Below, piece by piece: positions 1 through 64,000 of a stretch of 64,000 nucleotides of DNA; the stretch's first letter is position 1; every line of letters starts with the position of its first letter. Source of the DNA: Ferruginibacter sp. (GTDB lineage: Bacteria > Bacteroidota > Bacteroidia > Chitinophagales > Chitinophagaceae); assembly GCA_025362235.1 (NCBI GenBank), contig JANYGZ010000016.1, positions 186,001-250,000 of the forward strand. The letters run 5' to 3'. The notes beneath the pieces were generated by a model. That model had not been told where the DNA came from. It was given only the letters and a program-made list of their open reading frames with translations, and searched no databases. The position numbers were made by a program, and so were the translations under genes.

Positions 1-1
1 C

Positions 2-766
2 CGAAAAACGGCTATGCTAAATATAACAGAATATCAACAGCAGCTAAGTAAACGTATTGATGAATTAAATACTGCCAATACTCAATTGGTACAAATGCGC
101 AGCATGGAAAAATTTGCAGCCACCGGCCGTATTGCAAGAACCATTGCCCATGAAGTAAGAAACCCCTTAACCAATATCAACCTTGCTGCCAGTCAGTTAA
201 AAACAGATATTACCGATATGGATGAAAACTCATTATCTCTTTTTGATATTATTGAGCGCAACAGTAACCGGATCAATAAACTTATTTCAGATTTGTTAAA
301 CACAACCAAATTTTCTGAATTGAACTTTACTGATGTTTCTGTAAATGATATTTTGGATGAAGCACTTATAATGGCGCAGGACAGAATTGCGTTGCACCAG
401 GTAACCATTGAAAAAAGCTATGGAGCAACCTGTCATATTATTGTGGATACTGAAAAAATAAAAGTTGCTTTTCTAAATATCATCATCAATGCTATAGAAG
501 CCATGGAGCCGGGCAAGGGCATTTTACATGTCGATACTAAAACCGAAAAGGGGAAATGCTTTGTAACCATCACCGACAATGGCACGGGCATGGATGAAAA
601 TGCCTTAAGTAAATTGTTTGAACCCTATTTTACCAATAAACCAAATGGCAACGGATTGGGACTTGCCAATACTCAAAACATCATCTTTAACCACAAAGGA
701 ACTGTACATGTATCAAGCATAATAGGCAAAGGAACTATTTTTAATATAGCACTGGACACTTTATAA
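2..766 (+). CDS. Sensor histidine kinase, C-terminal part (5' end probably outside the window)
   Basis: H-box HEVRNPLTNI, N-box NIIINAIEAM, G-boxes DNGTGMDE and GLGLANT; frame is open to the left edge upstream of the ORF-track ATG at 14. Confidence 0.9.
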   Translation, partial: RKTAMLNITEYQQQLSKRIDELNTANTQLVQMRSMEKFAATGRIARTIAHEVRNPLTNINLAASQLKTDITDMDENSLSLFDIIERNSNRINKLISDLLNTTKFSELNFTDVSVNDILDEALIMAQDRIALHQVTIEKSYGATCHIIVDTEKIKVAFLNIIINAIEAMEPGKGILHVDTKTEKGKCFVTITDNGTGMDENALSKLFEPYFTNKPNGNGLGLANTQNIIFNHKGTVHVSSIIGKGTIFNIALDTL

Positions 767-855
767 AAAATTAAACGAAAAAATATTAATCCGAAAAGAA
801 ACTGTGAAAAACAGCGCAACAATTTCCCCATTGTAGAATTTTTTCTACAATTTTC

Positions 856-1245
856 TTATATTATCGCATATACTTTTTGGATAGCATTTTTTATTTCGGC
901 AGCAGAGAATGGTTTTGCAATAAAAAAATCTGCGCCTTGCAGTAAAGCCTTTTTTCTATCTTCAGTCGAATCATGTGCTGTTACCATTATAATTTTGGTG
1001 TCCGCATATTCTTTCTTTACATAGCTTATAAAGTCAATGCCATAGCCATCTGGCAAATGGTTATCTAAAAAAAGCAGTTCAGGTTTCACCCTCTCCAGGT
1101 ATAATTTTCCTTCGCCAATTGAGTTTACAAATTTTACGTTTAATTTATTATTGCGCAATATATTACTTAGCAAAAAGCAAATATCACTCTCATCATCAAT
1201 AATTAAAGCCGTCTGGGGCTCTTTATTTTCAGGCAGATAATCCAT
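856..1245 (-). CDS. Response regulator receiver-domain protein
   Basis: TALIIDDESD, LLFLDNHLPDG, IIMVTAHDS and IAKPF receiver motifs; single-domain length. Confidence 0.85.
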   Translation of the reverse strand: MDYLPENKEPQTALIIDDESDICFLLSNILRNNKLNVKFVNSIGEGKLYLERVKPELLFLDNHLPDGYGIDFISYVKKEYADTKIIMVTAHDSTEDRKKALLQGADFFIAKPFSAAEIKNAIQKVYAII

Positions 1246-1462
1246 TTTTTAAAAATATATTCTATATACAATCATCAAATAGTTAGCCATTTTAGCAAAT
1301 ATGGCTTATTAAAACACCAAATTTGCAATTACTTTGTTGAACTAAATACTTTGTTGATCATTTGGCATTATTTTTTGTTAAACAGATAAGTAATAGAAAT
1401 AGTATATTCAAGACCTGTGTAAATTTTAATTTGTTAACCAATAAGTACATTCTAAATAAATT

Positions 1463-2878
1463 ATGAAAAAGATATTGATAATAGATGATGATATAGATAT
1501 GTGCCAGTTATTGTCCAGATTTTTACAAAGAAAAGGTTTTGAAACAGATTTTGCTACCAACGGTAATAAAGGTATCGCGGCTTTTAAAGAAAAACATTTT
1601 GACTTGGTACTCTGCGATTTCAGGCTAGGTGATAAGGAAGGTGCAGAAGTGCTGAAAGAAATAAAACAGATTAACCATGATACAGCCGTAATTATCATCA
1701 CTGGCTATTCAGATATTAAGGTGGCAGTTGAAGTAATTAAACAGGGTGCCTACGACTATATTACCAAGCCATTGATACCCGATGAAGTATTGAACCTTAT
1801 CAACAGGGCTTTAGATACCAATACTGCACAAAACAATATTTCTGTTGCATCAAATAAAAATACAACAAAAAATACTGCTGATGGTAAAGACAATAATGCA
1901 CAATTCCTGGTGGGGAAGTCAAAAGCCATAGAGGAAGTATATGAGCAAATAAAAACAATAGCACCCACCAATTACAGTGTTATAATTTACGGCGAAAGTG
2001 GTACCGGTAAAGAAGTGGTGGCAAAAGAAATACACGCCAGCAGTGATAGAAAGAATAAACCTTTTATTGCACTGGATTGTGGTACACTTTCAAAAGAATT
2101 GGCAGCAAGTGAATTATTCGGGCATGTAAAAGGCTCTTTCACTGGTGCCCTTAATGATAAAGACGGCATGTTTGAAACTGCAAATGGCGGTACATTATTT
2201 TTAGATGAAGTGGCTAACCTGCCGTTGGATGTTCAGGTGGCTTTGCTAAGAGTGATACAGGAAAGAAAATTTAAACGGGTGGGCGGCACCAAAGAATCCA
2301 CAACAGATGTGCGATTGATTGTTGCCTCAAATGAAAATTTAAAAGATGCTTATTGCAATGGGAGGTTTAGGGAAGACCTGTACCACAGGTTCAATGAGTT
2401 TTCTATACATTTACCACCATTGCGAAGCCGTACAGAAGATATTCCACTCTTTGCTAAATTCTTTTTGGAACAAACGGCAGCAGAGCTTAATAAAAAATTA
2501 GATGGGTTTGAAGAAGAAGCCATGCAATTATTTATGGAATACAATTGGCCAGGTAATTTACGGGAATTTAGAAATGTAATAAGAAGGGCAGGCCTGTTGA
2601 CTGCGGCCGGTTTAATAAGCAAAAATGTATTGCCTTGGGAAATTGTAAGTGGTCCTATTGCGCCAACTGTACCAACAGCAATTATAAATACTGAAAAAAA
2701 TACCCCGCCTGTGGTTGCTGCGCTTAAAGATGCTGCTGCTTTTGCAGAATATGAAACAATTATGACTGTACTTAAGCAGGTGAAATTTAATAAAACAAAA
2801 GCTGCAGATATTTTGCAAATTGACAGGAAGACATTGTACAATAAAATAAAAAACTTTGAAGAAATGAATCACCAATAG
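1463..2878 (+). CDS. Sigma-54-dependent Fis-family response regulator (NtrC type)
   Basis: Receiver domain, AAA+ GESGTGKE Walker A, GAFTGA-like loop (GSFTGA), FLDEVANLPLDVQ, C-terminal Fis-type HTH (KTKAADILQIDRKTLYNKI). Confidence 0.95.
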   Translation: MKKILIIDDDIDMCQLLSRFLQRKGFETDFATNGNKGIAAFKEKHFDLVLCDFRLGDKEGAEVLKEIKQINHDTAVIIITGYSDIKVAVEVIKQGAYDYITKPLIPDEVLNLINRALDTNTAQNNISVASNKNTTKNTADGKDNNAQFLVGKSKAIEEVYEQIKTIAPTNYSVIIYGESGTGKEVVAKEIHASSDRKNKPFIALDCGTLSKELAASELFGHVKGSFTGALNDKDGMFETANGGTLFLDEVANLPLDVQVALLRVIQERKFKRVGGTKESTTDVRLIVASNENLKDAYCNGRFREDLYHRFNEFSIHLPPLRSRTEDIPLFAKFFLEQTAAELNKKLDGFEEEAMQLFMEYNWPGNLREFRNVIRRAGLLTAAGLISKNVLPWEIVSGPIAPTVPTAIINTEKNTPPVVAALKDAAAFAEYETIMTVLKQVKFNKTKAADILQIDRKTLYNKIKNFEEMNHQ

Positions 2879-2917
2879 TTGCATTATTTCAATCAGCAAA
2901 TTAATAGTTATAAAAAA

Positions 2918-2943
2918 AGCTCTCCTTATCGGGAGTTTTTTTA
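2918..2943 (+). terminator. Intrinsic terminator
   Basis: CTCC-TTATCG-GGAG hairpin followed by a T-run (gctctccttatcgggagttttttt). Confidence 0.6.
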
Positions 2944-3165
2944 TGTGGCGGCCCTAACCTTTCTCAAAATGTAGAATAAAATGCCCAGGGAAACATTTCA
3001 ACATCTTCAAAACTACTGGCATTTCAATTGCAATACTACCTATGAAAATATATGCAAAGAATGGCAATACATTCAAATGAATTTCATTGATGTGAGTTGA
3101 AATTATATAAGTACAACTTTTAAAATCGCAAGCATTTTTTTTTATTAATTCTTAAAAAATAATTT

Positions 3166-3507
3166 ATGACAAGAACTCAAATGACCACACTTAGCCAGGT
3201 TTTGGAAAAGCTACGTGTCAAGCGCCAGGATAATGAATTTACCATGGATGGAGAATTTTTTACTACCGCAAATGGCAATAAATATATACCTGAAAATTTA
3301 AATATCATTAAAACATTTCGTTTTGAAGGTGAGTCTGATCCATCCGATTCTTCTATACTATATGTGATAGAAGCCAACGATGGCCTTGTTGGATATAGCA
3401 TTGATGCATATGGTGTATATAGTAACCATGATGCAGCATATGATGACTTTATAAGAAAAATACAGGTAATGGATAGAGATGAGCAATTGATATTTAGCCT
3501 TGAATAA
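3166..3507 (+). CDS. Small conserved hypothetical protein of the type often (doubtfully) annotated phosphoribosylpyrophosphate synthetase in Bacteroidota
   Basis: FRFEGESDPSDSSILYVIEANDGLVGYSIDAYGVY resembles that small family. Confidence 0.5.
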   Translation: MTRTQMTTLSQVLEKLRVKRQDNEFTMDGEFFTTANGNKYIPENLNIIKTFRFEGESDPSDSSILYVIEANDGLVGYSIDAYGVYSNHDAAYDDFIRKIQVMDRDEQLIFSLE

Positions 3508-3545
3508 GCAAAATAAATAACGTCTAAGAAATAAAACTATAAATC

Positions 3546-3718
3546 ATGAAAAGCAATATTGCAGCAAGTTGGCTATTATTACTATTAATGCTGTTCTTAA
3601 GCAGTTGCGAGGCAATAGGCGATATTTTTAAGCCGGTGTGTGGTCAGGTATGTTATTGGTTATTGCAATAATTGCTTTGGTTATTCTTGTTGTGAGCAAG
3701 ATGTTTAACCGCAAATAA
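3546..3718 (+). pseudogene. Tiny membrane lipoprotein, frameshifted (MKSNIAASWLLLLLMLFLSSCEAIGDIFK / AGVWSGMLLVIAIIALVILVVSKMFNRK)
   Basis: Two frames joined by restoring one G (aag-ccggtgtgtgg to aaggccggtgtgtgg) give a continuous lipoprotein plus TM helix ending at TAA 3716-3718. Confidence 0.55.
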
Positions 3719-3721
3719 AAT

Positions 3722-3758
3722 AAGTGGTGCCGTTAATAACGGCATCACTTATACTTTT
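3722..3758 (+). terminator. Strong intrinsic terminator
   Basis: AAGTGGTGCCGTT-AAT-AACGGCATCACTT hairpin (one G-U) followed by atactttt. Confidence 0.7.
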
Positions 3759-3783
3759 AAATTAAAATCAGCTTTTGTTATTA

Positions 3784-4239
3784 CTAAAAAGAACCCTTTA
3801 GCATTTTGAATTGAAGAAACGAGCATAGCATCTCATTAAGTTGATGCCGCATTATCCCTCTAAGGTCTTTCAAAATAAATGATTGGTTTAAAATTTCCCT
3901 ATAGGCACTAAGCACCTTTATTTCACAATTACAACAATATTCAAGTATCTCTTTCGAATTACTCATTGTTAAATTATCATTGCCTCTATTATCTGGTAAT
4001 ATTGCATCATTTATTTCTATTCCTCCTCCTCCGAGGCTTTCAATCTGGCACTTTAATTCGTTGGCATATTGTTTACTGCATTGAACAAACTGCAGCAAAG
4101 TATTTTTTAACTGGCGGTCATTCGTGATATTCACGGCACGTTGAAAATTTATATTTTCACCATTTAGAACAGAAAATAATTTTCGTAAACTTTCTACAAC
4201 TGCTACGGGGGCCTTATAAATAAAATTAGTAGTATACAT
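3784..4239 (-). CDS. PA2169-family (DUF2383-like) four-helix-bundle protein
   Basis: Helical ~150 aa protein with family-like layout (VESLRKLFSVLNG... FVQCSKQYANELKCQIESLGG). Confidence 0.5.
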   Translation of the reverse strand: MYTTNFIYKAPVAVVESLRKLFSVLNGENINFQRAVNITNDRQLKNTLLQFVQCSKQYANELKCQIESLGGGGIEINDAILPDNRGNDNLTMSNSKEILEYCCNCEIKVLSAYREILNQSFILKDLRGIMRHQLNEMLCSFLQFKMLKGSF

Positions 4240-4385
4240 AGGCTTTTATTTTACAATCGTATAAAAAAGTACCAAGTATTATGCCATTACTATTTATTGG
4301 AAGAACAAATTTTGTTAAATAAAATTAGTTATTTTTTTACGCATAAAGAAAATATTTTATGAGGAAATTCTCCAGCCCTTATTGC

Positions 4386-5354
4386 TTATTCTTCCTCCCG
4401 GCCAATAATTTTCGACTGCTTTCTCCAGGTGTCATTTAATTTGTCAAACTCTTTTATATCCGCTTCTGAAAACTGCTTATTTGATAAATTTTTAAGATCT
4501 GGCTGGCCGGCATTTACCCAGGCTGTATACCAAAAAGAGGCTACTGCAAAAATGGACTGGCGCATACGCCTTTCAATCATGCCGTTTAATTTTTTATTAT
4601 AGGCAATGGTAAATGCAGCAGCATATTGCCGTATCACTACACCATTTCGATTCTCGAAAGCATATTTTTGATCTGGAGGAAATTGCTGGGTAAGTTCTTT
4701 TTCAAATTGTAAAACACTGTCGGCAGCTTTGGCACTTTCCAATACCCTTAACCAAATAAAATTCAAAGGATTTTGAATATATGCTGCTTTACCGATAAAA
4801 AAATCGAACTCCTTTTCAGCTAATAATTCAGGAACCCGGCTTTCCCAAAAGGCATGAATACCTTTTTGATTGGTGTACTGTCCATTGTGATTTGTGTTAG
4901 CGTGAAGGGGTACATGGGCATCTGCAATATAATGGCCAATTTCGGCACTGTTCTTCATTATCTTAATAAAATCCTTTTCTTTAAAAGCTGCCGTTAACCT
5001 GTTTAGCATTATTTGAATATGCCATGGAACAATACCGTATTGCTTTAATGAATCTTCACCAAATTTTTCTACTGCATCTTTCCATTTATGTGGTAAGCTG
5101 GTGTAGGGGTATACACCATAATGATCAATATCTATGTAATGCCTTGGCCCTTCATCCACCACTGCGTAACGGCGTTTGTCCGGATCTACTGCATGTTCAC
5201 TAATAAAATTAATATTGGGTTTGTACAGCACCAGCATTTGAGGTGGCAATAAAAAAACAGCATAATAATTTATTTTTTGATGAGCATAAAATCCCCAGCA
5301 AAAACAATCAATTGTAATTAAGCAAAGGGTTACTATTAACGAGGCTCTCTTCAA
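4386..5354 (-). CDS. Zinc-dependent phospholipase C / S1-P1 nuclease-like secreted protein
   Basis: Signal peptide; WGFYAHQKIN, GPRHYIDIDHYG, EIGHYIADAHVPLHANTNHNGQ His/Asp-rich metal-site motifs. Confidence 0.75.
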   Translation of the reverse strand: MKRASLIVTLCLITIDCFCWGFYAHQKINYYAVFLLPPQMLVLYKPNINFISEHAVDPDKRRYAVVDEGPRHYIDIDHYGVYPYTSLPHKWKDAVEKFGEDSLKQYGIVPWHIQIMLNRLTAAFKEKDFIKIMKNSAEIGHYIADAHVPLHANTNHNGQYTNQKGIHAFWESRVPELLAEKEFDFFIGKAAYIQNPLNFIWLRVLESAKAADSVLQFEKELTQQFPPDQKYAFENRNGVVIRQYAAAFTIAYNKKLNGMIERRMRQSIFAVASFWYTAWVNAGQPDLKNLSNKQFSEADIKEFDKLNDTWRKQSKIIGREEE

Positions 5355-5437
5355 TTTATGCAGGTTAAAAAAGTACTACAAAATACATAGCAATTATATT
5401 AGGTCATTCAAATAGTGATATTGCTTTACCCCTTTAG

Positions 5438-6067
5438 CTAAGGTAAAGGCTCTATTACATCTGTAACACCTCCACTTACAGCAAACTTCATGGTTTGTGC
5501 TGCACTGATATTGGTTATAGGTTTTACCCTTGTTTTTGGAATAATATAAACATTGCCTGCAACAGAATAAGACATGGGGACATACACAGCCACATAACCC
5601 TTAAACCCAAATTCTTCCATATCATCTTTTGTTATAAAACCAATACGCCAAACATCATTGTCATCTACATTTGCCAACACATTATTGGTGAATTTTTTTT
5701 TCTCTCCTGCAAAGGCCTCAAAAAAATCTTTTAAAGTAGAATAAATGAATTTTATGCCGGGTGTTTTTTCCAACACTTTATCAAAGCCTTCTACAATTTT
5801 GGTAAATATATAAGAAGAGGAAACATATCCTACCAATAATACCAGTGAAATAACAACCACAAAACCCAGCCCTGGTATGCTTTTGATATTACCATGCGCA
5901 TCTTCCATCAATGCAGGGAAAATGCTATGAATCAGATTGGGCAAAATACCATCAATAAAACCAAAGGCCGCAGCAATGGCCCAAAAAGTAATGGTAATAG
6001 GTGCTAAAATCAATATACCCTGCAAAAAATATTGTAGTAGTCTTTTATAAGTGAACGGTTGTTGCAT
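5438..6067 (-). CDS. DUF502 domain-containing membrane protein
   Basis: Two N-terminal TM segments; GIKFIYSTLKDFFEAF and VYVPMSYSVAGNVYIIPKTRV typical of DUF502. Confidence 0.8.
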   Translation of the reverse strand: MQQPFTYKRLLQYFLQGILILAPITITFWAIAAAFGFIDGILPNLIHSIFPALMEDAHGNIKSIPGLGFVVVISLVLLVGYVSSSYIFTKIVEGFDKVLEKTPGIKFIYSTLKDFFEAFAGEKKKFTNNVLANVDDNDVWRIGFITKDDMEEFGFKGYVAVYVPMSYSVAGNVYIIPKTRVKPITNISAAQTMKFAVSGGVTDVIEPLP

Positions 6068-6253
6068 AAAATAATATTTATACTATCAAAGATACTTTAT
6101 TGATAAGCACATCGAATTTACTTTGTATAAAAGAGATTATAAAATAAATGGCTTTAACTAATAGTAGCAACTGCTGATATCTGCCTTAGTTTTATTTCAG
6201 CTTCACAATATTTAAATGTTATCAAATTATTATGAATGGTAAAAAAAAGTGAT

Positions 6254-6281
6254 GGAAACTTTGGTTACATTAAAAGTTTCC
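6254..6281. promoter_or_regulatory. Inverted repeat GGAAACTTT-N10-AAAGTTTCC, candidate TetR operator
   Basis: Perfect 9-bp arms just upstream of the likely TetR start ATG at 6300. Confidence 0.5.
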
Positions 6282-6299
6282 GTAGTTTTGTCCTTAGTT

Positions 6300-6941
6300 A
6301 TGACGGATGTAGATACAAGTATAAGAATTAAGCAAAAAGCACATTCGCTTTTCTGGCAATATGGGTTACGCAGTGTGAGTATGGATGATATTGCCACCAG
6401 CATGGGCATCAGTAAAAAAACAATTTACCTGTATTTTGCTGATAAAGATGAACTGGTGGATGCAGTTGTGGAAAGCGAATTCAAAAAGAACGAAAGTATT
6501 TGTGAGCATGATAAAATAAATTCTAAAAATGCCATACACGAAATATTTTTAGCCATGGACCAGGTGGTAGAAATGTTTTCCAGTATGAACCCTTCACTGG
6601 TTTTTGACATGCACAAATATTACCCTAAAGCTTTTCAAAAATTTCATACATATAAAAACGAGTACCTGTACAATGTAATAAAGGACAATATTATAAGAGG
6701 GATAAACGAAGAATTTTACCGTGCTGAAATAAAGATCGATATTATGGCAAACTTTAGGGTAGAAAGCATTATGATACCATTTAACCCTGAGTTTTTCACA
6801 AAATTAAAATATAGCCTCGCAGAAATAGAAGAAGAATTTATCATTCATTTTCTTTTTGGAATAGCCTCTCCAAAAGGATATAAAATGATTTTAAAATATC
6901 AACAAGAGAGAATAAATATAAGTAAAGATGGAAAGATTTAA
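6300..6941 (+). CDS. TetR/AcrR family transcriptional regulator
   Basis: HTH MDDIATSMGISKKTIYLYFADKDELV; first gene of an efflux operon; the ORF-track start at 6249 would place the operator-like palindrome inside the CDS. Confidence 0.85.
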   Translation: MTDVDTSIRIKQKAHSLFWQYGLRSVSMDDIATSMGISKKTIYLYFADKDELVDAVVESEFKKNESICEHDKINSKNAIHEIFLAMDQVVEMFSSMNPSLVFDMHKYYPKAFQKFHTYKNEYLYNVIKDNIIRGINEEFYRAEIKIDIMANFRVESIMIPFNPEFFTKLKYSLAEIEEEFIIHFLFGIASPKGYKMILKYQQERINISKDGKI

Positions 6942-8349
6942 AATGAACAAAATAACCTTAGTTGCCGCTGCCTTGTTTTTAGTGAGCAGTGGTACAATAG
7001 CACAACAGGTAAATAGCTTAAGTGCAAAACAGGCTGTGGATTATGCATTAAAAAATTCTGTAGATGTAAAAAATTCATTACTCGATATTCAAATACAGCA
7101 ACAAACCAATAGAGAATTTACAGCAACTGCCTATCCGCAGATAAACGGTAAAATTGGCGCAAATTATTTTCCGAATATAGGTGTAACAGCCCTGCCCAAT
7201 TTTATTAGCCCGGCTACTTATGGTGTGCTGGTGCAAGAGGGTGTAAAAGATGGTAATGGCAACCCAATTGTTGCTCCACCGTCAAGCGATTATGGGTTTA
7301 TAAATGCGCAATTTGGAACCAAGTATAGTGCGCAATATGGCGTAGATATATCACAGATATTATTTGATGGGCAGGTTTTTGTAGGCTTACAGGCAAGAAG
7401 CGCCTTAATGGATTTTGCAGCCAAAAAAACAGCTGTTACAGAAGAAGCTATAAAAGTAAATGTTTTAAAAATCTATTATCAGTTAGTAGTAGGTGATCAG
7501 CAAATAACAACGCTTGATGCCAATATAGAACGCTTTGAAAAATTGCTGCATGAAACCAAAGAAATATATAAGAATGGCTTTGCAGAAAAATTGGATGTAG
7601 ATAAAGTAAATGTACAATTAAGCAATCTGCGTACAGAAAAATTAAGAGTACAAAGCACTTTAGCTGCGGGCAATGCCAGTCTTAAGTTTTTGATGAATAT
7701 GCCACAAAAAGATTCGTTAATACTAACAGATCCCCTAACTGATGATGATTTAAAATCAAATTTATTAGATACAAGTTATAATTATGATGATCGAAAAGAT
7801 TTTCAAGTGTTAGAAGTAGGAAAGCAAATAAACGAGTTTAATATAAGGCGCTACAAATTGAGCTACCTGCCGTCTGTATCATTGCGTGGAAATTATTATA
7901 GAAATGCACAACGTAATTCATTTAGTTTTTTTGGCGTAAGTCCTGCCGGGCAGCCATGGTTTGCCAGTTCGTTGGTAGGATTAAGTATTAATGTTCCCAT
8001 TTTTGACGGCTTCGCAAAAGCAGCGCAAATTTCTAAAGCCAAACTTGAACTTCAGCAAACAAATAATAGTATTGAACAATTAAAAGCTTCTATTGATAAT
8101 AGTGTAGTGCAGGCAAGCATAGCATTAAGCGCTTCGCTTATTACAATGGATAATCAACGGAATAATATGAAACTGGCAGAGGAAGTACTTAATACTACCA
8201 ATAAAAAATATGCCCAGGGCCTTGGAAGTAACCAGGAAATTTATGCAGCACAAACAGAATTAAAAACTGCTCAAAATAATTATTATGGTTCATTGTACGA
8301 TGCTGTAATAGCAAAAATTGACTTTTTAAGAGCAAGGGGAAAATTGTAA
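6928..8349 (+). CDS. TolC family outer membrane efflux protein
   Basis: Signal peptide; AVDYALKNS start motif, VGLSINVPIFDGF, repeated coiled-coil organisation. Confidence 0.9.
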   Translation: MERFKMNKITLVAAALFLVSSGTIAQQVNSLSAKQAVDYALKNSVDVKNSLLDIQIQQQTNREFTATAYPQINGKIGANYFPNIGVTALPNFISPATYGVLVQEGVKDGNGNPIVAPPSSDYGFINAQFGTKYSAQYGVDISQILFDGQVFVGLQARSALMDFAAKKTAVTEEAIKVNVLKIYYQLVVGDQQITTLDANIERFEKLLHETKEIYKNGFAEKLDVDKVNVQLSNLRTEKLRVQSTLAAGNASLKFLMNMPQKDSLILTDPLTDDDLKSNLLDTSYNYDDRKDFQVLEVGKQINEFNIRRYKLSYLPSVSLRGNYYRNAQRNSFSFFGVSPAGQPWFASSLVGLSINVPIFDGFAKAAQISKAKLELQQTNNSIEQLKASIDNSVVQASIALSASLITMDNQRNNMKLAEEVLNTTNKKYAQGLGSNQEIYAAQTELKTAQNNYYGSLYDAVIAKIDFLRARGKL

Positions 8350-8411
8350 TACCATAAATAAATCATCAATAAAAAACTAACAACTTGTTTAAATTAATTA
8401 ATAATACAATC

Positions 8412-9605
8412 ATGAAAAAATATGTAGTAATAAGTGCTACGGCTTTGGTGTTTTTAACTTCATGTGGCAATAGTACCAAAGAAGGCAATGCAGATTTGAA
8501 TGACAAAAAAGCTGAATTGGAAAAACTAAAAGGCGATAAAGATAAAATTGATACAAAGATATCGAGCCTGGAAACAGTTATCGCAAAATTAGATACAAGT
8601 GCTGCTGGTCCACAAAAAACAAAACTGGTTTCAGTACAAAGTATAGCTGCTACAGACTTTACTCATTATATTGAGTTACAAGGCCGTGTAGATGCAGAAA
8701 ATGTAAGTTTTATTACGCCCCGTGGAGGGCCGGGACAGGTAAAAGCCCTTTATGTAAGACAAGGCCAAATGGTAAAAAAGGGGCAGTTATTATTAAAGCT
8801 GGATGATGCAGTAATGCAACAAAACCTGGTGGCTTCAAGACAAGGACTTGAAAGTATTAAAACTCAACTCAGCTTCGCAAAAGATATATATAATCGCCAG
8901 AAAAATTTATGGGACCAGAGTATTGGTACCGAAGTGCAATTGATTACTGCAAAAAATAATGTGGCTACATTACAAAATCAATTACATGCCAGCGAAGAAA
9001 ATGTAAAAGCAGTGCAGTTACAATCAAACACTGCGTTGGTATACAGCGACGTAAACGGCGTTGCAGATATGGTTACTGTTAAGCTAGGTGAGATTTTTGG
9101 CGGGACAGGATCTGGTGTAATAAAAATTGTAAGTAATAATTTATTAAAAGTTGTAAGTAATATTCCCGAAAATTATTTAGGTAAAGTAAGTACAGGAACT
9201 GATGTAGTTGTTTTTTTGCCTGACCTAAAAAAGACAATCGATACAAAAGTAAGTTTTGTAGGTGCTTCAATTGATATCATTAACAGGGGTTTTGTAGTAG
9301 AAGCGAAGTTACTTTCTGACGCTTCATTAAAACCTAACCAAATTGCATTGTTAAAAATAAAGGACTATACGTCCCCCGGCGCTATCGCTATTCCTTTAAA
9401 TACTTTGCAGAATGATGAAAATGGAAAATTTGTATTGGTAGCTAGTACAGAAAATGACAAAATGGTTGCCCGCAAACGTAGTGTGAATATTGGCTTATTA
9501 AGTGGAGATTTATTAGAAATAAAATCAGGCTTAAAAGTGGGAGATGCACTGATTACAGAAGGCTTTACCGGTTTGTACGACGGGCAAATACTAACGACAA
9601 AATAG
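8412..9605 (+). CDS. Efflux RND transporter periplasmic adaptor subunit
   Basis: Lipoprotein signal VFLTSCGN; VKALYVRQGQMVKKGQLLLKLDD biotinyl-lipoyl motif. Confidence 0.9.
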   Translation: MKKYVVISATALVFLTSCGNSTKEGNADLNDKKAELEKLKGDKDKIDTKISSLETVIAKLDTSAAGPQKTKLVSVQSIAATDFTHYIELQGRVDAENVSFITPRGGPGQVKALYVRQGQMVKKGQLLLKLDDAVMQQNLVASRQGLESIKTQLSFAKDIYNRQKNLWDQSIGTEVQLITAKNNVATLQNQLHASEENVKAVQLQSNTALVYSDVNGVADMVTVKLGEIFGGTGSGVIKIVSNNLLKVVSNIPENYLGKVSTGTDVVVFLPDLKKTIDTKVSFVGASIDIINRGFVVEAKLLSDASLKPNQIALLKIKDYTSPGAIAIPLNTLQNDENGKFVLVASTENDKMVARKRSVNIGLLSGDLLEIKSGLKVGDALITEGFTGLYDGQILTTK

Positions 9606-9705
9606 CCCTTTATTCTTTAAAAGAATTTATTAATGACAACACATAAAAATATTATTTCTGCAACACGATGTTACGGCAGAGAAACGTGCAGATAAAACTA
9701 ATTGT

Positions 9706-12700
9706 ATGAGTACAATAAAAAATATAAAAGAAAAATTTAAAGAATTTAAACCTACTTCCTGGAGTATTACCAACAAAACCTCTATTTACCTGGTAATATT
9801 ATTTGTTTCACTCGCCGGTATTTTTCAATTTGTAACACTTCCTAAAGAACAGTTTCCGGATATTGTGATACCCACCATTTATGTACAAACCATTTATGTG
9901 GGTAACTCGCCAAAAGACATTGAAAACCTTGTTACAAGGCCAATTGAAAAACAAATAAAGGGAATCACTGGTGCAAAGATTACAAAGTTCACAAGCACAT
10001 CGCAACAGGATTACTCGGCGATCACTGTTGAATTTGATACAAAAGTAAAAACAGAGGTAGCCCTCCAAAAAGTTAAAGACGCTATAGATAAAGCCAAGCA
10101 GGATTTACCAACTGACCTTACACAAGTACCAACGGCAATGGATGTAAACCTAAGTGATCAGCCAATTATGTATGTAAACATCAGTGGCGATTATGATATG
10201 GCGCATTTGAAAAAATTTGCAGATAACCTCAAGGACAGATTAGAAGATCTTTCTCAAATAAACCGTATTGACATTGTTGGTGCTCCTGAAAGAGAGTTTC
10301 AGATAAATGTTGATAATTACCGTATGCAAACTTCTGGAGTAACTTTCGATGATATCACTAATGCAGTGCAGCGTGAAAACATGGATATATCCGGAGGCTT
10401 GCTCGATGTGGGAAACATGAAACGTAACCTTCAGTTAAAAGGTCAGTTTAAAACAAAATACGATATCGAAAAAGTGCTGGTACGTAATACAGGAGGTTTC
10501 CCGATTTACCTAAAAGATATTGCGGTTATAAAAGACACTACCAAAGATGCTGAGAGCTTTGCCCGGTTAGATGGTAAAAATGTAATAACACTAAATATTA
10601 TTAAACGTAGCGGCGAAAACCTTATTGAAACAAGCGACGGAGTTAAGAAAATAGTTGCTGAAGCAAAAGGAGTGTTATATCCTCAAAATATTAAAGCTGT
10701 TATCACCGGCGATCAAAGCATCCGAACTAAAACTTCTTTTAATGATTTAGTTAATTCTATCATCATTGGTTTTGTGTTGGTTTTGATTGTATTGATGTTT
10801 TTTATGGGGGTTACCAACGCTTTCTTCGTGGCGCTGTCTGTACCATTAAGTATGTTTGTAGCCTTTGTATTTTTACCTGGTGCCGACCTTATTGTTGGTG
10901 GTCATGTTACCCTCAATTTTATTGTATTATTTGCCTTATTATTTGGGCTCGGTATTATTGTAGATGACGCTATTGTGGTGATAGAAAATACGCACCGCAT
11001 ATTTGTAGAAGGCAAAGGAAAAATATCTGTTAACATGGCCGCTAAAACGGCAGCAGGAGAAGTTTTTGTGCCTGTATTAGCAGGAACCCTTACTACATTG
11101 GCGCCATTTTTTCCATTACTTTTTTGGCCGGGACTTATCGGCAGATTCATGATTTATTTACCCACCATGCTCATTTTTACTTTAGCAGCATCACTGGTGG
11201 TAGCATTTATTATGAATCCCGTTTTTGCCGTTGATTTTATGAATCATCCGGAAGGCGAAACTAAAGAACCTAAGTCGGCCATCTTTAAAAAACCAATTTT
11301 TTGGATTGTTATTGCAGCTGGTATTGTGTTAGATTTTATAGGTGCTCCTTTTCTTGGTAACCTGCTGATATTTTTTATGTTGCTGGTTTTATTAAATAAG
11401 TATGTTTTAACTGATGCCATTCACAATTTTCAAAATAGTGCCTTGCCGTGGATAATGGGACACTATGAAAATTTATTACGCTGGGCATTAAAAGGCTGGC
11501 GACCGGTGCATCTTTTACTGGGCATTATTGGCTTACTTTTTATTTCAGTGACAGTTTTTGTTATGGCCATTAAAAGTAACCGGGTGGGTATTGTTTTTTT
11601 CCCTAAAGCAGATCCTAATCAATTATATGCATACATTAAATTACCGGTTGGAACCAGTGTTGAATATACTGACTCTGTAGTAAAGGTTTTAGAAAAAAGA
11701 GTAGATAAGGTATTAGGAATCGATATTGCTGCCGGCAAACAAAACCCCATAGTTGAAAGTGTTATAAGCAACGTAGCAATTGGTGCCAGCGACCCTACGT
11801 CGGGCGACAGAAGCACAAGAAGTGAGTTGGGAAGAATACAGGTTTCTTTTGTAGAGTTTGAAAAAAGGCATGGGGTATCCACCAGCCCATATCTTGACAA
11901 GGTTCGGGCAGAATTAAAAGGTATCCCCGGGGCCGAAATTAGTGTTGACCAGGAATCTGGTGGCCCTCCAACTGATCCACCGATAAATATTGAAGTGGCC
12001 AGTGAAGATTTTGATGGCCTTGTAAAAACTGCAGTGAACCTTAAAAATTATTTGGATAGTATACAGGTGCCGGGAATTGAAGAATTAAAAATGGATGTAG
12101 ACCTTAACAATCCGGAAATTACTTTAACGGTTGACCGTGAGCGTGCATTAATTCAGGGTGTATCCTCCGCACAAATCGGGCAGGCCATCCGTACTGGTTT
12201 ATTTGGAAAAGAAATATCAAAAATTAAAGAAGGAAAAGACGAATATAAAATTCAGTTACGCAACAATGAAATGCAACGTAATGATCTAAGCAATCTTTTA
12301 AATATGCGGGTATCATTTCGTGATATGGCTGTTGGTGGTGCGGTAAAAAATATCCCCATCAGCGCACTGGTAAATATTGAACCTACCAGTACTTTCGGCA
12401 GTATAAAACGTAAAAATCAAAAACGATTAATAACGCTTCGCTCAAATGTATTAACTACCCAGGGGTATAATGCTACCGGAGTAAATCAGGTAATTGGCAA
12501 ATACATTGATGAGTTTAAACAGAGGTCAGAGGGAGTTACCATTAAACAAACCGGTGAAGGTGAACAGCAGGCAGAAACAGTAAGCTTTTTGGGAATGGCG
12601 TTGGTGATTGCTTTAATGATTATTTTATTTGTACTGGTAATACAATTCAACAGCGTAAGTAAACCCGTAATTATTTTAACGGAAATTATATTTAGTATTA

Positions 12701-13311
12701 TCGGAGTGCTACTCGGTTTCGCCATTACCGGTATGGAAGTTTCAGGGCTGATGACCGGGCTGGGTATTGTAGGGCTTGCGGGAATTGTGGTAAAAAATGG
12801 CATCCTGGTAATTGAATTTGCAGATGTATTAAGAGAACGGGGGATGAAAACAAGAGAAGCCATTATCCAGGCAGGTAAAACACGTATAATACCAGTATTG
12901 CTAACTGCATTGGCCGCCATCCTGGCATTTATACCGATTGCAGTTGGTTTTAACATCAACTTTGTTACGTTATTCTCCGAATTAAATCCGCATATTTTCT
13001 TTGGCGGTGATAGTGTAGCATTTTGGAAACCATTAAGCTGGACAATTATTTTTGGTTTGGCATTTGCATTCTTTATGACCCTTGTTCTTGTACCGGCAAT
13101 GTACCTGATTGCTGAAAGATTAAAGCGCCCGATGCGGAATATGTTTGGCGGTAAATGGATAAGCTTTATGGGCATACCACCACTCATCTTCTTGTTTATG
13201 CCGCTGATGATTGCTGCGGCAATACGCCACAACATAGATGTTAAACGCAGAAAAAGAAAATTAAAAGACGATCCGGCAGCAAATGAAATCTGGTATGGAA
13301 GCTGGCTGTAA
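9706..13311 (+). CDS. Efflux RND transporter permease subunit (AcrB family)
   Basis: 1201 aa, LPKEQFPDIVIPTIYVQTIYVGNSPKDIE, GLGIIVDDAIVVIENTHR, GLAGIVVKNGILVIEFAD. Confidence 0.95.
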   Translation: MSTIKNIKEKFKEFKPTSWSITNKTSIYLVILFVSLAGIFQFVTLPKEQFPDIVIPTIYVQTIYVGNSPKDIENLVTRPIEKQIKGITGAKITKFTSTSQQDYSAITVEFDTKVKTEVALQKVKDAIDKAKQDLPTDLTQVPTAMDVNLSDQPIMYVNISGDYDMAHLKKFADNLKDRLEDLSQINRIDIVGAPEREFQINVDNYRMQTSGVTFDDITNAVQRENMDISGGLLDVGNMKRNLQLKGQFKTKYDIEKVLVRNTGGFPIYLKDIAVIKDTTKDAESFARLDGKNVITLNIIKRSGENLIETSDGVKKIVAEAKGVLYPQNIKAVITGDQSIRTKTSFNDLVNSIIIGFVLVLIVLMFFMGVTNAFFVALSVPLSMFVAFVFLPGADLIVGGHVTLNFIVLFALLFGLGIIVDDAIVVIENTHRIFVEGKGKISVNMAAKTAAGEVFVPVLAGTLTTLAPFFPLLFWPGLIGRFMIYLPTMLIFTLAASLVVAFIMNPVFAVDFMNHPEGETKEPKSAIFKKPIFWIVIAAGIVLDFIGAPFLGNLLIFFMLLVLLNKYVLTDAIHNFQNSALPWIMGHYENLLRWALKGWRPVHLLLGIIGLLFISVTVFVMAIKSNRVGIVFFPKADPNQLYAYIKLPVGTSVEYTDSVVKVLEKRVDKVLGIDIAAGKQNPIVESVISNVAIGASDPTSGDRSTRSELGRIQVSFVEFEKRHGVSTSPYLDKVRAELKGIPGAEISVDQESGGPPTDPPINIEVASEDFDGLVKTAVNLKNYLDSIQVPGIEELKMDVDLNNPEITLTVDRERALIQGVSSAQIGQAIRTGLFGKEISKIKEGKDEYKIQLRNNEMQRNDLSNLLNMRVSFRDMAVGGAVKNIPISALVNIEPTSTFGSIKRKNQKRLITLRSNVLTTQGYNATGVNQVIGKYIDEFKQRSEGVTIKQTGEGEQQAETVSFLGMALVIALMIILFVLVIQFNSVSKPVIILTEIIFSIIGVLLGFAITGMEVSGLMTGLGIVGLAGIVVKNGILVIEFADVLRERGMKTREAIIQAGKTRIIPVLLTALAAILAFIPIAVGFNINFVTLFSELNPHIFFGGDSVAFWKPLSWTIIFGLAFAFFMTLVLVPAMYLIAERLKRPMRNMFGGKWISFMGIPPLIFLFMPLMIAAAIRHNIDVKRRKRKLKDDPAANEIWYGSWL

Positions 13312-13324
13312 AAAATATATAAAG

Positions 13325-13352
13325 TGCCTTCATTAAGTGAGGGCATTTTTGT
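13325..13352 (+). terminator. Intrinsic terminator of the RND operon
   Basis: TGCCTTCA-TTAAG-TGAGGGCA hairpin followed by TTTTTG. Confidence 0.6.
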
Positions 13353-13419
13353 TTCCATTCATCCTTATTCTAGTTACTATTTTTTCATAGATAATTACCT
13401 TCACAAAAAATTAAAGACC

Positions 13420-14217
13420 ATGTTACAAAATCACGAAATAGATTATAAAATTTATGGAGAAGAACTTCAATTTGTAGAAATTGAATTAGACCCTTACGAA
13501 ACAGCGGTTGCAGAAAGCGGGGCATTTATGATGATGGATAATGGTATTGAAATGCAAACCATTTTTGGCGATGGAAGCCAGCAGCAGGACAACAGCCTGT
13601 TGGGGAAACTGTTTAGCGCCGGAAAGCGTTTACTGGTTGGGGAGAGTTTATTTATGACTGCCTTTACCAATACAGGCATGGAGAAAAAGAAAGTAAGTTT
13701 TGCTGCACCATACACCGGCAAAATAATAGTTTTTGATCTTAAAGAACTAGGTGGAAAAATCATTGCACAAAAGGATGCTTTTTTATGTGCAGCAAAAGGC
13801 GTGAGTATTGGCATTGAGTTTCAAAAAAAATTAGGTACGGGCATTTTTGGTGGTGAAGGCTTTATAATGGAAAAGCTGGAAGGAGATGGTTTGGCTTTTG
13901 CACATGCCGGAGGTTATGTAATGGAAAAAGAATTAAAAGCGGGTGAAGTTTTTAAAGTAGATACCGGTTGCATTGTTGCCTATACTGCCGGGGTAGATTT
14001 TGATATTGAATTTATAAAAGGTGTTAAAAACTGGATGTTTGGGGGAGAGGGTTTGTATTTCGCCACACTAACAGGGCCCGGGAAAATATGGATACAATCT
14101 TTGCCCATCAGTAGGTTGGCCGGCAGGATAATCCGCTATGCACCGCAAACCGGCAGCCGTAAAGAAGAGGGGAGTATTTTAGGTGGCCTTGGTAACTTAC
14201 TGGATGGAAGAGAATGA
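13420..14217 (+). CDS. TIGR00266/AIM24 family protein
   Basis: YKIYGEELQFVEIELDPYETAVAESGAFMMMDNGIEMQTIFGD; start set to 13420 because the terminator hairpin overlaps the ORF-track start at 13324. Confidence 0.8.
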   Translation: MLQNHEIDYKIYGEELQFVEIELDPYETAVAESGAFMMMDNGIEMQTIFGDGSQQQDNSLLGKLFSAGKRLLVGESLFMTAFTNTGMEKKKVSFAAPYTGKIIVFDLKELGGKIIAQKDAFLCAAKGVSIGIEFQKKLGTGIFGGEGFIMEKLEGDGLAFAHAGGYVMEKELKAGEVFKVDTGCIVAYTAGVDFDIEFIKGVKNWMFGGEGLYFATLTGPGKIWIQSLPISRLAGRIIRYAPQTGSRKEEGSILGGLGNLLDGRE

Positions 14218-14299
14218 TAAATAAGGAGTTCCATTTGTAAAAATATTTTATTGAAAGTAAATGGAGATGAGAGTTGGATTCAACAATAAATAATCGCAA

Positions 14300-14335
14300 T
14301 AAAAAAACCGCACTTTTTCGAGTGTGGCTTTTTAT
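14300..14335. terminator. Terminator between convergent genes
   Basis: CCGCACT-TTTTCG-AGTGTGG hairpin with A-run before and T-run after (bidirectional). Confidence 0.6.
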
Positions 14336-14346
14336 TAAAAGGAAAT

Positions 14347-15102
14347 TTATTTTCTATCACTTAATTTTGCCAGTAACCTGATTATTTCAAGATATAACCA
14401 TACAATGGTTACCATCAATCCAAAAGCGCCATACCATTCCATATATTTTGGTGCTCCTGCTGCTGTACCCTGTGCTATCATATCAAAATCTAAAATAAGG
14501 TTTAATGCTGCTATAGTTACCACAACTAAAGAAAAGCCGATACCCATTAAAGAGCCTTCGTGTAAAAAAGCCATATCCACACCAAACATCCGTACTACCA
14601 TGGCAATCAAATAAAATATGGCAATGCCTACAGTAGCTGTAAAAATAACTGACTTGAATTTTTCTGTGGCCTTAATTATTTTAAAGCTGTATAATAAATA
14701 CATGGCAATGGCGGTACCAAAAGTCAGGCCTACTGCATTCATAACAATATTGGGTGCCTTTGTTGCAAAAGCATCATTATACATTGCAGAAATAGCCCCT
14801 AAAAAAAGCCCTTCCATCAAGGCATATAATGGGGCCAGGTAACCAGCCCACTCTTTTTTAAACATTATTACCAGTGCTATTATGAAGCCGCCAATAAGGC
14901 CTGTCCATAAAAGCGGTTGCACATTTCCACCACCAGCAAACTCTTTCCAGGAATAATAAGCAGTACCCATTAACATTAAAAGCATAAACCCGAACTTATT
15001 TAATGTTCCCCGTAAGGTCATGGTTTCGCTGCCGCTGCCAACAAATACTGATTGAAAATTTTTTTCTGATAGTGTGGGATTTCCTGATTTAAATAGTGCC
15101 AT
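14347..15102 (-). CDS. Bax inhibitor-1/YccA family membrane protein
   Basis: Seven-TM; EGLFLGAISAMY, LDFDMI(A)QG..., C-terminal ALxLYLDIIRLL-like WLYLEIIRLLAKL. Confidence 0.9.
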   Translation of the reverse strand: MALFKSGNPTLSEKNFQSVFVGSGSETMTLRGTLNKFGFMLLMLMGTAYYSWKEFAGGGNVQPLLWTGLIGGFIIALVIMFKKEWAGYLAPLYALMEGLFLGAISAMYNDAFATKAPNIVMNAVGLTFGTAIAMYLLYSFKIIKATEKFKSVIFTATVGIAIFYLIAMVVRMFGVDMAFLHEGSLMGIGFSLVVVTIAALNLILDFDMIAQGTAAGAPKYMEWYGAFGLMVTIVWLYLEIIRLLAKLSDRK

Positions 15103-15392
15103 AGTTAATATTTTTTTCGAATGTAAATTTAAATCATTTTGTAACAGCTACTAAAAATTATTTATTGTATAATGTTAATTTCATATAAATTATAAGTTGA
15201 ATTTTCAAGCATGAATGTTTAAAATCTCCTGTAAATCACTGCTATTCTAAAACAGATAAAATGTTTTTATATTGTTCGTTTAAAACTGTTAGTATGTTGG
15301 TTTTATCTTTTCTTTTATTGCTGAAAAATAAAAGCTGTTAAAGCCTGTCACAAAAAATAAAAATCATTGTACCTTGCAGTAATTCAAAAATT

Positions 15393-17252
15393 ATGAGCAT
15401 ATCAGAACAGGTACTTCCCGAAGTAGTAATAAAATTTGCAGGCGATAGCGGTGATGGCATGCAGTTAACCGGTAGTCAATTTACTAATAATACAGCTTTG
15501 CTGGGTATAGACCTGGCGACATTTCCAGATTTTCCGGCTGAAATAAGAGCCCCGATCGGTACACTTCCGGGCGTTAGCGGTTACCAATTAAGGTTTAGCA
15601 GCGACAGGATATTTACGCCTGGCGATATATGCGATGTGCTGGTAGCAATGAATGCAGCCGCTTTAAAAGTAAATTTAAAAGCATTGAAACCCGGCGGTAT
15701 CATAATTGCTAATATAGAAGGTTTTGATAGTAAAAACCTTAGGCTGGCCAATTATGCAGAAGGCATCAGTCCACTGGAAGACCATAGCCTAGACAGCTAT
15801 GAGCTTATAAAAATCGATGTTACCAAAATGACCAGGGAAGCATTAAAAGATTTTACCATGGGCATTAAAGAAAAAGACCGGGCAAAAAATATGTTTGTGC
15901 TTGGTTTTTTATACTGGATGTACAATCGTGATATGGATAATACCATTGCATTTATAAAAGAAAAATTTGCAAAGAAACAAGAGATATTTGAAAGCAATAT
16001 AAAAGCATTACAGGCGGGTTATAATTTTGGCGATACTACAGAAACTTTTACTACCAGGTTTACCGTAGAAAAAGCAAAAATGGAAACCGGTAGCTATCGC
16101 TCCATCATGGGCAACCAGGCCCTATCTTATGGCCTGATAGCTGCTTCACAAAAAAGCGGGCTTCCCCTGTTTTTAGGCAGTTACCCCATTACACCTGCCA
16201 GCGATATTTTACATGAATTAAGTAAGTATAAAAATTTTGGGATAAAAACTTTTCAGGCCGAAGATGAAATAGCGGCCATTACTTCGAGCATTGGTGCCAG
16301 TTATGGCGGCAGTTTAGCGGTTACTACTACCAGCGGCCCCGGCATGGCTTTAAAAGCAGAGGCAATGGGTTTGGCAGTAATGCTGGAAATACCTTTGATT
16401 ATTATAAATGTTCAACGGGGCGGGCCAAGCACCGGCTTACCAACTAAAACAGAACAAAGCGACCTGATGCAGGCATATTATGGAAGAAACGGCGAGTGTC
16501 CGATGCCGATAGTTTCTGCCAGTACCCCCAGCGATTGTTTTAGTGCGGTGTATGAAGCAGTAAGGATAAGTGTACAGCACATGACACCGGTAATATTTCT
16601 CAGCGATGGTTATATCGCCAATGGTGCCGAGCCATGGAAATACCCCCAGGCTGCGGACCTGCAGGAAATAAAAGTATCATTTGCTTCTCAAAATTTTGCT
16701 ACTGATCTTGATGATAACGGCAAGTTTCAACCTTATAAAAGAGATGAGAAATTAGTACGCCCCTGGGCAATACCTGGCACAGCCGGGTTAGAGCATAGAG
16801 TGGGCGGTTTGGAAAAACAGGATGTAACTGGCAATATAAGTTATGAACCGGAGAACCACCAGCATATGGTAAAAACAAGACAGGCCAAGGTTGACATGAT
16901 TGCTAACTATATACCGGAACAAAAATTAGACAGTGGCAAAGAGAAAGGAAAAGTGTTGGTGTTAGGATGGGGAAGTACTTATGGCACCATTAAAAGTGCC
17001 TGTAAAGAATTACAAAATGAAGGCCATGCTGTTTCGCATGCGCATTTACGTTATGTTCGCCCTTTTCCTAAAAATTTAGGTGATATACTTAAAAAATTTG
17101 ACCATGTATTGATACCTGAAATTAATAACGGCCAATTAATAAGAATTATCAGGGATGTATATTTTATAGATGCAAAGGGGTACAATAAAATAATGGGCAT
17201 CCCTATTACCAAAGGTGAACTAGTTGAAGAAATTAAAAAACTATTGGTGTAG
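15393..17252 (+). CDS. korA: 2-oxoacid:acceptor oxidoreductase subunit alpha (fused gamma-alpha, KorA-like)
   Basis: FAGDSGDGMQLTGSQFT, GSYPITPASDILHELS, QAEDEIAAI, NVQRGGPSTGLPTKTEQSDL. Confidence 0.9.
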   Translation: MSISEQVLPEVVIKFAGDSGDGMQLTGSQFTNNTALLGIDLATFPDFPAEIRAPIGTLPGVSGYQLRFSSDRIFTPGDICDVLVAMNAAALKVNLKALKPGGIIIANIEGFDSKNLRLANYAEGISPLEDHSLDSYELIKIDVTKMTREALKDFTMGIKEKDRAKNMFVLGFLYWMYNRDMDNTIAFIKEKFAKKQEIFESNIKALQAGYNFGDTTETFTTRFTVEKAKMETGSYRSIMGNQALSYGLIAASQKSGLPLFLGSYPITPASDILHELSKYKNFGIKTFQAEDEIAAITSSIGASYGGSLAVTTTSGPGMALKAEAMGLAVMLEIPLIIINVQRGGPSTGLPTKTEQSDLMQAYYGRNGECPMPIVSASTPSDCFSAVYEAVRISVQHMTPVIFLSDGYIANGAEPWKYPQAADLQEIKVSFASQNFATDLDDNGKFQPYKRDEKLVRPWAIPGTAGLEHRVGGLEKQDVTGNISYEPENHQHMVKTRQAKVDMIANYIPEQKLDSGKEKGKVLVLGWGSTYGTIKSACKELQNEGHAVSHAHLRYVRPFPKNLGDILKKFDHVLIPEINNGQLIRIIRDVYFIDAKGYNKIMGIPITKGELVEEIKKLLV

Positions 17253-17256
17253 AAAC

Positions 17257-17700
17257 TTATTGCCTTGTTTCAATCATACCAAGATTATTATCATTCAATA
17301 ACGGGCCATTATCTTTTTTAAATACCCAATATTTTTGCAATAGAAAATTAAACCCAAATGAAACAAATATATCTGTAATAATACGGCTGATTTTATAATC
17401 GATATTTAGCCAATTGGTAAATAAATAGGTGCCGCCGGATTTTAGAAGAATGCTTCCAGTAAGAACCAAAATAAATTTTACTATTTGGCCTCCGACAGCG
17501 TGGTTGGATAGGTAAGTCCAATATTTATTAATTGAAAAGTTTACAATTGCTCCTATAACTCCACTTATCGCAATTGAAATTGTATAATGTATATGAAATA
17601 ACTCTGTAAAAACAATCATTGCGAAGTAGTCAACTATACCGCCAATGAAAGCAGAAGCCTGCGCTTTGGCAAATATTTTAATTGGTTCTTTATATTTCAT
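17257..17700 (-). CDS. GtrA family membrane protein
   Basis: Four TM; ASAFIGGIVDYFAMIVFTE..., FSINKYWTYLS, FNFLLQKYWVFK; likely start MKYKEP at 17700. Confidence 0.8.
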   Translation of the reverse strand: MKYKEPIKIFAKAQASAFIGGIVDYFAMIVFTELFHIHYTISIAISGVIGAIVNFSINKYWTYLSNHAVGGQIVKFILVLTGSILLKSGGTYLFTNWLNIDYKISRIITDIFVSFGFNFLLQKYWVFKKDNGPLLNDNNLGMIETRQ

Positions 17701-18442
17701 CAATTGATTGTTGCTTTGATGCTTTATCGGCTTTATCGCGTAAATCACCAGCATCCAATAATTTATTGGTATCTATCAGATTAATAATAAACAAGATTAT
17801 ACATATTGCAATAATGCAAAACTTAATTGAGCCAGGAACTAATACTTCCAATAAAAAAATAATTGAAATTATAACCTTAAGTTCCGCAGGACCCACAATT
17901 CCTGAATCTATCGTAAACTTATCCGTTATTTTATACCTTATCAGCGAAACTATCATTGCCCAGCCATATAATACAACAAATGCAAAAGCAAGTATTTCAT
18001 TCATCTCTTTTGCATACACAATATATCCAAAGCCTATTAAAACTACGCTTATCCAATCCATTACCATGTCTAGAGAAAACCCATACCACCTGCGTGGTAT
18101 ATTACGGTAATAAGCCAACCTGCCGTCGAGCGAATCACCCAACCAGTTAACTGCTATTCCAACAATTCCTAACAAAAGGTAATTGCTATTATTAAAATAA
18201 TTAGCTAATACAAAAGCCAGTAATGCAAGTACAGAACCTGCTAAGCCAACAACAGTAAGCATATTGGGTGTTACAAATGCAGGAATTCTTTTAACGAGAA
18301 AATAGACCGCAACTCTTTCAGCACTTCTTAAAATATTTGTTCGCTCCCTATCCTGAAATATATCTTTGGGCTTAACGATACCTTCATTAAGGATCAATTC
18401 ATTTTGTAATGTTTTAGACATTTGCATGTTATAATTTTTCAA
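17690..18442 (-). CDS. CDP-alcohol phosphatidyltransferase family protein
   Basis: GDSLDGRLAYYRNIPRRWYGFSLDMVMD matches the CDP-OH-P motif D(x2)DGxxAR(x8)Gxxx(D)x3D with divergence. Confidence 0.8.
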   Translation of the reverse strand: MKNYNMQMSKTLQNELILNEGIVKPKDIFQDRERTNILRSAERVAVYFLVKRIPAFVTPNMLTVVGLAGSVLALLAFVLANYFNNSNYLLLGIVGIAVNWLGDSLDGRLAYYRNIPRRWYGFSLDMVMDWISVVLIGFGYIVYAKEMNEILAFAFVVLYGWAMIVSLIRYKITDKFTIDSGIVGPAELKVIISIIFLLEVLVPGSIKFCIIAICIILFIINLIDTNKLLDAGDLRDKADKASKQQSIDEI

Positions 18443-18781
18443 ACATTTACTTTACAAAAGCAGTTTATTAACACCCATTGAAGCACGATAAGTAAGGCAG
18501 TTTATTATAGCAGTATCCTTATTAAATTATAAAACATTGTCACTTATTCAGTTAAAAATCCTCCTTATTATTATACTATAACCGTAGCAGTTTACCAGCT
18601 ACCTGCAACTTGTTTTAATAATACTTTTTAGTTTAAACAATTACTAAGCCAACTGAATTGTAAATAGATACTTTTGAAAATATAAACAAATTTTTCGCCA
18701 AACCATAATGCATTAATAACAATCTACATTTAGCTTTGGTTGCTATTTAATTAGTTTTATCATTTATTCCATCAAATTGCT

Positions 18782-19432
18782 TTATAGAGCCGCTTGTTTT
18801 TCAATAATTTTTTTTGGTTGCTTTTCAAATCCTGATCTTAAAATGATATCCCATAATGAACTGCTTACACCAAAGCCCTTTGTAGGTTCATTGTAATGGT
18901 GTAACATATGGTGTTGTTTAACCCTTTTCATGATACCGCTTTTAAAGTTATAGTGATGCATTGCATAATGTAACATATCATAAATTAAATACCCCAATAA
19001 AAATCCCGGAAAAAATGCGAATAATGATTGAAGGGGTAAAAAGCTATTAAACAAAAAGTAAAACCCTGTTGCAAGAGGTATGCTAACAGAAGGAGGTAAT
19101 ACCAAACGCTTTTTATCCCGTGGATAATCATGATGTACACCATGAAAAATAAAATGCATTTTTTTTCCAAATCCCGAATTAGGATGATAGTGAAAGATAA
19201 AACGGTGCATTATATATTCAGTAATTGTCCATACCGCAAGACCTATCAAAAAATATAACCCAAAATTTAAAATACTTATGCCTTCTGCAAAAGCTTTATA
19301 AATAAAAATAAAAATAGCAGGTACAAAAATAAATAAAGGAACCGCAAAGTGAACTTTGGAAAGGTTTTCCATAAAGCCACTCTTAAACATCCGAATAGAC
19401 TCTTCCGAATTTGAGATATAATTTTTTTTCAT
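18782..19432 (-). CDS. Sterol desaturase / fatty acid hydroxylase superfamily protein
   Basis: Histidine boxes EYIMHRFIFHYH, HFIFHGVHHDYPRDKKR, HYAMHHYNF, KQHHMLHHYNEP. Confidence 0.9.
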   Translation of the reverse strand: MKKNYISNSEESIRMFKSGFMENLSKVHFAVPLFIFVPAIFIFIYKAFAEGISILNFGLYFLIGLAVWTITEYIMHRFIFHYHPNSGFGKKMHFIFHGVHHDYPRDKKRLVLPPSVSIPLATGFYFLFNSFLPLQSLFAFFPGFLLGYLIYDMLHYAMHHYNFKSGIMKRVKQHHMLHHYNEPTKGFGVSSSLWDIILRSGFEKQPKKIIEKQAAL

Positions 19433-19736
19433 TATTATAAATTTAAATAGTGTTGTGTTTAAATTTTAAACTCTTCCTTACCAACGAACAGCTTAAACGG
19501 TCAATACCTGAAACTTCTGTAAATTCAACATATATACATGAAATTCCTGACCAGCTTAAGGTACATTTTATATTTTTTATATGATACAAAATTCAGTCAT
19601 ATTTGTTTGCATGCCCACCGGTACAGGAAAAAAATAGCCTGTGACTCTGCAAAGGTAAATACAACAGAATTAATGTTCATTAATGTAATAAATAATAACA
19701 TTCTTTTTAATAATTGTTGATCCCATTCTTTAAACT

Positions 19737-22301
19737 TTAATAATCGACCCTTATTCTAACTCTCACACCCAAGGTAGAAATATTAGGGTGATTTAAATAT
19801 GTAAATCTTTTAACCAAATCAAGCCTTACTATTTTAAAGATATTGGCAACGCCGATACTTGCTTCTACATAGGGTGTTTTGGTAATTGCAAAGGTTGATG
19901 GAAGGTTTTCCCCATTAACATACCTTGTAGGGAAAAGAAATGCATCCCGGTTATAATATGGATTATTTTCATTCCTTAAACTTCCTTTTACAATTTTAAA
20001 ATCAGCCACTTCTCTTAGTTTTAATTTTTTGAGCAACGGTATTTTGTTAAAAATAAACCCATTGAAATAGAAATCTGAATTAACGGCTACATAGTTATCG
20101 GTAACAAACTCAAGGTAATTCATCAAGTTATACGCATTTAACTGAAAGGCATAGCTTTGGTTAGCTCTAAGAATATTTAGTAATGGAAAAGGAACCTGTC
20201 CAAAAATATGTCCGCCTTCAACAGTTACATCAACATATCCTAATTGAGATAAGTAACACCTTTTAGCAATGGCAAGTGTTATATCCAGATAATTATACTG
20301 GCCTTTTAATAATCCTTTTATTCCATCCTGTACCCTAAGCAGGTAGATAGGAAATCTATTTTTAATGGGGGTGCGATAATTTGCCCCCTGGTAAAATTCC
20401 TCGTGAGGTGCCCACCTAAGTTCGCCTAATATTTCAGATGTAATAATATTGGGAACAATGGCTTTACCGCCAGGAACAGTTTTTTCGTATACGAGTGAAT
20501 CCGCAGGTGTTTGCTTTAAATGTGTAAAGCTCATTCTATATGCCAAATTTTTACTAAACTCCTTTAAGTATTGCAACTTATAAGTATCGTTGTATAAATA
20601 TTGGTCGTTAACACCTCTTTTAAAAGATAGAAAAAAATTATTTTCCGATTCAAAAACCAATTCTGTACCTGGTAAACTAACATCGTATTGCCGGGTAAAT
20701 TTTATATAATTAAGCGGGTAGGCATAAATGGATTTGCCATTAAACGAATAAGCCCCTGCAACCTGGTATTTAAATTTTTGATCTTTAAAACCGTAGGCGC
20801 CATAACCTTGTAAATAGAGACGTTTACTAAATTGGTTATTAGTTCGTCCGCCAAGTTTTAGCCTAAAACCTTCCAGGTTACTAAAGCTATAAAATGTATT
20901 TGTGTTGCCTAGATCAAAACCGCCAAGTTTTATATAGCCTGCAAAAAGCAGCGTACCAATTTTCATTGTAGTGTTAAACGATTTCATGTTTCGTAAACTA
21001 TCAATATTGGAATACACTTTTGATTCTACCGAGGATAACTGCTGGTGCCGGTTTGCTATCCAAAAACTATCAGTATTACCTCCGGGTGGTATTTGCGCAA
21101 TTCTGGCAGTACCATTATACAGGCTATCTTCAGCAGGTACATTAGTAATTAAATTTTTATACGATACCGTTCTTTCGCCAAGTACACCACCAGCAGAGGT
21201 TTGCTGGAGCGCAAATTCTGCCCTCATGCTGCTTTTTATTACATGGTATCTACCGTCAAGTGATGACTTTTCAAAATCCTGGCTTATTTTCAATTCTCTT
21301 GCCCAGTTTAAATTGGCTCTTTTACCAACTGATAAATTAATTTTCTGTACACTATAATTTTCATCTAGTGTTACATACATTACGCCACTGAACAAAAGGT
21401 CGCTGGTATTGCGGGGCATAAAATTTAATTTGACCAGTTTTATACCATCATTCTCGATCGTATCAGTAATAAAAAACCTATAAAAAGTAGGTGCCAAATC
21501 AGCAATAGGGCTTAAAAATTGCGTAGTAAGCACTATGATATTATTATCGTAAATATTTATATCTGCATAGAGCCTTTTCAAATAAAAGGTTATTCCTTTA
21601 TCATCAATAAAATCTCCATAGTTTGCTTTCTTTTCAGCAATACTGTATGATTGATTCTTAATTGGCTTTTTTCTATAATAATTTTGAGAAAGCTTTTCTT
21701 CCAGGTAAATAGGCACCAGTGCTTGTCCCTTTATGGAAGTGGTATCCATATTATCCAGGATAAATTTATAATTTTTAAATAAACGGGTATTGGTAAATTT
21801 TTCAGGTTTGTTGGCTATTGAAAGTTCCAGCTTTTCATATTCTTCATATTGTACAAAATCGTAGCTGCTAATCTTGTTTTTGCTTTTGTTGGCAATAACC
21901 TTTTCAATTAATTCTACGGCAGGGTTGCCTTTATTTTTGTATTTGCCCCGTTTTGCTTTTATTATTACAGACTTTAATGAATCGTTAACTTCTAAATCTA
22001 CATTGAGTGTTTGGGTTGTTTGGGCAACAATTTTTTTTACTACTTTTTTATAGCCCGAATAAGAAAATACAACTGTTGTATATTTAGGATTATTTGTTTC
22101 AATGGAGTAACTGCCATCGTTATTAGTGACAGTACCTTTTCCTCCCAGGAAAAAAATACTTACAAGGCCCAATGGCAATTCTGTTGCAGCATCTCTTACT
22201 ACTCCTTTAACAACTGTTTGCCCATTTGCTTTAACTGCATAAAATGTTATAGTAAATAAAAATAAGCCCCTCAATATTATCAACCTGATTTTCATTATCA
22301 A
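19737..22301 (-). CDS. DUF5686 family outer membrane protein with CarboxypepD_reg-like N-terminus
   Basis: N-terminal VVKGVVRDAATELPLGLVSIFF...GTVTNNDGSY; PAVELIEKVIANKSKN; 854 aa C-terminal beta-barrel-like. Confidence 0.8.
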   Translation of the reverse strand: MIMKIRLIILRGLFLFTITFYAVKANGQTVVKGVVRDAATELPLGLVSIFFLGGKGTVTNNDGSYSIETNNPKYTTVVFSYSGYKKVVKKIVAQTTQTLNVDLEVNDSLKSVIIKAKRGKYKNKGNPAVELIEKVIANKSKNKISSYDFVQYEEYEKLELSIANKPEKFTNTRLFKNYKFILDNMDTTSIKGQALVPIYLEEKLSQNYYRKKPIKNQSYSIAEKKANYGDFIDDKGITFYLKRLYADINIYDNNIIVLTTQFLSPIADLAPTFYRFFITDTIENDGIKLVKLNFMPRNTSDLLFSGVMYVTLDENYSVQKINLSVGKRANLNWARELKISQDFEKSSLDGRYHVIKSSMRAEFALQQTSAGGVLGERTVSYKNLITNVPAEDSLYNGTARIAQIPPGGNTDSFWIANRHQQLSSVESKVYSNIDSLRNMKSFNTTMKIGTLLFAGYIKLGGFDLGNTNTFYSFSNLEGFRLKLGGRTNNQFSKRLYLQGYGAYGFKDQKFKYQVAGAYSFNGKSIYAYPLNYIKFTRQYDVSLPGTELVFESENNFFLSFKRGVNDQYLYNDTYKLQYLKEFSKNLAYRMSFTHLKQTPADSLVYEKTVPGGKAIVPNIITSEILGELRWAPHEEFYQGANYRTPIKNRFPIYLLRVQDGIKGLLKGQYNYLDITLAIAKRCYLSQLGYVDVTVEGGHIFGQVPFPLLNILRANQSYAFQLNAYNLMNYLEFVTDNYVAVNSDFYFNGFIFNKIPLLKKLKLREVADFKIVKGSLRNENNPYYNRDAFLFPTRYVNGENLPSTFAITKTPYVEASIGVANIFKIVRLDLVKRFTYLNHPNISTLGVRVRIRVDY

Positions 22302-22540
22302 CTACTTATTATTAATTCTTCTCTTTCCACTATTGCATTTACTTATTACGCCCAAAATGCCCATATCAATTATAAAAAAAGTTACTATCACCTGCCACAA
22401 AATATTTAAACAGCCGGCAGGCAATAATAACCATATGATGCAATGCATAAAACCTAATAACTATCATACCCGAAATTAGTATGCCTTATATTTCACTCTG
22501 ATACCCTATCAAACAATAACTTATTATTATGTATTTGCCC

Positions 22541-23520
22541 CTATAATAATTTATTATCCTTATACCACTGTATACTATCCTTTAACCCATTCTCTAATTT
22601 AAATTTTGGTATAAAATTTAATTCATTTTTTGCTTTACTGATATCGCATGACCAGTTTTTGGCCGCCAGCTCGTGTAATTTTTCTCTATTAATTACTGCT
22701 GGTTTATTTACCCAACCATTGGTTGTTTCCAAAAAGTAAGCCACTGCTTTTATTAAAGGCATTGGTAAGTGAATTCTAATTGAATTTTTTTTCAGTAATT
22801 TTTTTGCTATATCGGCAAACTGATACCTGCTATAATTGTTACCATCCGAAATGGTATAAATACCAGTTTCATTTAAAAACAAAGCCTGTACTGCCACATC
22901 CGCAACATCTCCTGCATGCACAAAACTTAATTGCTGTAAGAATTTGCCCATATAGGGATCAAAACCTCTGTTAATTGTTTTGATCATAATAAAAATATCT
23001 TTATCTCTTGGGCCATAAATGGCTGTTGGGCGCAGAATAGTAAGCGGTATTTTAACAGTGCTTAACTCCGTTTCAGCAAGCAGCTTACTTCTGCCGTAGG
23101 CTGTTACAGGCCTGGGATTTGTTTGCTCAGTGATGACACCTTGATCATCAGTTAAAGGGCCTACTGCAGCTAAACTGCTGATAAAAACCATTTTTTTAAA
23201 ACAGCTGTTATGTGCCTCAACTGCCTTTGCAAGATTTACAGAATAAGTGGCATTTACGTAATCATACTCCTGCTGCCTTACCGCTTTAGTAACACCAGCA
23301 GCATGAATGATATAATTAATTTTGTTATCTGCAAGTACTTTGCGTAATGCACTAATATCTTCATAATTAAGTGAAACAAACTTAATGGGCAGCTCCTTTA
23401 AATGTTCTATCCTGCTACTTCCTCTAACTGCCGCAAATACTTCCAGTTTTTTCTCTAAAGCTGCTATTACTAGGTGGTACCCTAAAAATCCACTTGCCCC
23501 TGTTATTAATACGCTTTCGC

Positions 23521-23524
<4 letters not shown>
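22541..23524 (-). CDS. NAD-dependent epimerase/dehydratase (SDR); candidate ceramide reductase (CerR-like)
   Basis: GASGFLGYHL Rossmann motif, YGRSK active site; 4-bp overlap with the upstream GNAT-like gene. Confidence 0.8.
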
Positions 23525-25859
<2,335 letters not shown>

Positions 25860-25944
25860 TTAAAATGTTTCCTCAAGAATATTGTTACAAAAAATAAACT
25901 ATTAATTCAAAAAGTGATATTATAAATTAAAAACTCACATCATT

Positions 25945-26385
25945 TTATTTGCATTTTTTCTGTATCCTGTTTAATACATTGATACAGGTTTCGATATCCT
26001 GTTCGTTAATGCCTTCCTTTAAAATTCCGTCATGCCCTAAAAATTTACTATGCATCGTATCAATAATGGATTTACCAGTTCCGGTTAACTCTATTACATT
26101 TTTCCTTCTGTCGCCTTTTACCGGCAATCTTTTTACAAAACCTTTTTCTTCTAAAATATCAATTGATCTTAAAATAGCCGATTTTGTTTTATCCATAACA
26201 GCTGCAATATCCTGCTGTATCATTTCCTTGGTTTTATTACGGGAAATATAATACAGAACCCCTAATTGCTCAAAAGTTATATCCCTGGTAATGCCCGAAA
26301 ATGTACCATTGATTGTCTTCAACAGTAGTTTTCCTGTGTGAACAATCATAAAACCAAGCGTATCTGGCATCTCTTTACTGTACAT
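25945..26385 (-). CDS. MarR family transcriptional regulator
   Basis: ITFEQLGVLYYISRNK...DIAAVMDKTKSAILRSIDILEEKGFVKRLPVKGDRR. Confidence 0.85.
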   Translation of the reverse strand: MYSKEMPDTLGFMIVHTGKLLLKTINGTFSGITRDITFEQLGVLYYISRNKTKEMIQQDIAAVMDKTKSAILRSIDILEEKGFVKRLPVKGDRRKNVIELTGTGKSIIDTMHSKFLGHDGILKEGINEQDIETCINVLNRIQKKCK

Positions 26386-26815
26386 ATATCAATAGTTGCG
26401 TATTAAACGGTTGCAAAACTAAAAATATATTTCGGTAATAAAAAAATAATACATTTCAAAAAATATAATATTTGTTATTTTTTTAACTAATTATCTATTG
26501 ATTATTAATAAAAACAAGCATTTTATTTAACAAAAAAAATAATTACAAACTTTAGTTTATACTTGATTCCTTCAAAGAAAGAAAATTATTCAAAGAAAAA
26601 TATCCTTTTTTTATTAACAAGTTAATGCAATTGCAAAGAACTATTTCAGAAATTGTTAATTTTTGAAACACGTTAAAACAATTTTGGGTACTGTAAAAAG
26701 CAGAGACTGTTCAACCGTCTGTTGTGTAAAAACTAAAATGCAAAATTACTGTAGTAGTATTTGAACTGATAATGGCATTACTAACTATTAGAAAAAGCTT
26801 CCTATTATTTTGGTA

Positions 26816-27820
26816 TTATTGATTCATCGCTAAAATTTTTTCAATTGCGTCCAGTTCTTCTTTATCAAATTTGAGATTGTTTAATGTACTTAGGTTATTG
26901 TGTAATTGTTCAACACTACTCACGCCTATCAAAACAGTTGTAATCCGATTGTCTCTTAATATCCATGACAAAGCCATCTGTGCCAGCGATTGCCCTCGTT
27001 TTTTTGCTATTTCATTTAATGCAGTTATTTGGGCTAAAACCTGCGGAGTAATTGCGCTTGATTGCAAAGCGCCGTGAACCTTGGCAGCTCTTGACTGTTG
27101 AGGAATGTTACCATGCAAATATTTGTCTGTTAATAAGCCCTGTGCCAATGGCGAAAATGGAATACAACCAACACCATACTCTTCCAATATATCCAATAAA
27201 CCATCTTCTACCCATCTTTCGAACATAGAATATTTTGGTTGGTGTATCAGGCATGTTGTGCCCAGGTTTTTTAATATTTCAATAGCCTTTTTTGCTTCGG
27301 CCTCGTGATAGTTGGATAAGCCTATGTATAAAGCTTTACCGCTTTTTACAATATCGTGTAAGGCCTGCATCGTTTCTTCCAACGGGGTATTGGGATCTGG
27401 CCGGTGGCTATAAAAAATATCAACATAATCTAATTGTAACCGTTGCAGGCTTTGGTTAAGGCTGCTGATTAAATATTTTCTTGACCCCCATTCGCCATAA
27501 GGGCCGGGCCACATATTATACCCTGCCTTGCTGGATATAATAAGTTCATCCCGTAAAAATCCTGTAAAGTCTTTCTTTAAAATAGCTCCAAAATTTTCCT
27601 CTGCAGATCCGGGAGGTGGGCCATAATTATTGGCAAGATCAATATGTGTTATCCCATTGTCGAAAGCTGAGCGTATAATTTGCCTGCCATTTTCAAAAAC
27701 ATCCACCCCGCCGAAATTATGCCACAAACCCAATGAAATGGCAGGCAACTGTAAACCGCTTTTGCCACAACGGTTGTAGAGCATATTATCATATCTTGTT
27801 AAGGATGGTGTATAATTCAT
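26816..27820 (-). CDS. Aldo/keto reductase (YghZ-like)
   Basis: GLWHNFGG, HIDLANNYGPPPGSAEENFG, YVDIFYSHRPDPNTPLEETM, CIPFSPLAQGLLTDKYL. Confidence 0.9.
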   Translation of the reverse strand: MNYTPSLTRYDNMLYNRCGKSGLQLPAISLGLWHNFGGVDVFENGRQIIRSAFDNGITHIDLANNYGPPPGSAEENFGAILKKDFTGFLRDELIISSKAGYNMWPGPYGEWGSRKYLISSLNQSLQRLQLDYVDIFYSHRPDPNTPLEETMQALHDIVKSGKALYIGLSNYHEAEAKKAIEILKNLGTTCLIHQPKYSMFERWVEDGLLDILEEYGVGCIPFSPLAQGLLTDKYLHGNIPQQSRAAKVHGALQSSAITPQVLAQITALNEIAKKRGQSLAQMALSWILRDNRITTVLIGVSSVEQLHNNLSTLNNLKFDKEELDAIEKILAMNQ

Positions 27821-27897
27821 TGTAATGACTATTAATTTATGAGTTGAAATTGTACTATTCCTATTGCGGCATTTTAATCATTCATAAAACTGCCATT

Positions 27898-27934
27898 AAA
27901 AGGGATGGTTGTATACGATCCTATACAACCATCC
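27898..27934 (-). terminator. Intrinsic terminator for the 27959 gene
   Basis: Perfect 13-bp stem GGATGGTTGTATA-CGATCC-TATACAACCATCC; U-rich tract on minus strand (cccTTTTAA). Confidence 0.55.
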
Positions 27935-27958
27935 TTCGAAAATATTCTTTGTCTTCTT

Positions 27959-28840
27959 TTATTTAAGAAGGTTTGTTTTCATATAGTCTGCACTAACTTT
28001 AATACCCTCAAATACCGGATTTCTGTATTGTTCCTGTTCTACAAAAGCATAATCAAGCCCTGCCAGTTCTTTTGACTTAAAAAGCGTTTTCCAGTCAATA
28101 ACACCTTTACCCACTTCGCAGGTTTGCCCTTTAGGCGCTGCTGTTTTAGCCGCTTCCATATCTTTTATATGCCACATTGGAAAACGTCCGGGATATTTTT
28201 TAAACCATTCAACTGGATCCTGGCCTGCATAATACACCCAATACATATCCATTTCAAATTTCGCCAGTTTTGGGTCTGTACTCTTTAAAAGCATTTCATA
28301 ATAAGTAATGCCGTCATCCATTTTTGTAAACTCAAAATCGTGGTTGTGATAGGCAGTAGTGATGCCGACTGCCTTGCTTAACTCCCCTCCCTTATTTAAT
28401 CGCTCGGCAATCAGTTTAAAATTATCCGCTGTTCTGTACTTTGGTTCAACCCATGGAATAACTACATATTTTTGACCTAAAATGGCGGCATCTTCCAGTA
28501 AGTATTTCCAGCTGTCCCAGTTATATTCTTTCTGGTACATCATATCTGCCAGGCCATAGTGACCGCTTACTGTTTTAAGGTTATTTTGTTTTAGCAATTC
28601 AGCCATTTTCGGTACAGTATTACCAAAAAACATCCGGTTACTATAGCCATACATTTCCACTATAGTGTAGCCAGCTTCAGAAACCTTATGCAATGTATTG
28701 TTAAGGTCTTTTATTTCATTTCTCACAGTATATAACTGTAAACCAAGTTCTTTGTGCAATTTAAATAGCGATGTTTTATCTACCATCATTGCTGTAGCAA
28801 GAACAGAACTTTGCTGAATAAATTTTCTTCGTGTAACCAT
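27959..28840 (-). CDS. Sugar phosphate isomerase/epimerase (TIM barrel) with Tat-like leader
   Basis: MVTRRKFIQQSS leader; ELGLQLYTVRNEIKD, AYHNHDFEF, FEMDMYWVYYAGQDP, HIKDM. Confidence 0.85.
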   Translation of the reverse strand: MVTRRKFIQQSSVLATAMMVDKTSLFKLHKELGLQLYTVRNEIKDLNNTLHKVSEAGYTIVEMYGYSNRMFFGNTVPKMAELLKQNNLKTVSGHYGLADMMYQKEYNWDSWKYLLEDAAILGQKYVVIPWVEPKYRTADNFKLIAERLNKGGELSKAVGITTAYHNHDFEFTKMDDGITYYEMLLKSTDPKLAKFEMDMYWVYYAGQDPVEWFKKYPGRFPMWHIKDMEAAKTAAPKGQTCEVGKGVIDWKTLFKSKELAGLDYAFVEQEQYRNPVFEGIKVSADYMKTNLLK

Positions 28841-28892
28841 GACTGATATTTTTATATTTTAAAAGATTATTACCAAATTATATAAACAATAG

Positions 28893-29837
28893 TTACCTGG
28901 TAAGCCAGCCATGGTTTTGCATCCAGTTTTTACACCGGGCCATCCATTGTTCATTTACATTTTTCAAATTCATTCCAAACCCATGGCCACCGCTTTCGTA
29001 TAAATGCATTTCGGCCGGAACATGGTTCTTTATTAACGCTATGTAAAATGCAACACTATTCTGAGGTTTAACAACATTATCATCACTTGCATGCACTAAA
29101 AAAGTGGGTGGTGTATTGCTGGTTACCTGCAACTCATTTGAATATTCAGTAATTTTTTGTGGGGATGGATTTTTACCTAATAGATTATCTCTTGAACCGA
29201 TGTGTCCAATACTGTCAGTAAAACTAATAACAGGATAAATCAACAGCATAAAATCGGGGCGCAAACTGGTATTATTAAAGTTTTCAATAACAGCCTTTTC
29301 AAAATGTGTTCCTTCTGTTGATGCCAAATGCCCTCCGGCAGAAAAACCCATTATACCGATTCTTGCCGGGTTAATATTCCATTGTTTGGCTCCTTCCCTT
29401 ACTATTTTCATGGCCTGTTGCGCATCTTGCAGCGGGCCAATTTCAGGATTAACCATCGTTGCAATATTTGGAATACGGTATTTTACTACAAAGGCCGCCA
29501 CGCCCATTTCCACAAACTTTTTTGCAATGTCTGCACCTTCGTGACCGGCTGCAACAATTCCGTATCCGCCACCAGGGCAGATGACTACTGCAGTACCGGT
29601 TGCCTTTTCTTTTGAAGGAAGATAGATACTAAGAGTGGGTATTGATACTTTACTAATAATTAATATCCCATCCGACGTCTCAGATTTTTCTTCATCTTTT
29701 GAAGGTTTGCTATTGGGTATACTCTCTTTATATAATGGTATAATTGTTTGCGACATTATTAATAATGGTGTAAAATAAAGAAGAGATATTAATGCCGCAA
29801 TTTTTTTCATAATAATGATAACCAATTTCAAAAACAT
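28893..29837 (-). CDS. Alpha/beta hydrolase (acetyl-xylan-esterase-like)
   Basis: VVICPGGGYGIVA, GIMGFSAGGHLAS nucleophile elbow, HASDDNVV, ESGGHGFG. Confidence 0.9.
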   Translation of the reverse strand: MFLKLVIIIMKKIAALISLLYFTPLLIMSQTIIPLYKESIPNSKPSKDEEKSETSDGILIISKVSIPTLSIYLPSKEKATGTAVVICPGGGYGIVAAGHEGADIAKKFVEMGVAAFVVKYRIPNIATMVNPEIGPLQDAQQAMKIVREGAKQWNINPARIGIMGFSAGGHLASTEGTHFEKAVIENFNNTSLRPDFMLLIYPVISFTDSIGHIGSRDNLLGKNPSPQKITEYSNELQVTSNTPPTFLVHASDDNVVKPQNSVAFYIALIKNHVPAEMHLYESGGHGFGMNLKNVNEQWMARCKNWMQNHGWLTR

Positions 29838-29906
29838 AATTCATCAAGCAGAAGCTATCGCTTTGCCTTTAATAAATAAGCGTTGCTGTGCTTAAAAGCA
29901 TCAATA

Positions 29907-30470
29907 CTATGTTGCCCAGGCCTTGTCGCCTTTTTTATATGGATATGCCCCATCATATCTGCCTGGTACCGCAATATAACGCAAAGCCTCAGTAGCACCT
30001 GGTTTAGATGTAAAGAATCCGAATAAAGTTAACTGTTTCATCATAGTAAAGTAGTGAGCCGGGTCTTCTGGCTTTTTACTTTTCTGATAGTCCTTGGCTT
30101 CCTTATCAAGTGTTGTAAGCAAGGCGGTTCTTTGTTCCGGAGTAGCTTCTAAAAAAGATTTACCATTTGCTTTTTTGCAGGCTTCATCTAATTTACCGAT
30201 CCCGGCATGAAATATTACCTGGTCCTTATCTTCATAACAATCGTTTACCATTACTACCATAAACTCGCCAACCTTGGCGGCTTTGGCACCCGGCGTTTTT
30301 GTAGCTGGTAAAATTGTTTCTGCTACTTCATCCAAAAATGCGGTGTCTGCCTGGCTGAATTTTAGGCCGCCAACTTCTGGTCCGCTTTTACAGCTATTAA
30401 GTAATTCGCTGCCAATAAATACGCCGCCGGTTAATGCCGCAATCATTTTTAAGAGTTCTCTTCTTTCCAT
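29907..30470 (-). CDS. Gluconate 2-dehydrogenase subunit 3 family protein (LacC-like)
   Basis: Tat-like MERRELLKMIAALTGG; LDEVAETILPATKTPGAKAAKVGEFM; YFTMMKQLTLFGFFTSKPGATEALRYIAVPGRYDG. Confidence 0.85.
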   Translation of the reverse strand: MERRELLKMIAALTGGVFIGSELLNSCKSGPEVGGLKFSQADTAFLDEVAETILPATKTPGAKAAKVGEFMVVMVNDCYEDKDQVIFHAGIGKLDEACKKANGKSFLEATPEQRTALLTTLDKEAKDYQKSKKPEDPAHYFTMMKQLTLFGFFTSKPGATEALRYIAVPGRYDGAYPYKKGDKAWAT

Positions 30471-30492
30471 ATTGATAGTTTTTATATGATTA

Positions 30493-32208
30493 TTATATAT
30501 TTCCTTTTTTCAATTCGCTTACTGCATGGTCTGCTGCCCTTGCAGTAAATGCCATATAAGTTAGGGATGGATTTACACAAGCGGCTGAAGTCATAAATGA
30601 ACCATCTGTTATAAAAATATTGGGAGCATCCCACATTTGATTAAAACTGTTGAGTACAGATGTTTTTGAATCTTTACCCATACGTGCCGAACCCATTTCA
30701 TGAATACCTCTTCCTAAAGTTCCGTCGCCATCCCGTCCTTTTACATTTTTTACACCTGCGGCTTCCAGCATTTCAATGGCATCAGCAAGCATGTCTTTAC
30801 GCATCTTTTTTTCGTTCTCTTTATATTCAATATCCATCGATAAAACATTCAATCCCCATTTATCTTTTTTTGTTTTATCAAGGGTAACAAAGTTTTCATG
30901 GTAAGGGAGCGTTTCTCCAAAACCACCAATATTCATTGTCCATGAACCTGGCTCTGACAAAGCTTCTTTTAAACCAACACCAATAGATATTTCTTCTGCT
31001 GAACGGCTATACCCTTGCCTGGTACCACCCCCCTGGTAACCATAGCCACGCAGGTAATCGCGTTTGTCGCCAAATAAATTCTGGTATCTTGGAATATAAA
31101 TACCATTTGCCCTGCGGCCAAATATATATTTATCTTCATAACCTTCTACCTCCCCGCCGGCACCAACACCAAGGTGATGATCCATTATGTTATGTCCTAA
31201 TTCTCCGCTGCTGCTTCCCAGTCCTCCCTGCCAAACATCTGTGGCAGAATTCATAAGTATCCATGCACTGTTTAAAGTAGATGCATTTAAAAAAATTATT
31301 TTGGCGTTGTATGTGTATGTTTTATTATTCTCACCATCCAGCACTTCAACGCCCGTTGCTCTCTTTTTATCTTTATCGTATAAAATTTTTGTAACAATGC
31401 TCCATGGGCGCACAGTAAGGTTTCCTGTTTTTTTGGCTGCGGGAAGTGTAGAAGACTGGGTGCTGAAATAAGCCCCAAAAGGGCAACCCAGCCAGCATTT
31501 ATTTCTATACTGGCAATTGGTTCTTTCCTGTATAGGTTCGGTTATATTAGCAGTACGGCCAATAATTATTGATCTGCTGCCTTTATAATGTTCTTTAATT
31601 CTTGCAGCTACATCTTTTTCTACAATAGTCATTTCCATTGCCGGCATAAACTGTCCATCGGGTAATTGTGCAAGGCCATCTCTTGATCCGCTGATGCCGG
31701 CAAATTTTTCAACATAATCGTACCACGGAGCAATGTCTTTATATCTTACCGGCCAATCTATAGCAACACCATCTTTAAGATTTGCCTCAAAATCAAAATC
31801 ACTCCATCTATAACTTTGCCTGCCCCACATTAATGAACGGCCACCCATATGGTAACCACGGAACCAGTCAAAACGCTTTACTTCGGTGTAGGGAGAATCT
31901 TTATCACTTGCCCAATAATCAAGATTGGTTTCATTTAAAGGATAGTCCCTTTTCAATACAGGATATTCTTTTATCATTTCCTGCGTACGTCTTCCCCTGT
32001 GCGGATAATCCCATGCTTCCTTATTGGCATTTACATAATCTTTTATATGCTCAATATCACGGCCCCGTTCAAGCATTAAAACTTTTAATCCTTTTTCAGT
32101 TAATTCTTTTGCAGCCCAGCCACCGCTGATGCCCGAACCAACTACAATGGCATCATAGGTATTTTGAGTAACTGCTTTGTTGTTTACTTTTGTTGAATCC
32201 TGCGGCAT
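30493..32208 (-). CDS. GMC family oxidoreductase (LacA-like large subunit), copy 1
   Basis: DAIVVGSGISGGWAAKELTEKGLKVLMLERG; CWLGCPFGAYFSTQSSTLPAA; C-terminal DGSFMTSAACVNPSLTYMAFTARAADH. Confidence 0.9.
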   Translation of the reverse strand: MPQDSTKVNNKAVTQNTYDAIVVGSGISGGWAAKELTEKGLKVLMLERGRDIEHIKDYVNANKEAWDYPHRGRRTQEMIKEYPVLKRDYPLNETNLDYWASDKDSPYTEVKRFDWFRGYHMGGRSLMWGRQSYRWSDFDFEANLKDGVAIDWPVRYKDIAPWYDYVEKFAGISGSRDGLAQLPDGQFMPAMEMTIVEKDVAARIKEHYKGSRSIIIGRTANITEPIQERTNCQYRNKCWLGCPFGAYFSTQSSTLPAAKKTGNLTVRPWSIVTKILYDKDKKRATGVEVLDGENNKTYTYNAKIIFLNASTLNSAWILMNSATDVWQGGLGSSSGELGHNIMDHHLGVGAGGEVEGYEDKYIFGRRANGIYIPRYQNLFGDKRDYLRGYGYQGGGTRQGYSRSAEEISIGVGLKEALSEPGSWTMNIGGFGETLPYHENFVTLDKTKKDKWGLNVLSMDIEYKENEKKMRKDMLADAIEMLEAAGVKNVKGRDGDGTLGRGIHEMGSARMGKDSKTSVLNSFNQMWDAPNIFITDGSFMTSAACVNPSLTYMAFTARAADHAVSELKKGNI

Positions 32209-32311
32209 TTGTTTAATTTTTTTATTACACTGATTTTTACTGATTTAACTAATTACTTCTTACCCCGTAACACTTATGACGTTAAACTTATCACTCATGA
32301 TTTATAAATCA

Positions 32312-33991
32312 TTACAGGTTCATTTTCTTTAATTCACTTACTGCATGATCGGCTGCTCTTGCTGTAAAAGCCATATAACCCAATGAAGGATTGTGGCAAG
32401 CTGCCGATACCATAAAAGAACCATCAGTAACAAAAACATTGGGAGCATCCCATATTTGATTGAAAGAATTTAATACGGATGTTTTAGGATCCCGGCCCAT
32501 ACGTGCAGAACCCATTTCGTGTATGCCCCTTCCTAATGTGCCGTCGCCCATATATCCTTGTACATTTTTAACCCCTGCGATAGTAAGCATTTCTTCGGCA
32601 TCTTTCTGCATATCTATTCTCATTTTTTTCTCATTCTCTTTGTATTCAATATCCATTGATAAAACATTCAATCCCCATTTATCTTTTTTTGTCTTGTCAA
32701 GGGTTACTTTATTTTCATGATAAGGCAATGTTTCTCCAAAGCCACCCATACCCATGGACCATGAACCAGGTTCGGACAACGCCTCTTTAAAAGTTCCGCC
32801 AATAGTTAATTCAGGAATATTCCTGCTCCAGCTTTCCCTGTCTGCCCCACCCTGGTAACCAAAGCCACGCAGGTAATCACGTTTATCGCCAAATAAATTA
32901 CGGTAGCGGGCAATATAAACACCATTGGCACGGCGGCCATAAGTATATTTATCTTCAAACCCTTCTACAATTCCACTTGCTCCAACACCCAAATGATGGT
33001 CCATAATATTATGTCCTAATTCACCACTGCTGCTTCCCAAACCACCTTCCCAAACATCAGTAGCCGAATTCATCAACACCCATGCACTGTTTAAGGTAGA
33101 TGCATTAAGAAAAATTATTTTCGCATTGTATACATACGTCTTATTATCCTCTGCATCCAGTATCTCAACTCCTGTGGCTCTTTTTTTTTCTTTATCGTAT
33201 AAAATTTTTGTAACAATGCTCCATGGGCGCACAGTAAGATTACCAGTTGCCGTGGCTGCTGGTAAGGTAGAAGATTGTGTGCTAAAATATGCACCAAACG
33301 GGCAACCCAGCCAGCATTTATTCCTGTACTGGCAGTTGGTTCTTCCAGGTAATGCCTCGGTTATATTAGCAGTACGACCAATGATCATTCTTCTGTAACT
33401 GTTGTAATGGGTGTTCATTCTTGCAGCTACATCTTTTTCAACAATATTCATATCCATGGCCGGCATATATTGTCCGTCGGGCAATTGAGGCAAGCCGTCT
33501 CTTGATCCGCTGATGCCTGCAAATTTTTCAACATAATCATACCATGGTGCAATATCTTTATATCTAACGGGCCAATCTATTGCAATCCCCTCTTTTAGAT
33601 TTGCTTCAAAATCAAAATCGCTCAAACGATAACTTTGCCTGCCCCACATTAGTGATCTTCCGCCCACATGATATCCCCTGAACCAGTCAAAACGTTTTAC
33701 CTCAGTATATGGGCTGTCTATATCACTTGCCCAATAATCAAGATTGGTTTCATTTAAAGGATAATCCCTTTTTAAAACCGGGTAATCTTTTATCATTTGT
33801 TGTGTACGCTCGCCGCGATGCGGATAATCCCATGCTTCCTTAGTGGCATTTACATAATCTTTTACATGCACAATATCACGCCCACGTTCAAGCATAAGCA
33901 CTTTTAACCCTTTTTCAGTAAGCTCCTTCGCAGCCCACCCGCCACTTATTCCTGAGCCCACCACAATTGCATCGTATGTATTGTCTGGCAT
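32312..33991 (-). CDS. GMC family oxidoreductase (LacA-like large subunit), copy 2
   Basis: Near-colinear paralogue of the 30493-32208 protein over its full length. Confidence 0.9.
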   Translation of the reverse strand: MPDNTYDAIVVGSGISGGWAAKELTEKGLKVLMLERGRDIVHVKDYVNATKEAWDYPHRGERTQQMIKDYPVLKRDYPLNETNLDYWASDIDSPYTEVKRFDWFRGYHVGGRSLMWGRQSYRLSDFDFEANLKEGIAIDWPVRYKDIAPWYDYVEKFAGISGSRDGLPQLPDGQYMPAMDMNIVEKDVAARMNTHYNSYRRMIIGRTANITEALPGRTNCQYRNKCWLGCPFGAYFSTQSSTLPAATATGNLTVRPWSIVTKILYDKEKKRATGVEILDAEDNKTYVYNAKIIFLNASTLNSAWVLMNSATDVWEGGLGSSSGELGHNIMDHHLGVGASGIVEGFEDKYTYGRRANGVYIARYRNLFGDKRDYLRGFGYQGGADRESWSRNIPELTIGGTFKEALSEPGSWSMGMGGFGETLPYHENKVTLDKTKKDKWGLNVLSMDIEYKENEKKMRIDMQKDAEEMLTIAGVKNVQGYMGDGTLGRGIHEMGSARMGRDPKTSVLNSFNQIWDAPNVFVTDGSFMVSAACHNPSLGYMAFTARAADHAVSELKKMNL

Positions 33992-34078
33992 AAAAATATT
34001 TTAATGTTATTGAATTGTTTACAATTATAAGCTCGTTGCTGCAAGAGGTATTTTAAAAATTATATTTAATAATTATGT

Positions 34079-34984
34079 TTATACATCACAAATAATAACT
34101 GCATTTTTTAAGGCCGCCAGTTTGCTTTTATTGTCTTTACCTGTTGGTATAAATTCCTGTGCTACGTATCCTTTATAACCAGTGGCTATAATTGCCTTCA
34201 TAATTGCAGGATAATATAATTCCTGTGTTTCATCAATTTCGTGGCGCCCCGGAACCCCGCCTGTATGGTAATGGCCAAAATATTGGTGGTTATCCTGTAT
34301 GGTACGTATTACATCTCCCTCATCAATCTGCATATGGTAAATATCATACAGCAATTTAAAATTTTGGGAACCTAACCTTTTGCATAATTCAACACCCCAG
34401 GTAGTTTTATCGCACATATAATCTTTATGATCTACTTTACTGTTTAGTAATTCCATGTGTACAGTAATACCATTTTTTTCTGCCAGCGATACTATTGGCT
34501 TAAGGCCTTCTACACAGTTTTTAAGCCCTGTTTCGTCATCCATACCTCTGCGGCTTCCGCTAAAACAAATTACATCTTTATACCCCGCTTTCACCATCAG
34601 GGGAATAACAGCTGTATAGTCTTTAATCAATTGTTCATGAAAGGTTTTAGTATTAAACCCATCGGTTAAACTAACATTACCCCCGTGATAACACATAGAA
34701 CTGTACAGATTATATTTCTGTAACATAGACCAGTCTTTTGGAGCAATTAAATCAATAGCACTGAATCCTATTTCCTTAACTGCAATACATAACTCCTCCA
34801 GTGGTACAGAACCGTAACACCATTGGCAAACCGAGTGATTGATATTGTTTTTTAATTCCAATTTAGTTTTTTTTGAATTTTCAGGTGTATCAAAAGATGA
34901 TAGGATAGAGGTAGATCCAAGTGCAGCGGAACCACCAATCAGCATATTCTTTATAGCATTTCGCCTGTTTTGATTATCGGGCAT
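34079..34984 (-). CDS. Hydroxypyruvate-isomerase-like TIM barrel protein
   Basis: HSVCQWCYGSVPLEELC, ELLNSKVDHKDYMCD, LLYDIYHMQIDEGDVIRTI, GHYHTGGVPGRHEID. Confidence 0.85.
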   Translation of the reverse strand: MPDNQNRRNAIKNMLIGGSAALGSTSILSSFDTPENSKKTKLELKNNINHSVCQWCYGSVPLEELCIAVKEIGFSAIDLIAPKDWSMLQKYNLYSSMCYHGGNVSLTDGFNTKTFHEQLIKDYTAVIPLMVKAGYKDVICFSGSRRGMDDETGLKNCVEGLKPIVSLAEKNGITVHMELLNSKVDHKDYMCDKTTWGVELCKRLGSQNFKLLYDIYHMQIDEGDVIRTIQDNHQYFGHYHTGGVPGRHEIDETQELYYPAIMKAIIATGYKGYVAQEFIPTGKDNKSKLAALKNAVIICDV

Positions 34985-34995
34985 AATATAAAATT

Positions 34996-36327
34996 TTAAT
35001 TGATTGAATTAGAAAATGACAGTGCCTGTGCCTGCTTTTTTGACCTCATATAAAAAAATAAACCAGCAAAAGCGGCAATTAAAAAGATAGGTATCAGAAG
35101 AGTAGCATTGATAATTTCCGGACCGGCTAATTTTTTTGCTTCATTGAGCACACTCACCATTGCCGGTGTTGCAGCTGGGTCAGAATAAGCCGAAACCGTT
35201 GCACCTGCCGGTAACTTAGCTCCAAGTATCTTGTCATAATATCCGCCCATAAATATACCATAAAACGCTACTGCTAACATACCTCCGCCACCAACCAGGT
35301 TCATCCCCACGGCGCCGGTTTTTGGCAGGTTTTCAGAAACAAATCCCAGCATTGTTGGCCAAAAATAACAAACGCCTATTCCAAATACAAATGCGCCTAC
35401 AAACAACATATTACCCGTTGTATGTCCCAGCATATATAAACCCAACGTAGCAAAAATGGCTGAAAATAACAACACGCCGGTAGGAGAAAATTTATGCACC
35501 ACAGGACCTGCAAAAGCGCGGCCAACAACCATTACGCCTGTTTCAAGCGTTAACAATAATAAGGCATTGTCATTTACATTTTTTAACAGTACATCAATCC
35601 ACTGACCAGTAAATAATTCCGTAATGGCAGTACCCCACATCAGGATGAAAATGATAAAAAACATCGGAGTAAACAAAGCCGTGTACATTTCTGCAGTAGA
35701 TACGCCACTTGAAACCCTTTCTGTAACAGGGAATTCTAGTTTACTAAACAGGTATCCATAAATAAAGGTGGGGATAAGCATTACTGCTACCAGTATTTTC
35801 CAGTTTTCTGTGTATAAGGTATCTGGAATATGTACACCAAAAAAATGTACTATAAGGGTACCAATTACAATTCCGCCGGGAAACCATAGATGAAAGTAAT
35901 TAAGACGGACTGTTTTATTTTCAGGATAAAGGCTTGCTACTAGCGGGTTACAGGCGGCTTCCACCGTTCCGTTACCTAAGCCTATCAATAGAGTGGAAAT
36001 AAAAAGAGACCAGAAACCGGTAGCGAAAATAGTCAACACGATGCCAAACAGATGAAATACAGCAGCAGCCACCAATAATTTTTTCATCCCAATAACATCT
36101 ACTACCATACCGCCAATAATAATTGCAATCGGAAAGCCCCAGAAAGCCGTACTCGTAATGATACCCGCCTGCTCCTGGGAGAGGCCGAAATTATGTTTCC
36201 AGGTATCCAGTAAACCAGCACGAATACCAAAAGAAAGTGAGGTTACTAATAAAGCCATACAACTGGCTACAAAAAGTTTATTCCGTTGAATATTGGCAGA
36301 CATAATCGTTGAAGTTTTTTTAAGCAA
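34996..36327 (-). CDS. MFS transporter, probable sugar permease
   Basis: About 12 TM; SFGIRAGLLDTWKHNFGLSQEQAGIITSTAFWGFPIAII. Confidence 0.8.
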   Translation of the reverse strand: MLKKTSTIMSANIQRNKLFVASCMALLVTSLSFGIRAGLLDTWKHNFGLSQEQAGIITSTAFWGFPIAIIIGGMVVDVIGMKKLLVAAAVFHLFGIVLTIFATGFWSLFISTLLIGLGNGTVEAACNPLVASLYPENKTVRLNYFHLWFPGGIVIGTLIVHFFGVHIPDTLYTENWKILVAVMLIPTFIYGYLFSKLEFPVTERVSSGVSTAEMYTALFTPMFFIIFILMWGTAITELFTGQWIDVLLKNVNDNALLLLTLETGVMVVGRAFAGPVVHKFSPTGVLLFSAIFATLGLYMLGHTTGNMLFVGAFVFGIGVCYFWPTMLGFVSENLPKTGAVGMNLVGGGGMLAVAFYGIFMGGYYDKILGAKLPAGATVSAYSDPAATPAMVSVLNEAKKLAGPEIINATLLIPIFLIAAFAGLFFYMRSKKQAQALSFSNSIN

Positions 36328-36641
36328 TGAAGTAACAAGGTAAGTATTTATGCAAATAAAACATCGAATCTATAATAAAAATATATCAACAACACGGATT
36401 ATCGTTTTTTTCTAAAATTATTAGTGGTTTATAAAAAAATTACTTATTTTTTTCGGTTGGAAGAATATTATTTTTAATTTGCCGGTTTAGGCATCTGTTA
36501 AAATAAAAATGATAATTTTAGCATCCTGAATAAACGGGATGCGAAATGCTGTATGGAAAAACATCAACATCTTTATAGCTTGTCGAACCTGTTTCATCAA
36601 AAATTGCTGTTTAAAATTCAACCACTTTTAATAATAATTAT

Positions 36642-37805
36642 ATGAACAGAAAGTTACGGATGGGTATGATCGGCGGCGGCACAGATGCCTTTATTGGTGC
36701 TATTCACCGCCTTGCGTCAAATATGGATGGATTGATAGAACTGGCTGCCGGTGCCTTAAGTATTAACCCCGACATTGCCCGAAAATCGGGCGAAATGCTT
36801 TTTTTGCCAAAGGAACGCACTTATCTTACGTACGACGAACTGATAACAAAAGAAAGCCAGTTGCCCGCTGATAAAAGAATTGATTTTGTAACCATTGTTA
36901 CACCAAACTTTGCTCACTTTGCACCGGCAATGATGGCGATGGATAATGGTTTTCATGTGGTGGTAGAAAAGCCAATCGGCTTTACTTTAACTGAAGCAAA
37001 ACAATTAAAAGCCAAGGTAGAAGAAACCGGGCTGATACTTTGTTTAACACATACCTACTCTGGTTACCCAATGGTAAAACAGGCAAGGGCCATGTGTGCA
37101 GAAGGAGTATTGGGTAAAATAAGAAAAATATGGGTGGAATACCCGCAGGGTTGGCTGAGTAAATTAAGTGAACGGGAAGGCAATGCCCAGGCAGCGTGGA
37201 GAACGGACCCTACAAAAAGTGGCAAAAGCGGTGCCATGGGTGATATTGGTACGCATGCCGCCCACCTTGCAGAATATGTTACTGGCTTACAGATAACTCA
37301 AATGTGTGCTGCTTTAAATATTTTGGTTGATGGCAGGGCATTGGATGATGATGGAAACGTATTGTTGAAATTTAATAACGGTGCAGCAGGTGTTTTAATG
37401 GCTTCGCAGGTAGCAGCAGGTGAGGAGAATGCATTAAGAATAAGGGTTTATGGTGAAAAGGGTGGTATTGAATGGGCACAGCATGAACCCAATACCCTGT
37501 TGGTAAAATGGCTTGATCAGCCGGCGCAAATTTTAAGAGCAGGAGCTAACTATCCGGGTTTATCAAGTTTTGCAAAAAACAGTTGCCGTACACCAGGCGG
37601 ACATCCGGAAGGTTACCTGGAAGCCTTTGCAAATATCTATAGAAATTTTGCGCAAACATTATCAGCCAGGATTGATGGTACTGTTCCTTCAAAAGAAGCA
37701 CTTGATTTTCCTTCGGTAGAAGATGGAATAAGGGGCATGGCATTTATTGATAATGTGGTAGCCAGCAGCCAGAGTGATAAAAAATGGTTTGATCATACGG
37801 TGTAA
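36642..37805 (+). CDS. Gfo/Idh/MocA family oxidoreductase
   Basis: RMGMIGGGTDAFIGAIHR; VVVEKPIGFTLTEA; GDIGTHAAHLAEYVTG. Confidence 0.9.
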   Translation: MNRKLRMGMIGGGTDAFIGAIHRLASNMDGLIELAAGALSINPDIARKSGEMLFLPKERTYLTYDELITKESQLPADKRIDFVTIVTPNFAHFAPAMMAMDNGFHVVVEKPIGFTLTEAKQLKAKVEETGLILCLTHTYSGYPMVKQARAMCAEGVLGKIRKIWVEYPQGWLSKLSEREGNAQAAWRTDPTKSGKSGAMGDIGTHAAHLAEYVTGLQITQMCAALNILVDGRALDDDGNVLLKFNNGAAGVLMASQVAAGEENALRIRVYGEKGGIEWAQHEPNTLLVKWLDQPAQILRAGANYPGLSSFAKNSCRTPGGHPEGYLEAFANIYRNFAQTLSARIDGTVPSKEALDFPSVEDGIRGMAFIDNVVASSQSDKKWFDHTV

Positions 37806-37859
37806 TAATTAAAAGGTCTTAATCCAGTTAAAAAAATATAAACCAATTACATATCAATT

Positions 37860-38915
37860 ATGACAACAGTAAAAGGGCCCGGAATTTTTCTTGCGCAATT
37901 TATGGGAGATACAGCTCCTTTCAATACGTTAGAAAGTATTTGTAAATGGGCCAAAAGTATCGGGTTTGAAGGAGTACAAATTCCCAGCTGGGATAGCCGC
38001 CTGATAGACCTGCAAAAAGCTGCCGAAAGCAAAACTTATTGCGATGAATTAAAAGGAATAGTAAACAGTTGCGGATTGGAAATAACTGAACTGTCTACCC
38101 ATTTGCAGGGACAACTTGTAGCAGTAAACCCAGCATACGATGCTTTGTTTGATGGCTTTGCTCCTGAAGCTTTTCGTAATAACCCTAAGGCACGAACTGA
38201 ATGGGCTGTACAGCAATTAAAGTATGCCGCTATAGCATCAAAAAACTTAGGATTGAATGCACATGCCACTTTTAGTGGCGCTTTATTATGGCATACTGTT
38301 TACCCATGGCCCCAAAGACCCGCAGGTTTGGTAGAAACAGGTTTTACTGAATTGGCAAAAAGGTGGCTGCCAATATTGAATCATTTCGACGAGCAGGGGG
38401 TTGATCTTTGTTATGAAATTCATCCCGGCGAAGACCTTCATGATGGAGTTAGTTACGAAATGTTTCTTGAAAAAGTAAATAACCATTCAAGGGCCTGTTT
38501 ACTGTACGATCCTTCGCATTTTGTATTGCAATGTCTCAACTACCTTACATACATAGACTATTACCATGAACGTATTAAAATGTTTCATGTTAAAGATGCT
38601 GAATTTAACCCAACAGGTAAACAGGGTGTGTATGGCGGTTATCAAAACTGGATAGACCGTGCAGGGCGTTTTCGTTCGCTGGGTGACGGACAGGTTGATT
38701 TTAAGGGTATCTTTAGTAAGCTTGCTGCCTATAATTATAAAGGCTGGGCAGTAATGGAATGGGAATGTGCCATCAAACATCCGGAAGATGGCGCCAAAGA
38801 AGGATCTGTATTTATTAAAGACCATATCATCCGTGTAACGGAAAAAGCTTTCGATGATTTTGCGGGTACGGGAAGCGACGAAAAATTTAACCGCACTATT
38901 TTAGGATTAGATTAG
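37860..38915 (+). CDS. Sugar phosphate isomerase/epimerase (TIM barrel)
   Basis: CKWAKSIGFEGVQIPSWD, CYEIHPGEDLHDGVSYEMF, LLYDPSHFVLQ, MFHVKDAEFNPTGKQGVYGGYQNW. Confidence 0.9.
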   Translation: MTTVKGPGIFLAQFMGDTAPFNTLESICKWAKSIGFEGVQIPSWDSRLIDLQKAAESKTYCDELKGIVNSCGLEITELSTHLQGQLVAVNPAYDALFDGFAPEAFRNNPKARTEWAVQQLKYAAIASKNLGLNAHATFSGALLWHTVYPWPQRPAGLVETGFTELAKRWLPILNHFDEQGVDLCYEIHPGEDLHDGVSYEMFLEKVNNHSRACLLYDPSHFVLQCLNYLTYIDYYHERIKMFHVKDAEFNPTGKQGVYGGYQNWIDRAGRFRSLGDGQVDFKGIFSKLAAYNYKGWAVMEWECAIKHPEDGAKEGSVFIKDHIIRVTEKAFDDFAGTGSDEKFNRTILGLD

Positions 38916-38957
38916 TAATTTTATTAACCATAATTTTAATTAAAAAACATAACTGAC

Positions 38958-39377
38958 ATGAAAAAAATTATCACCCTCTTTTTATTAACTGCCGGAATGT
39001 ACGCTTGTAACAACGGTTCAACAGATGCAAAAACAGAACCAAAAGCTGAAGAGAAAACAGAAGCTAAACCAGAAGTAAAAGAAACCACTAAAGCTGATCC
39101 AACTGACAGTCCTGAATTTCAAAAAGGTCTGGAGTTGGTGAAAAATTCTGATTGTAATACCTGTCACAAGGTTGATGAAAAAGTTATCGGCCCTCCCTTT
39201 CGTGACGTTGCCAATAAATACCCCAACAATGATGCTACTATAGACAGTTTAGCTCATAAGATCATTAATGGCGGAAGTGGACACTGGGGCTCAATTGCAA
39301 TGGCTGCACATAAAGACCTCTCTGTTGATGACGCCAAAGCCATTGCCAAATATGTTTTATTACTAAAAAACAATTAA
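38958..39377 (+). CDS. Class I cytochrome c lipoprotein (LacB-like)
   Basis: GMYACNN lipobox; CNTCHK heme motif; IGPPFRDVANKYPNN; distal Met in SIAMAAH. Confidence 0.85.
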   Translation: MKKIITLFLLTAGMYACNNGSTDAKTEPKAEEKTEAKPEVKETTKADPTDSPEFQKGLELVKNSDCNTCHKVDEKVIGPPFRDVANKYPNNDATIDSLAHKIINGGSGHWGSIAMAAHKDLSVDDAKAIAKYVLLLKNN

Positions 39378-39387
39378 AATTATCTAC

Positions 39388-40098
39388 ATGAAAATTATCT
39401 CGATTGTTTCACTGTATTTTTTTTGCAGCGCTGCCAGTTTAATTCAACCAAAGAATGTAAAAGTGAACACTATTGCTACTGACCATGATGGATGGCAAAT
39501 ATTGTTTGATGGAAAAACAACCAAAGGCTGGCATACTTATGGCAAAACTGCCGTGAATGAAAGATGGAAAATTTCAGATGGTGCTTTGTATATTGACAAC
39601 ACTGTTAAGGAAGGCGGGGATATAGTGACGGATGAAGAATTTGAAAATTATGATTTGAAACTGGAATGGAAGATTTCTAAAAATGGCAATAGCGGCATCA
39701 TCATAAACATCAATGAAGACACTGTAAAATATAAAGAAACCTATAGATCCGGCCCTGAAATACAGGTACTGGATAATGATGGCCATCCTGACGGAAAAAT
39801 TTTAAAACACCGTGCAGGTGATTTATACGACCTTATAAAAAGTTCTTCAGAACCTGTTAAGGCTGTTGGCGAATGGAATGCCGTAGAAATTATAAGTGAC
39901 AAGGGTAGTTTAAAAATATTTATGAACGGCACCAACGTGGTTACAACCACCATGTGGGACAATAACTGGAAACAACTGATAGCCGGAAGTAAATTTAAAG
40001 ATATGCCTGGTTTTGGAACTTTTAAAAAGGGGAAAATAGCATTACAGGATCATGGAAATGCTGTTTGGTATCGTAATATCAAAATTAAAAAATTATAA
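39388..40098 (+). CDS. DUF1080 (3-keto-disaccharide hydrolase family) protein, copy 1
   Basis: WQILFDGKTTKGWHTYG; YDLKLEWKISKNGNSGIIININ; AVWYRNIKIKKL. Confidence 0.9.
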   Translation: MKIISIVSLYFFCSAASLIQPKNVKVNTIATDHDGWQILFDGKTTKGWHTYGKTAVNERWKISDGALYIDNTVKEGGDIVTDEEFENYDLKLEWKISKNGNSGIIININEDTVKYKETYRSGPEIQVLDNDGHPDGKILKHRAGDLYDLIKSSSEPVKAVGEWNAVEIISDKGSLKIFMNGTNVVTTTMWDNNWKQLIAGSKFKDMPGFGTFKKGKIALQDHGNAVWYRNIKIKKL

Positions 40099-40108
40099 AA
40101 TAAATACG

Positions 40109-40861
40109 ATGCCAGCTTTTTCATTTACAAAAAATATATTGTTAGCAGTAGTTTTTATTGCGGGTGTTTCTTTTACAGGCAGCCAAAAAGAATCAACTCA
40201 GTTTAAAAAAAATAAAGTACTTATTTTTTCAAAAACAAATGGCTACCGGCATCAAAGTATTGAAGTAGGTATTGCTGCAATAAAAAAATTAGGAGCCGAA
40301 AATAATTTTGATGTTGAAGCAACAGAAGACTCTCTTTATTTAACAGATGCCAATTTTAAAAACTACAAGACCATTATTTTTTTAAGTACCACCGGAACAA
40401 TTTTGGGTAAAGACCAGGAATTGGCGCTGCAGAATTTTATACACAATGGCGGTGGCCTTGTAGGTATACATGCTGCAACAGATTGTGAGTATCAATGGGA
40501 CTGGTATGTAAAAATGATAGGGGGCAATTTTTTATCTCACCCACAGCAACAGGAAGCTAAATTAATAATAGTTGACAATACACATCCATCAACAAAACAC
40601 CTGCCTGCTACCTGGCAAAGAAAAGATGAATGGTATAATTTTAAGAACCTGAACCCAGATTTAACTGTTTTAATAAAGATAGATGAAACATCATATACTG
40701 GTGGTGCAAATGGCAATAATCACCCGATGGCATGGTACCATAGCTTCGAAGGCGGAAAGATATTTTATACAGAACTGGGACATACAAATGAATCTTACAG
40801 CGACCCGCTTTTTTTACAACATGTGCTGGGTGGCATCCAATATACAATGGGCGTAAAATAA
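40109..40861 (+). CDS. ThuA domain-containing protein
   Basis: KVLIFSKTNGYRHQSIEVG; GGGLVGIHAATDCEYQWDWYVKMIGG; MAWYHSFEGGKIFYTELGHTNESY; likely start 40109. Confidence 0.9.
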   Translation: MPAFSFTKNILLAVVFIAGVSFTGSQKESTQFKKNKVLIFSKTNGYRHQSIEVGIAAIKKLGAENNFDVEATEDSLYLTDANFKNYKTIIFLSTTGTILGKDQELALQNFIHNGGGLVGIHAATDCEYQWDWYVKMIGGNFLSHPQQQEAKLIIVDNTHPSTKHLPATWQRKDEWYNFKNLNPDLTVLIKIDETSYTGGANGNNHPMAWYHSFEGGKIFYTELGHTNESYSDPLFLQHVLGGIQYTMGVK

Positions 40862-40870
40862 TGCGAATAA

Positions 40871-40964
40871 ATTTCACACAAAGAAACTAAAGATACAAAG
40901 TTCGCTATTGATGGACAGGTTTTGCTTTGCAGTCTTTGTTTTCGTTGTGCACTTTGTGTGAAAT
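40871..40964. repeat. Long imperfect inverted repeat between convergent genes
   Basis: ATTTCACACAAAG (40871-40883) and CTTTGTGTGAAAT (40952-40964), with AAAG-rich arms extending the pairing. Confidence 0.6.
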
Positions 40965-40976
40965 GACTTTTAATTT

Positions 40977-41747
40977 TTACAATTCTCTTATCCAGATATT
41001 GCGATAGCTGATAGGCTCACTTTTATCGCCATGTGCCTGTAATTTAATAGGGGCTGCACCATGTTTTTTATACACGGGTGCTCCGATATAAGCGGTTTGC
41101 CCTTTTAATTCATAATTATTTTGCACCAACACGCCATTTTGAAAAGTTGTTACCCGGGCCGGTGTTTTTAAGGTGCCATCTTCGTTAAAACGTGGAGCCG
41201 TCCATACTATATCGTAAGCCTGCCACTCTCCTGGCTTTTTACAGGCATTTGCCAATGGTATCGATTGTTTGTAAATACTGCCGGCCTGCCCATTTACATA
41301 AGTTGAATTATTGTAATTATCCAATACCTGAAGTTCATAACCTGAATCCCCGGGGCCTGTGCTTGCTAAAAAAACCCCGCTGTTGCCACGGGCTTGTCCT
41401 TCTCCTGTGATATTAAATGGTATGCGCCATTCAATATGCAGTTGATAATCTGTAAATGACTTTTTTGTTTGAATATTACCGACAGCTTTATTTACAGTAA
41501 TTTCATCCTTCTCTACTTTCCATGTCGCAGGTTTTAAGGTATCACTGGTTGTTACCCATTCATCCAGGTTTTTACCGCCAAATAAAATGATAGCGTCAGA
41601 AGGTGCATCTGAATTAACCTTTCCGGGTGTTACTACTTTTGGAACTGGCGTATACACTTCAGTTAATTTTGGGTCCCCCTGCTGTGCGAATGTGGTTGTA
41701 GCAATGATGCCTATTACTACAATAAGCGAAATTTTTTTTACATTCAT
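40977..41747 (-). CDS. DUF1080 (3-keto-disaccharide hydrolase family) protein, copy 2
   Basis: IILFGGKNLDEWVTTSD; LHIEWRIPF...GNSGVFLAS; YELQVLDNYNNSTYVNGQAGSIYKQ; PISYRNIWIREL. Confidence 0.9.
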   Translation of the reverse strand: MNVKKISLIVVIGIIATTTFAQQGDPKLTEVYTPVPKVVTPGKVNSDAPSDAIILFGGKNLDEWVTTSDTLKPATWKVEKDEITVNKAVGNIQTKKSFTDYQLHIEWRIPFNITGEGQARGNSGVFLASTGPGDSGYELQVLDNYNNSTYVNGQAGSIYKQSIPLANACKKPGEWQAYDIVWTAPRFNEDGTLKTPARVTTFQNGVLVQNNYELKGQTAYIGAPVYKKHGAAPIKLQAHGDKSEPISYRNIWIREL

Positions 41748-41868
41748 GTGGCTATTTTTTATGATGATTTATGATTTTTTAAAGAAGTACAAATTAATTA
41801 TTTTTTACTGCCATCCGGCTGTTTTTACAGAAAAAAGAAATGAACATGTTGTTTTAAAAATTGCTGTT

Positions 41869-42666
41869 TCAATAATCAGAATAATCAGTGGGCCTTAAAA
41901 AATAAATGTCTGCCTTTGAAACAGTGTTTTGGTATTGCGGTAAAGCAGATAGCCTTTTCCATGTACTGTCAGCTCCAAAAATTTTCCAGTGTTCATCACG
42001 GGATGCTTTATTTTCAAAAGTGGTCATATACATAAGGTTGGGCATATGGCTGCCACTTAAAACTTCAGCATAAAAAACAGCATTAAACTGCAACCGGTTA
42101 AACAGGTCAACCTCACCACCTTCATTAAACATATTTACTTTTTGCAGGTATAATTTTTCTGTTGCTGCTTCATAACTGCGAAGCTCATATACTCTTTCAG
42201 CACGTGGGGCAGTTAGCGTTGGTGTTTTTAAAACAGGCATATCTCTAAATGCTTTTAAAAGTACGCCCTCTACTCTTTCAAAAGGAGCATTATTAAATGC
42301 TGCATTGGTATAAGCCGAATTATCGCTTTTTAGTAAGGTTCCCGAGCTTAATGAATTCATCAGTGTTTCATATTGCTGCAAATTGGCAAATGGTATCAGC
42401 ACATATATTCTTTTATCGGCAGCAGTATCATTGTCTATAGAGCTGAATACGCCGATATTTTTTAATCCGCTTTTATGCAAAGCAGGCAAATAAGTATTTT
42501 TTAAATACGCATTTGTAACAGATAACTGGTCGGCATTTTTAATGTGATAAATAGTAAGCTGATAAAATTCGCCAGCCGGTCTTTTTTCAGTGGTTGTAAA
42601 ACTGCTGTTAAGCAGCCCCAGCAAACAAGTTAGTACTAATAGCGAAGCAAAAAACAGTTTTTTCAT
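41869..42666 (-). CDS. NIPSNAP family protein
   Basis: FYQLTIYHIKNADQLSVTNAYLKNTYLPALHKSGLKNIGVFSSI; VYELRSYEAATE repeat; likely start MKKLFF at 42666. Confidence 0.8.
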   Translation of the reverse strand: MKKLFFASLLVLTCLLGLLNSSFTTTEKRPAGEFYQLTIYHIKNADQLSVTNAYLKNTYLPALHKSGLKNIGVFSSIDNDTAADKRIYVLIPFANLQQYETLMNSLSSGTLLKSDNSAYTNAAFNNAPFERVEGVLLKAFRDMPVLKTPTLTAPRAERVYELRSYEAATEKLYLQKVNMFNEGGEVDLFNRLQFNAVFYAEVLSGSHMPNLMYMTTFENKASRDEHWKIFGADSTWKRLSALPQYQNTVSKADIYFLRPTDYSDY

Positions 42667-42837
42667 GTGTGGCAATTGTATGATTATAAATACATAGATG
42701 AAATACAAGATAGGTTTAAAATTTATATTGTATTTGCTAAAATTAAAATGGTGCAAATACAGGCTTATACCAAAACTGCAGTTCTTCTATACTAAAAAGA
42801 AAAACCCCAATACGGTTGCAGTATTTGATAATCTTTT

Positions 42838-43305
42838 TTAAAAAAGATTACGCAGCGCCTGCTGGGCAGCTTTTTCATTTATCTGTCTCAGACGTTTGCT
42901 TAGAATTTTTATAAAGCCCATCGCTACTTCGGGCCTCGATTCAATCAATGCATAAAAAGGTTGCTGGCCTATTTTAAAAACCAGGCAATCTGTTTTTACT
43001 GTAGCAGTAGCACTCCTTGTTTCTGCATCCAGTAATGAAAGTTCACCAAATACTTCTTTTGCCTGTAAAATAGCCAATGTAGTATTTCCTTTATGAATTT
43101 CTATTTCGCCGGTATGAATAATATACATACAATCACCCGGCTCGCCTTCTTTAAAAACCACATCGCCTTGTTTTAATACCTCATGCTGCATCAATGGAGC
43201 CAGTTCTAAAAGAATAGTTTCAGGGGTTTCATTAAAAATACTTAGTGATTTTAACAGCGACACTTTTTCTGTAATTGATAACTCTTGATTATCCGGTGTT
43301 GACAT
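42838..43305 (-). CDS. Cyclic nucleotide-binding (Crp-like) domain protein without obvious HTH
   Basis: GDVVFKEGEPGDCMYIIHTGEIEIHKG; FGELSLLDAETRSATATVKTDC. Confidence 0.85.
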   Translation of the reverse strand: MSTPDNQELSITEKVSLLKSLSIFNETPETILLELAPLMQHEVLKQGDVVFKEGEPGDCMYIIHTGEIEIHKGNTTLAILQAKEVFGELSLLDAETRSATATVKTDCLVFKIGQQPFYALIESRPEVAMGFIKILSKRLRQINEKAAQQALRNLF

Positions 43306-43616
43306 AAAATAAAATTTAATTGTTTCAATTATAATTCCTCAATAATAAAATTACATACTTAGTTTAATGTACAAAACAGTTTGATAAACTAATCTATATT
43401 CTCATCAATATACTATCAATCAATACCGCATCGGGTTGCCTGTATTTTTAAATATTGTAAAGAACAGGCCAATAGCGAAAAAGGCATTTTTCTTTATTTA
43501 CTATTTGTATAAAAGTAGAATAGAAAAAAGCAACACAAATGTATGTCTTTATCAGCTGCATAAAAACCTGTTGCTCTGTTAACTATTATTCTACGGCTAA
43601 GCTATCAATTTATCTA

Positions 43617-44219
43617 TTAATGTACAGCGGCATCCCTTTTCCTATTTTCCAATAGTTTTTGAATATGCAATAATATTGCCGGGGCACGTTTTTTTTGTGA
43701 TGATTGTGTAAAATAAGTGTGTGATTGTAAAAAATATACCTGCCGCTCTTCCCATTCTTCTTTACTGCCTACTATTTTATATGCCAATACTTCTTTACAC
43801 AAACTGTCGCTGATGGTAAAAAAGTCATCTCTTCCCAGGTAATCAAGATCTGCATCGCAAATAATTTGCTGTAAAATATTTTGGGGCTTCTGGGGCATTT
43901 TTGTTGCCATAATAATGGCACAAATATTTTCTATCATCGTATTATTTACCCCAAAGCCCGGCAATTGCTCCCTTGCCATTTTACACCCAATTTCTTCGTG
44001 GCCTTTATACACTTCTATAAATCCTGCATCATGATAAATGCAGGCAATATGCAGCTCCAGTAAACTATCCTTATCTGTTATTCCTTCGGCCTTTGCTATA
44101 TCCATGCATTGAGCAGTAACATCCATTGTATGATCTAAATTATGATAAGTAAGCAACGGTGAAAGCCGCTCTTTCAGAATGCCAGATACATGATCCTGAA
44201 TAGCATTTACATTTATCAT
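43617..44219 (-). CDS. HD domain-containing protein
   Basis: YHNLDHTMDVTAQCMDIA, ACIYHDAGFIEVYKGHEEIGCKMA, CDADLDYLGRDDF. Confidence 0.85.
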   Translation of the reverse strand: MINVNAIQDHVSGILKERLSPLLTYHNLDHTMDVTAQCMDIAKAEGITDKDSLLELHIACIYHDAGFIEVYKGHEEIGCKMAREQLPGFGVNNTMIENICAIIMATKMPQKPQNILQQIICDADLDYLGRDDFFTISDSLCKEVLAYKIVGSKEEWEERQVYFLQSHTYFTQSSQKKRAPAILLHIQKLLENRKRDAAVH

Positions 44220-44460
44220 AATTAGTTATGTTTGGTATATAAAATCCTTCTATTTGCAAGATTTGATAATGGCACGAAAGAATTATATAAATAAAGATAT
44301 AAAATAAAGTCCTTCTTCCTAATAACGGGCAAAGTTTTTTCGGGAAGAAACAAAGTTCAAAAAAATGCAAACAAATTTTGTCATCAGCATTGCCAGTTTG
44401 CAGAAAAAGCGGATGAGTTTGCGTTCTTATGAATTGACTGTGGGCATGTTGCTTAAATTT

Positions 44461-44545
44461 TATTTTCTCTCATGCCGAAGGGTTCGTTGAAAAAACATTT
44501 ATCGGTAAATTGTTACCGGCGAAAATCCTGGCGGAAGAGAAAATA
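44461..44545. repeat. Dispersed intergenic repeat R1, copy 1
   Basis: Core GTTCGTTGAAAAAACaTTTATC matches 52175-52259. Confidence 0.5.
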
Positions 44546-44826
44546 AAAAAGTTCTAGCTGTGAAACGAAGGTTTTGCAAGCCATCACACTTAGCAGTTCA
44601 GGCACAATACTGCGAAGTCTTAAATTTATGGCACGGACACAACAGGGTATAAGGAACCGATTGTCAATGCCTGAAATAGTAGATAGTTGTTACTTAGTAT
44701 TATGTTCTGAATTATATATTGGTTATTAAATAGGAAAATATTTAACAAACCATTTCGTTACTATAATTTGCCCGACACCTTTTTGGCAGAGTAATTCTTT
44801 ATATAACAGCAATCAAACTTAACAAT

Positions 44827-45318
44827 ATGAAAACTAACAGTTTACACCTCAAAAAAACAAGTTTTATCGTATTATCCTCATTTTTATTATTGGCTTCATT
44901 TAGTGCTGTAGCACAAATTCCAGGATCCAGTTCCAGCAAACCAAAAAAAACAACCAGTGAAGGTTCAGGAAAAAGTGTCTACGATGTTATTCCAGGGTCG
45001 GGTCCCAAAAAAACAACCCGGCCTTCGGGTTCTGGCAAAAGTGTCTATGATGTAGTTCCGGGCTCAGGTCCCAAAAAAACAAGCGCTAACCATCCACACG
45101 GCACCGAAGGAAGAGATCATGACCAAGCTCATCACAGCAAAAAAGGAAAACACGTACCGCCCGGCCAGGCTAAAAAAATATATGGCGGTTCTGCCACTGA
45201 CTATGCTCCAGGCCAGGGGAAAAAGAAAGAAGGACATGAAAATGATAACGAACAGGAACAAGACGATGACAAGCAAAATCATCATGATAAAAAAGAGGGA
45301 AAAAATCATGATGACTAA
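44827..45318 (+). CDS. Secreted low-complexity repeat protein
   Basis: Signal peptide, tandem SGKSVYDV(I/V)PGSGPKKT units, H/D/K-rich C-terminus. Confidence 0.6.
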   Translation: MKTNSLHLKKTSFIVLSSFLLLASFSAVAQIPGSSSSKPKKTTSEGSGKSVYDVIPGSGPKKTTRPSGSGKSVYDVVPGSGPKKTSANHPHGTEGRDHDQAHHSKKGKHVPPGQAKKIYGGSATDYAPGQGKKKEGHENDNEQEQDDDKQNHHDKKEGKNHDD

Positions 45319-45344
45319 AAGTTTGAAATAAACAGTAATCAATT

Positions 45345-45380
45345 TAAAAAAATCCCGCGATTGATCACGGGATTTTTTTA
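45345..45380. terminator. Terminator between convergent genes
   Basis: AATCCCG-CGATTGATCA-CGGGATT hairpin with A-run before and T-run after. Confidence 0.7.
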
Positions 45381-45396
45381 TTTGATTACTGATCCT

Positions 45397-45882
45397 TTAA
45401 TTAAAGAAGTACGCTAACCGAAAATTCAATAACCCTATTGATCCATTTTTATTATACCCATCATAAGATCCGCCTAATTCCACTTTAGGATTAATGGCAT
45501 ATCCCAGGCCAAATGAGTAAGCGGTGGTGGTTGCACTATTGCCACTGTTTGAAATAAATCCAGCACCGATTTTACCGGCAACAAAGAAACTCTTAGAAGG
45601 ATAATACCTAAGACCCACCCTTAACGGTAATAAGTTGGTGGTACCTGCATCGCCATACTTTGAGTTTGCAAATAATGCTGTGTAGCCAAAATCGCCCGTA
45701 ACGGATACTTGTTCCGAAAGCGGGTATAATGCCATTAGGTCAATTCCTAACCCTAAGGAATTTCCGTCCAAATTAGAGACAGGAATACCAATATTGAGGC
45801 CGCCGGAAAATCTAAGCATGGATTGTGCATTACCTTTGAATGCTGCCAACAGGATCGCTGTTGCAAAGAACAGTTTTTTCAT
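45397..45882 (-). CDS. Outer membrane beta-barrel protein
   Basis: Signal peptide; FSGGLNIGIPVSNLDG, LGYAINPKVELGGSYDGYNKNGS, terminal aromatic FN. Confidence 0.7.
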   Translation of the reverse strand: MKKLFFATAILLAAFKGNAQSMLRFSGGLNIGIPVSNLDGNSLGLGIDLMALYPLSEQVSVTGDFGYTALFANSKYGDAGTTNLLPLRVGLRYYPSKSFFVAGKIGAGFISNSGNSATTTAYSFGLGYAINPKVELGGSYDGYNKNGSIGLLNFRLAYFFN

Positions 45883-46227
45883 AGTACGTTTTTTTAAAAG
45901 ATTACTTTTTATAATAACAGCAATTTTAGTTAAAAAGTATGATACAAAAATTTTTTTTGATTATTATTTTCCTAAAAACATTGTTCGTTTTCTCATAAAT
46001 TAGCCAAGTGAAGGAGTCTCGCCTGCGTCTTTTTGTTACTGCTTCTGGCGTGGATTTCAACATAGAAGGGTTTGCACAAATGCACTTTCAATAATAAAAT
46101 ACTAACAGTAAAACCACGACGTTGAATAGCTTTTATATTAAGGTATTTTATTTTCCAGAATCGGTTAACTTTCTTTGGGGAACAATAAAGTTCAAAAAAA
46201 CGTAAACAAAGAGCAGCGCTGTAGATT

Positions 46228-46986
46228 TTAACGCCCAAGCCATTCTTTAAATCCATTCACCCTTTCCCTGCTTACAACAGTTTCTGCAGAGGTGGAAGGA
46301 GAAATATCCAATTTTAGTCGTCCACCCAGCCAGGTATGGACTTTTTTTACTGCTTCAATATTTACCAGCAGGTGGCGGTTTACCCTAAAAAAATTATTAG
46401 GTTGCAACTGTTCTTCCAATTGCGACAGGTTGTTTTCCAACATATATTTGGTGCCATTAAAATCTACAGCGAAACAAAGCTTTCCATCAGCAAAACAATA
46501 AGCCGTATTTCCGGTTTTTAAATAACTCAGCTGCTCCCCTCTTTTTATCAGTAAACGTTCCTTATACTTAACTGCATTGATGTCCTGCATCATTTGCAGA
46601 ATTTTATCTGAAAAATTTGTTTGATTTTTTGGGTAAAGCTGTTGGTATTTATTCAATGATTTTTCCAGCTCATTTTCATCAATGGGTTTTAATAAGTAAT
46701 CGATACTGTTTACTTTAAATGCTTTAAGGGTGTACTGGTCAAATGCCGTGGTGAATATTACAGGGGTGGTTATGCTTACCTGTTCAAAAATATCAAAACT
46801 TAACCCGTCGGCCAACTGTATATCCATAAAAATAAGGTCGATATTTTTTGCAGTAGCCAGGTATCGTACACTCGATTCGATGCTATCAGATTTATTTACT
46901 ATTTCAATATCATCATTGTAATTGTGCAATAGTTTTGCAAGCCGGTTAGCCGCAGGTAATTCATCTTCAATAATTATTACTCTCAT
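46228..46986 (-). CDS. LytTR family response regulator
   Basis: MRVIIIEDELPAANRLAKLL, LIFMDIQLADGLSFDIF; LytTR NNFFRVNRHLLVNIEAVKKVHTWLGGRLKLDI. Confidence 0.95.
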   Translation of the reverse strand: MRVIIIEDELPAANRLAKLLHNYNDDIEIVNKSDSIESSVRYLATAKNIDLIFMDIQLADGLSFDIFEQVSITTPVIFTTAFDQYTLKAFKVNSIDYLLKPIDENELEKSLNKYQQLYPKNQTNFSDKILQMMQDINAVKYKERLLIKRGEQLSYLKTGNTAYCFADGKLCFAVDFNGTKYMLENNLSQLEEQLQPNNFFRVNRHLLVNIEAVKKVHTWLGGRLKLDISPSTSAETVVSRERVNGFKEWLGR

Positions 46987-46990
46987 TATA

Positions 46991-48040
46991 TCAGTTATCT
47001 ATCAATGGAATGGATACGGTAAAATTTGTTTCGCTTTCACTCACATCTACCGGTACATTGCTTAACAGTTTATAGCGGTTACGGATATTATTTAAACCAA
47101 TGCCGGTTGATTCGTGTAACTGGTGTTTTATTTGCAGGTTATTGCTAACCACAAGGCTTCCGTTTTGTGTAAAGATGTTGATGTGTAATGGTTTTTCAGC
47201 CGAAACTATATTGTGCTTGATGGCATTCTCCATCAGCAGTTGTAAAGAAAGCGGCACAATTTTTTGCTGCATTTTTTCATGGGGGATATTGATATTCACT
47301 TCAAGGTTTTTATCAAACCTTGTTTTTAGTAAAAAAGTATAAGCATTCAATACTTCCAGTTCATCCTGTAAACAAATACTTTTTGCATCTTTTACTTCCA
47401 GTATATGGCGGTACACTTTTGATAATTGCTGTACAAAATCAACTGCATGTTTTGGGTTTTCCGGAATTAAAGAGCAGAGGGTATTCAGGTTATTAAAAAG
47501 AAAATGAGGGTTCACCTGGGTTTTTAAGGCATTTAACTGGGCATGCAGACTTTCTCTTTTAAACATTTCTTTTTCTTCAACCGACCGCCTTAGCTCCTGC
47601 ATAAAGTACCCTCCTTCATAAATAGCTACAACCGTAAGTGTACAAAATAAAGCTGCGGCATTGGAATCAATGATTACATCTGAAAGTTTGAGAGGGTACT
47701 CCCCATTTAAAAAATCACAATAATCTTTTAGTAAATAGCCCAACGAATTGGTAGCAATAAGCGTAAATAACAGCATCACCAGCGATTGTACCAGCAGCCT
47801 TTTGCCGGTGGCTTCAAACTGCGGAAATGCCCGCCTGGCCCATTGCATAATTATTTGGTTGCCCACCCATATTACACTGGTGGTAATAAATGTAGTTATA
47901 TAAACCTGCACTGTAAAATAAGGTGGCCTGCCAAATCTTCTTCCAAAAAAAACAATCGGAACTAAAAAGGAAACCACTGGTATCATAATCAATGTTACCA
48001 GCCAGTTTTTAGGTGTTATCCTGTTATTATCCGCTTTCAT
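46991..48040 (-). CDS. LytS-family (His_kinase domain) sensor kinase
   Basis: LKTQVNPHFLFNNLNTLCSLI; QLLMENAIKHNI; GIGLNNIRNRYKLL. Confidence 0.95.
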   Translation of the reverse strand: MKADNNRITPKNWLVTLIMIPVVSFLVPIVFFGRRFGRPPYFTVQVYITTFITTSVIWVGNQIIMQWARRAFPQFEATGKRLLVQSLVMLLFTLIATNSLGYLLKDYCDFLNGEYPLKLSDVIIDSNAAALFCTLTVVAIYEGGYFMQELRRSVEEKEMFKRESLHAQLNALKTQVNPHFLFNNLNTLCSLIPENPKHAVDFVQQLSKVYRHILEVKDAKSICLQDELEVLNAYTFLLKTRFDKNLEVNINIPHEKMQQKIVPLSLQLLMENAIKHNIVSAEKPLHINIFTQNGSLVVSNNLQIKHQLHESTGIGLNNIRNRYKLLSNVPVDVSESETNFTVSIPLIDN

Positions 48041-48057
48041 AATTTAAAGTTACTACG

Positions 48058-50430
48058 TCAAAAGGTGATTTGATAATTTATGTTTGGAAAAAATCCCATT
48101 TGGTTAATTTGACTGATGCTACCCGTTTTTGGATTCAGCGTAGTAATATAAATATTTTCCCTGCCCGTTATATTCTGTAAATCAACATACCATTTTTGGG
48201 TAATTTTTTTAAGGTTGCGGATATAAGAAAATTTTATGTCCAGTCTAAAATAAGTATCATGCTGTTTGCTGTATGCCTCATCTTCTTTATAAATTACGTA
48301 ACCTGCATTTGCAGAAGCAGCAATATCAAAGGGTGTGTATCGCTGGCCACCGGCAACTGTTAGTTTGGTGTCTATTCCAAAACTGGTTTTATTGTTTATA
48401 ATAAATTCTTTTCCACCCAGGGCGTTGATAACAAAATTGGTGTTGAAGGCTGTATTACGCCATACATCATCACTAGCTTTGTATTTAGATTGAAACATAG
48501 AACCGGTAAGCAGGCAGTAAAAACCTTTTTGTAAAAAATGTTCCAGCGTTAATTCAATTCCATAATTGTACCCTTTACCATTGTTGACCAGGTTTGTTTT
48601 GTCAGGAAAACCAAAGTCGGCACCGGCATTTAGCATGCTGAAACTGCTGGGGGTATTTTCTACCGCAGCATTGTAAATATATTGTGCATATACTTCCGAT
48701 TTTATCCGAAACTGTTTTGATAAGCTGATATCATAACCAATAACACCATGCAGGCTTTTTACAAGATCAAGGTTTTTATTGGTCAATACAATTTGGCCCA
48801 GGTTATTTTTTGTTTCATAAAAATATACTTCCAGTGGCTGTGTCTGGCTATGCAATCCGGCACCAAACGACAGGGCCTGGTTTTGTTTAAACTGGTATTT
48901 GATATTCCATCTTGGTTCAAGGCTTTGAGTATTGTTTAAAGTAAAAAATTGGTAAAATAAACCAAGGTTTGATGAAAGCTTATCCGAAAAGCGGTGCCCA
49001 ATATTTACGAATGATTTTATAAGCGTAGCTGTTTCATGGCTGTTTACAAAATTAGTTAAAACAGTATCGCCATCTTTTATATAATCCTGCCGAAGGGTTA
49101 GCTGATTAATATCTGCTGTAATACCCGCTGTGAGCAGGTTTTGCGCATTAAACTTTTTATTGAAATTATACCCGGCAGTATATTTTATTTGTTGTTGCTT
49201 TTTATAGTATGCCGGGGTAGATCGCTTTGTTGTATCAACAATATCTTCATTGTATTTTGAAGAAAAGCCGGATACTGCCAGCACTATTTTACCGGAAGTT
49301 TTTTCATTAAAAAAATAAGTATGCGATAAACCAAGTACAGCGGTAATTGATTTAAAATACCGGTCCCTCACACTTCCGTCGCTGGATGAATAGAGGTTGT
49401 CTTTTCCCTGGCTTTCGGGCGGAAAATGAATATGGCTTTCGCCACCCAATCCAAACACGCTGAATATGCCTGCCTTTTTTGTGGGCATATTTATTTTAAA
49501 GGTGCCATCCTGGTAATAGGGTGTAGCCGAACCTGTGCCAAATTTAAGGCCGATGTTTTGAAGGGCCGCCACCATTGAATAACGGTAATCTACAAGGTAA
49601 GATGCTTTGGTATTTTTATTCAACGGGCCCTCTGCAGCAAATTCAAAACCATTGAAACCCATCTGCCCTAAAAATTCATTTTTTTCATTATTGCCATTGC
49701 GCATTTTTAAATCAAACACACCTGCTATGGCATTGCCATATTGCGAAGGAAATGCGCTGGTTAAGAAGTCTGAATTTTTTAGTGTGTTTATATTTAGCAT
49801 ACTAACCGGGCCACCTGTTGAACCAAGCGTACTAAAATGGTTGGGGTTGGGTATGTCGATACCATCCATGCGCCAGAGTACGCCTGCCGGCGAATTGCCC
49901 CGTATAATGATATCATTTCTGCCATCATTGGTGCCGCTTACGCCCGCAAAGTTTTGTGCCATGCGGCTCGGGTCGCTTCTTGTACCGGCGTAGCGGAAAG
50001 CCTCATCGGTACTCAATTGGCGGGCACTTACAAGAGCAGCTTCATTGATTGCCCTGTTTTTTACTTTGCCCGATTTAATAACAATCTCTCCCAGTTTCTG
50101 TACCTTTTCCTTCATGCGTATTTCCAGCACCACTTCTTTTGAAGAAGTTACTTCTATATTCGAAAGCCAGGCATCTTCGTAACCGCTGATGCTTACTTTT
50201 ATCTGCCGCCTGCCAATGGGAACGTTCAACAATTTAAAGGCCCCTTCAGAATCACTAACCGCCACAATTGGCTGTTGAAGATTATCAACAGCAACAGTTA
50301 CATTATATAATATATTTCCCGACTGTTCATCTGTCACAATCCCTTTAACCGTTTGCGTAAGCGCAGCATTTTGCGCATTGGTAATCGCACACCCAAAAAA
50401 TAACAGCAGCAATATTGAAAAAGTTTTCAT
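48058..50430 (-). CDS. TonB-dependent receptor with carboxypeptidase-regulatory-like N-terminal domain
   Basis: TVKGIVTDEQSGNILYNVTVAVDN; plug RMAQNFAGVSGTNDGRNDIIIRGNSPAGVLWRMDGIDIPNPNHF. Confidence 0.9.
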   Translation of the reverse strand: MKTFSILLLLFFGCAITNAQNAALTQTVKGIVTDEQSGNILYNVTVAVDNLQQPIVAVSDSEGAFKLLNVPIGRRQIKVSISGYEDAWLSNIEVTSSKEVVLEIRMKEKVQKLGEIVIKSGKVKNRAINEAALVSARQLSTDEAFRYAGTRSDPSRMAQNFAGVSGTNDGRNDIIIRGNSPAGVLWRMDGIDIPNPNHFSTLGSTGGPVSMLNINTLKNSDFLTSAFPSQYGNAIAGVFDLKMRNGNNEKNEFLGQMGFNGFEFAAEGPLNKNTKASYLVDYRYSMVAALQNIGLKFGTGSATPYYQDGTFKINMPTKKAGIFSVFGLGGESHIHFPPESQGKDNLYSSSDGSVRDRYFKSITAVLGLSHTYFFNEKTSGKIVLAVSGFSSKYNEDIVDTTKRSTPAYYKKQQQIKYTAGYNFNKKFNAQNLLTAGITADINQLTLRQDYIKDGDTVLTNFVNSHETATLIKSFVNIGHRFSDKLSSNLGLFYQFFTLNNTQSLEPRWNIKYQFKQNQALSFGAGLHSQTQPLEVYFYETKNNLGQIVLTNKNLDLVKSLHGVIGYDISLSKQFRIKSEVYAQYIYNAAVENTPSSFSMLNAGADFGFPDKTNLVNNGKGYNYGIELTLEHFLQKGFYCLLTGSMFQSKYKASDDVWRNTAFNTNFVINALGGKEFIINNKTSFGIDTKLTVAGGQRYTPFDIAASANAGYVIYKEDEAYSKQHDTYFRLDIKFSYIRNLKKITQKWYVDLQNITGRENIYITTLNPKTGSISQINQMGFFPNINYQITF

Positions 50431-50682
50431 GCTTTTAATAAATAATTATGAGTTAATAAAACATGGCCGCAACGCAAACTCTTCGAACGGCCTCATAAAA
50501 AAGCCGTGAAGAAAATTTAAATGTTTGGCGTTAAGAAATGAAATTGATGTTACAAATGTTTGGAATTGAAATATGCACGTAAGTCGCACAAATGTTTGGT
50601 TATATTCAATTGCTTGAGCTAATTTCATTTTAGGCAAACATTTAAATTTTTAGGCTTTTTTATGCAGCCTTGATCTTTTTTG

Positions 50683-50712
50683 TTACTTTTTTGCATCAAG
50701 GCAAAAAAGTAA
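50683..50712. repeat. Hairpin TTACTTTTTTGC-ATCAAG-GCAAAAAAGTAA
   Basis: Perfect 12-bp stem with 6-nt loop; overlaps a competing stem GCCTTGAT (50667)/ATCAAGGC (50695). Confidence 0.6.
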
Positions 50713-50769
50713 ACAGAGTCTACAATGCTGGGCAAAACTTTGGAATCAATATGCATTATTTTAAAAAAA

Positions 50770-51342
50770 TTATTTTAAAGTATATGCATTATAAATCTCC
50801 ACCACCTGCTGCATCTTCGCCATATCCCCATTAATAGCCTTTGCTTTCTCCACAGCTTCTGTACAAGTAGTTAAATGAGTATTTATAAAACCATCCAGCG
50901 TCTTTTTATTTAACAGCGTCAATTTTTCTTCAGTAAATACATAGTAGTCGCCAATTTTACCCGGCGTGCCGTTTACAAATATTGGTTCTATACCATTGTA
51001 TAAAGGCTTATCAGATGAGTTGCTTTCTTTTTGTAAAAAATTCAGTTTGCCTGCACTGAGGTTTTTAAAAAAATCTCCCCTGATACAAATAAAATTGGCG
51101 GCATCTGTTTTAAGAGCATTGATATCGCTGCCCTCGTACTGCTTTTTATTCTTGCCCGATTCGTCTATAAAAATTACGGAAGAGGTTTGCCTGATATTGT
51201 CTTTTATAAAACCGTTGATTGCATTGCCGTTTGCCAGGTAAATAGTGGCTTTAACATATTTGGCAGGGATGGCAGTTTGCGCCGTAACAGTAATTGCGAA
51301 AAAACTTACCAGCAATGCCATTACAATTGATTTACTTTTCAT
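50770..51342 (-). CDS. Secreted hypothetical protein
   Basis: Signal peptide MKSKSIVMALLVSFFAITVTAQ and a 190 aa ORF in an otherwise non-overlapped position. Confidence 0.6.
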   Translation of the reverse strand: MKSKSIVMALLVSFFAITVTAQTAIPAKYVKATIYLANGNAINGFIKDNIRQTSSVIFIDESGKNKKQYEGSDINALKTDAANFICIRGDFFKNLSAGKLNFLQKESNSSDKPLYNGIEPIFVNGTPGKIGDYYVFTEEKLTLLNKKTLDGFINTHLTTCTEAVEKAKAINGDMAKMQQVVEIYNAYTLK

Positions 51343-51867
51343 GACTTTAATTTAATTGGTTGGTGAATGGTGTGTATTTGTTTTATGGTACAAGAATAAT
51401 AAGGTTGTTGAATTTTTTATATATAAAAAGAGTGAGTTGCAGAAAAAGCGGAATGAGTTGAAATATTAGCGTAGTGATAGATTGTTTTATTTGAATTGGT
51501 GTGTATGGACACGAAATTATTAACGGCTCACTGTGATAAAGGGTTACTACCATTACTCAGCAGAACAATACGATTGAGCTTATATCCAATTAATTCCAGG
51601 CATTGACACCAAATAACTATGTTTCGTATCATAATAGCCAGGTTTATCCTGACAATTAGACTATAAAGAATAACTTATTTAGATTAACAAAAGCATGGAA
51701 TGGATGCAGCCTTTCACATGAATGAATTTGCAAAGAAATGTGCCAGCAAAATTTGAACTACCTTGACTTTCCTAAAAAGTTAGCAGAACGATTAAAGCAA
51801 TATAAAGGACGTTTGAAAAGCTCTATGAGTAAGCAAATAAAATATTTACCTACACTTTAATTGAATT

Positions 51868-52096
51868 TCAAATCAAAGCCGCCAACCCCATTTCCCAGGC
51901 ATTAATAAAGGAGTTGTTAGGTATTGAAAACCCTCATTTTATATTAACGCAACAACCTGTTGCGCAATCAGAAAAAGCAAAAAAGTCAATTGTGCAGCAG
52001 GTTGCTGCACAATTGCAGGAAGAAGTATTTCTCGGCTCCATCATTGCCAGAATAAGCTGGAGCCACCACGTTGTTTTAATGGACAGAAGAAAATAA
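51868..52096 (+). pseudogene. Coding remnant; C-terminus weakly resembles the DUF1016/YhcG N-terminal domain
   Basis: VAAQLQEEVFLGSIIARISWSHHVVLMDRRK; no intact full-length gene around it. Confidence 0.3.
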
Positions 52097-52174
52097 ATAA
52101 TAGCAGAACGAATTAGAAAATAATTTGTGAACAACCGCAGACAAGCTCCGTGTATACAGTGGACGCTTTTACTT

Positions 52175-52259
52175 TACTGTCTTTCGTACACCGAGGTTTC
52201 GTTGAAAAAACCTTTATCTTTAAAGTTTTACAGCCCAAAACCCGGACGGAAACGAATTA
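52175..52259. repeat. Dispersed intergenic repeat R1, copy 2 (immediately 5' of hsdR)
   Basis: Core TTTCGTTGAAAAAACcTTTATC matches 44461-44545. Confidence 0.5.
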
Positions 52260-55054
52260 TTGAAAAACGAAAAACTGACACGGAAAGAAATCATCGACAC
52301 CCGACTTAAACAAGCCGGTTGGGATGTTAATGACCGGACTCAGATTGTTGAGGAGTTTGATATAATTGTTGACATAAATCTAGTTCAAGAAGCTGCGACA
52401 CCCTACGGTGGTAGGCAATTCAGCGATTATGTTTTATTAGCCAAAGACGGAAAACCTCTAGCGGTTGTTGAAGCAAAAAAATCTACAGTCGATGCTAATA
52501 TTGGAAAAGAACAAGCAAAGCAATACTGTTTCAATATTCAAAAACAATTTGGAGGCGAACTTCCTTTTTGCTTTTATACAAACGGACACGACATTTTCTT
52601 TTGGGACTTAGATAACTACCCACCTAAAAAAGTTTATGGTTTTCCAACACGGGACGACCTTGAACGATATACATACATACGACAAAAACGAAAATCACTT
52701 TCAGGCGAATTCATAAACACAAAGATTGCAGGAAGAGATTATCAGATTGGTGCTATACGTGCAGTTTTAGAGGCAGTTGAAAAAAGAAAAAGAAGATTTT
52801 TGTTGGTTATGCTACCGGAACTGGTAAGACCCGTACTTGTATCGCTTTAGTTGATGCCTTAATGCGGACTGGCTGGGCAGAAAGAGTTTTGTTTTTAGTA
52901 GACAGGATTGCATTGCGTGACCAAACTCTTGATGCATTCAAAGAACATTTACCAAATGAGCCACGATGGCCTAAGCAAGCGGAAAAGGAAATTGCGAAGG
53001 ATAGAAGAATTTATGTTTCCACTTATCCAACAATGTTGAATGTAATTCGCAATGAAGAAAAAACATTAAGCCCACATTTCTTTGATTTGGTAGTAGTGGA
53101 CGAAAGTCATAGGAGTATTTATAACACCTATCAGGAAGTTTTAGATTATTTCAACACGATTACACTTGGCTTAACCGCAACGCCAACAGATGTAATTGAC
53201 CACAATACATTTCAACTATTTGAAACAGAAAATGGCGTTCCTACTTACGCTTACTCGTATGACGAAGCAGTAAATCATATTCCACCATACTTGTGCAATT
53301 TTCAGGTAATGAAAATTAAAACCAAGTTTCAAACAGAAGGAATTAGTAAAAGAACAATTGCTCTTGAAGACCAAAAGAAACTAATACTTGAAGGAAAAGA
53401 AATTGAAGAAATAAATTATGAAGGCACAGAATTAGAGAAGAAAGTCATCAACAAAGGTACTAATGCTTTGATAGTTCGTGAGTTCATGGAAGAAAGCATA
53501 AAAGATGCCAATGGTGTTTTGCCAGGCAAAACAATTTTCTTTTGTGCCACCAAAGCACATGCAAGACGCATGGAAGAAATATTCGATTCTTTGTATCCCG
53601 AGTATAAAGGCGAATTAGCAAAAGTATTGGTAAGCGAAGACCCAAGAGTTTATGGTAAAGGTGGGTTGCTTGACCAATTCACAAATAACAACATGCCACG
53701 AATTGCTTTAAGTGTAGATATGTTAGATACTGGTATTGATGTAAGAGAATTGGTAAATCTTGTTTTTGCAAAACCTGTTTACAGTTACACTAAGTTTTGG
53801 CAGATGATAGGTAGAGGAACCAGATTGCTGGAGCCTGAAAAAATAAAGCCCTGGTGTACTGAAAAAGATGGCTTTCTGATTTTAGATTGTTGGGATAATT
53901 TTGAATACTTCAAATTAAATCCCAGGGGTAAAGAACTAAAAAGCCAAATCCCTTTGCCAGTCCGTTTATTTGGTGTTCGTTTAGAAAAAATTGAAAAAGC
54001 AATTGAGTTAAATGAAACAGGAATTACTACCAAAGAAATTAAAAAACTGCGACAACAAATTACTACGCTTCCACAAAACTCAATTGTAATTTTAGATGCT
54101 AAACACGAATTACAGAGAGTAGAAGATGAAAACTTCTGGAATCATTTATCGGCTGACAAAATCGAATTTTTAAAGGCAGTTGTAAAACCATTATTCAGAA
54201 CTGTTTCTGATACTGATTTCAAAGCAATGCGGTTTGAAAAAGATATCGTGGAAGTTTCGCTTGCTAAACTATCAGCTGAAAAAGTAAAATTTGAAACACT
54301 TAAAGACAGCATCGTTGAAGAAATTGCTGAGTTGCCTTTGTCTGTAAACATCATTGCTAAAGAAGGTGAACTTATCAGGCAATCACAAGCAAATCATTAT
54401 TGGTCAACAATTACAGAAGAAAAACTGGATGAACTGATTGAAAAAATTGCTCCTTTAATGCGATTTAGAGAAGCCATTGTACCGCTTGGCCCTGCTAAAT
54501 TTAATTTTAAAGATTTGATAGTTGAAAAAGAATATGTGGAATTTGGCCCACAACACGAAGCATTGAGCATTGCCAAATACCGGGAGTTAGTGGAGCTGAA
54601 AGTAAATGAACTACTAACAGGTAATGCGCTGCTGCAAAAAATAAAAGAAGGAAAAGAAATTACCCCCTCCGAAGCGGAACAACTGGCAGAAGAGTTACAC
54701 AATGAACATCCACATATCACCATTGATTTATTGCGGAGAGTGTACAACCATCGCAAAGCCCAATTGGTACAGTTTATAAAACATATCCTGGGTATTGAAA
54801 TATTAGAATCATTCAATGAAACCGTTTCAAAGGCATTTGATGAATTTATTTCAAAACACAGTTACTTAAGCAGCCGCCAGTTGCAGTTTATGGATTTATT
54901 GCGCAATTTTATTGTAGAAAAAGGCGAATTGCAAAAACGGAATTTAATTGAATCTCCTTTTACTTTAATTCATCCGCAAGGTATCAGGGGCGTTTTTAGT
55001 ACTGCGGAAATTGAGGAGATATTGGTGTTTACAGAAAAGTTGACGGCAGCGTAA
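52260..55054 (+). pseudogene. hsdR: Type I restriction endonuclease R subunit, single frameshift at Walker A
   Basis: ORF 52260-52850 (HsdR_N, SDYVLLAKDGKPLAVVEAKK) and ORF 52862-55054 (LVVVDESHRSI, TATPTDVIDHNT, MIGRGTRLL). Restoring one G at about 52811 (atg-ct to atg-gct) reads FLLVMATGTGKTRTCIALVDALMRTGW. Confidence 0.9.
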
Positions 55055-55060
55055 TAATAA

Positions 55061-55088
55061 TTAAACACATCGAATTCGATGTGTTTAA
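55061..55088. repeat. Perfect 28-bp palindrome TTAAACACATCGAATTCGATGTGTTTAA
   Basis: Sequence equals its own reverse complement; sits between hsdR stop and the KilA-N gene. Confidence 0.9.
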
Positions 55089-55121
55089 AGGTAACGGATT
55101 CGACACCTTTAAAAAAAAGAA

Positions 55122-55940
55122 ATGAGTAAGAGCAAAATAGTTAATGTAAAAGGAACAAAAGTTACCATCATTGCTGAAGGTGAAAATGATTTTATCAGTT
55201 TAACAGATATGACTGCCAGTTTCATTGAAGGTAGTGGATTAATTGGTAAATGGATTACAACTAAAAACACTCTTGAGTATCTTGCTATTTGGGAATCTAT
55301 AAACAATCCAAACTTCAATTACCCCGAATTCGGGGTAATTGAAAAAGAAGCGGGTGTAAACAGATTCATTATGTCTGTAGGGCAATGGATAAGCAGAACA
55401 AGTGCAAATGGATTAATTGTTAAAGCGGGTAGATTTGGAGGCACTTATGCTCATAAAGATATTGTGTTTCATTTTGCTATGTGGCTAAGTCCTGAGTTTC
55501 AGATTTACTTAATTAGAGAAATCCAACGCCTTAAATCGGATGAAAATGACCGCCTAAAATTGAACTGGAACCTGCAACGCACTTTGGCCAAAGTTAATTA
55601 CCATATTCATACAGATGCTATCAAAGAAAACTTAATTCCTAAAGAATTAAATAAGCAACAGGTAAACTATGTATATGCAAACGAAGCAGACTTATTAAAT
55701 GTTGCCTTGTTTGGAATTACAGCAAAACAATGGCGTGATGCTAACCCTAAAGCGACAGGTAATATCAGGGATGAAGCTACAATTGAACAATTAGTCGTAC
55801 TCTCCAATCTCGAAAGCATCAATGCCGTTTTAATACACCAGGGGTTGCAGCAGGGCGAAAGGCTTTTGCAACTCAATAAAATTGCCATCACACAAATGAA
55901 ATCATTGGTAAACAACAGCCAGCTAAAAAAATTAAAATAA
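55122..55940 (+). CDS. KilA-N domain-containing protein
   Basis: DFISLTDMTASF...LIGKWITTKNTLEYLAIWESINNPNFN; GRFGGTYAHKDIVFHFAMWLSPEFQIYLIREIQRLK. Confidence 0.9.
   Translation: MSKSKIVNVKGTKVTIIAEGENDFISLTDMTASFIEGSGLIGKWITTKNTLEYLAIWESINNPNFNYPEFGVIEKEAGVNRFIMSVGQWISRTSANGLIVKAGRFGGTYAHKDIVFHFAMWLSPEFQIYLIREIQRLKSDENDRLKLNWNLQRTLAKVNYHIHTDAIKENLIPKELNKQQVNYVYANEADLLNVALFGITAKQWRDANPKATGNIRDEATIEQLVVLSNLESINAVLIHQGLQQGERLLQLNKIAITQMKSLVNNSQLKKLK
55314..55343. repeat. Perfect 30-bp palindrome inside the KilA-N CDS (TTCAATTACCCCGAATTCGGGGTAATTGAA)
   Basis: Sequence equals its own reverse complement; encodes NYPEFGVIE. Confidence 0.9.
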
Positions 55941-55941
55941 A

Positions 55942-56518
55942 GTCTGAACTATGATTTTTGTGATTAAATGATTACCATGATTACAAATTAATTTTAGTTC
56001 ACTATCAAATTATAACATTCAAATCACACCAATCAAAAAAATCAAGCAAATCATAGTTAAGATATGATTAACGAACGATACAAATATTCTGAATTAACAT
56101 CTAAAATAATTGGCTGTGCTATAGAAGTGCATAAGAGGCTTGGTAATGGTTTTCAGGAAGTAATTTATCAAAGAGCTTTAGCAATAGAATTACAATTAGC
56201 CGCTATCGCTTTTCAAAAAGAATTTGAAATGCCCATATTTTACAGGGATGAACACATTGGAACAAGAAGAGTAGATTTTTTAGTAGAAGGGATTATCTCT
56301 GTTGAATTAAAAGCAATCTCAAAATTAGAAGATGTTCATTTTGCCCAGGCCATTAATTATTTAGAAGCCTATAATGTAGAAATAGGCCTGCTAATAAACT
56401 TTGGCGAAAACAGCCTTATTTTTAAAAGACTAACCAACAAAAAATTTAAACCACCACCAACCAACAAGCCCTAAAAAATCATATCAATCACAACAATCAA
56501 AAAAATCATAGTTCAGAC
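55942..56518. mobile_element. Inverted-repeat-bounded cassette carrying a GxxExxY gene
   Basis: Perfect 18-bp terminal inverted repeats GTCTGAACTATGATTTTT (55942-55959) and AAAAATCATAGTTCAGAC (56501-56518); extra internal copy AAATCATAGTT at 56048-56058. Confidence 0.6.
56064..56474 (+). CDS. GxxExxY protein (PD-(D/E)XK_3-like)
   Basis: GNGFQEVIY matches GxxExxY; RRVDFLVEGIISVELKA matches the D...ExK nuclease-fold pattern. Confidence 0.9.
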   Translation: MINERYKYSELTSKIIGCAIEVHKRLGNGFQEVIYQRALAIELQLAAIAFQKEFEMPIFYRDEHIGTRRVDFLVEGIISVELKAISKLEDVHFAQAINYLEAYNVEIGLLINFGENSLIFKRLTNKKFKPPPTNKP

Positions 56519-56521
56519 AAC

Positions 56522-58102
56522 ATGCTCAACCCAACAATAAAATCAAAAGTAGATGCCCTGTGGGATAAGTTTTGGAGTGGCGGTATCAGCAACCCTCTCA
56601 ACGCCATTGAGCAAATTACTTACCTGCTTTTTATAAAACAGTTAGACGAAAACGATGCAGCCGAAATTCGCAATGCCGAATTTACAGGAGATACTTACAA
56701 ATCTATATTTAAAGGGATTTATTTTCCGCCGGGTGTAGATAAAACCATTAAAACAAATGGCGTTAAAAAAGAAGACCTGCGCTGGAGTGCCGTTAACCAC
56801 GGGCCTACCGATGTAATTTTTCAAAGAATGCAAAGCCAGGTTTTTCCTTTTATAAAAGAACTGGGCGAAGCAGGCTCTTCATTTGCCCGGCACATGCAAA
56901 ATGCCGTATTCTTAATTCCCAAGCCTTCTTTGTTAAAGGAAGCCATGGATACTATTGACCAGTTGTACGATGAAATAAGTAAGGAAGACCGCTTTACCAA
57001 TACGCAGGGCGATGTGTACGAATACCTGCTGAGCCAGTTGAACCAGGCCGGCAAAAACGGCCAGTTTAGAACACCGGGGCATATTATAGAAATGATGGTA
57101 GAGCTGGTAGAACCCAAACTTGGCGAACGCATTGCCGACCCGGCCTGTGGCACATCGGGTTTTTTATTGGCGAGCCTGCTGTACATTAATACCCAGTTTA
57201 CCAGCAAAAAATACCAGCAGCAGGATGAGAATGGTTTTATGAGAGGCACCATGGCTGATAAACTGGTAAAAGATACTGCCAAAGAAATTTTGCAAACCGA
57301 TACTTTTTATGGGTTTGATATAGACCCTACCATGATACGCCTTGGGCTGATGAACCTAATGATGCATGGCATTAAAAACCCAAAAATTGAGTACACCGAT
57401 ACACTCAGTAAATTTTATAACGAGGAAAACCTGTACCACAAAGTATTAGCCAACCCACCCTTTACCGGCAGTATAGACAAAGGCGAACTGAATACCAGCT
57501 TTAGCATTAGCACCACCAAAAGCGAATTACTTTTTGTAGAACGTATTTATAAAATGCTGCGCATGGGTGGCACCGCCGCAGTGGTAGTGCCGCAAGGTGT
57601 ATTGTTTGGCAGCGGCAATGCCTTTAAAGATTTGCGAAAACTGATTATAGACAATTGCGAACTGCAGGCTGTAATAAGTATGCCCAGCGGGGTTTTTAAA
57701 CCTTATGCAGGCGTGGCCACCGCTATATTGATATTTACCAAAGGTGGCAGCACAGAACAAGTTTGGTTTTACGAAATGCAAAGCGATGGCAAAAGCCTGG
57801 ATGATAAACGCAACGAGCTGTTTTTATCGGATGGCAAACGGGACTTTGGCGACTTGCATAAAATAGTAACCGTCTTTAAGGCAAAACATACCCCAAAAGC
57901 AAACGACCGCAAACTGCAATACTTCTTTGTGCCTAAAAAAGAAATAGAAGAAAACGGCTACGATCTTAGCCTGAGTAAATACAAAGAAGAAGTGTATGAA
58001 GAAGTGCTGTACAAAGAGCCAACTGCGATTTTTGAAAAACTAAAAGCGCTGGAGAATGAAATACAAATTGGATTGAATGAACTTAAAAAGTTGGTGGTAT
58101 GA
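56522..58102 (+). CDS. hsdM: Type I restriction-modification DNA methyltransferase subunit M
   Basis: GQFRTPGHIIEMMVELVEPKLGERIADPACGTSGFLLA; VLANPPFTGSID (NPPF motif). Confidence 0.95.
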   Translation: MLNPTIKSKVDALWDKFWSGGISNPLNAIEQITYLLFIKQLDENDAAEIRNAEFTGDTYKSIFKGIYFPPGVDKTIKTNGVKKEDLRWSAVNHGPTDVIFQRMQSQVFPFIKELGEAGSSFARHMQNAVFLIPKPSLLKEAMDTIDQLYDEISKEDRFTNTQGDVYEYLLSQLNQAGKNGQFRTPGHIIEMMVELVEPKLGERIADPACGTSGFLLASLLYINTQFTSKKYQQQDENGFMRGTMADKLVKDTAKEILQTDTFYGFDIDPTMIRLGLMNLMMHGIKNPKIEYTDTLSKFYNEENLYHKVLANPPFTGSIDKGELNTSFSISTTKSELLFVERIYKMLRMGGTAAVVVPQGVLFGSGNAFKDLRKLIIDNCELQAVISMPSGVFKPYAGVATAILIFTKGGSTEQVWFYEMQSDGKSLDDKRNELFLSDGKRDFGDLHKIVTVFKAKHTPKANDRKLQYFFVPKKEIEENGYDLSLSKYKEEVYEEVLYKEPTAIFEKLKALENEIQIGLNELKKLVV

Positions 58103-59379
58103 GGTTAGTGAAATTAGAAGACATAATCAAAATTCAAATTGGGAAAACGCCACAAAGAGATACTAAAGAATATTGGGGTGAGGGTTATCCATGGGTGAGT
58201 ATTGCAGATTTAAAAACAAGAACAATCTTAAAAACTAAAGAGCAAATTACCAAATTAGCTGTAAACGAATGTGGTTGTAAATTAATACCAAAAGGAACGC
58301 TGTTAATGAGTTTTAAATTAAGTATTGGCAAGTTGGCATTTGCAGGAATGGATTTATTTACTAATGAAGCAATTTGTGGTTTAACGATTCTTAATAAACA
58401 TAAAGTCTATCCAGATTTTTTATTTTACGCTTTAAAGAATACAAACTTACTGGGTTCTAATGTTGCTGTAATGGGAGCTACATTAAATACGAAGTCGTTA
58501 AACGAACTTAAAATACCAATCCCCGAAACCCTCGCCAAACAAATACAAATAGCTACCATACTCGGCCAGGCCGAAAAGCTAATAGCCCAGCGCAAACAAA
58601 GCATTGCCCTGCTGGATGAATTTTTGAAAAGTACTTTTTTGGAGATGTTTGGAGACCCGGTTAGGAATGAGAAGGGATGGGAGAAAGTTATATTAGAAAA
58701 TGTTATTGATGATATTATTGCAGGTTCAAGTTATGGTGGAGAAATGAAAGGCTTTTTAGAAGAAAATGAATTAGGTGTTTTAAAAACTAGTGCAGTTACG
58801 TGGGGTACTTTTAATCCAAATGAATACAAGGCTGTTCAAAAAAAATTAATTACAAAAAAACTTATTCATCCAAAAAAAGGAGACTTGCTTTTCAGCAGAG
58901 CGAATACCAGAGAATTGGTTGGGGCTACTTGCATAGTGTTGGATGATTTTCCAAATTTATTTCTTCCAGATAAAATTTGGAAAATTCAATTGGTAAAAGA
59001 AAAAATTATCCAATATTATTTGCATTATTTATTACAAGATAAAAGTTTTAAAACTACACTAACTAATGATGCAACAGGCTCACATGGTTCAATGTTGAAT
59101 ATTTCGATGAGTACTTTACGACTGTTAATTTGCCCCCTTCCTCCACTCGAACTTCAAACCCAATTTGCCCAAGTAGTAGAAAAAACAGAAGCACTCAAAA
59201 CCCAATACAAAGCCAGTTTGCAGGAGTTGGAAAATCTCTTTGGCAGCCATAGCCAGAAAGCATTTAAAGGTGAGTTGGTAATGCCAAAGGTTTATGCAAT
59301 AGATGAGCCTGCGCTATCAGTAGCGGCAGAGCCAGAGCCGGAGTATGGTAAAGCAAGAAAGAAAAAATTGGAATATTGA
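58099..59379 (+). CDS. hsdS: Type I restriction-modification specificity subunit S
   Basis: Two target-recognition halves separated by helical repeats (QIQIATILGQAEKLIAQRKQSIALLDEFLKSTFLEMFGDP); 4-bp overlap with hsdM. Confidence 0.9.
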   Translation: MRLVKLEDIIKIQIGKTPQRDTKEYWGEGYPWVSIADLKTRTILKTKEQITKLAVNECGCKLIPKGTLLMSFKLSIGKLAFAGMDLFTNEAICGLTILNKHKVYPDFLFYALKNTNLLGSNVAVMGATLNTKSLNELKIPIPETLAKQIQIATILGQAEKLIAQRKQSIALLDEFLKSTFLEMFGDPVRNEKGWEKVILENVIDDIIAGSSYGGEMKGFLEENELGVLKTSAVTWGTFNPNEYKAVQKKLITKKLIHPKKGDLLFSRANTRELVGATCIVLDDFPNLFLPDKIWKIQLVKEKIIQYYLHYLLQDKSFKTTLTNDATGSHGSMLNISMSTLRLLICPLPPLELQTQFAQVVEKTEALKTQYKASLQELENLFGSHSQKAFKGELVMPKVYAIDEPALSVAAEPEPEYGKARKKKLEY

Positions 59380-59706
59380 ATTTACGGCGATAATGAGTTT
59401 GACAAATAGGATGATAAGAAGTTTTTAAAAATTCTCAGCCTTGGTTCGTGTTACGACCCAACTTCGCTTCAATAAAGTTCCCCGATGGTTTACAGTAAAA
59501 GAGTGCGAAGCAACGATGCATAATTAATAAACAAATGTTAGGTACAAAAATTTATACTTCCAGGATTAGTATGGAGACGTGGCAGGTGAGGACCGAACCA
59601 CGGGGGAGTAGTTTTAGATGATAGAAAATACACCAACCACGGATAAAGGATAGCGCACTTCATTACTTTACTATTACTAAAGATAATAGCGGGAAGAATA
59701 ATCCGC

Positions 59707-60255
59707 TTATAATTTCACGCCCGTGCTATCTTTTTTTACCGGGCCGGCAGGTGTTGTGTGTAAACTGTCTACGGGTGCAGCGGGTAGTTTTTGTTTCTGC
59801 TGAGAAGCATATCGCTTATAAGCCCTCAATTCGCTTGCATATTCATCGGTTGACCATTTTTCATCCATATCCTGGATGGCTATTAAATCACTGTCATTCT
59901 TTGGCGCAATAAGCGGTTGATTGTTTTTATATTGAGTGTTATAATCCGTTAACCGGTTTTGCAGTGCTATAATATGGTTTTTTGCTTTACTTTTTATGTC
60001 TGATTCTTTTACGCGTAGCACTATTACATTTAATCCGCTTATTTTTTCCTGCGTTGAGTATTTCTCAATTATTTTTTCCTGTTTTTTTTCACTATTGCCG
60101 CCTACAAGTGCCAACACTCCATGGGCCACAAGATTCGCACCCGCCACCACCTGAGCAAATACATTGGCTGTTTGAAAAACAAGCAGCATTATCATAATAA
60201 ACAAAAGCCTTCTTATTAGTTTCATTGAAAAGTATTTTAAGTTTTGGTAAATCAA
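59707..60255 (-). CDS. Hypothetical secreted protein
   Basis: N-terminal hydrophobic signal, 182 aa; no recognised family. Confidence 0.5.
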   Translation of the reverse strand: MIYQNLKYFSMKLIRRLLFIMIMLLVFQTANVFAQVVAGANLVAHGVLALVGGNSEKKQEKIIEKYSTQEKISGLNVIVLRVKESDIKSKAKNHIIALQNRLTDYNTQYKNNQPLIAPKNDSDLIAIQDMDEKWSTDEYASELRAYKRYASQQKQKLPAAPVDSLHTTPAGPVKKDSTGVKL

Positions 60256-60367
60256 TATTCCATAAAACTAAGAAATATTTACATTTTTTCAACCCCACAC
60301 CGGTACAAAAGAATTATACATTTTATTGCACTTAATTTGCGTAACCCTGGTTTAACACATAGGCACC

Positions 60368-60420
60368 CTGGAATTATCCGGAGGTACTATAAGTCTCCCT
60401 ATTACCAGGTGAAATGATTT
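60368..60420 (+). promoter_or_regulatory. Repeated upstream element, copy A (candidate ECF promoter)
   Basis: Ungapped match of about 40/53 to 61930-61982; shared CAGGTGAAATGATTT end. Confidence 0.5.
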
Positions 60421-60590
60421 AAACAATTGTAAAAGCACTGCTGTTAAGTGTATGATCTTTTTTATGCAGTACAAATGATCTGTGTTTATTTGATACAGGT
60501 AATTTTAAACAGATATTGTCTTTATAAAATAATTGGGCGCATATTTGGAGTCGGACAAGTTTTTTAGCAATAAGGATAACTTTTTTAATC

Positions 60591-61100
60591 ATGACAAAAA
60601 AAATCACCGGGACAGAAGAAGATCTCCGCTTGTCAGTTGCTATCAAGGAGGGTGATAAACAGGCGCTGGGCAGGGTATACGACAAGTATGCACCGGCACT
60701 GATGGGGCTTATCAGCAGGATAATACCCGTTGATAGTAGTGCAGAAGAGATCTTACAAACTACCTTTCTGCATACCTGGCATCAGATCGGTTCCTTTAAT
60801 GCGTCCGGGAGTTCCCTTTTTACCTGGCTGATGAATACTGCAAGGCAGTTGGCTATAGATAAGGTCCGGTCAGGGCAGGTACAGAACCCTCCTCAACACA
60901 ATCCCGTATATGAACACGCCACCAGCAATAATACTGAACAAATCATTCCGGAGCCTGTTCAAAAAATTATATTTGACATGGTGTATTACAAGGGGGAAAG
61001 CTGTGTGAAAGCTGCTGAGGCATTGGGTATGCCGGTAGAAGAAATTAAAAAGCATATAAGACTGGCCATTAAAAACATGATCAGCGTAAAGGTATTATGA
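60591..61100 (+). CDS. ECF-type RNA polymerase sigma-70 family factor
   Basis: YDKYAPALMGLISRIIPVDSSAEEILQTTFLHTWHQIGSF; LFTWLMNTARQLAIDKVR; region 4 GESCVKAAEALGMPVEEIKKHIRLAIKNM. Confidence 0.9.
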   Translation: MTKKITGTEEDLRLSVAIKEGDKQALGRVYDKYAPALMGLISRIIPVDSSAEEILQTTFLHTWHQIGSFNASGSSLFTWLMNTARQLAIDKVRSGQVQNPPQHNPVYEHATSNNTEQIIPEPVQKIIFDMVYYKGESCVKAAEALGMPVEEIKKHIRLAIKNMISVKVL

Positions 61101-61705
61101 AAAGAAGTAAGGAATATATCGAATCAGGTATACTGGAACAGTACGTTTTAGGATGTACGAGCCAGGCCGAATCAACGGAAGTACATCTGATGGCAGCCAC
61201 TGACCCGGCAATAAGGTTGGAAATAAAAGCGATTGGAGAAGCGCTGGAAGCGTATGCCATGGAGCATGCTGTTGAACCCAATCCGGTGATAAAGCCATTT
61301 TTACTGGCCACGATTGATTATACTGAAAGACTAAAAGGCGGTGAACCCGCCACTATGCCGCCTGTTCTAAATAAAAATTCTGTTATTGAAGATTACGCCC
61401 CCTGGCTGAACCGGAGTGATTTGTTAGTGCCTGATGATGATGACATTTTTGCAAAGATTATTGGCTACACTCCGGAAGCCGTTACTGCAATTGTGTGGAT
61501 AAAAGAATACGCACCGCACGAAGTTCATGATCATGAATTTGAAAAATTTCTCATCGTGGAAGGTACCTGCGATATTGTTGTAGGTGACGAAGTGCATGCA
61601 CTTGTGCCGGGAGATTATTTTGCCATACCACTTCACAAAAACCACCTGGTGAAAGTTACTTCCTCCATACCATGTAAAGTTATTTTGCAAAGAATAGCGG
61701 CGTAA
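61097..61705 (+). CDS. Putative anti-sigma factor with C-terminal cupin domain
   Basis: N-terminal YIESGILEQYVLGCTSQAESTEVHLMAATDPAIRLEIKAIGEALEAYA (anti-sigma-like); cupin EYAPHEVHDHEFEKFLIVEGTCDIVVGDEVHALVPGDYFAIPLHKNH; ATGA overlap with sigma gene. Confidence 0.75.
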   Translation: MKRSKEYIESGILEQYVLGCTSQAESTEVHLMAATDPAIRLEIKAIGEALEAYAMEHAVEPNPVIKPFLLATIDYTERLKGGEPATMPPVLNKNSVIEDYAPWLNRSDLLVPDDDDIFAKIIGYTPEAVTAIVWIKEYAPHEVHDHEFEKFLIVEGTCDIVVGDEVHALVPGDYFAIPLHKNHLVKVTSSIPCKVILQRIAA

Positions 61706-61929
61706 GTATTATGGTATCTTTAGTAGTAATATGTATTGGGCAATGTCATCAAGTTAACATTAATGATAAGGTGATTGAATTTTTGTTACGGCAAATAACA
61801 GGCCCACATTTTACAAAACATATTTATTAAACCGGGCCGCCATTCTTTTGTAAAAATCAATACTGTGCCTCATATCTTTAAAACCTGTGTCTCCCGGAGA
61901 TACCCCATCTGGTGCAAGCGGCTGATCGA

Positions 61930-61982
61930 CTGTGATCATCTGGAAGTATTGTATGTCCCATTATTATCAGGTGAAATGATTT
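61930..61982 (+). promoter_or_regulatory. Repeated upstream element, copy B (candidate ECF promoter)
   Basis: Ungapped match of about 40/53 to 60368-60420; ends about 20 bp before the start codon at 62002. Confidence 0.5.
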
Positions 61983-62001
61983 TATACTTATATAAACTAT
62001 T

Positions 62002-62700
62002 ATGATCAATTTATCTGCTGCTGAGAATCAAATTCACTGTGTCACGAATTTTCAAGACCTTGTTTCCATGCCTTTGCATGGAGTAATGAATGCGATTTGC
62101 TGGACCCGTAAACTACCAGGTGATTTTGGCGAGATTGTAGAAAAGATAACACTTAACGAAAATATAGCGGTACTTGATGAAGAGGAGCTTCGTGAACTTC
62201 AATTGAGTGAACAGGGTCAGCTTGCCCGTGAAATTCTTTTAAATGACCTGGATCTGTTGAAAGCTCATGGCGCATCTCCAATCCTTAACCTGATCAAATG
62301 CTATGAGAGAGATGATGACTACCCATTTTTTGCAACCGATGTTTATTCTTTTCATGTAGATCGTTCTCCTGTACCAGTAGATACTTTTTTATGCACGTAC
62401 TATGGCGAGCCGAGTGAAATATTGCCCAATGCGCAAGCCATACAAAAAGTGCTTATCCCCGAAATACGTGATGAACTCAAAAAACTATATCCCGGATCAG
62501 GTGAAGGTTTTGAATCATTTTTAAGTGAACATTTCTTTGATTTACATTATCGGGCTAAACCTGCCGCACGCCCCGTCAGTTTAGGCCTTGGTAACTTATG
62601 GAGGTTGGCGGTTGATCATCCCGAAAGCCAAGTCCTTCCCTGTGTTCATCGTGCACCAACCGAAAAAAATGGACAAATCCGGTTGTTGATGATCTGTTGA
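62002..62700 (+). CDS. DUF1826-like protein
   Basis: SFHVDRSPVPVDTFLCTYYGEPSEILPN and VLPCVHRAPTEKNGQIRLLMIC resemble the H-x-D...TYxG and HRxP motifs of DUF1826. Confidence 0.55.
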   Translation: MINLSAAENQIHCVTNFQDLVSMPLHGVMNAICWTRKLPGDFGEIVEKITLNENIAVLDEEELRELQLSEQGQLAREILLNDLDLLKAHGASPILNLIKCYERDDDYPFFATDVYSFHVDRSPVPVDTFLCTYYGEPSEILPNAQAIQKVLIPEIRDELKKLYPGSGEGFESFLSEHFFDLHYRAKPAARPVSLGLGNLWRLAVDHPESQVLPCVHRAPTEKNGQIRLLMIC

Positions 62701-63120
62701 AAAGGGCTCTTGTTCTCAGAAACGTCTCCTCCCAAGCCTTGTGCAATAGCATGGCGTTTCGTAGTATGGAGTAATATTTCGTTTCATCATCGGAACGTCC
62801 TTTTTGCCTATGTTGGTCTTCATTAAAACCTAAGCTATCTACCTACACCGGTTGTGTGTTCTCACCAACGACCGAAATTATAACCGGAATACTGCCAGTA
62901 TATATTAGGCTTAAGATGAATTGCAATAAACATTCGCCTCAATCTTAAGCTATTGATGTTCCTGTATCCCGAACCTATTTTTCTTAGGCTTGCTGCTAAT
63001 GAAAAAATTAATAACTTTAAGATTATACTTCTGTTACTTTGGTAATGTAACAACTATAGTTGAACCAGTTTTAGATACACAAAGGAAGCAGCAACATTGT
63101 CTTAATTACAAATTTATCAC

Positions 63121-64000
63121 ATGCGCATCTTCATCAGCCACATATCAGAAGAAGCACTTGAAGCAACAGCATTAAAAAAAGGCATCAAAAGTGCATTACC
63201 TGATGTAGAAGTATTTGTCAGTTCGGTAGATATAGAATTGGGCGACCCGTGGTTGACAAAGATTTTAAAAGAATTGGAAGAGGTAAAAGTAATATTGGCA
63301 TTGTGCAGTCCTGCTTCAGTCCGCAACCCTTGGATAAACTTTGAAATAGGAAGTGCTTATGCTAAAGGTGCACGTGTAGTACCAGTATGTTATAAAGGCC
63401 TAAATACGGATCAACTTCCCGATCCCCTGGCAATTTTTCAAACATTTGAACTTAAAAAGGCGACTTCCTTTCGTAATATGGTAGATTGGTTATCAACTTA
63501 CGTTGGAGTTAAAGTTGCAGAAAACTTTAATCCATTGGACGTAATGAATGCGCTCAACAAGGCTTCACAAAAAGAGACTGCTTCCAATACAACTGAAGTC
63601 GGCATTGTCCTGACGCACCGACAAGATCAATGGGAAAAAAACAGAAAATCGGTCTTTACATTACCTGACTCTTTACCAGAAACTCATAAAGACAAATGGA
63701 GCTTTCGATTGCTTGAAGACGAACGCACCTTTCTATCGAAAGATTTAAATGAACTTTCAGGGATTATCCTTGCAATACCATGGCATTCAAAAATGAGTCC
63801 CGAAACCATTCATACTTTGGTTGAATGGGTAAGATCGGGAGGGCGGATGTTGCTTCTTGGTTTTGAACTTGGTGACCGGCACCACAATAGTAATCTTTCA
63901 GAACTCAGCCATCATTTCGGTATAGACCCTACATCGGGAGATATAGTAGGCCCCCGGGGTAATACAAATAATGAAGATGCTGGATTTGGCATTCCTAAGC
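63121..64000 (+). CDS. TIR-domain protein with downstream GATase/ThuA-like domain, truncated by window end
   Basis: Hand-translated, 293 codons without stop: MRIFISHISEEALEATALKKGIKSALPDVEVFVSSVDIELGDPWLTKILKELEEVKVILALCSPASVRNPWINFEIGSAYAKGARVVPVCYKG (TIR_2-like, WINFE = WxxxE), then LSGIILAIPWHSKMSPETIHTLVEWVRSGGRMLLLGFELGD. Confidence 0.8.
   Translation, partial: MRIFISHISEEALEATALKKGIKSALPDVEVFVSSVDIELGDPWLTKILKELEEVKVILALCSPASVRNPWINFEIGSAYAKGARVVPVCYKGLNTDQLPDPLAIFQTFELKKATSFRNMVDWLSTYVGVKVAENFNPLDVMNALNKASQKETASNTTEVGIVLTHRQDQWEKNRKSVFTLPDSLPETHKDKWSFRLLEDERTFLSKDLNELSGIILAIPWHSKMSPETIHTLVEWVRSGGRMLLLGFELGDRHHNSNLSELSHHFGIDPTSGDIVGPRGNTNNEDAGFGIPK

Follow-up and report, generated by a model that had tools for sequence, protein, structure and literature searches.

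Here, we provide evidence that a solitary gene of Ferruginibacter sp. joins an N-terminal TIR domain to a C-terminal GATase-like domain, and that a second, distant genome of the phylum carries this C-terminal domain on an unrelated effector, an alpha/beta-hydrolase resembling LmuA of Lamassu. What the analysis shows is the two-domain composition, the fold of the TIR, the conserved motifs, the gene's solitary position and the exchange of the TIR for an LmuA-like hydrolase; NADase activity, sensing and an anti-phage role are inferred. By analogy with known systems, we somewhat favor an abortive-infection protein encoded by a single gene, in which the GATase-like domain would act as a sensing or oligomerization module for the TIR.

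Extent of the gene

An ATG at position 63121 of the window (the whole 64,000-nucleotide stretch of DNA analyzed here) opens a plus-strand frame that is stop-free through position 64000, the window end, as a sequence-only reading of this DNA had described. That reading had also proposed extending the frame beyond 64000, and completing the gene from its own contig (267,398 bp) gave a protein of 424 residues with its stop codon at window-equivalent positions 64393 to 64395, 395 bp beyond the window (Table 1). Flanking DNA holds no other open frame of at least 80 codons for about 420 bp upstream or about 345 bp downstream, and the gene is therefore solitary. Its G+C content differs from that of the window (39.6% vs 36.5%), which says little. 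Chance fusion or an assembly artefact, leaving the two halves with no functional unity, is very improbable: the exact TIR-GATase pair was found in one genome only, but the frame is single and unbroken within a 267-kb contig, and a distant genome preserves the C-terminal domain, at full length, in a fusion with another effector.

Table 1. Features of the TIR-GATase-like gene, in window coordinates (window-equivalent beyond position 64000)
Feature	Position	Strand	Basis
TIR-GATase-like gene	63121..64000, on to 64395 (window-equivalent)	+	Complete ORF, 424 aa
TIR_2 domain, residues 3-113	63127..63459	+	Pfam PF13676, AlphaFold2 model, Foldseek
WINFE motif, W71 to E75, WxxxE with presumed catalytic Glu	63331..63345	+	Position; invariant in TIR alignments
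TIR tail and helical linker, residues about 114-154 (approximate limits)	63460..63582	+	Helices 114-128 and 138-149 in model
GATase-like (DUF4350/GIFT-type) domain, residues ~155-424	63583..64000, on to 64392	+	Common to L006 fusion; profile-profile matches
H166-x-Q168-x-x-W171, after presumed first strand of GATase-like domain	63616..63633	+	H, Q and W identical in L006
D252-x-H254-H255-x-x-N258-x-S260 loop, candidate ligand or metal site	63874..63900	+	Identical in L006

The N-terminal half resembles NADase TIR domains

The first ~110 residues had been read as a bacterial TIR_2 domain, an assignment borne out by a match of residues 3 to 113 to PF13676 (5e-13; 50 bits against a curated cut-off of 28) and by a confident AlphaFold2 model of residues 1 to 150 (mean pLDDT 92.4), for which the input was an alignment with six viral-contig relatives. 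When this model was compared with solved structures by Foldseek, the matches were TIRs of the NADase type, including several found in defence proteins, and comprised SPARTA TIR-APAZ (2e-7 to 1e-6), human SARM1 (2e-6) and SpbK (PDB 9phb; 3e-5, TM 0.75), with AbTir also among them. The WxxxE catalytic-Glu pattern noticed earlier lies in WINFE, where W71 and E75 are unchanged across relatives in both TIR alignments made; loss of the catalytic glutamate had been named as grounds for abandoning the interpretation, and E75 is both present and invariant. Sequence and model together point to an NADase effector, predicted to cleave NAD+.

The closest TIR sequences found belong to prophage-borne single TIR genes, with 31-42% identity over the domain. 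Lone TIR genes in L059, L063, L066 and L067, which end in a short tail of unrelated sequence, are located in prophages or viral contigs, and terminase or tail-type genes adjoin those in L059, L063 and L066. A position beside prophage terminase or tail genes is a usual site of cargo defence genes. The Ferruginibacter genome itself has seven TIR_2 matches in all, in varied architectures: one contig (C20, 377-8325; L070 and L071) carries a TIR followed by TPR-like repeats and an apparent SIR2-like region followed by a TIR, and other TIR genes have macro-like or WD40-like parts (names given by eye, except TIR_2).

A GATase-like C-terminal half of the DUF4350/GIFT kind

No Pfam family reaches its cut-off over residues ~155 to 424, where weak matches were found to IFT52_GIFT, DUF2194 and DUF4350 (PF14258), the last at 16.7 bits against a curated cut-off of 30.4. 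Searching the PDB with a two-sequence profile also gave weak matches, to a beta-galactosidase (0.012) and to IFT52 (0.04-0.07); the matched part of that beta-galactosidase is presumably its trimerization domain, a GATase-like scaffold. In profile-profile comparison, hhalign returned a probability of 96.3% over 148 columns against a first DUF4350-type set (A2) and 97.5% over 86 columns against a second (A3), with the query profile made of two sequences and the E-values correspondingly rough. Because of these profile-profile matches, and because members of the comparison sets match PF14258 above its cut-off, we assign the C-terminal ~270 residues to a GATase-like domain of the DUF4350/IFT52-GIFT kind. 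Related GIFT domains occur in other contexts in IFT52, OST48 and GldG. A single-sequence AlphaFold prediction of the whole protein had a pLDDT of 34.

Of the GATase/ThuA-type domain proposed earlier, the GATase-like part holds, in the form of a DUF4350/GIFT/beta-galactosidase-trimerization kind of domain, and the ThuA part proved too specific, there being no match to PF06283 even though a true ThuA-domain protein in the same window (40052-40861) scores 2e-79 with that family. The latter protein sits in a sugar-metabolism-like neighborhood unrelated to the TIR gene. An active class I glutamine amidotransferase was rejected as well. At the nucleophile-elbow position, which follows a G-G-x-hhhh strand, the query reads LLLGFELG and its homologue L006 (see below) reads FLMGYYAA, and the only cysteines of the query are residues 62, 90, 318, 343 and 385; because the elbow lacks a Cys, glutaminase chemistry is unlikely.

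The DUF4350-type examples that we examined are attached to GH105-, GDSL- or M14-like enzymes, or form separate proteins with a signal-like N-terminus. Such domains end several GDSL-esterase-like or GH105-like proteins of the phylum (L009, L012, L022, L024, L032, L047 and L048), and the aligned DUF4350-type set of GDSL-/GH105-like proteins shows a near-invariant GDPWxYNEY motif; to our knowledge, no role has been described.

The same domain is fused to an LmuA-like hydrolase

Among 399 genomes of the phylum, one full-length homologue of the C-terminal half was found (tblastn, 9.7e-9), in a protein here called L006 from a distant genome (G376). Pairwise blastp of the two C-terminal domains aligned the whole domain with 51.6 bits and 21% identity, against 23.9 bits for the best of 1,000 shuffled sequences, and the N-terminal halves of the two proteins are unrelated. 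That of L006 is an alpha/beta-hydrolase, PGAP1-like in Pfam (26.1 bits; cut-off 24.3), which matches the PADLOC LmuA model (PDLC03851) at 2.7e-15 and contains a serine-hydrolase elbow, CHSLGG, at residues 89-94 (HSLGG at residue 90). One plasmid relative of this hydrolase (L081) belongs to an operon annotated as ABC-three-component, alongside an LmuB-type ATPase, and another, from Sphingobium, is followed by AAA-type ATPase sequence. From these comparisons, one C-terminal domain is joined to two different types of effector, both used in defence, and the replacement of a TIR by a lipase-like enzyme on a common domain is a signature of modular prokaryotic immunity. A role for the TIR-GATase-like gene in defence is plausible, and gains support because the same C-terminal domain is fused to an LmuA-like hydrolase in L006.

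Two motifs, H-x-Q-x-x-W (H166/Q168/W171) and D-x-H-H-x-x-N-x-S (D252-S260), are identical in the query and L006; as the family comprises these two proteins, its set of conserved residues could shift with more members. As a DNA pattern, the D252-S260 segment was found, among 75 loci, only in those holding the query or L006 gene and was absent from the other 66. Conservation of these pocket-like motifs at 21% identity would also suit a C-terminal domain with catalytic activity of its own, perhaps as a metal-assisted hydrolase or transferase that employs the D-x-H-H loop on a product or substrate of the TIR, so that the reaction would be two-step and NAD-linked. We regard such an enzyme as improbable: L006 carries the domain on a lipase-like effector, which would make no NAD product, so chemistry coupled to a TIR would not be general, and the elbow position lacks a catalytic Cys.

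Another possibility is that the C-terminal domain is not a sensor and serves instead as a structural or oligomerization scaffold, or as the part to which a partner from another locus docks. The beta-galactosidase match, with its presumed trimerization scaffold, is in keeping with such a role. The variable C-terminal domains of LmuA effectors are thought to dock to the ATPase (PMC10586767), and the hydrolase of L006 is LmuA-like. However, neither genome has a gene for an ATPase or another partner next to the fusion gene, and the domain matches no ABC-3C C-terminal family in Pfam, unlike L081, where CTD9 is matched; on this evidence we consider scaffolding or docking unlikely, though well worth keeping in mind.

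Distribution and genomic neighborhood

The gene is accessory, as the full protein was found in its own genome only when 149 genomes of relatives were searched (one relative had a TIR-only match). Its C-terminal architecture was confined to the query and L006 across overlapping draws of more than 1,000 genomes, which cover a sampled part of one phylum, and is very rare within that sample. A two-row profile applied to the phylum, order, class and family draws returned no further member, and weak C-terminal matches in other genomes, where examined, were GH105-, GDSL-, M14- or lipoprotein-like DUF4350-type domains and were rejected as members; several further matches from the 399-genome search yielded only short frames on the plus strand. 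Pattern scans of genome contigs, run with either the complete protein or its C-terminal half, found none, nor did scans of viral contigs with the C-terminal half, its two-row alignment, a DUF4350-type alignment or a 57-base motif, and tblastn against plasmids and phages recovered TIR or hydrolase halves only, never the C-terminal domain. In the open-access literature, we found no description of a TIR domain paired with a GATase, ThuA or amidotransferase-like domain.

A type I RM cassette lies upstream (52260-59379). The sequence-only reading had noted its proximity, at 4 kb, to the TIR gene; the distance is about right, the specificity gene ending at 59379, 3.7 kb away, but it carries little weight because genes for a DUF1826 protein and, as named by eye, for a sigma-factor-like and a cupin-like product intervene, and because HsdR (52260-55054) is split by a frameshift at ~52.85 kb, near the ATP-binding motif, into frames of 196 and 730 aa. 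Either the RM system is dead or decayed, or the break is an assembly error. Between hsdR and hsdM, at 55122-56474, are a KilA-N-type gene, which matches PADLOC candidate PDC-S22 (2.4e-125), and a small GxxExxY-like gene. Nearness to the RM cassette is weak evidence for defence, and the surroundings of the TIR gene, which also include an FG-GAP protein gene, are no convincing defence island. At neither the query nor the L006 locus was a clear defence island or mobile element seen, and none of the partners ThsA, Argonaute, CD-NTase or LmuB lies beside either gene.

Such neighbors, sigma-factor-like, cupin-type, DUF1826 and FG-GAP, together with the varied architectures of the seven TIR domains in the genome, would fit a TIR protein of host signaling or stress regulation whose proximity to RM genes is coincidental. 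This non-immune role is hard to reconcile with the absence of the gene from almost all relatives, unlike a housekeeping regulator, and with the pairing of the C-terminal domain with a defence-type effector in L006, and we think it rather unlikely.

A proposed mechanism

TIR NADases act on clustering. In the abortive-infection reading that we favor, the N-terminal TIR would be the effector, cleaving NAD+ once clustered and leaving the cell starved or arrested. The GATase-like domain, which may have lost or may never have had glutaminase chemistry, would hold the TIRs apart at rest, until an infection-related ligand or phage protein bound its predicted pocket, marked by H166/Q168/W171 and D252/H254/H255/N258, and brought them together. 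The GATase-like domain would then be the constant sensing or assembling part and the head, TIR or hydrolase, the part that kills, a division of roles that we propose because of analogy with SpbK, with Lamassu effectors and with the principle of effector-associated domains (EADs). As a counterpoint, GATase-like domains elsewhere sit in secreted glycoside hydrolases or peptidases, which makes an architectural, non-sensing role possible.

We tentatively suggest that a GATase-like fold of the DUF4350/GIFT type may have been co-opted in prokaryotic immunity to sense infection or to act as a switch. The result would be a new system encoded by one gene, in which the effector, TIR or LmuA-like hydrolase, is exchangeable and the D-x-H-H-x-x-N pocket is conserved. 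The DUF4350/GIFT fold has so far been described in glycan enzymes, peptidases and ciliary proteins, and if the GATase-like half is the trigger, TIR NADases and lipase-type effectors would gain a new sensor fold beside the few domains known to switch them. The set of two proteins is small and testable, with two effectors, one common domain and few residues to mutate.

Comparison with known systems

The sequence-only reading had not recognized the domain pairing as a named defence system, and indeed no PADLOC, Pfam or NCBIfam model covers the whole pairing. Thoeris (ThsB) was rejected on a ThsB_TIR (PF08937) score of 17.6 bits, below the cut-off of 21.2, and on the lack of an adjacent ThsA-like gene; SPARTA, on the lack of an APAZ match in Pfam or PADLOC and of an Argonaute neighbor; and a CBASS TIR effector (TIR-SAVED or TIR-STING), on the lack of a SAVED or STING domain and of a CD-NTase neighbor. 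Membership of Lamassu/ABC-3C was rejected in the same way, there being no match to an ABC-3C C-terminal domain in Pfam and no adjacent LmuB-type ATPase, in contrast to L081, a real ABC-3C operon with its CTD9 match.

The prophage-borne single TIR genes (L063-L068 and relatives) are closest in their TIR and are likewise solitary cargo genes, but their C-terminal part is an unrelated tail of ~100 aa. On the side of the C-terminal half, DUF4350, IFT52-GIFT, OST48 and GldG are the same kind of domain by profile-profile comparison, with weak PDB matches to IFT52, whereas the DUF4350-type examples examined lack the D-x-H-H-x-x-N pattern and the query scores below the Pfam cut-off.

Lamassu offers a parallel in its use of alternative effectors on C-terminal domains: LmuA has exchangeable enzymatic heads, among which both TIR and alpha/beta-hydrolase are listed (PMC10586767), and L006 has a hydrolase of the LmuA type. 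The query and L006 differ in having no LmuB ATPase or middle component nearby, and in a C-terminal domain that is GATase-like and not of an ABC-3C family. A similar economy underlies the EAD principle of prokaryotic conflict systems, by which one associated domain serves several effectors, alpha/beta-hydrolase included (PMC8195603). Query and L006 share with it a single common domain on interchangeable effectors, an alpha/beta-hydrolase among them, though described EADs are small and non-catalytic and the domain here is GATase-like and ~270 residues long; GATase, ThuA, DUF4350 and amidotransferase are not mentioned in that account (PMC8195603).

SpbK, a TIR defence protein of Bacillus subtilis, resembles the query in being a single protein that combines an NADase-type TIR of similar fold with a second domain. 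It forms inactive dimers, and clustering activates its TIR once the other domain engages the phage portal (PMC12847820). The domain order is reversed, with the sensing domain of SpbK N-terminal, and no DUF4350 or GATase-like part is described for it. SpbK is nevertheless a precedent for sensing through one domain and clustering of the TIR through the other within a single protein.
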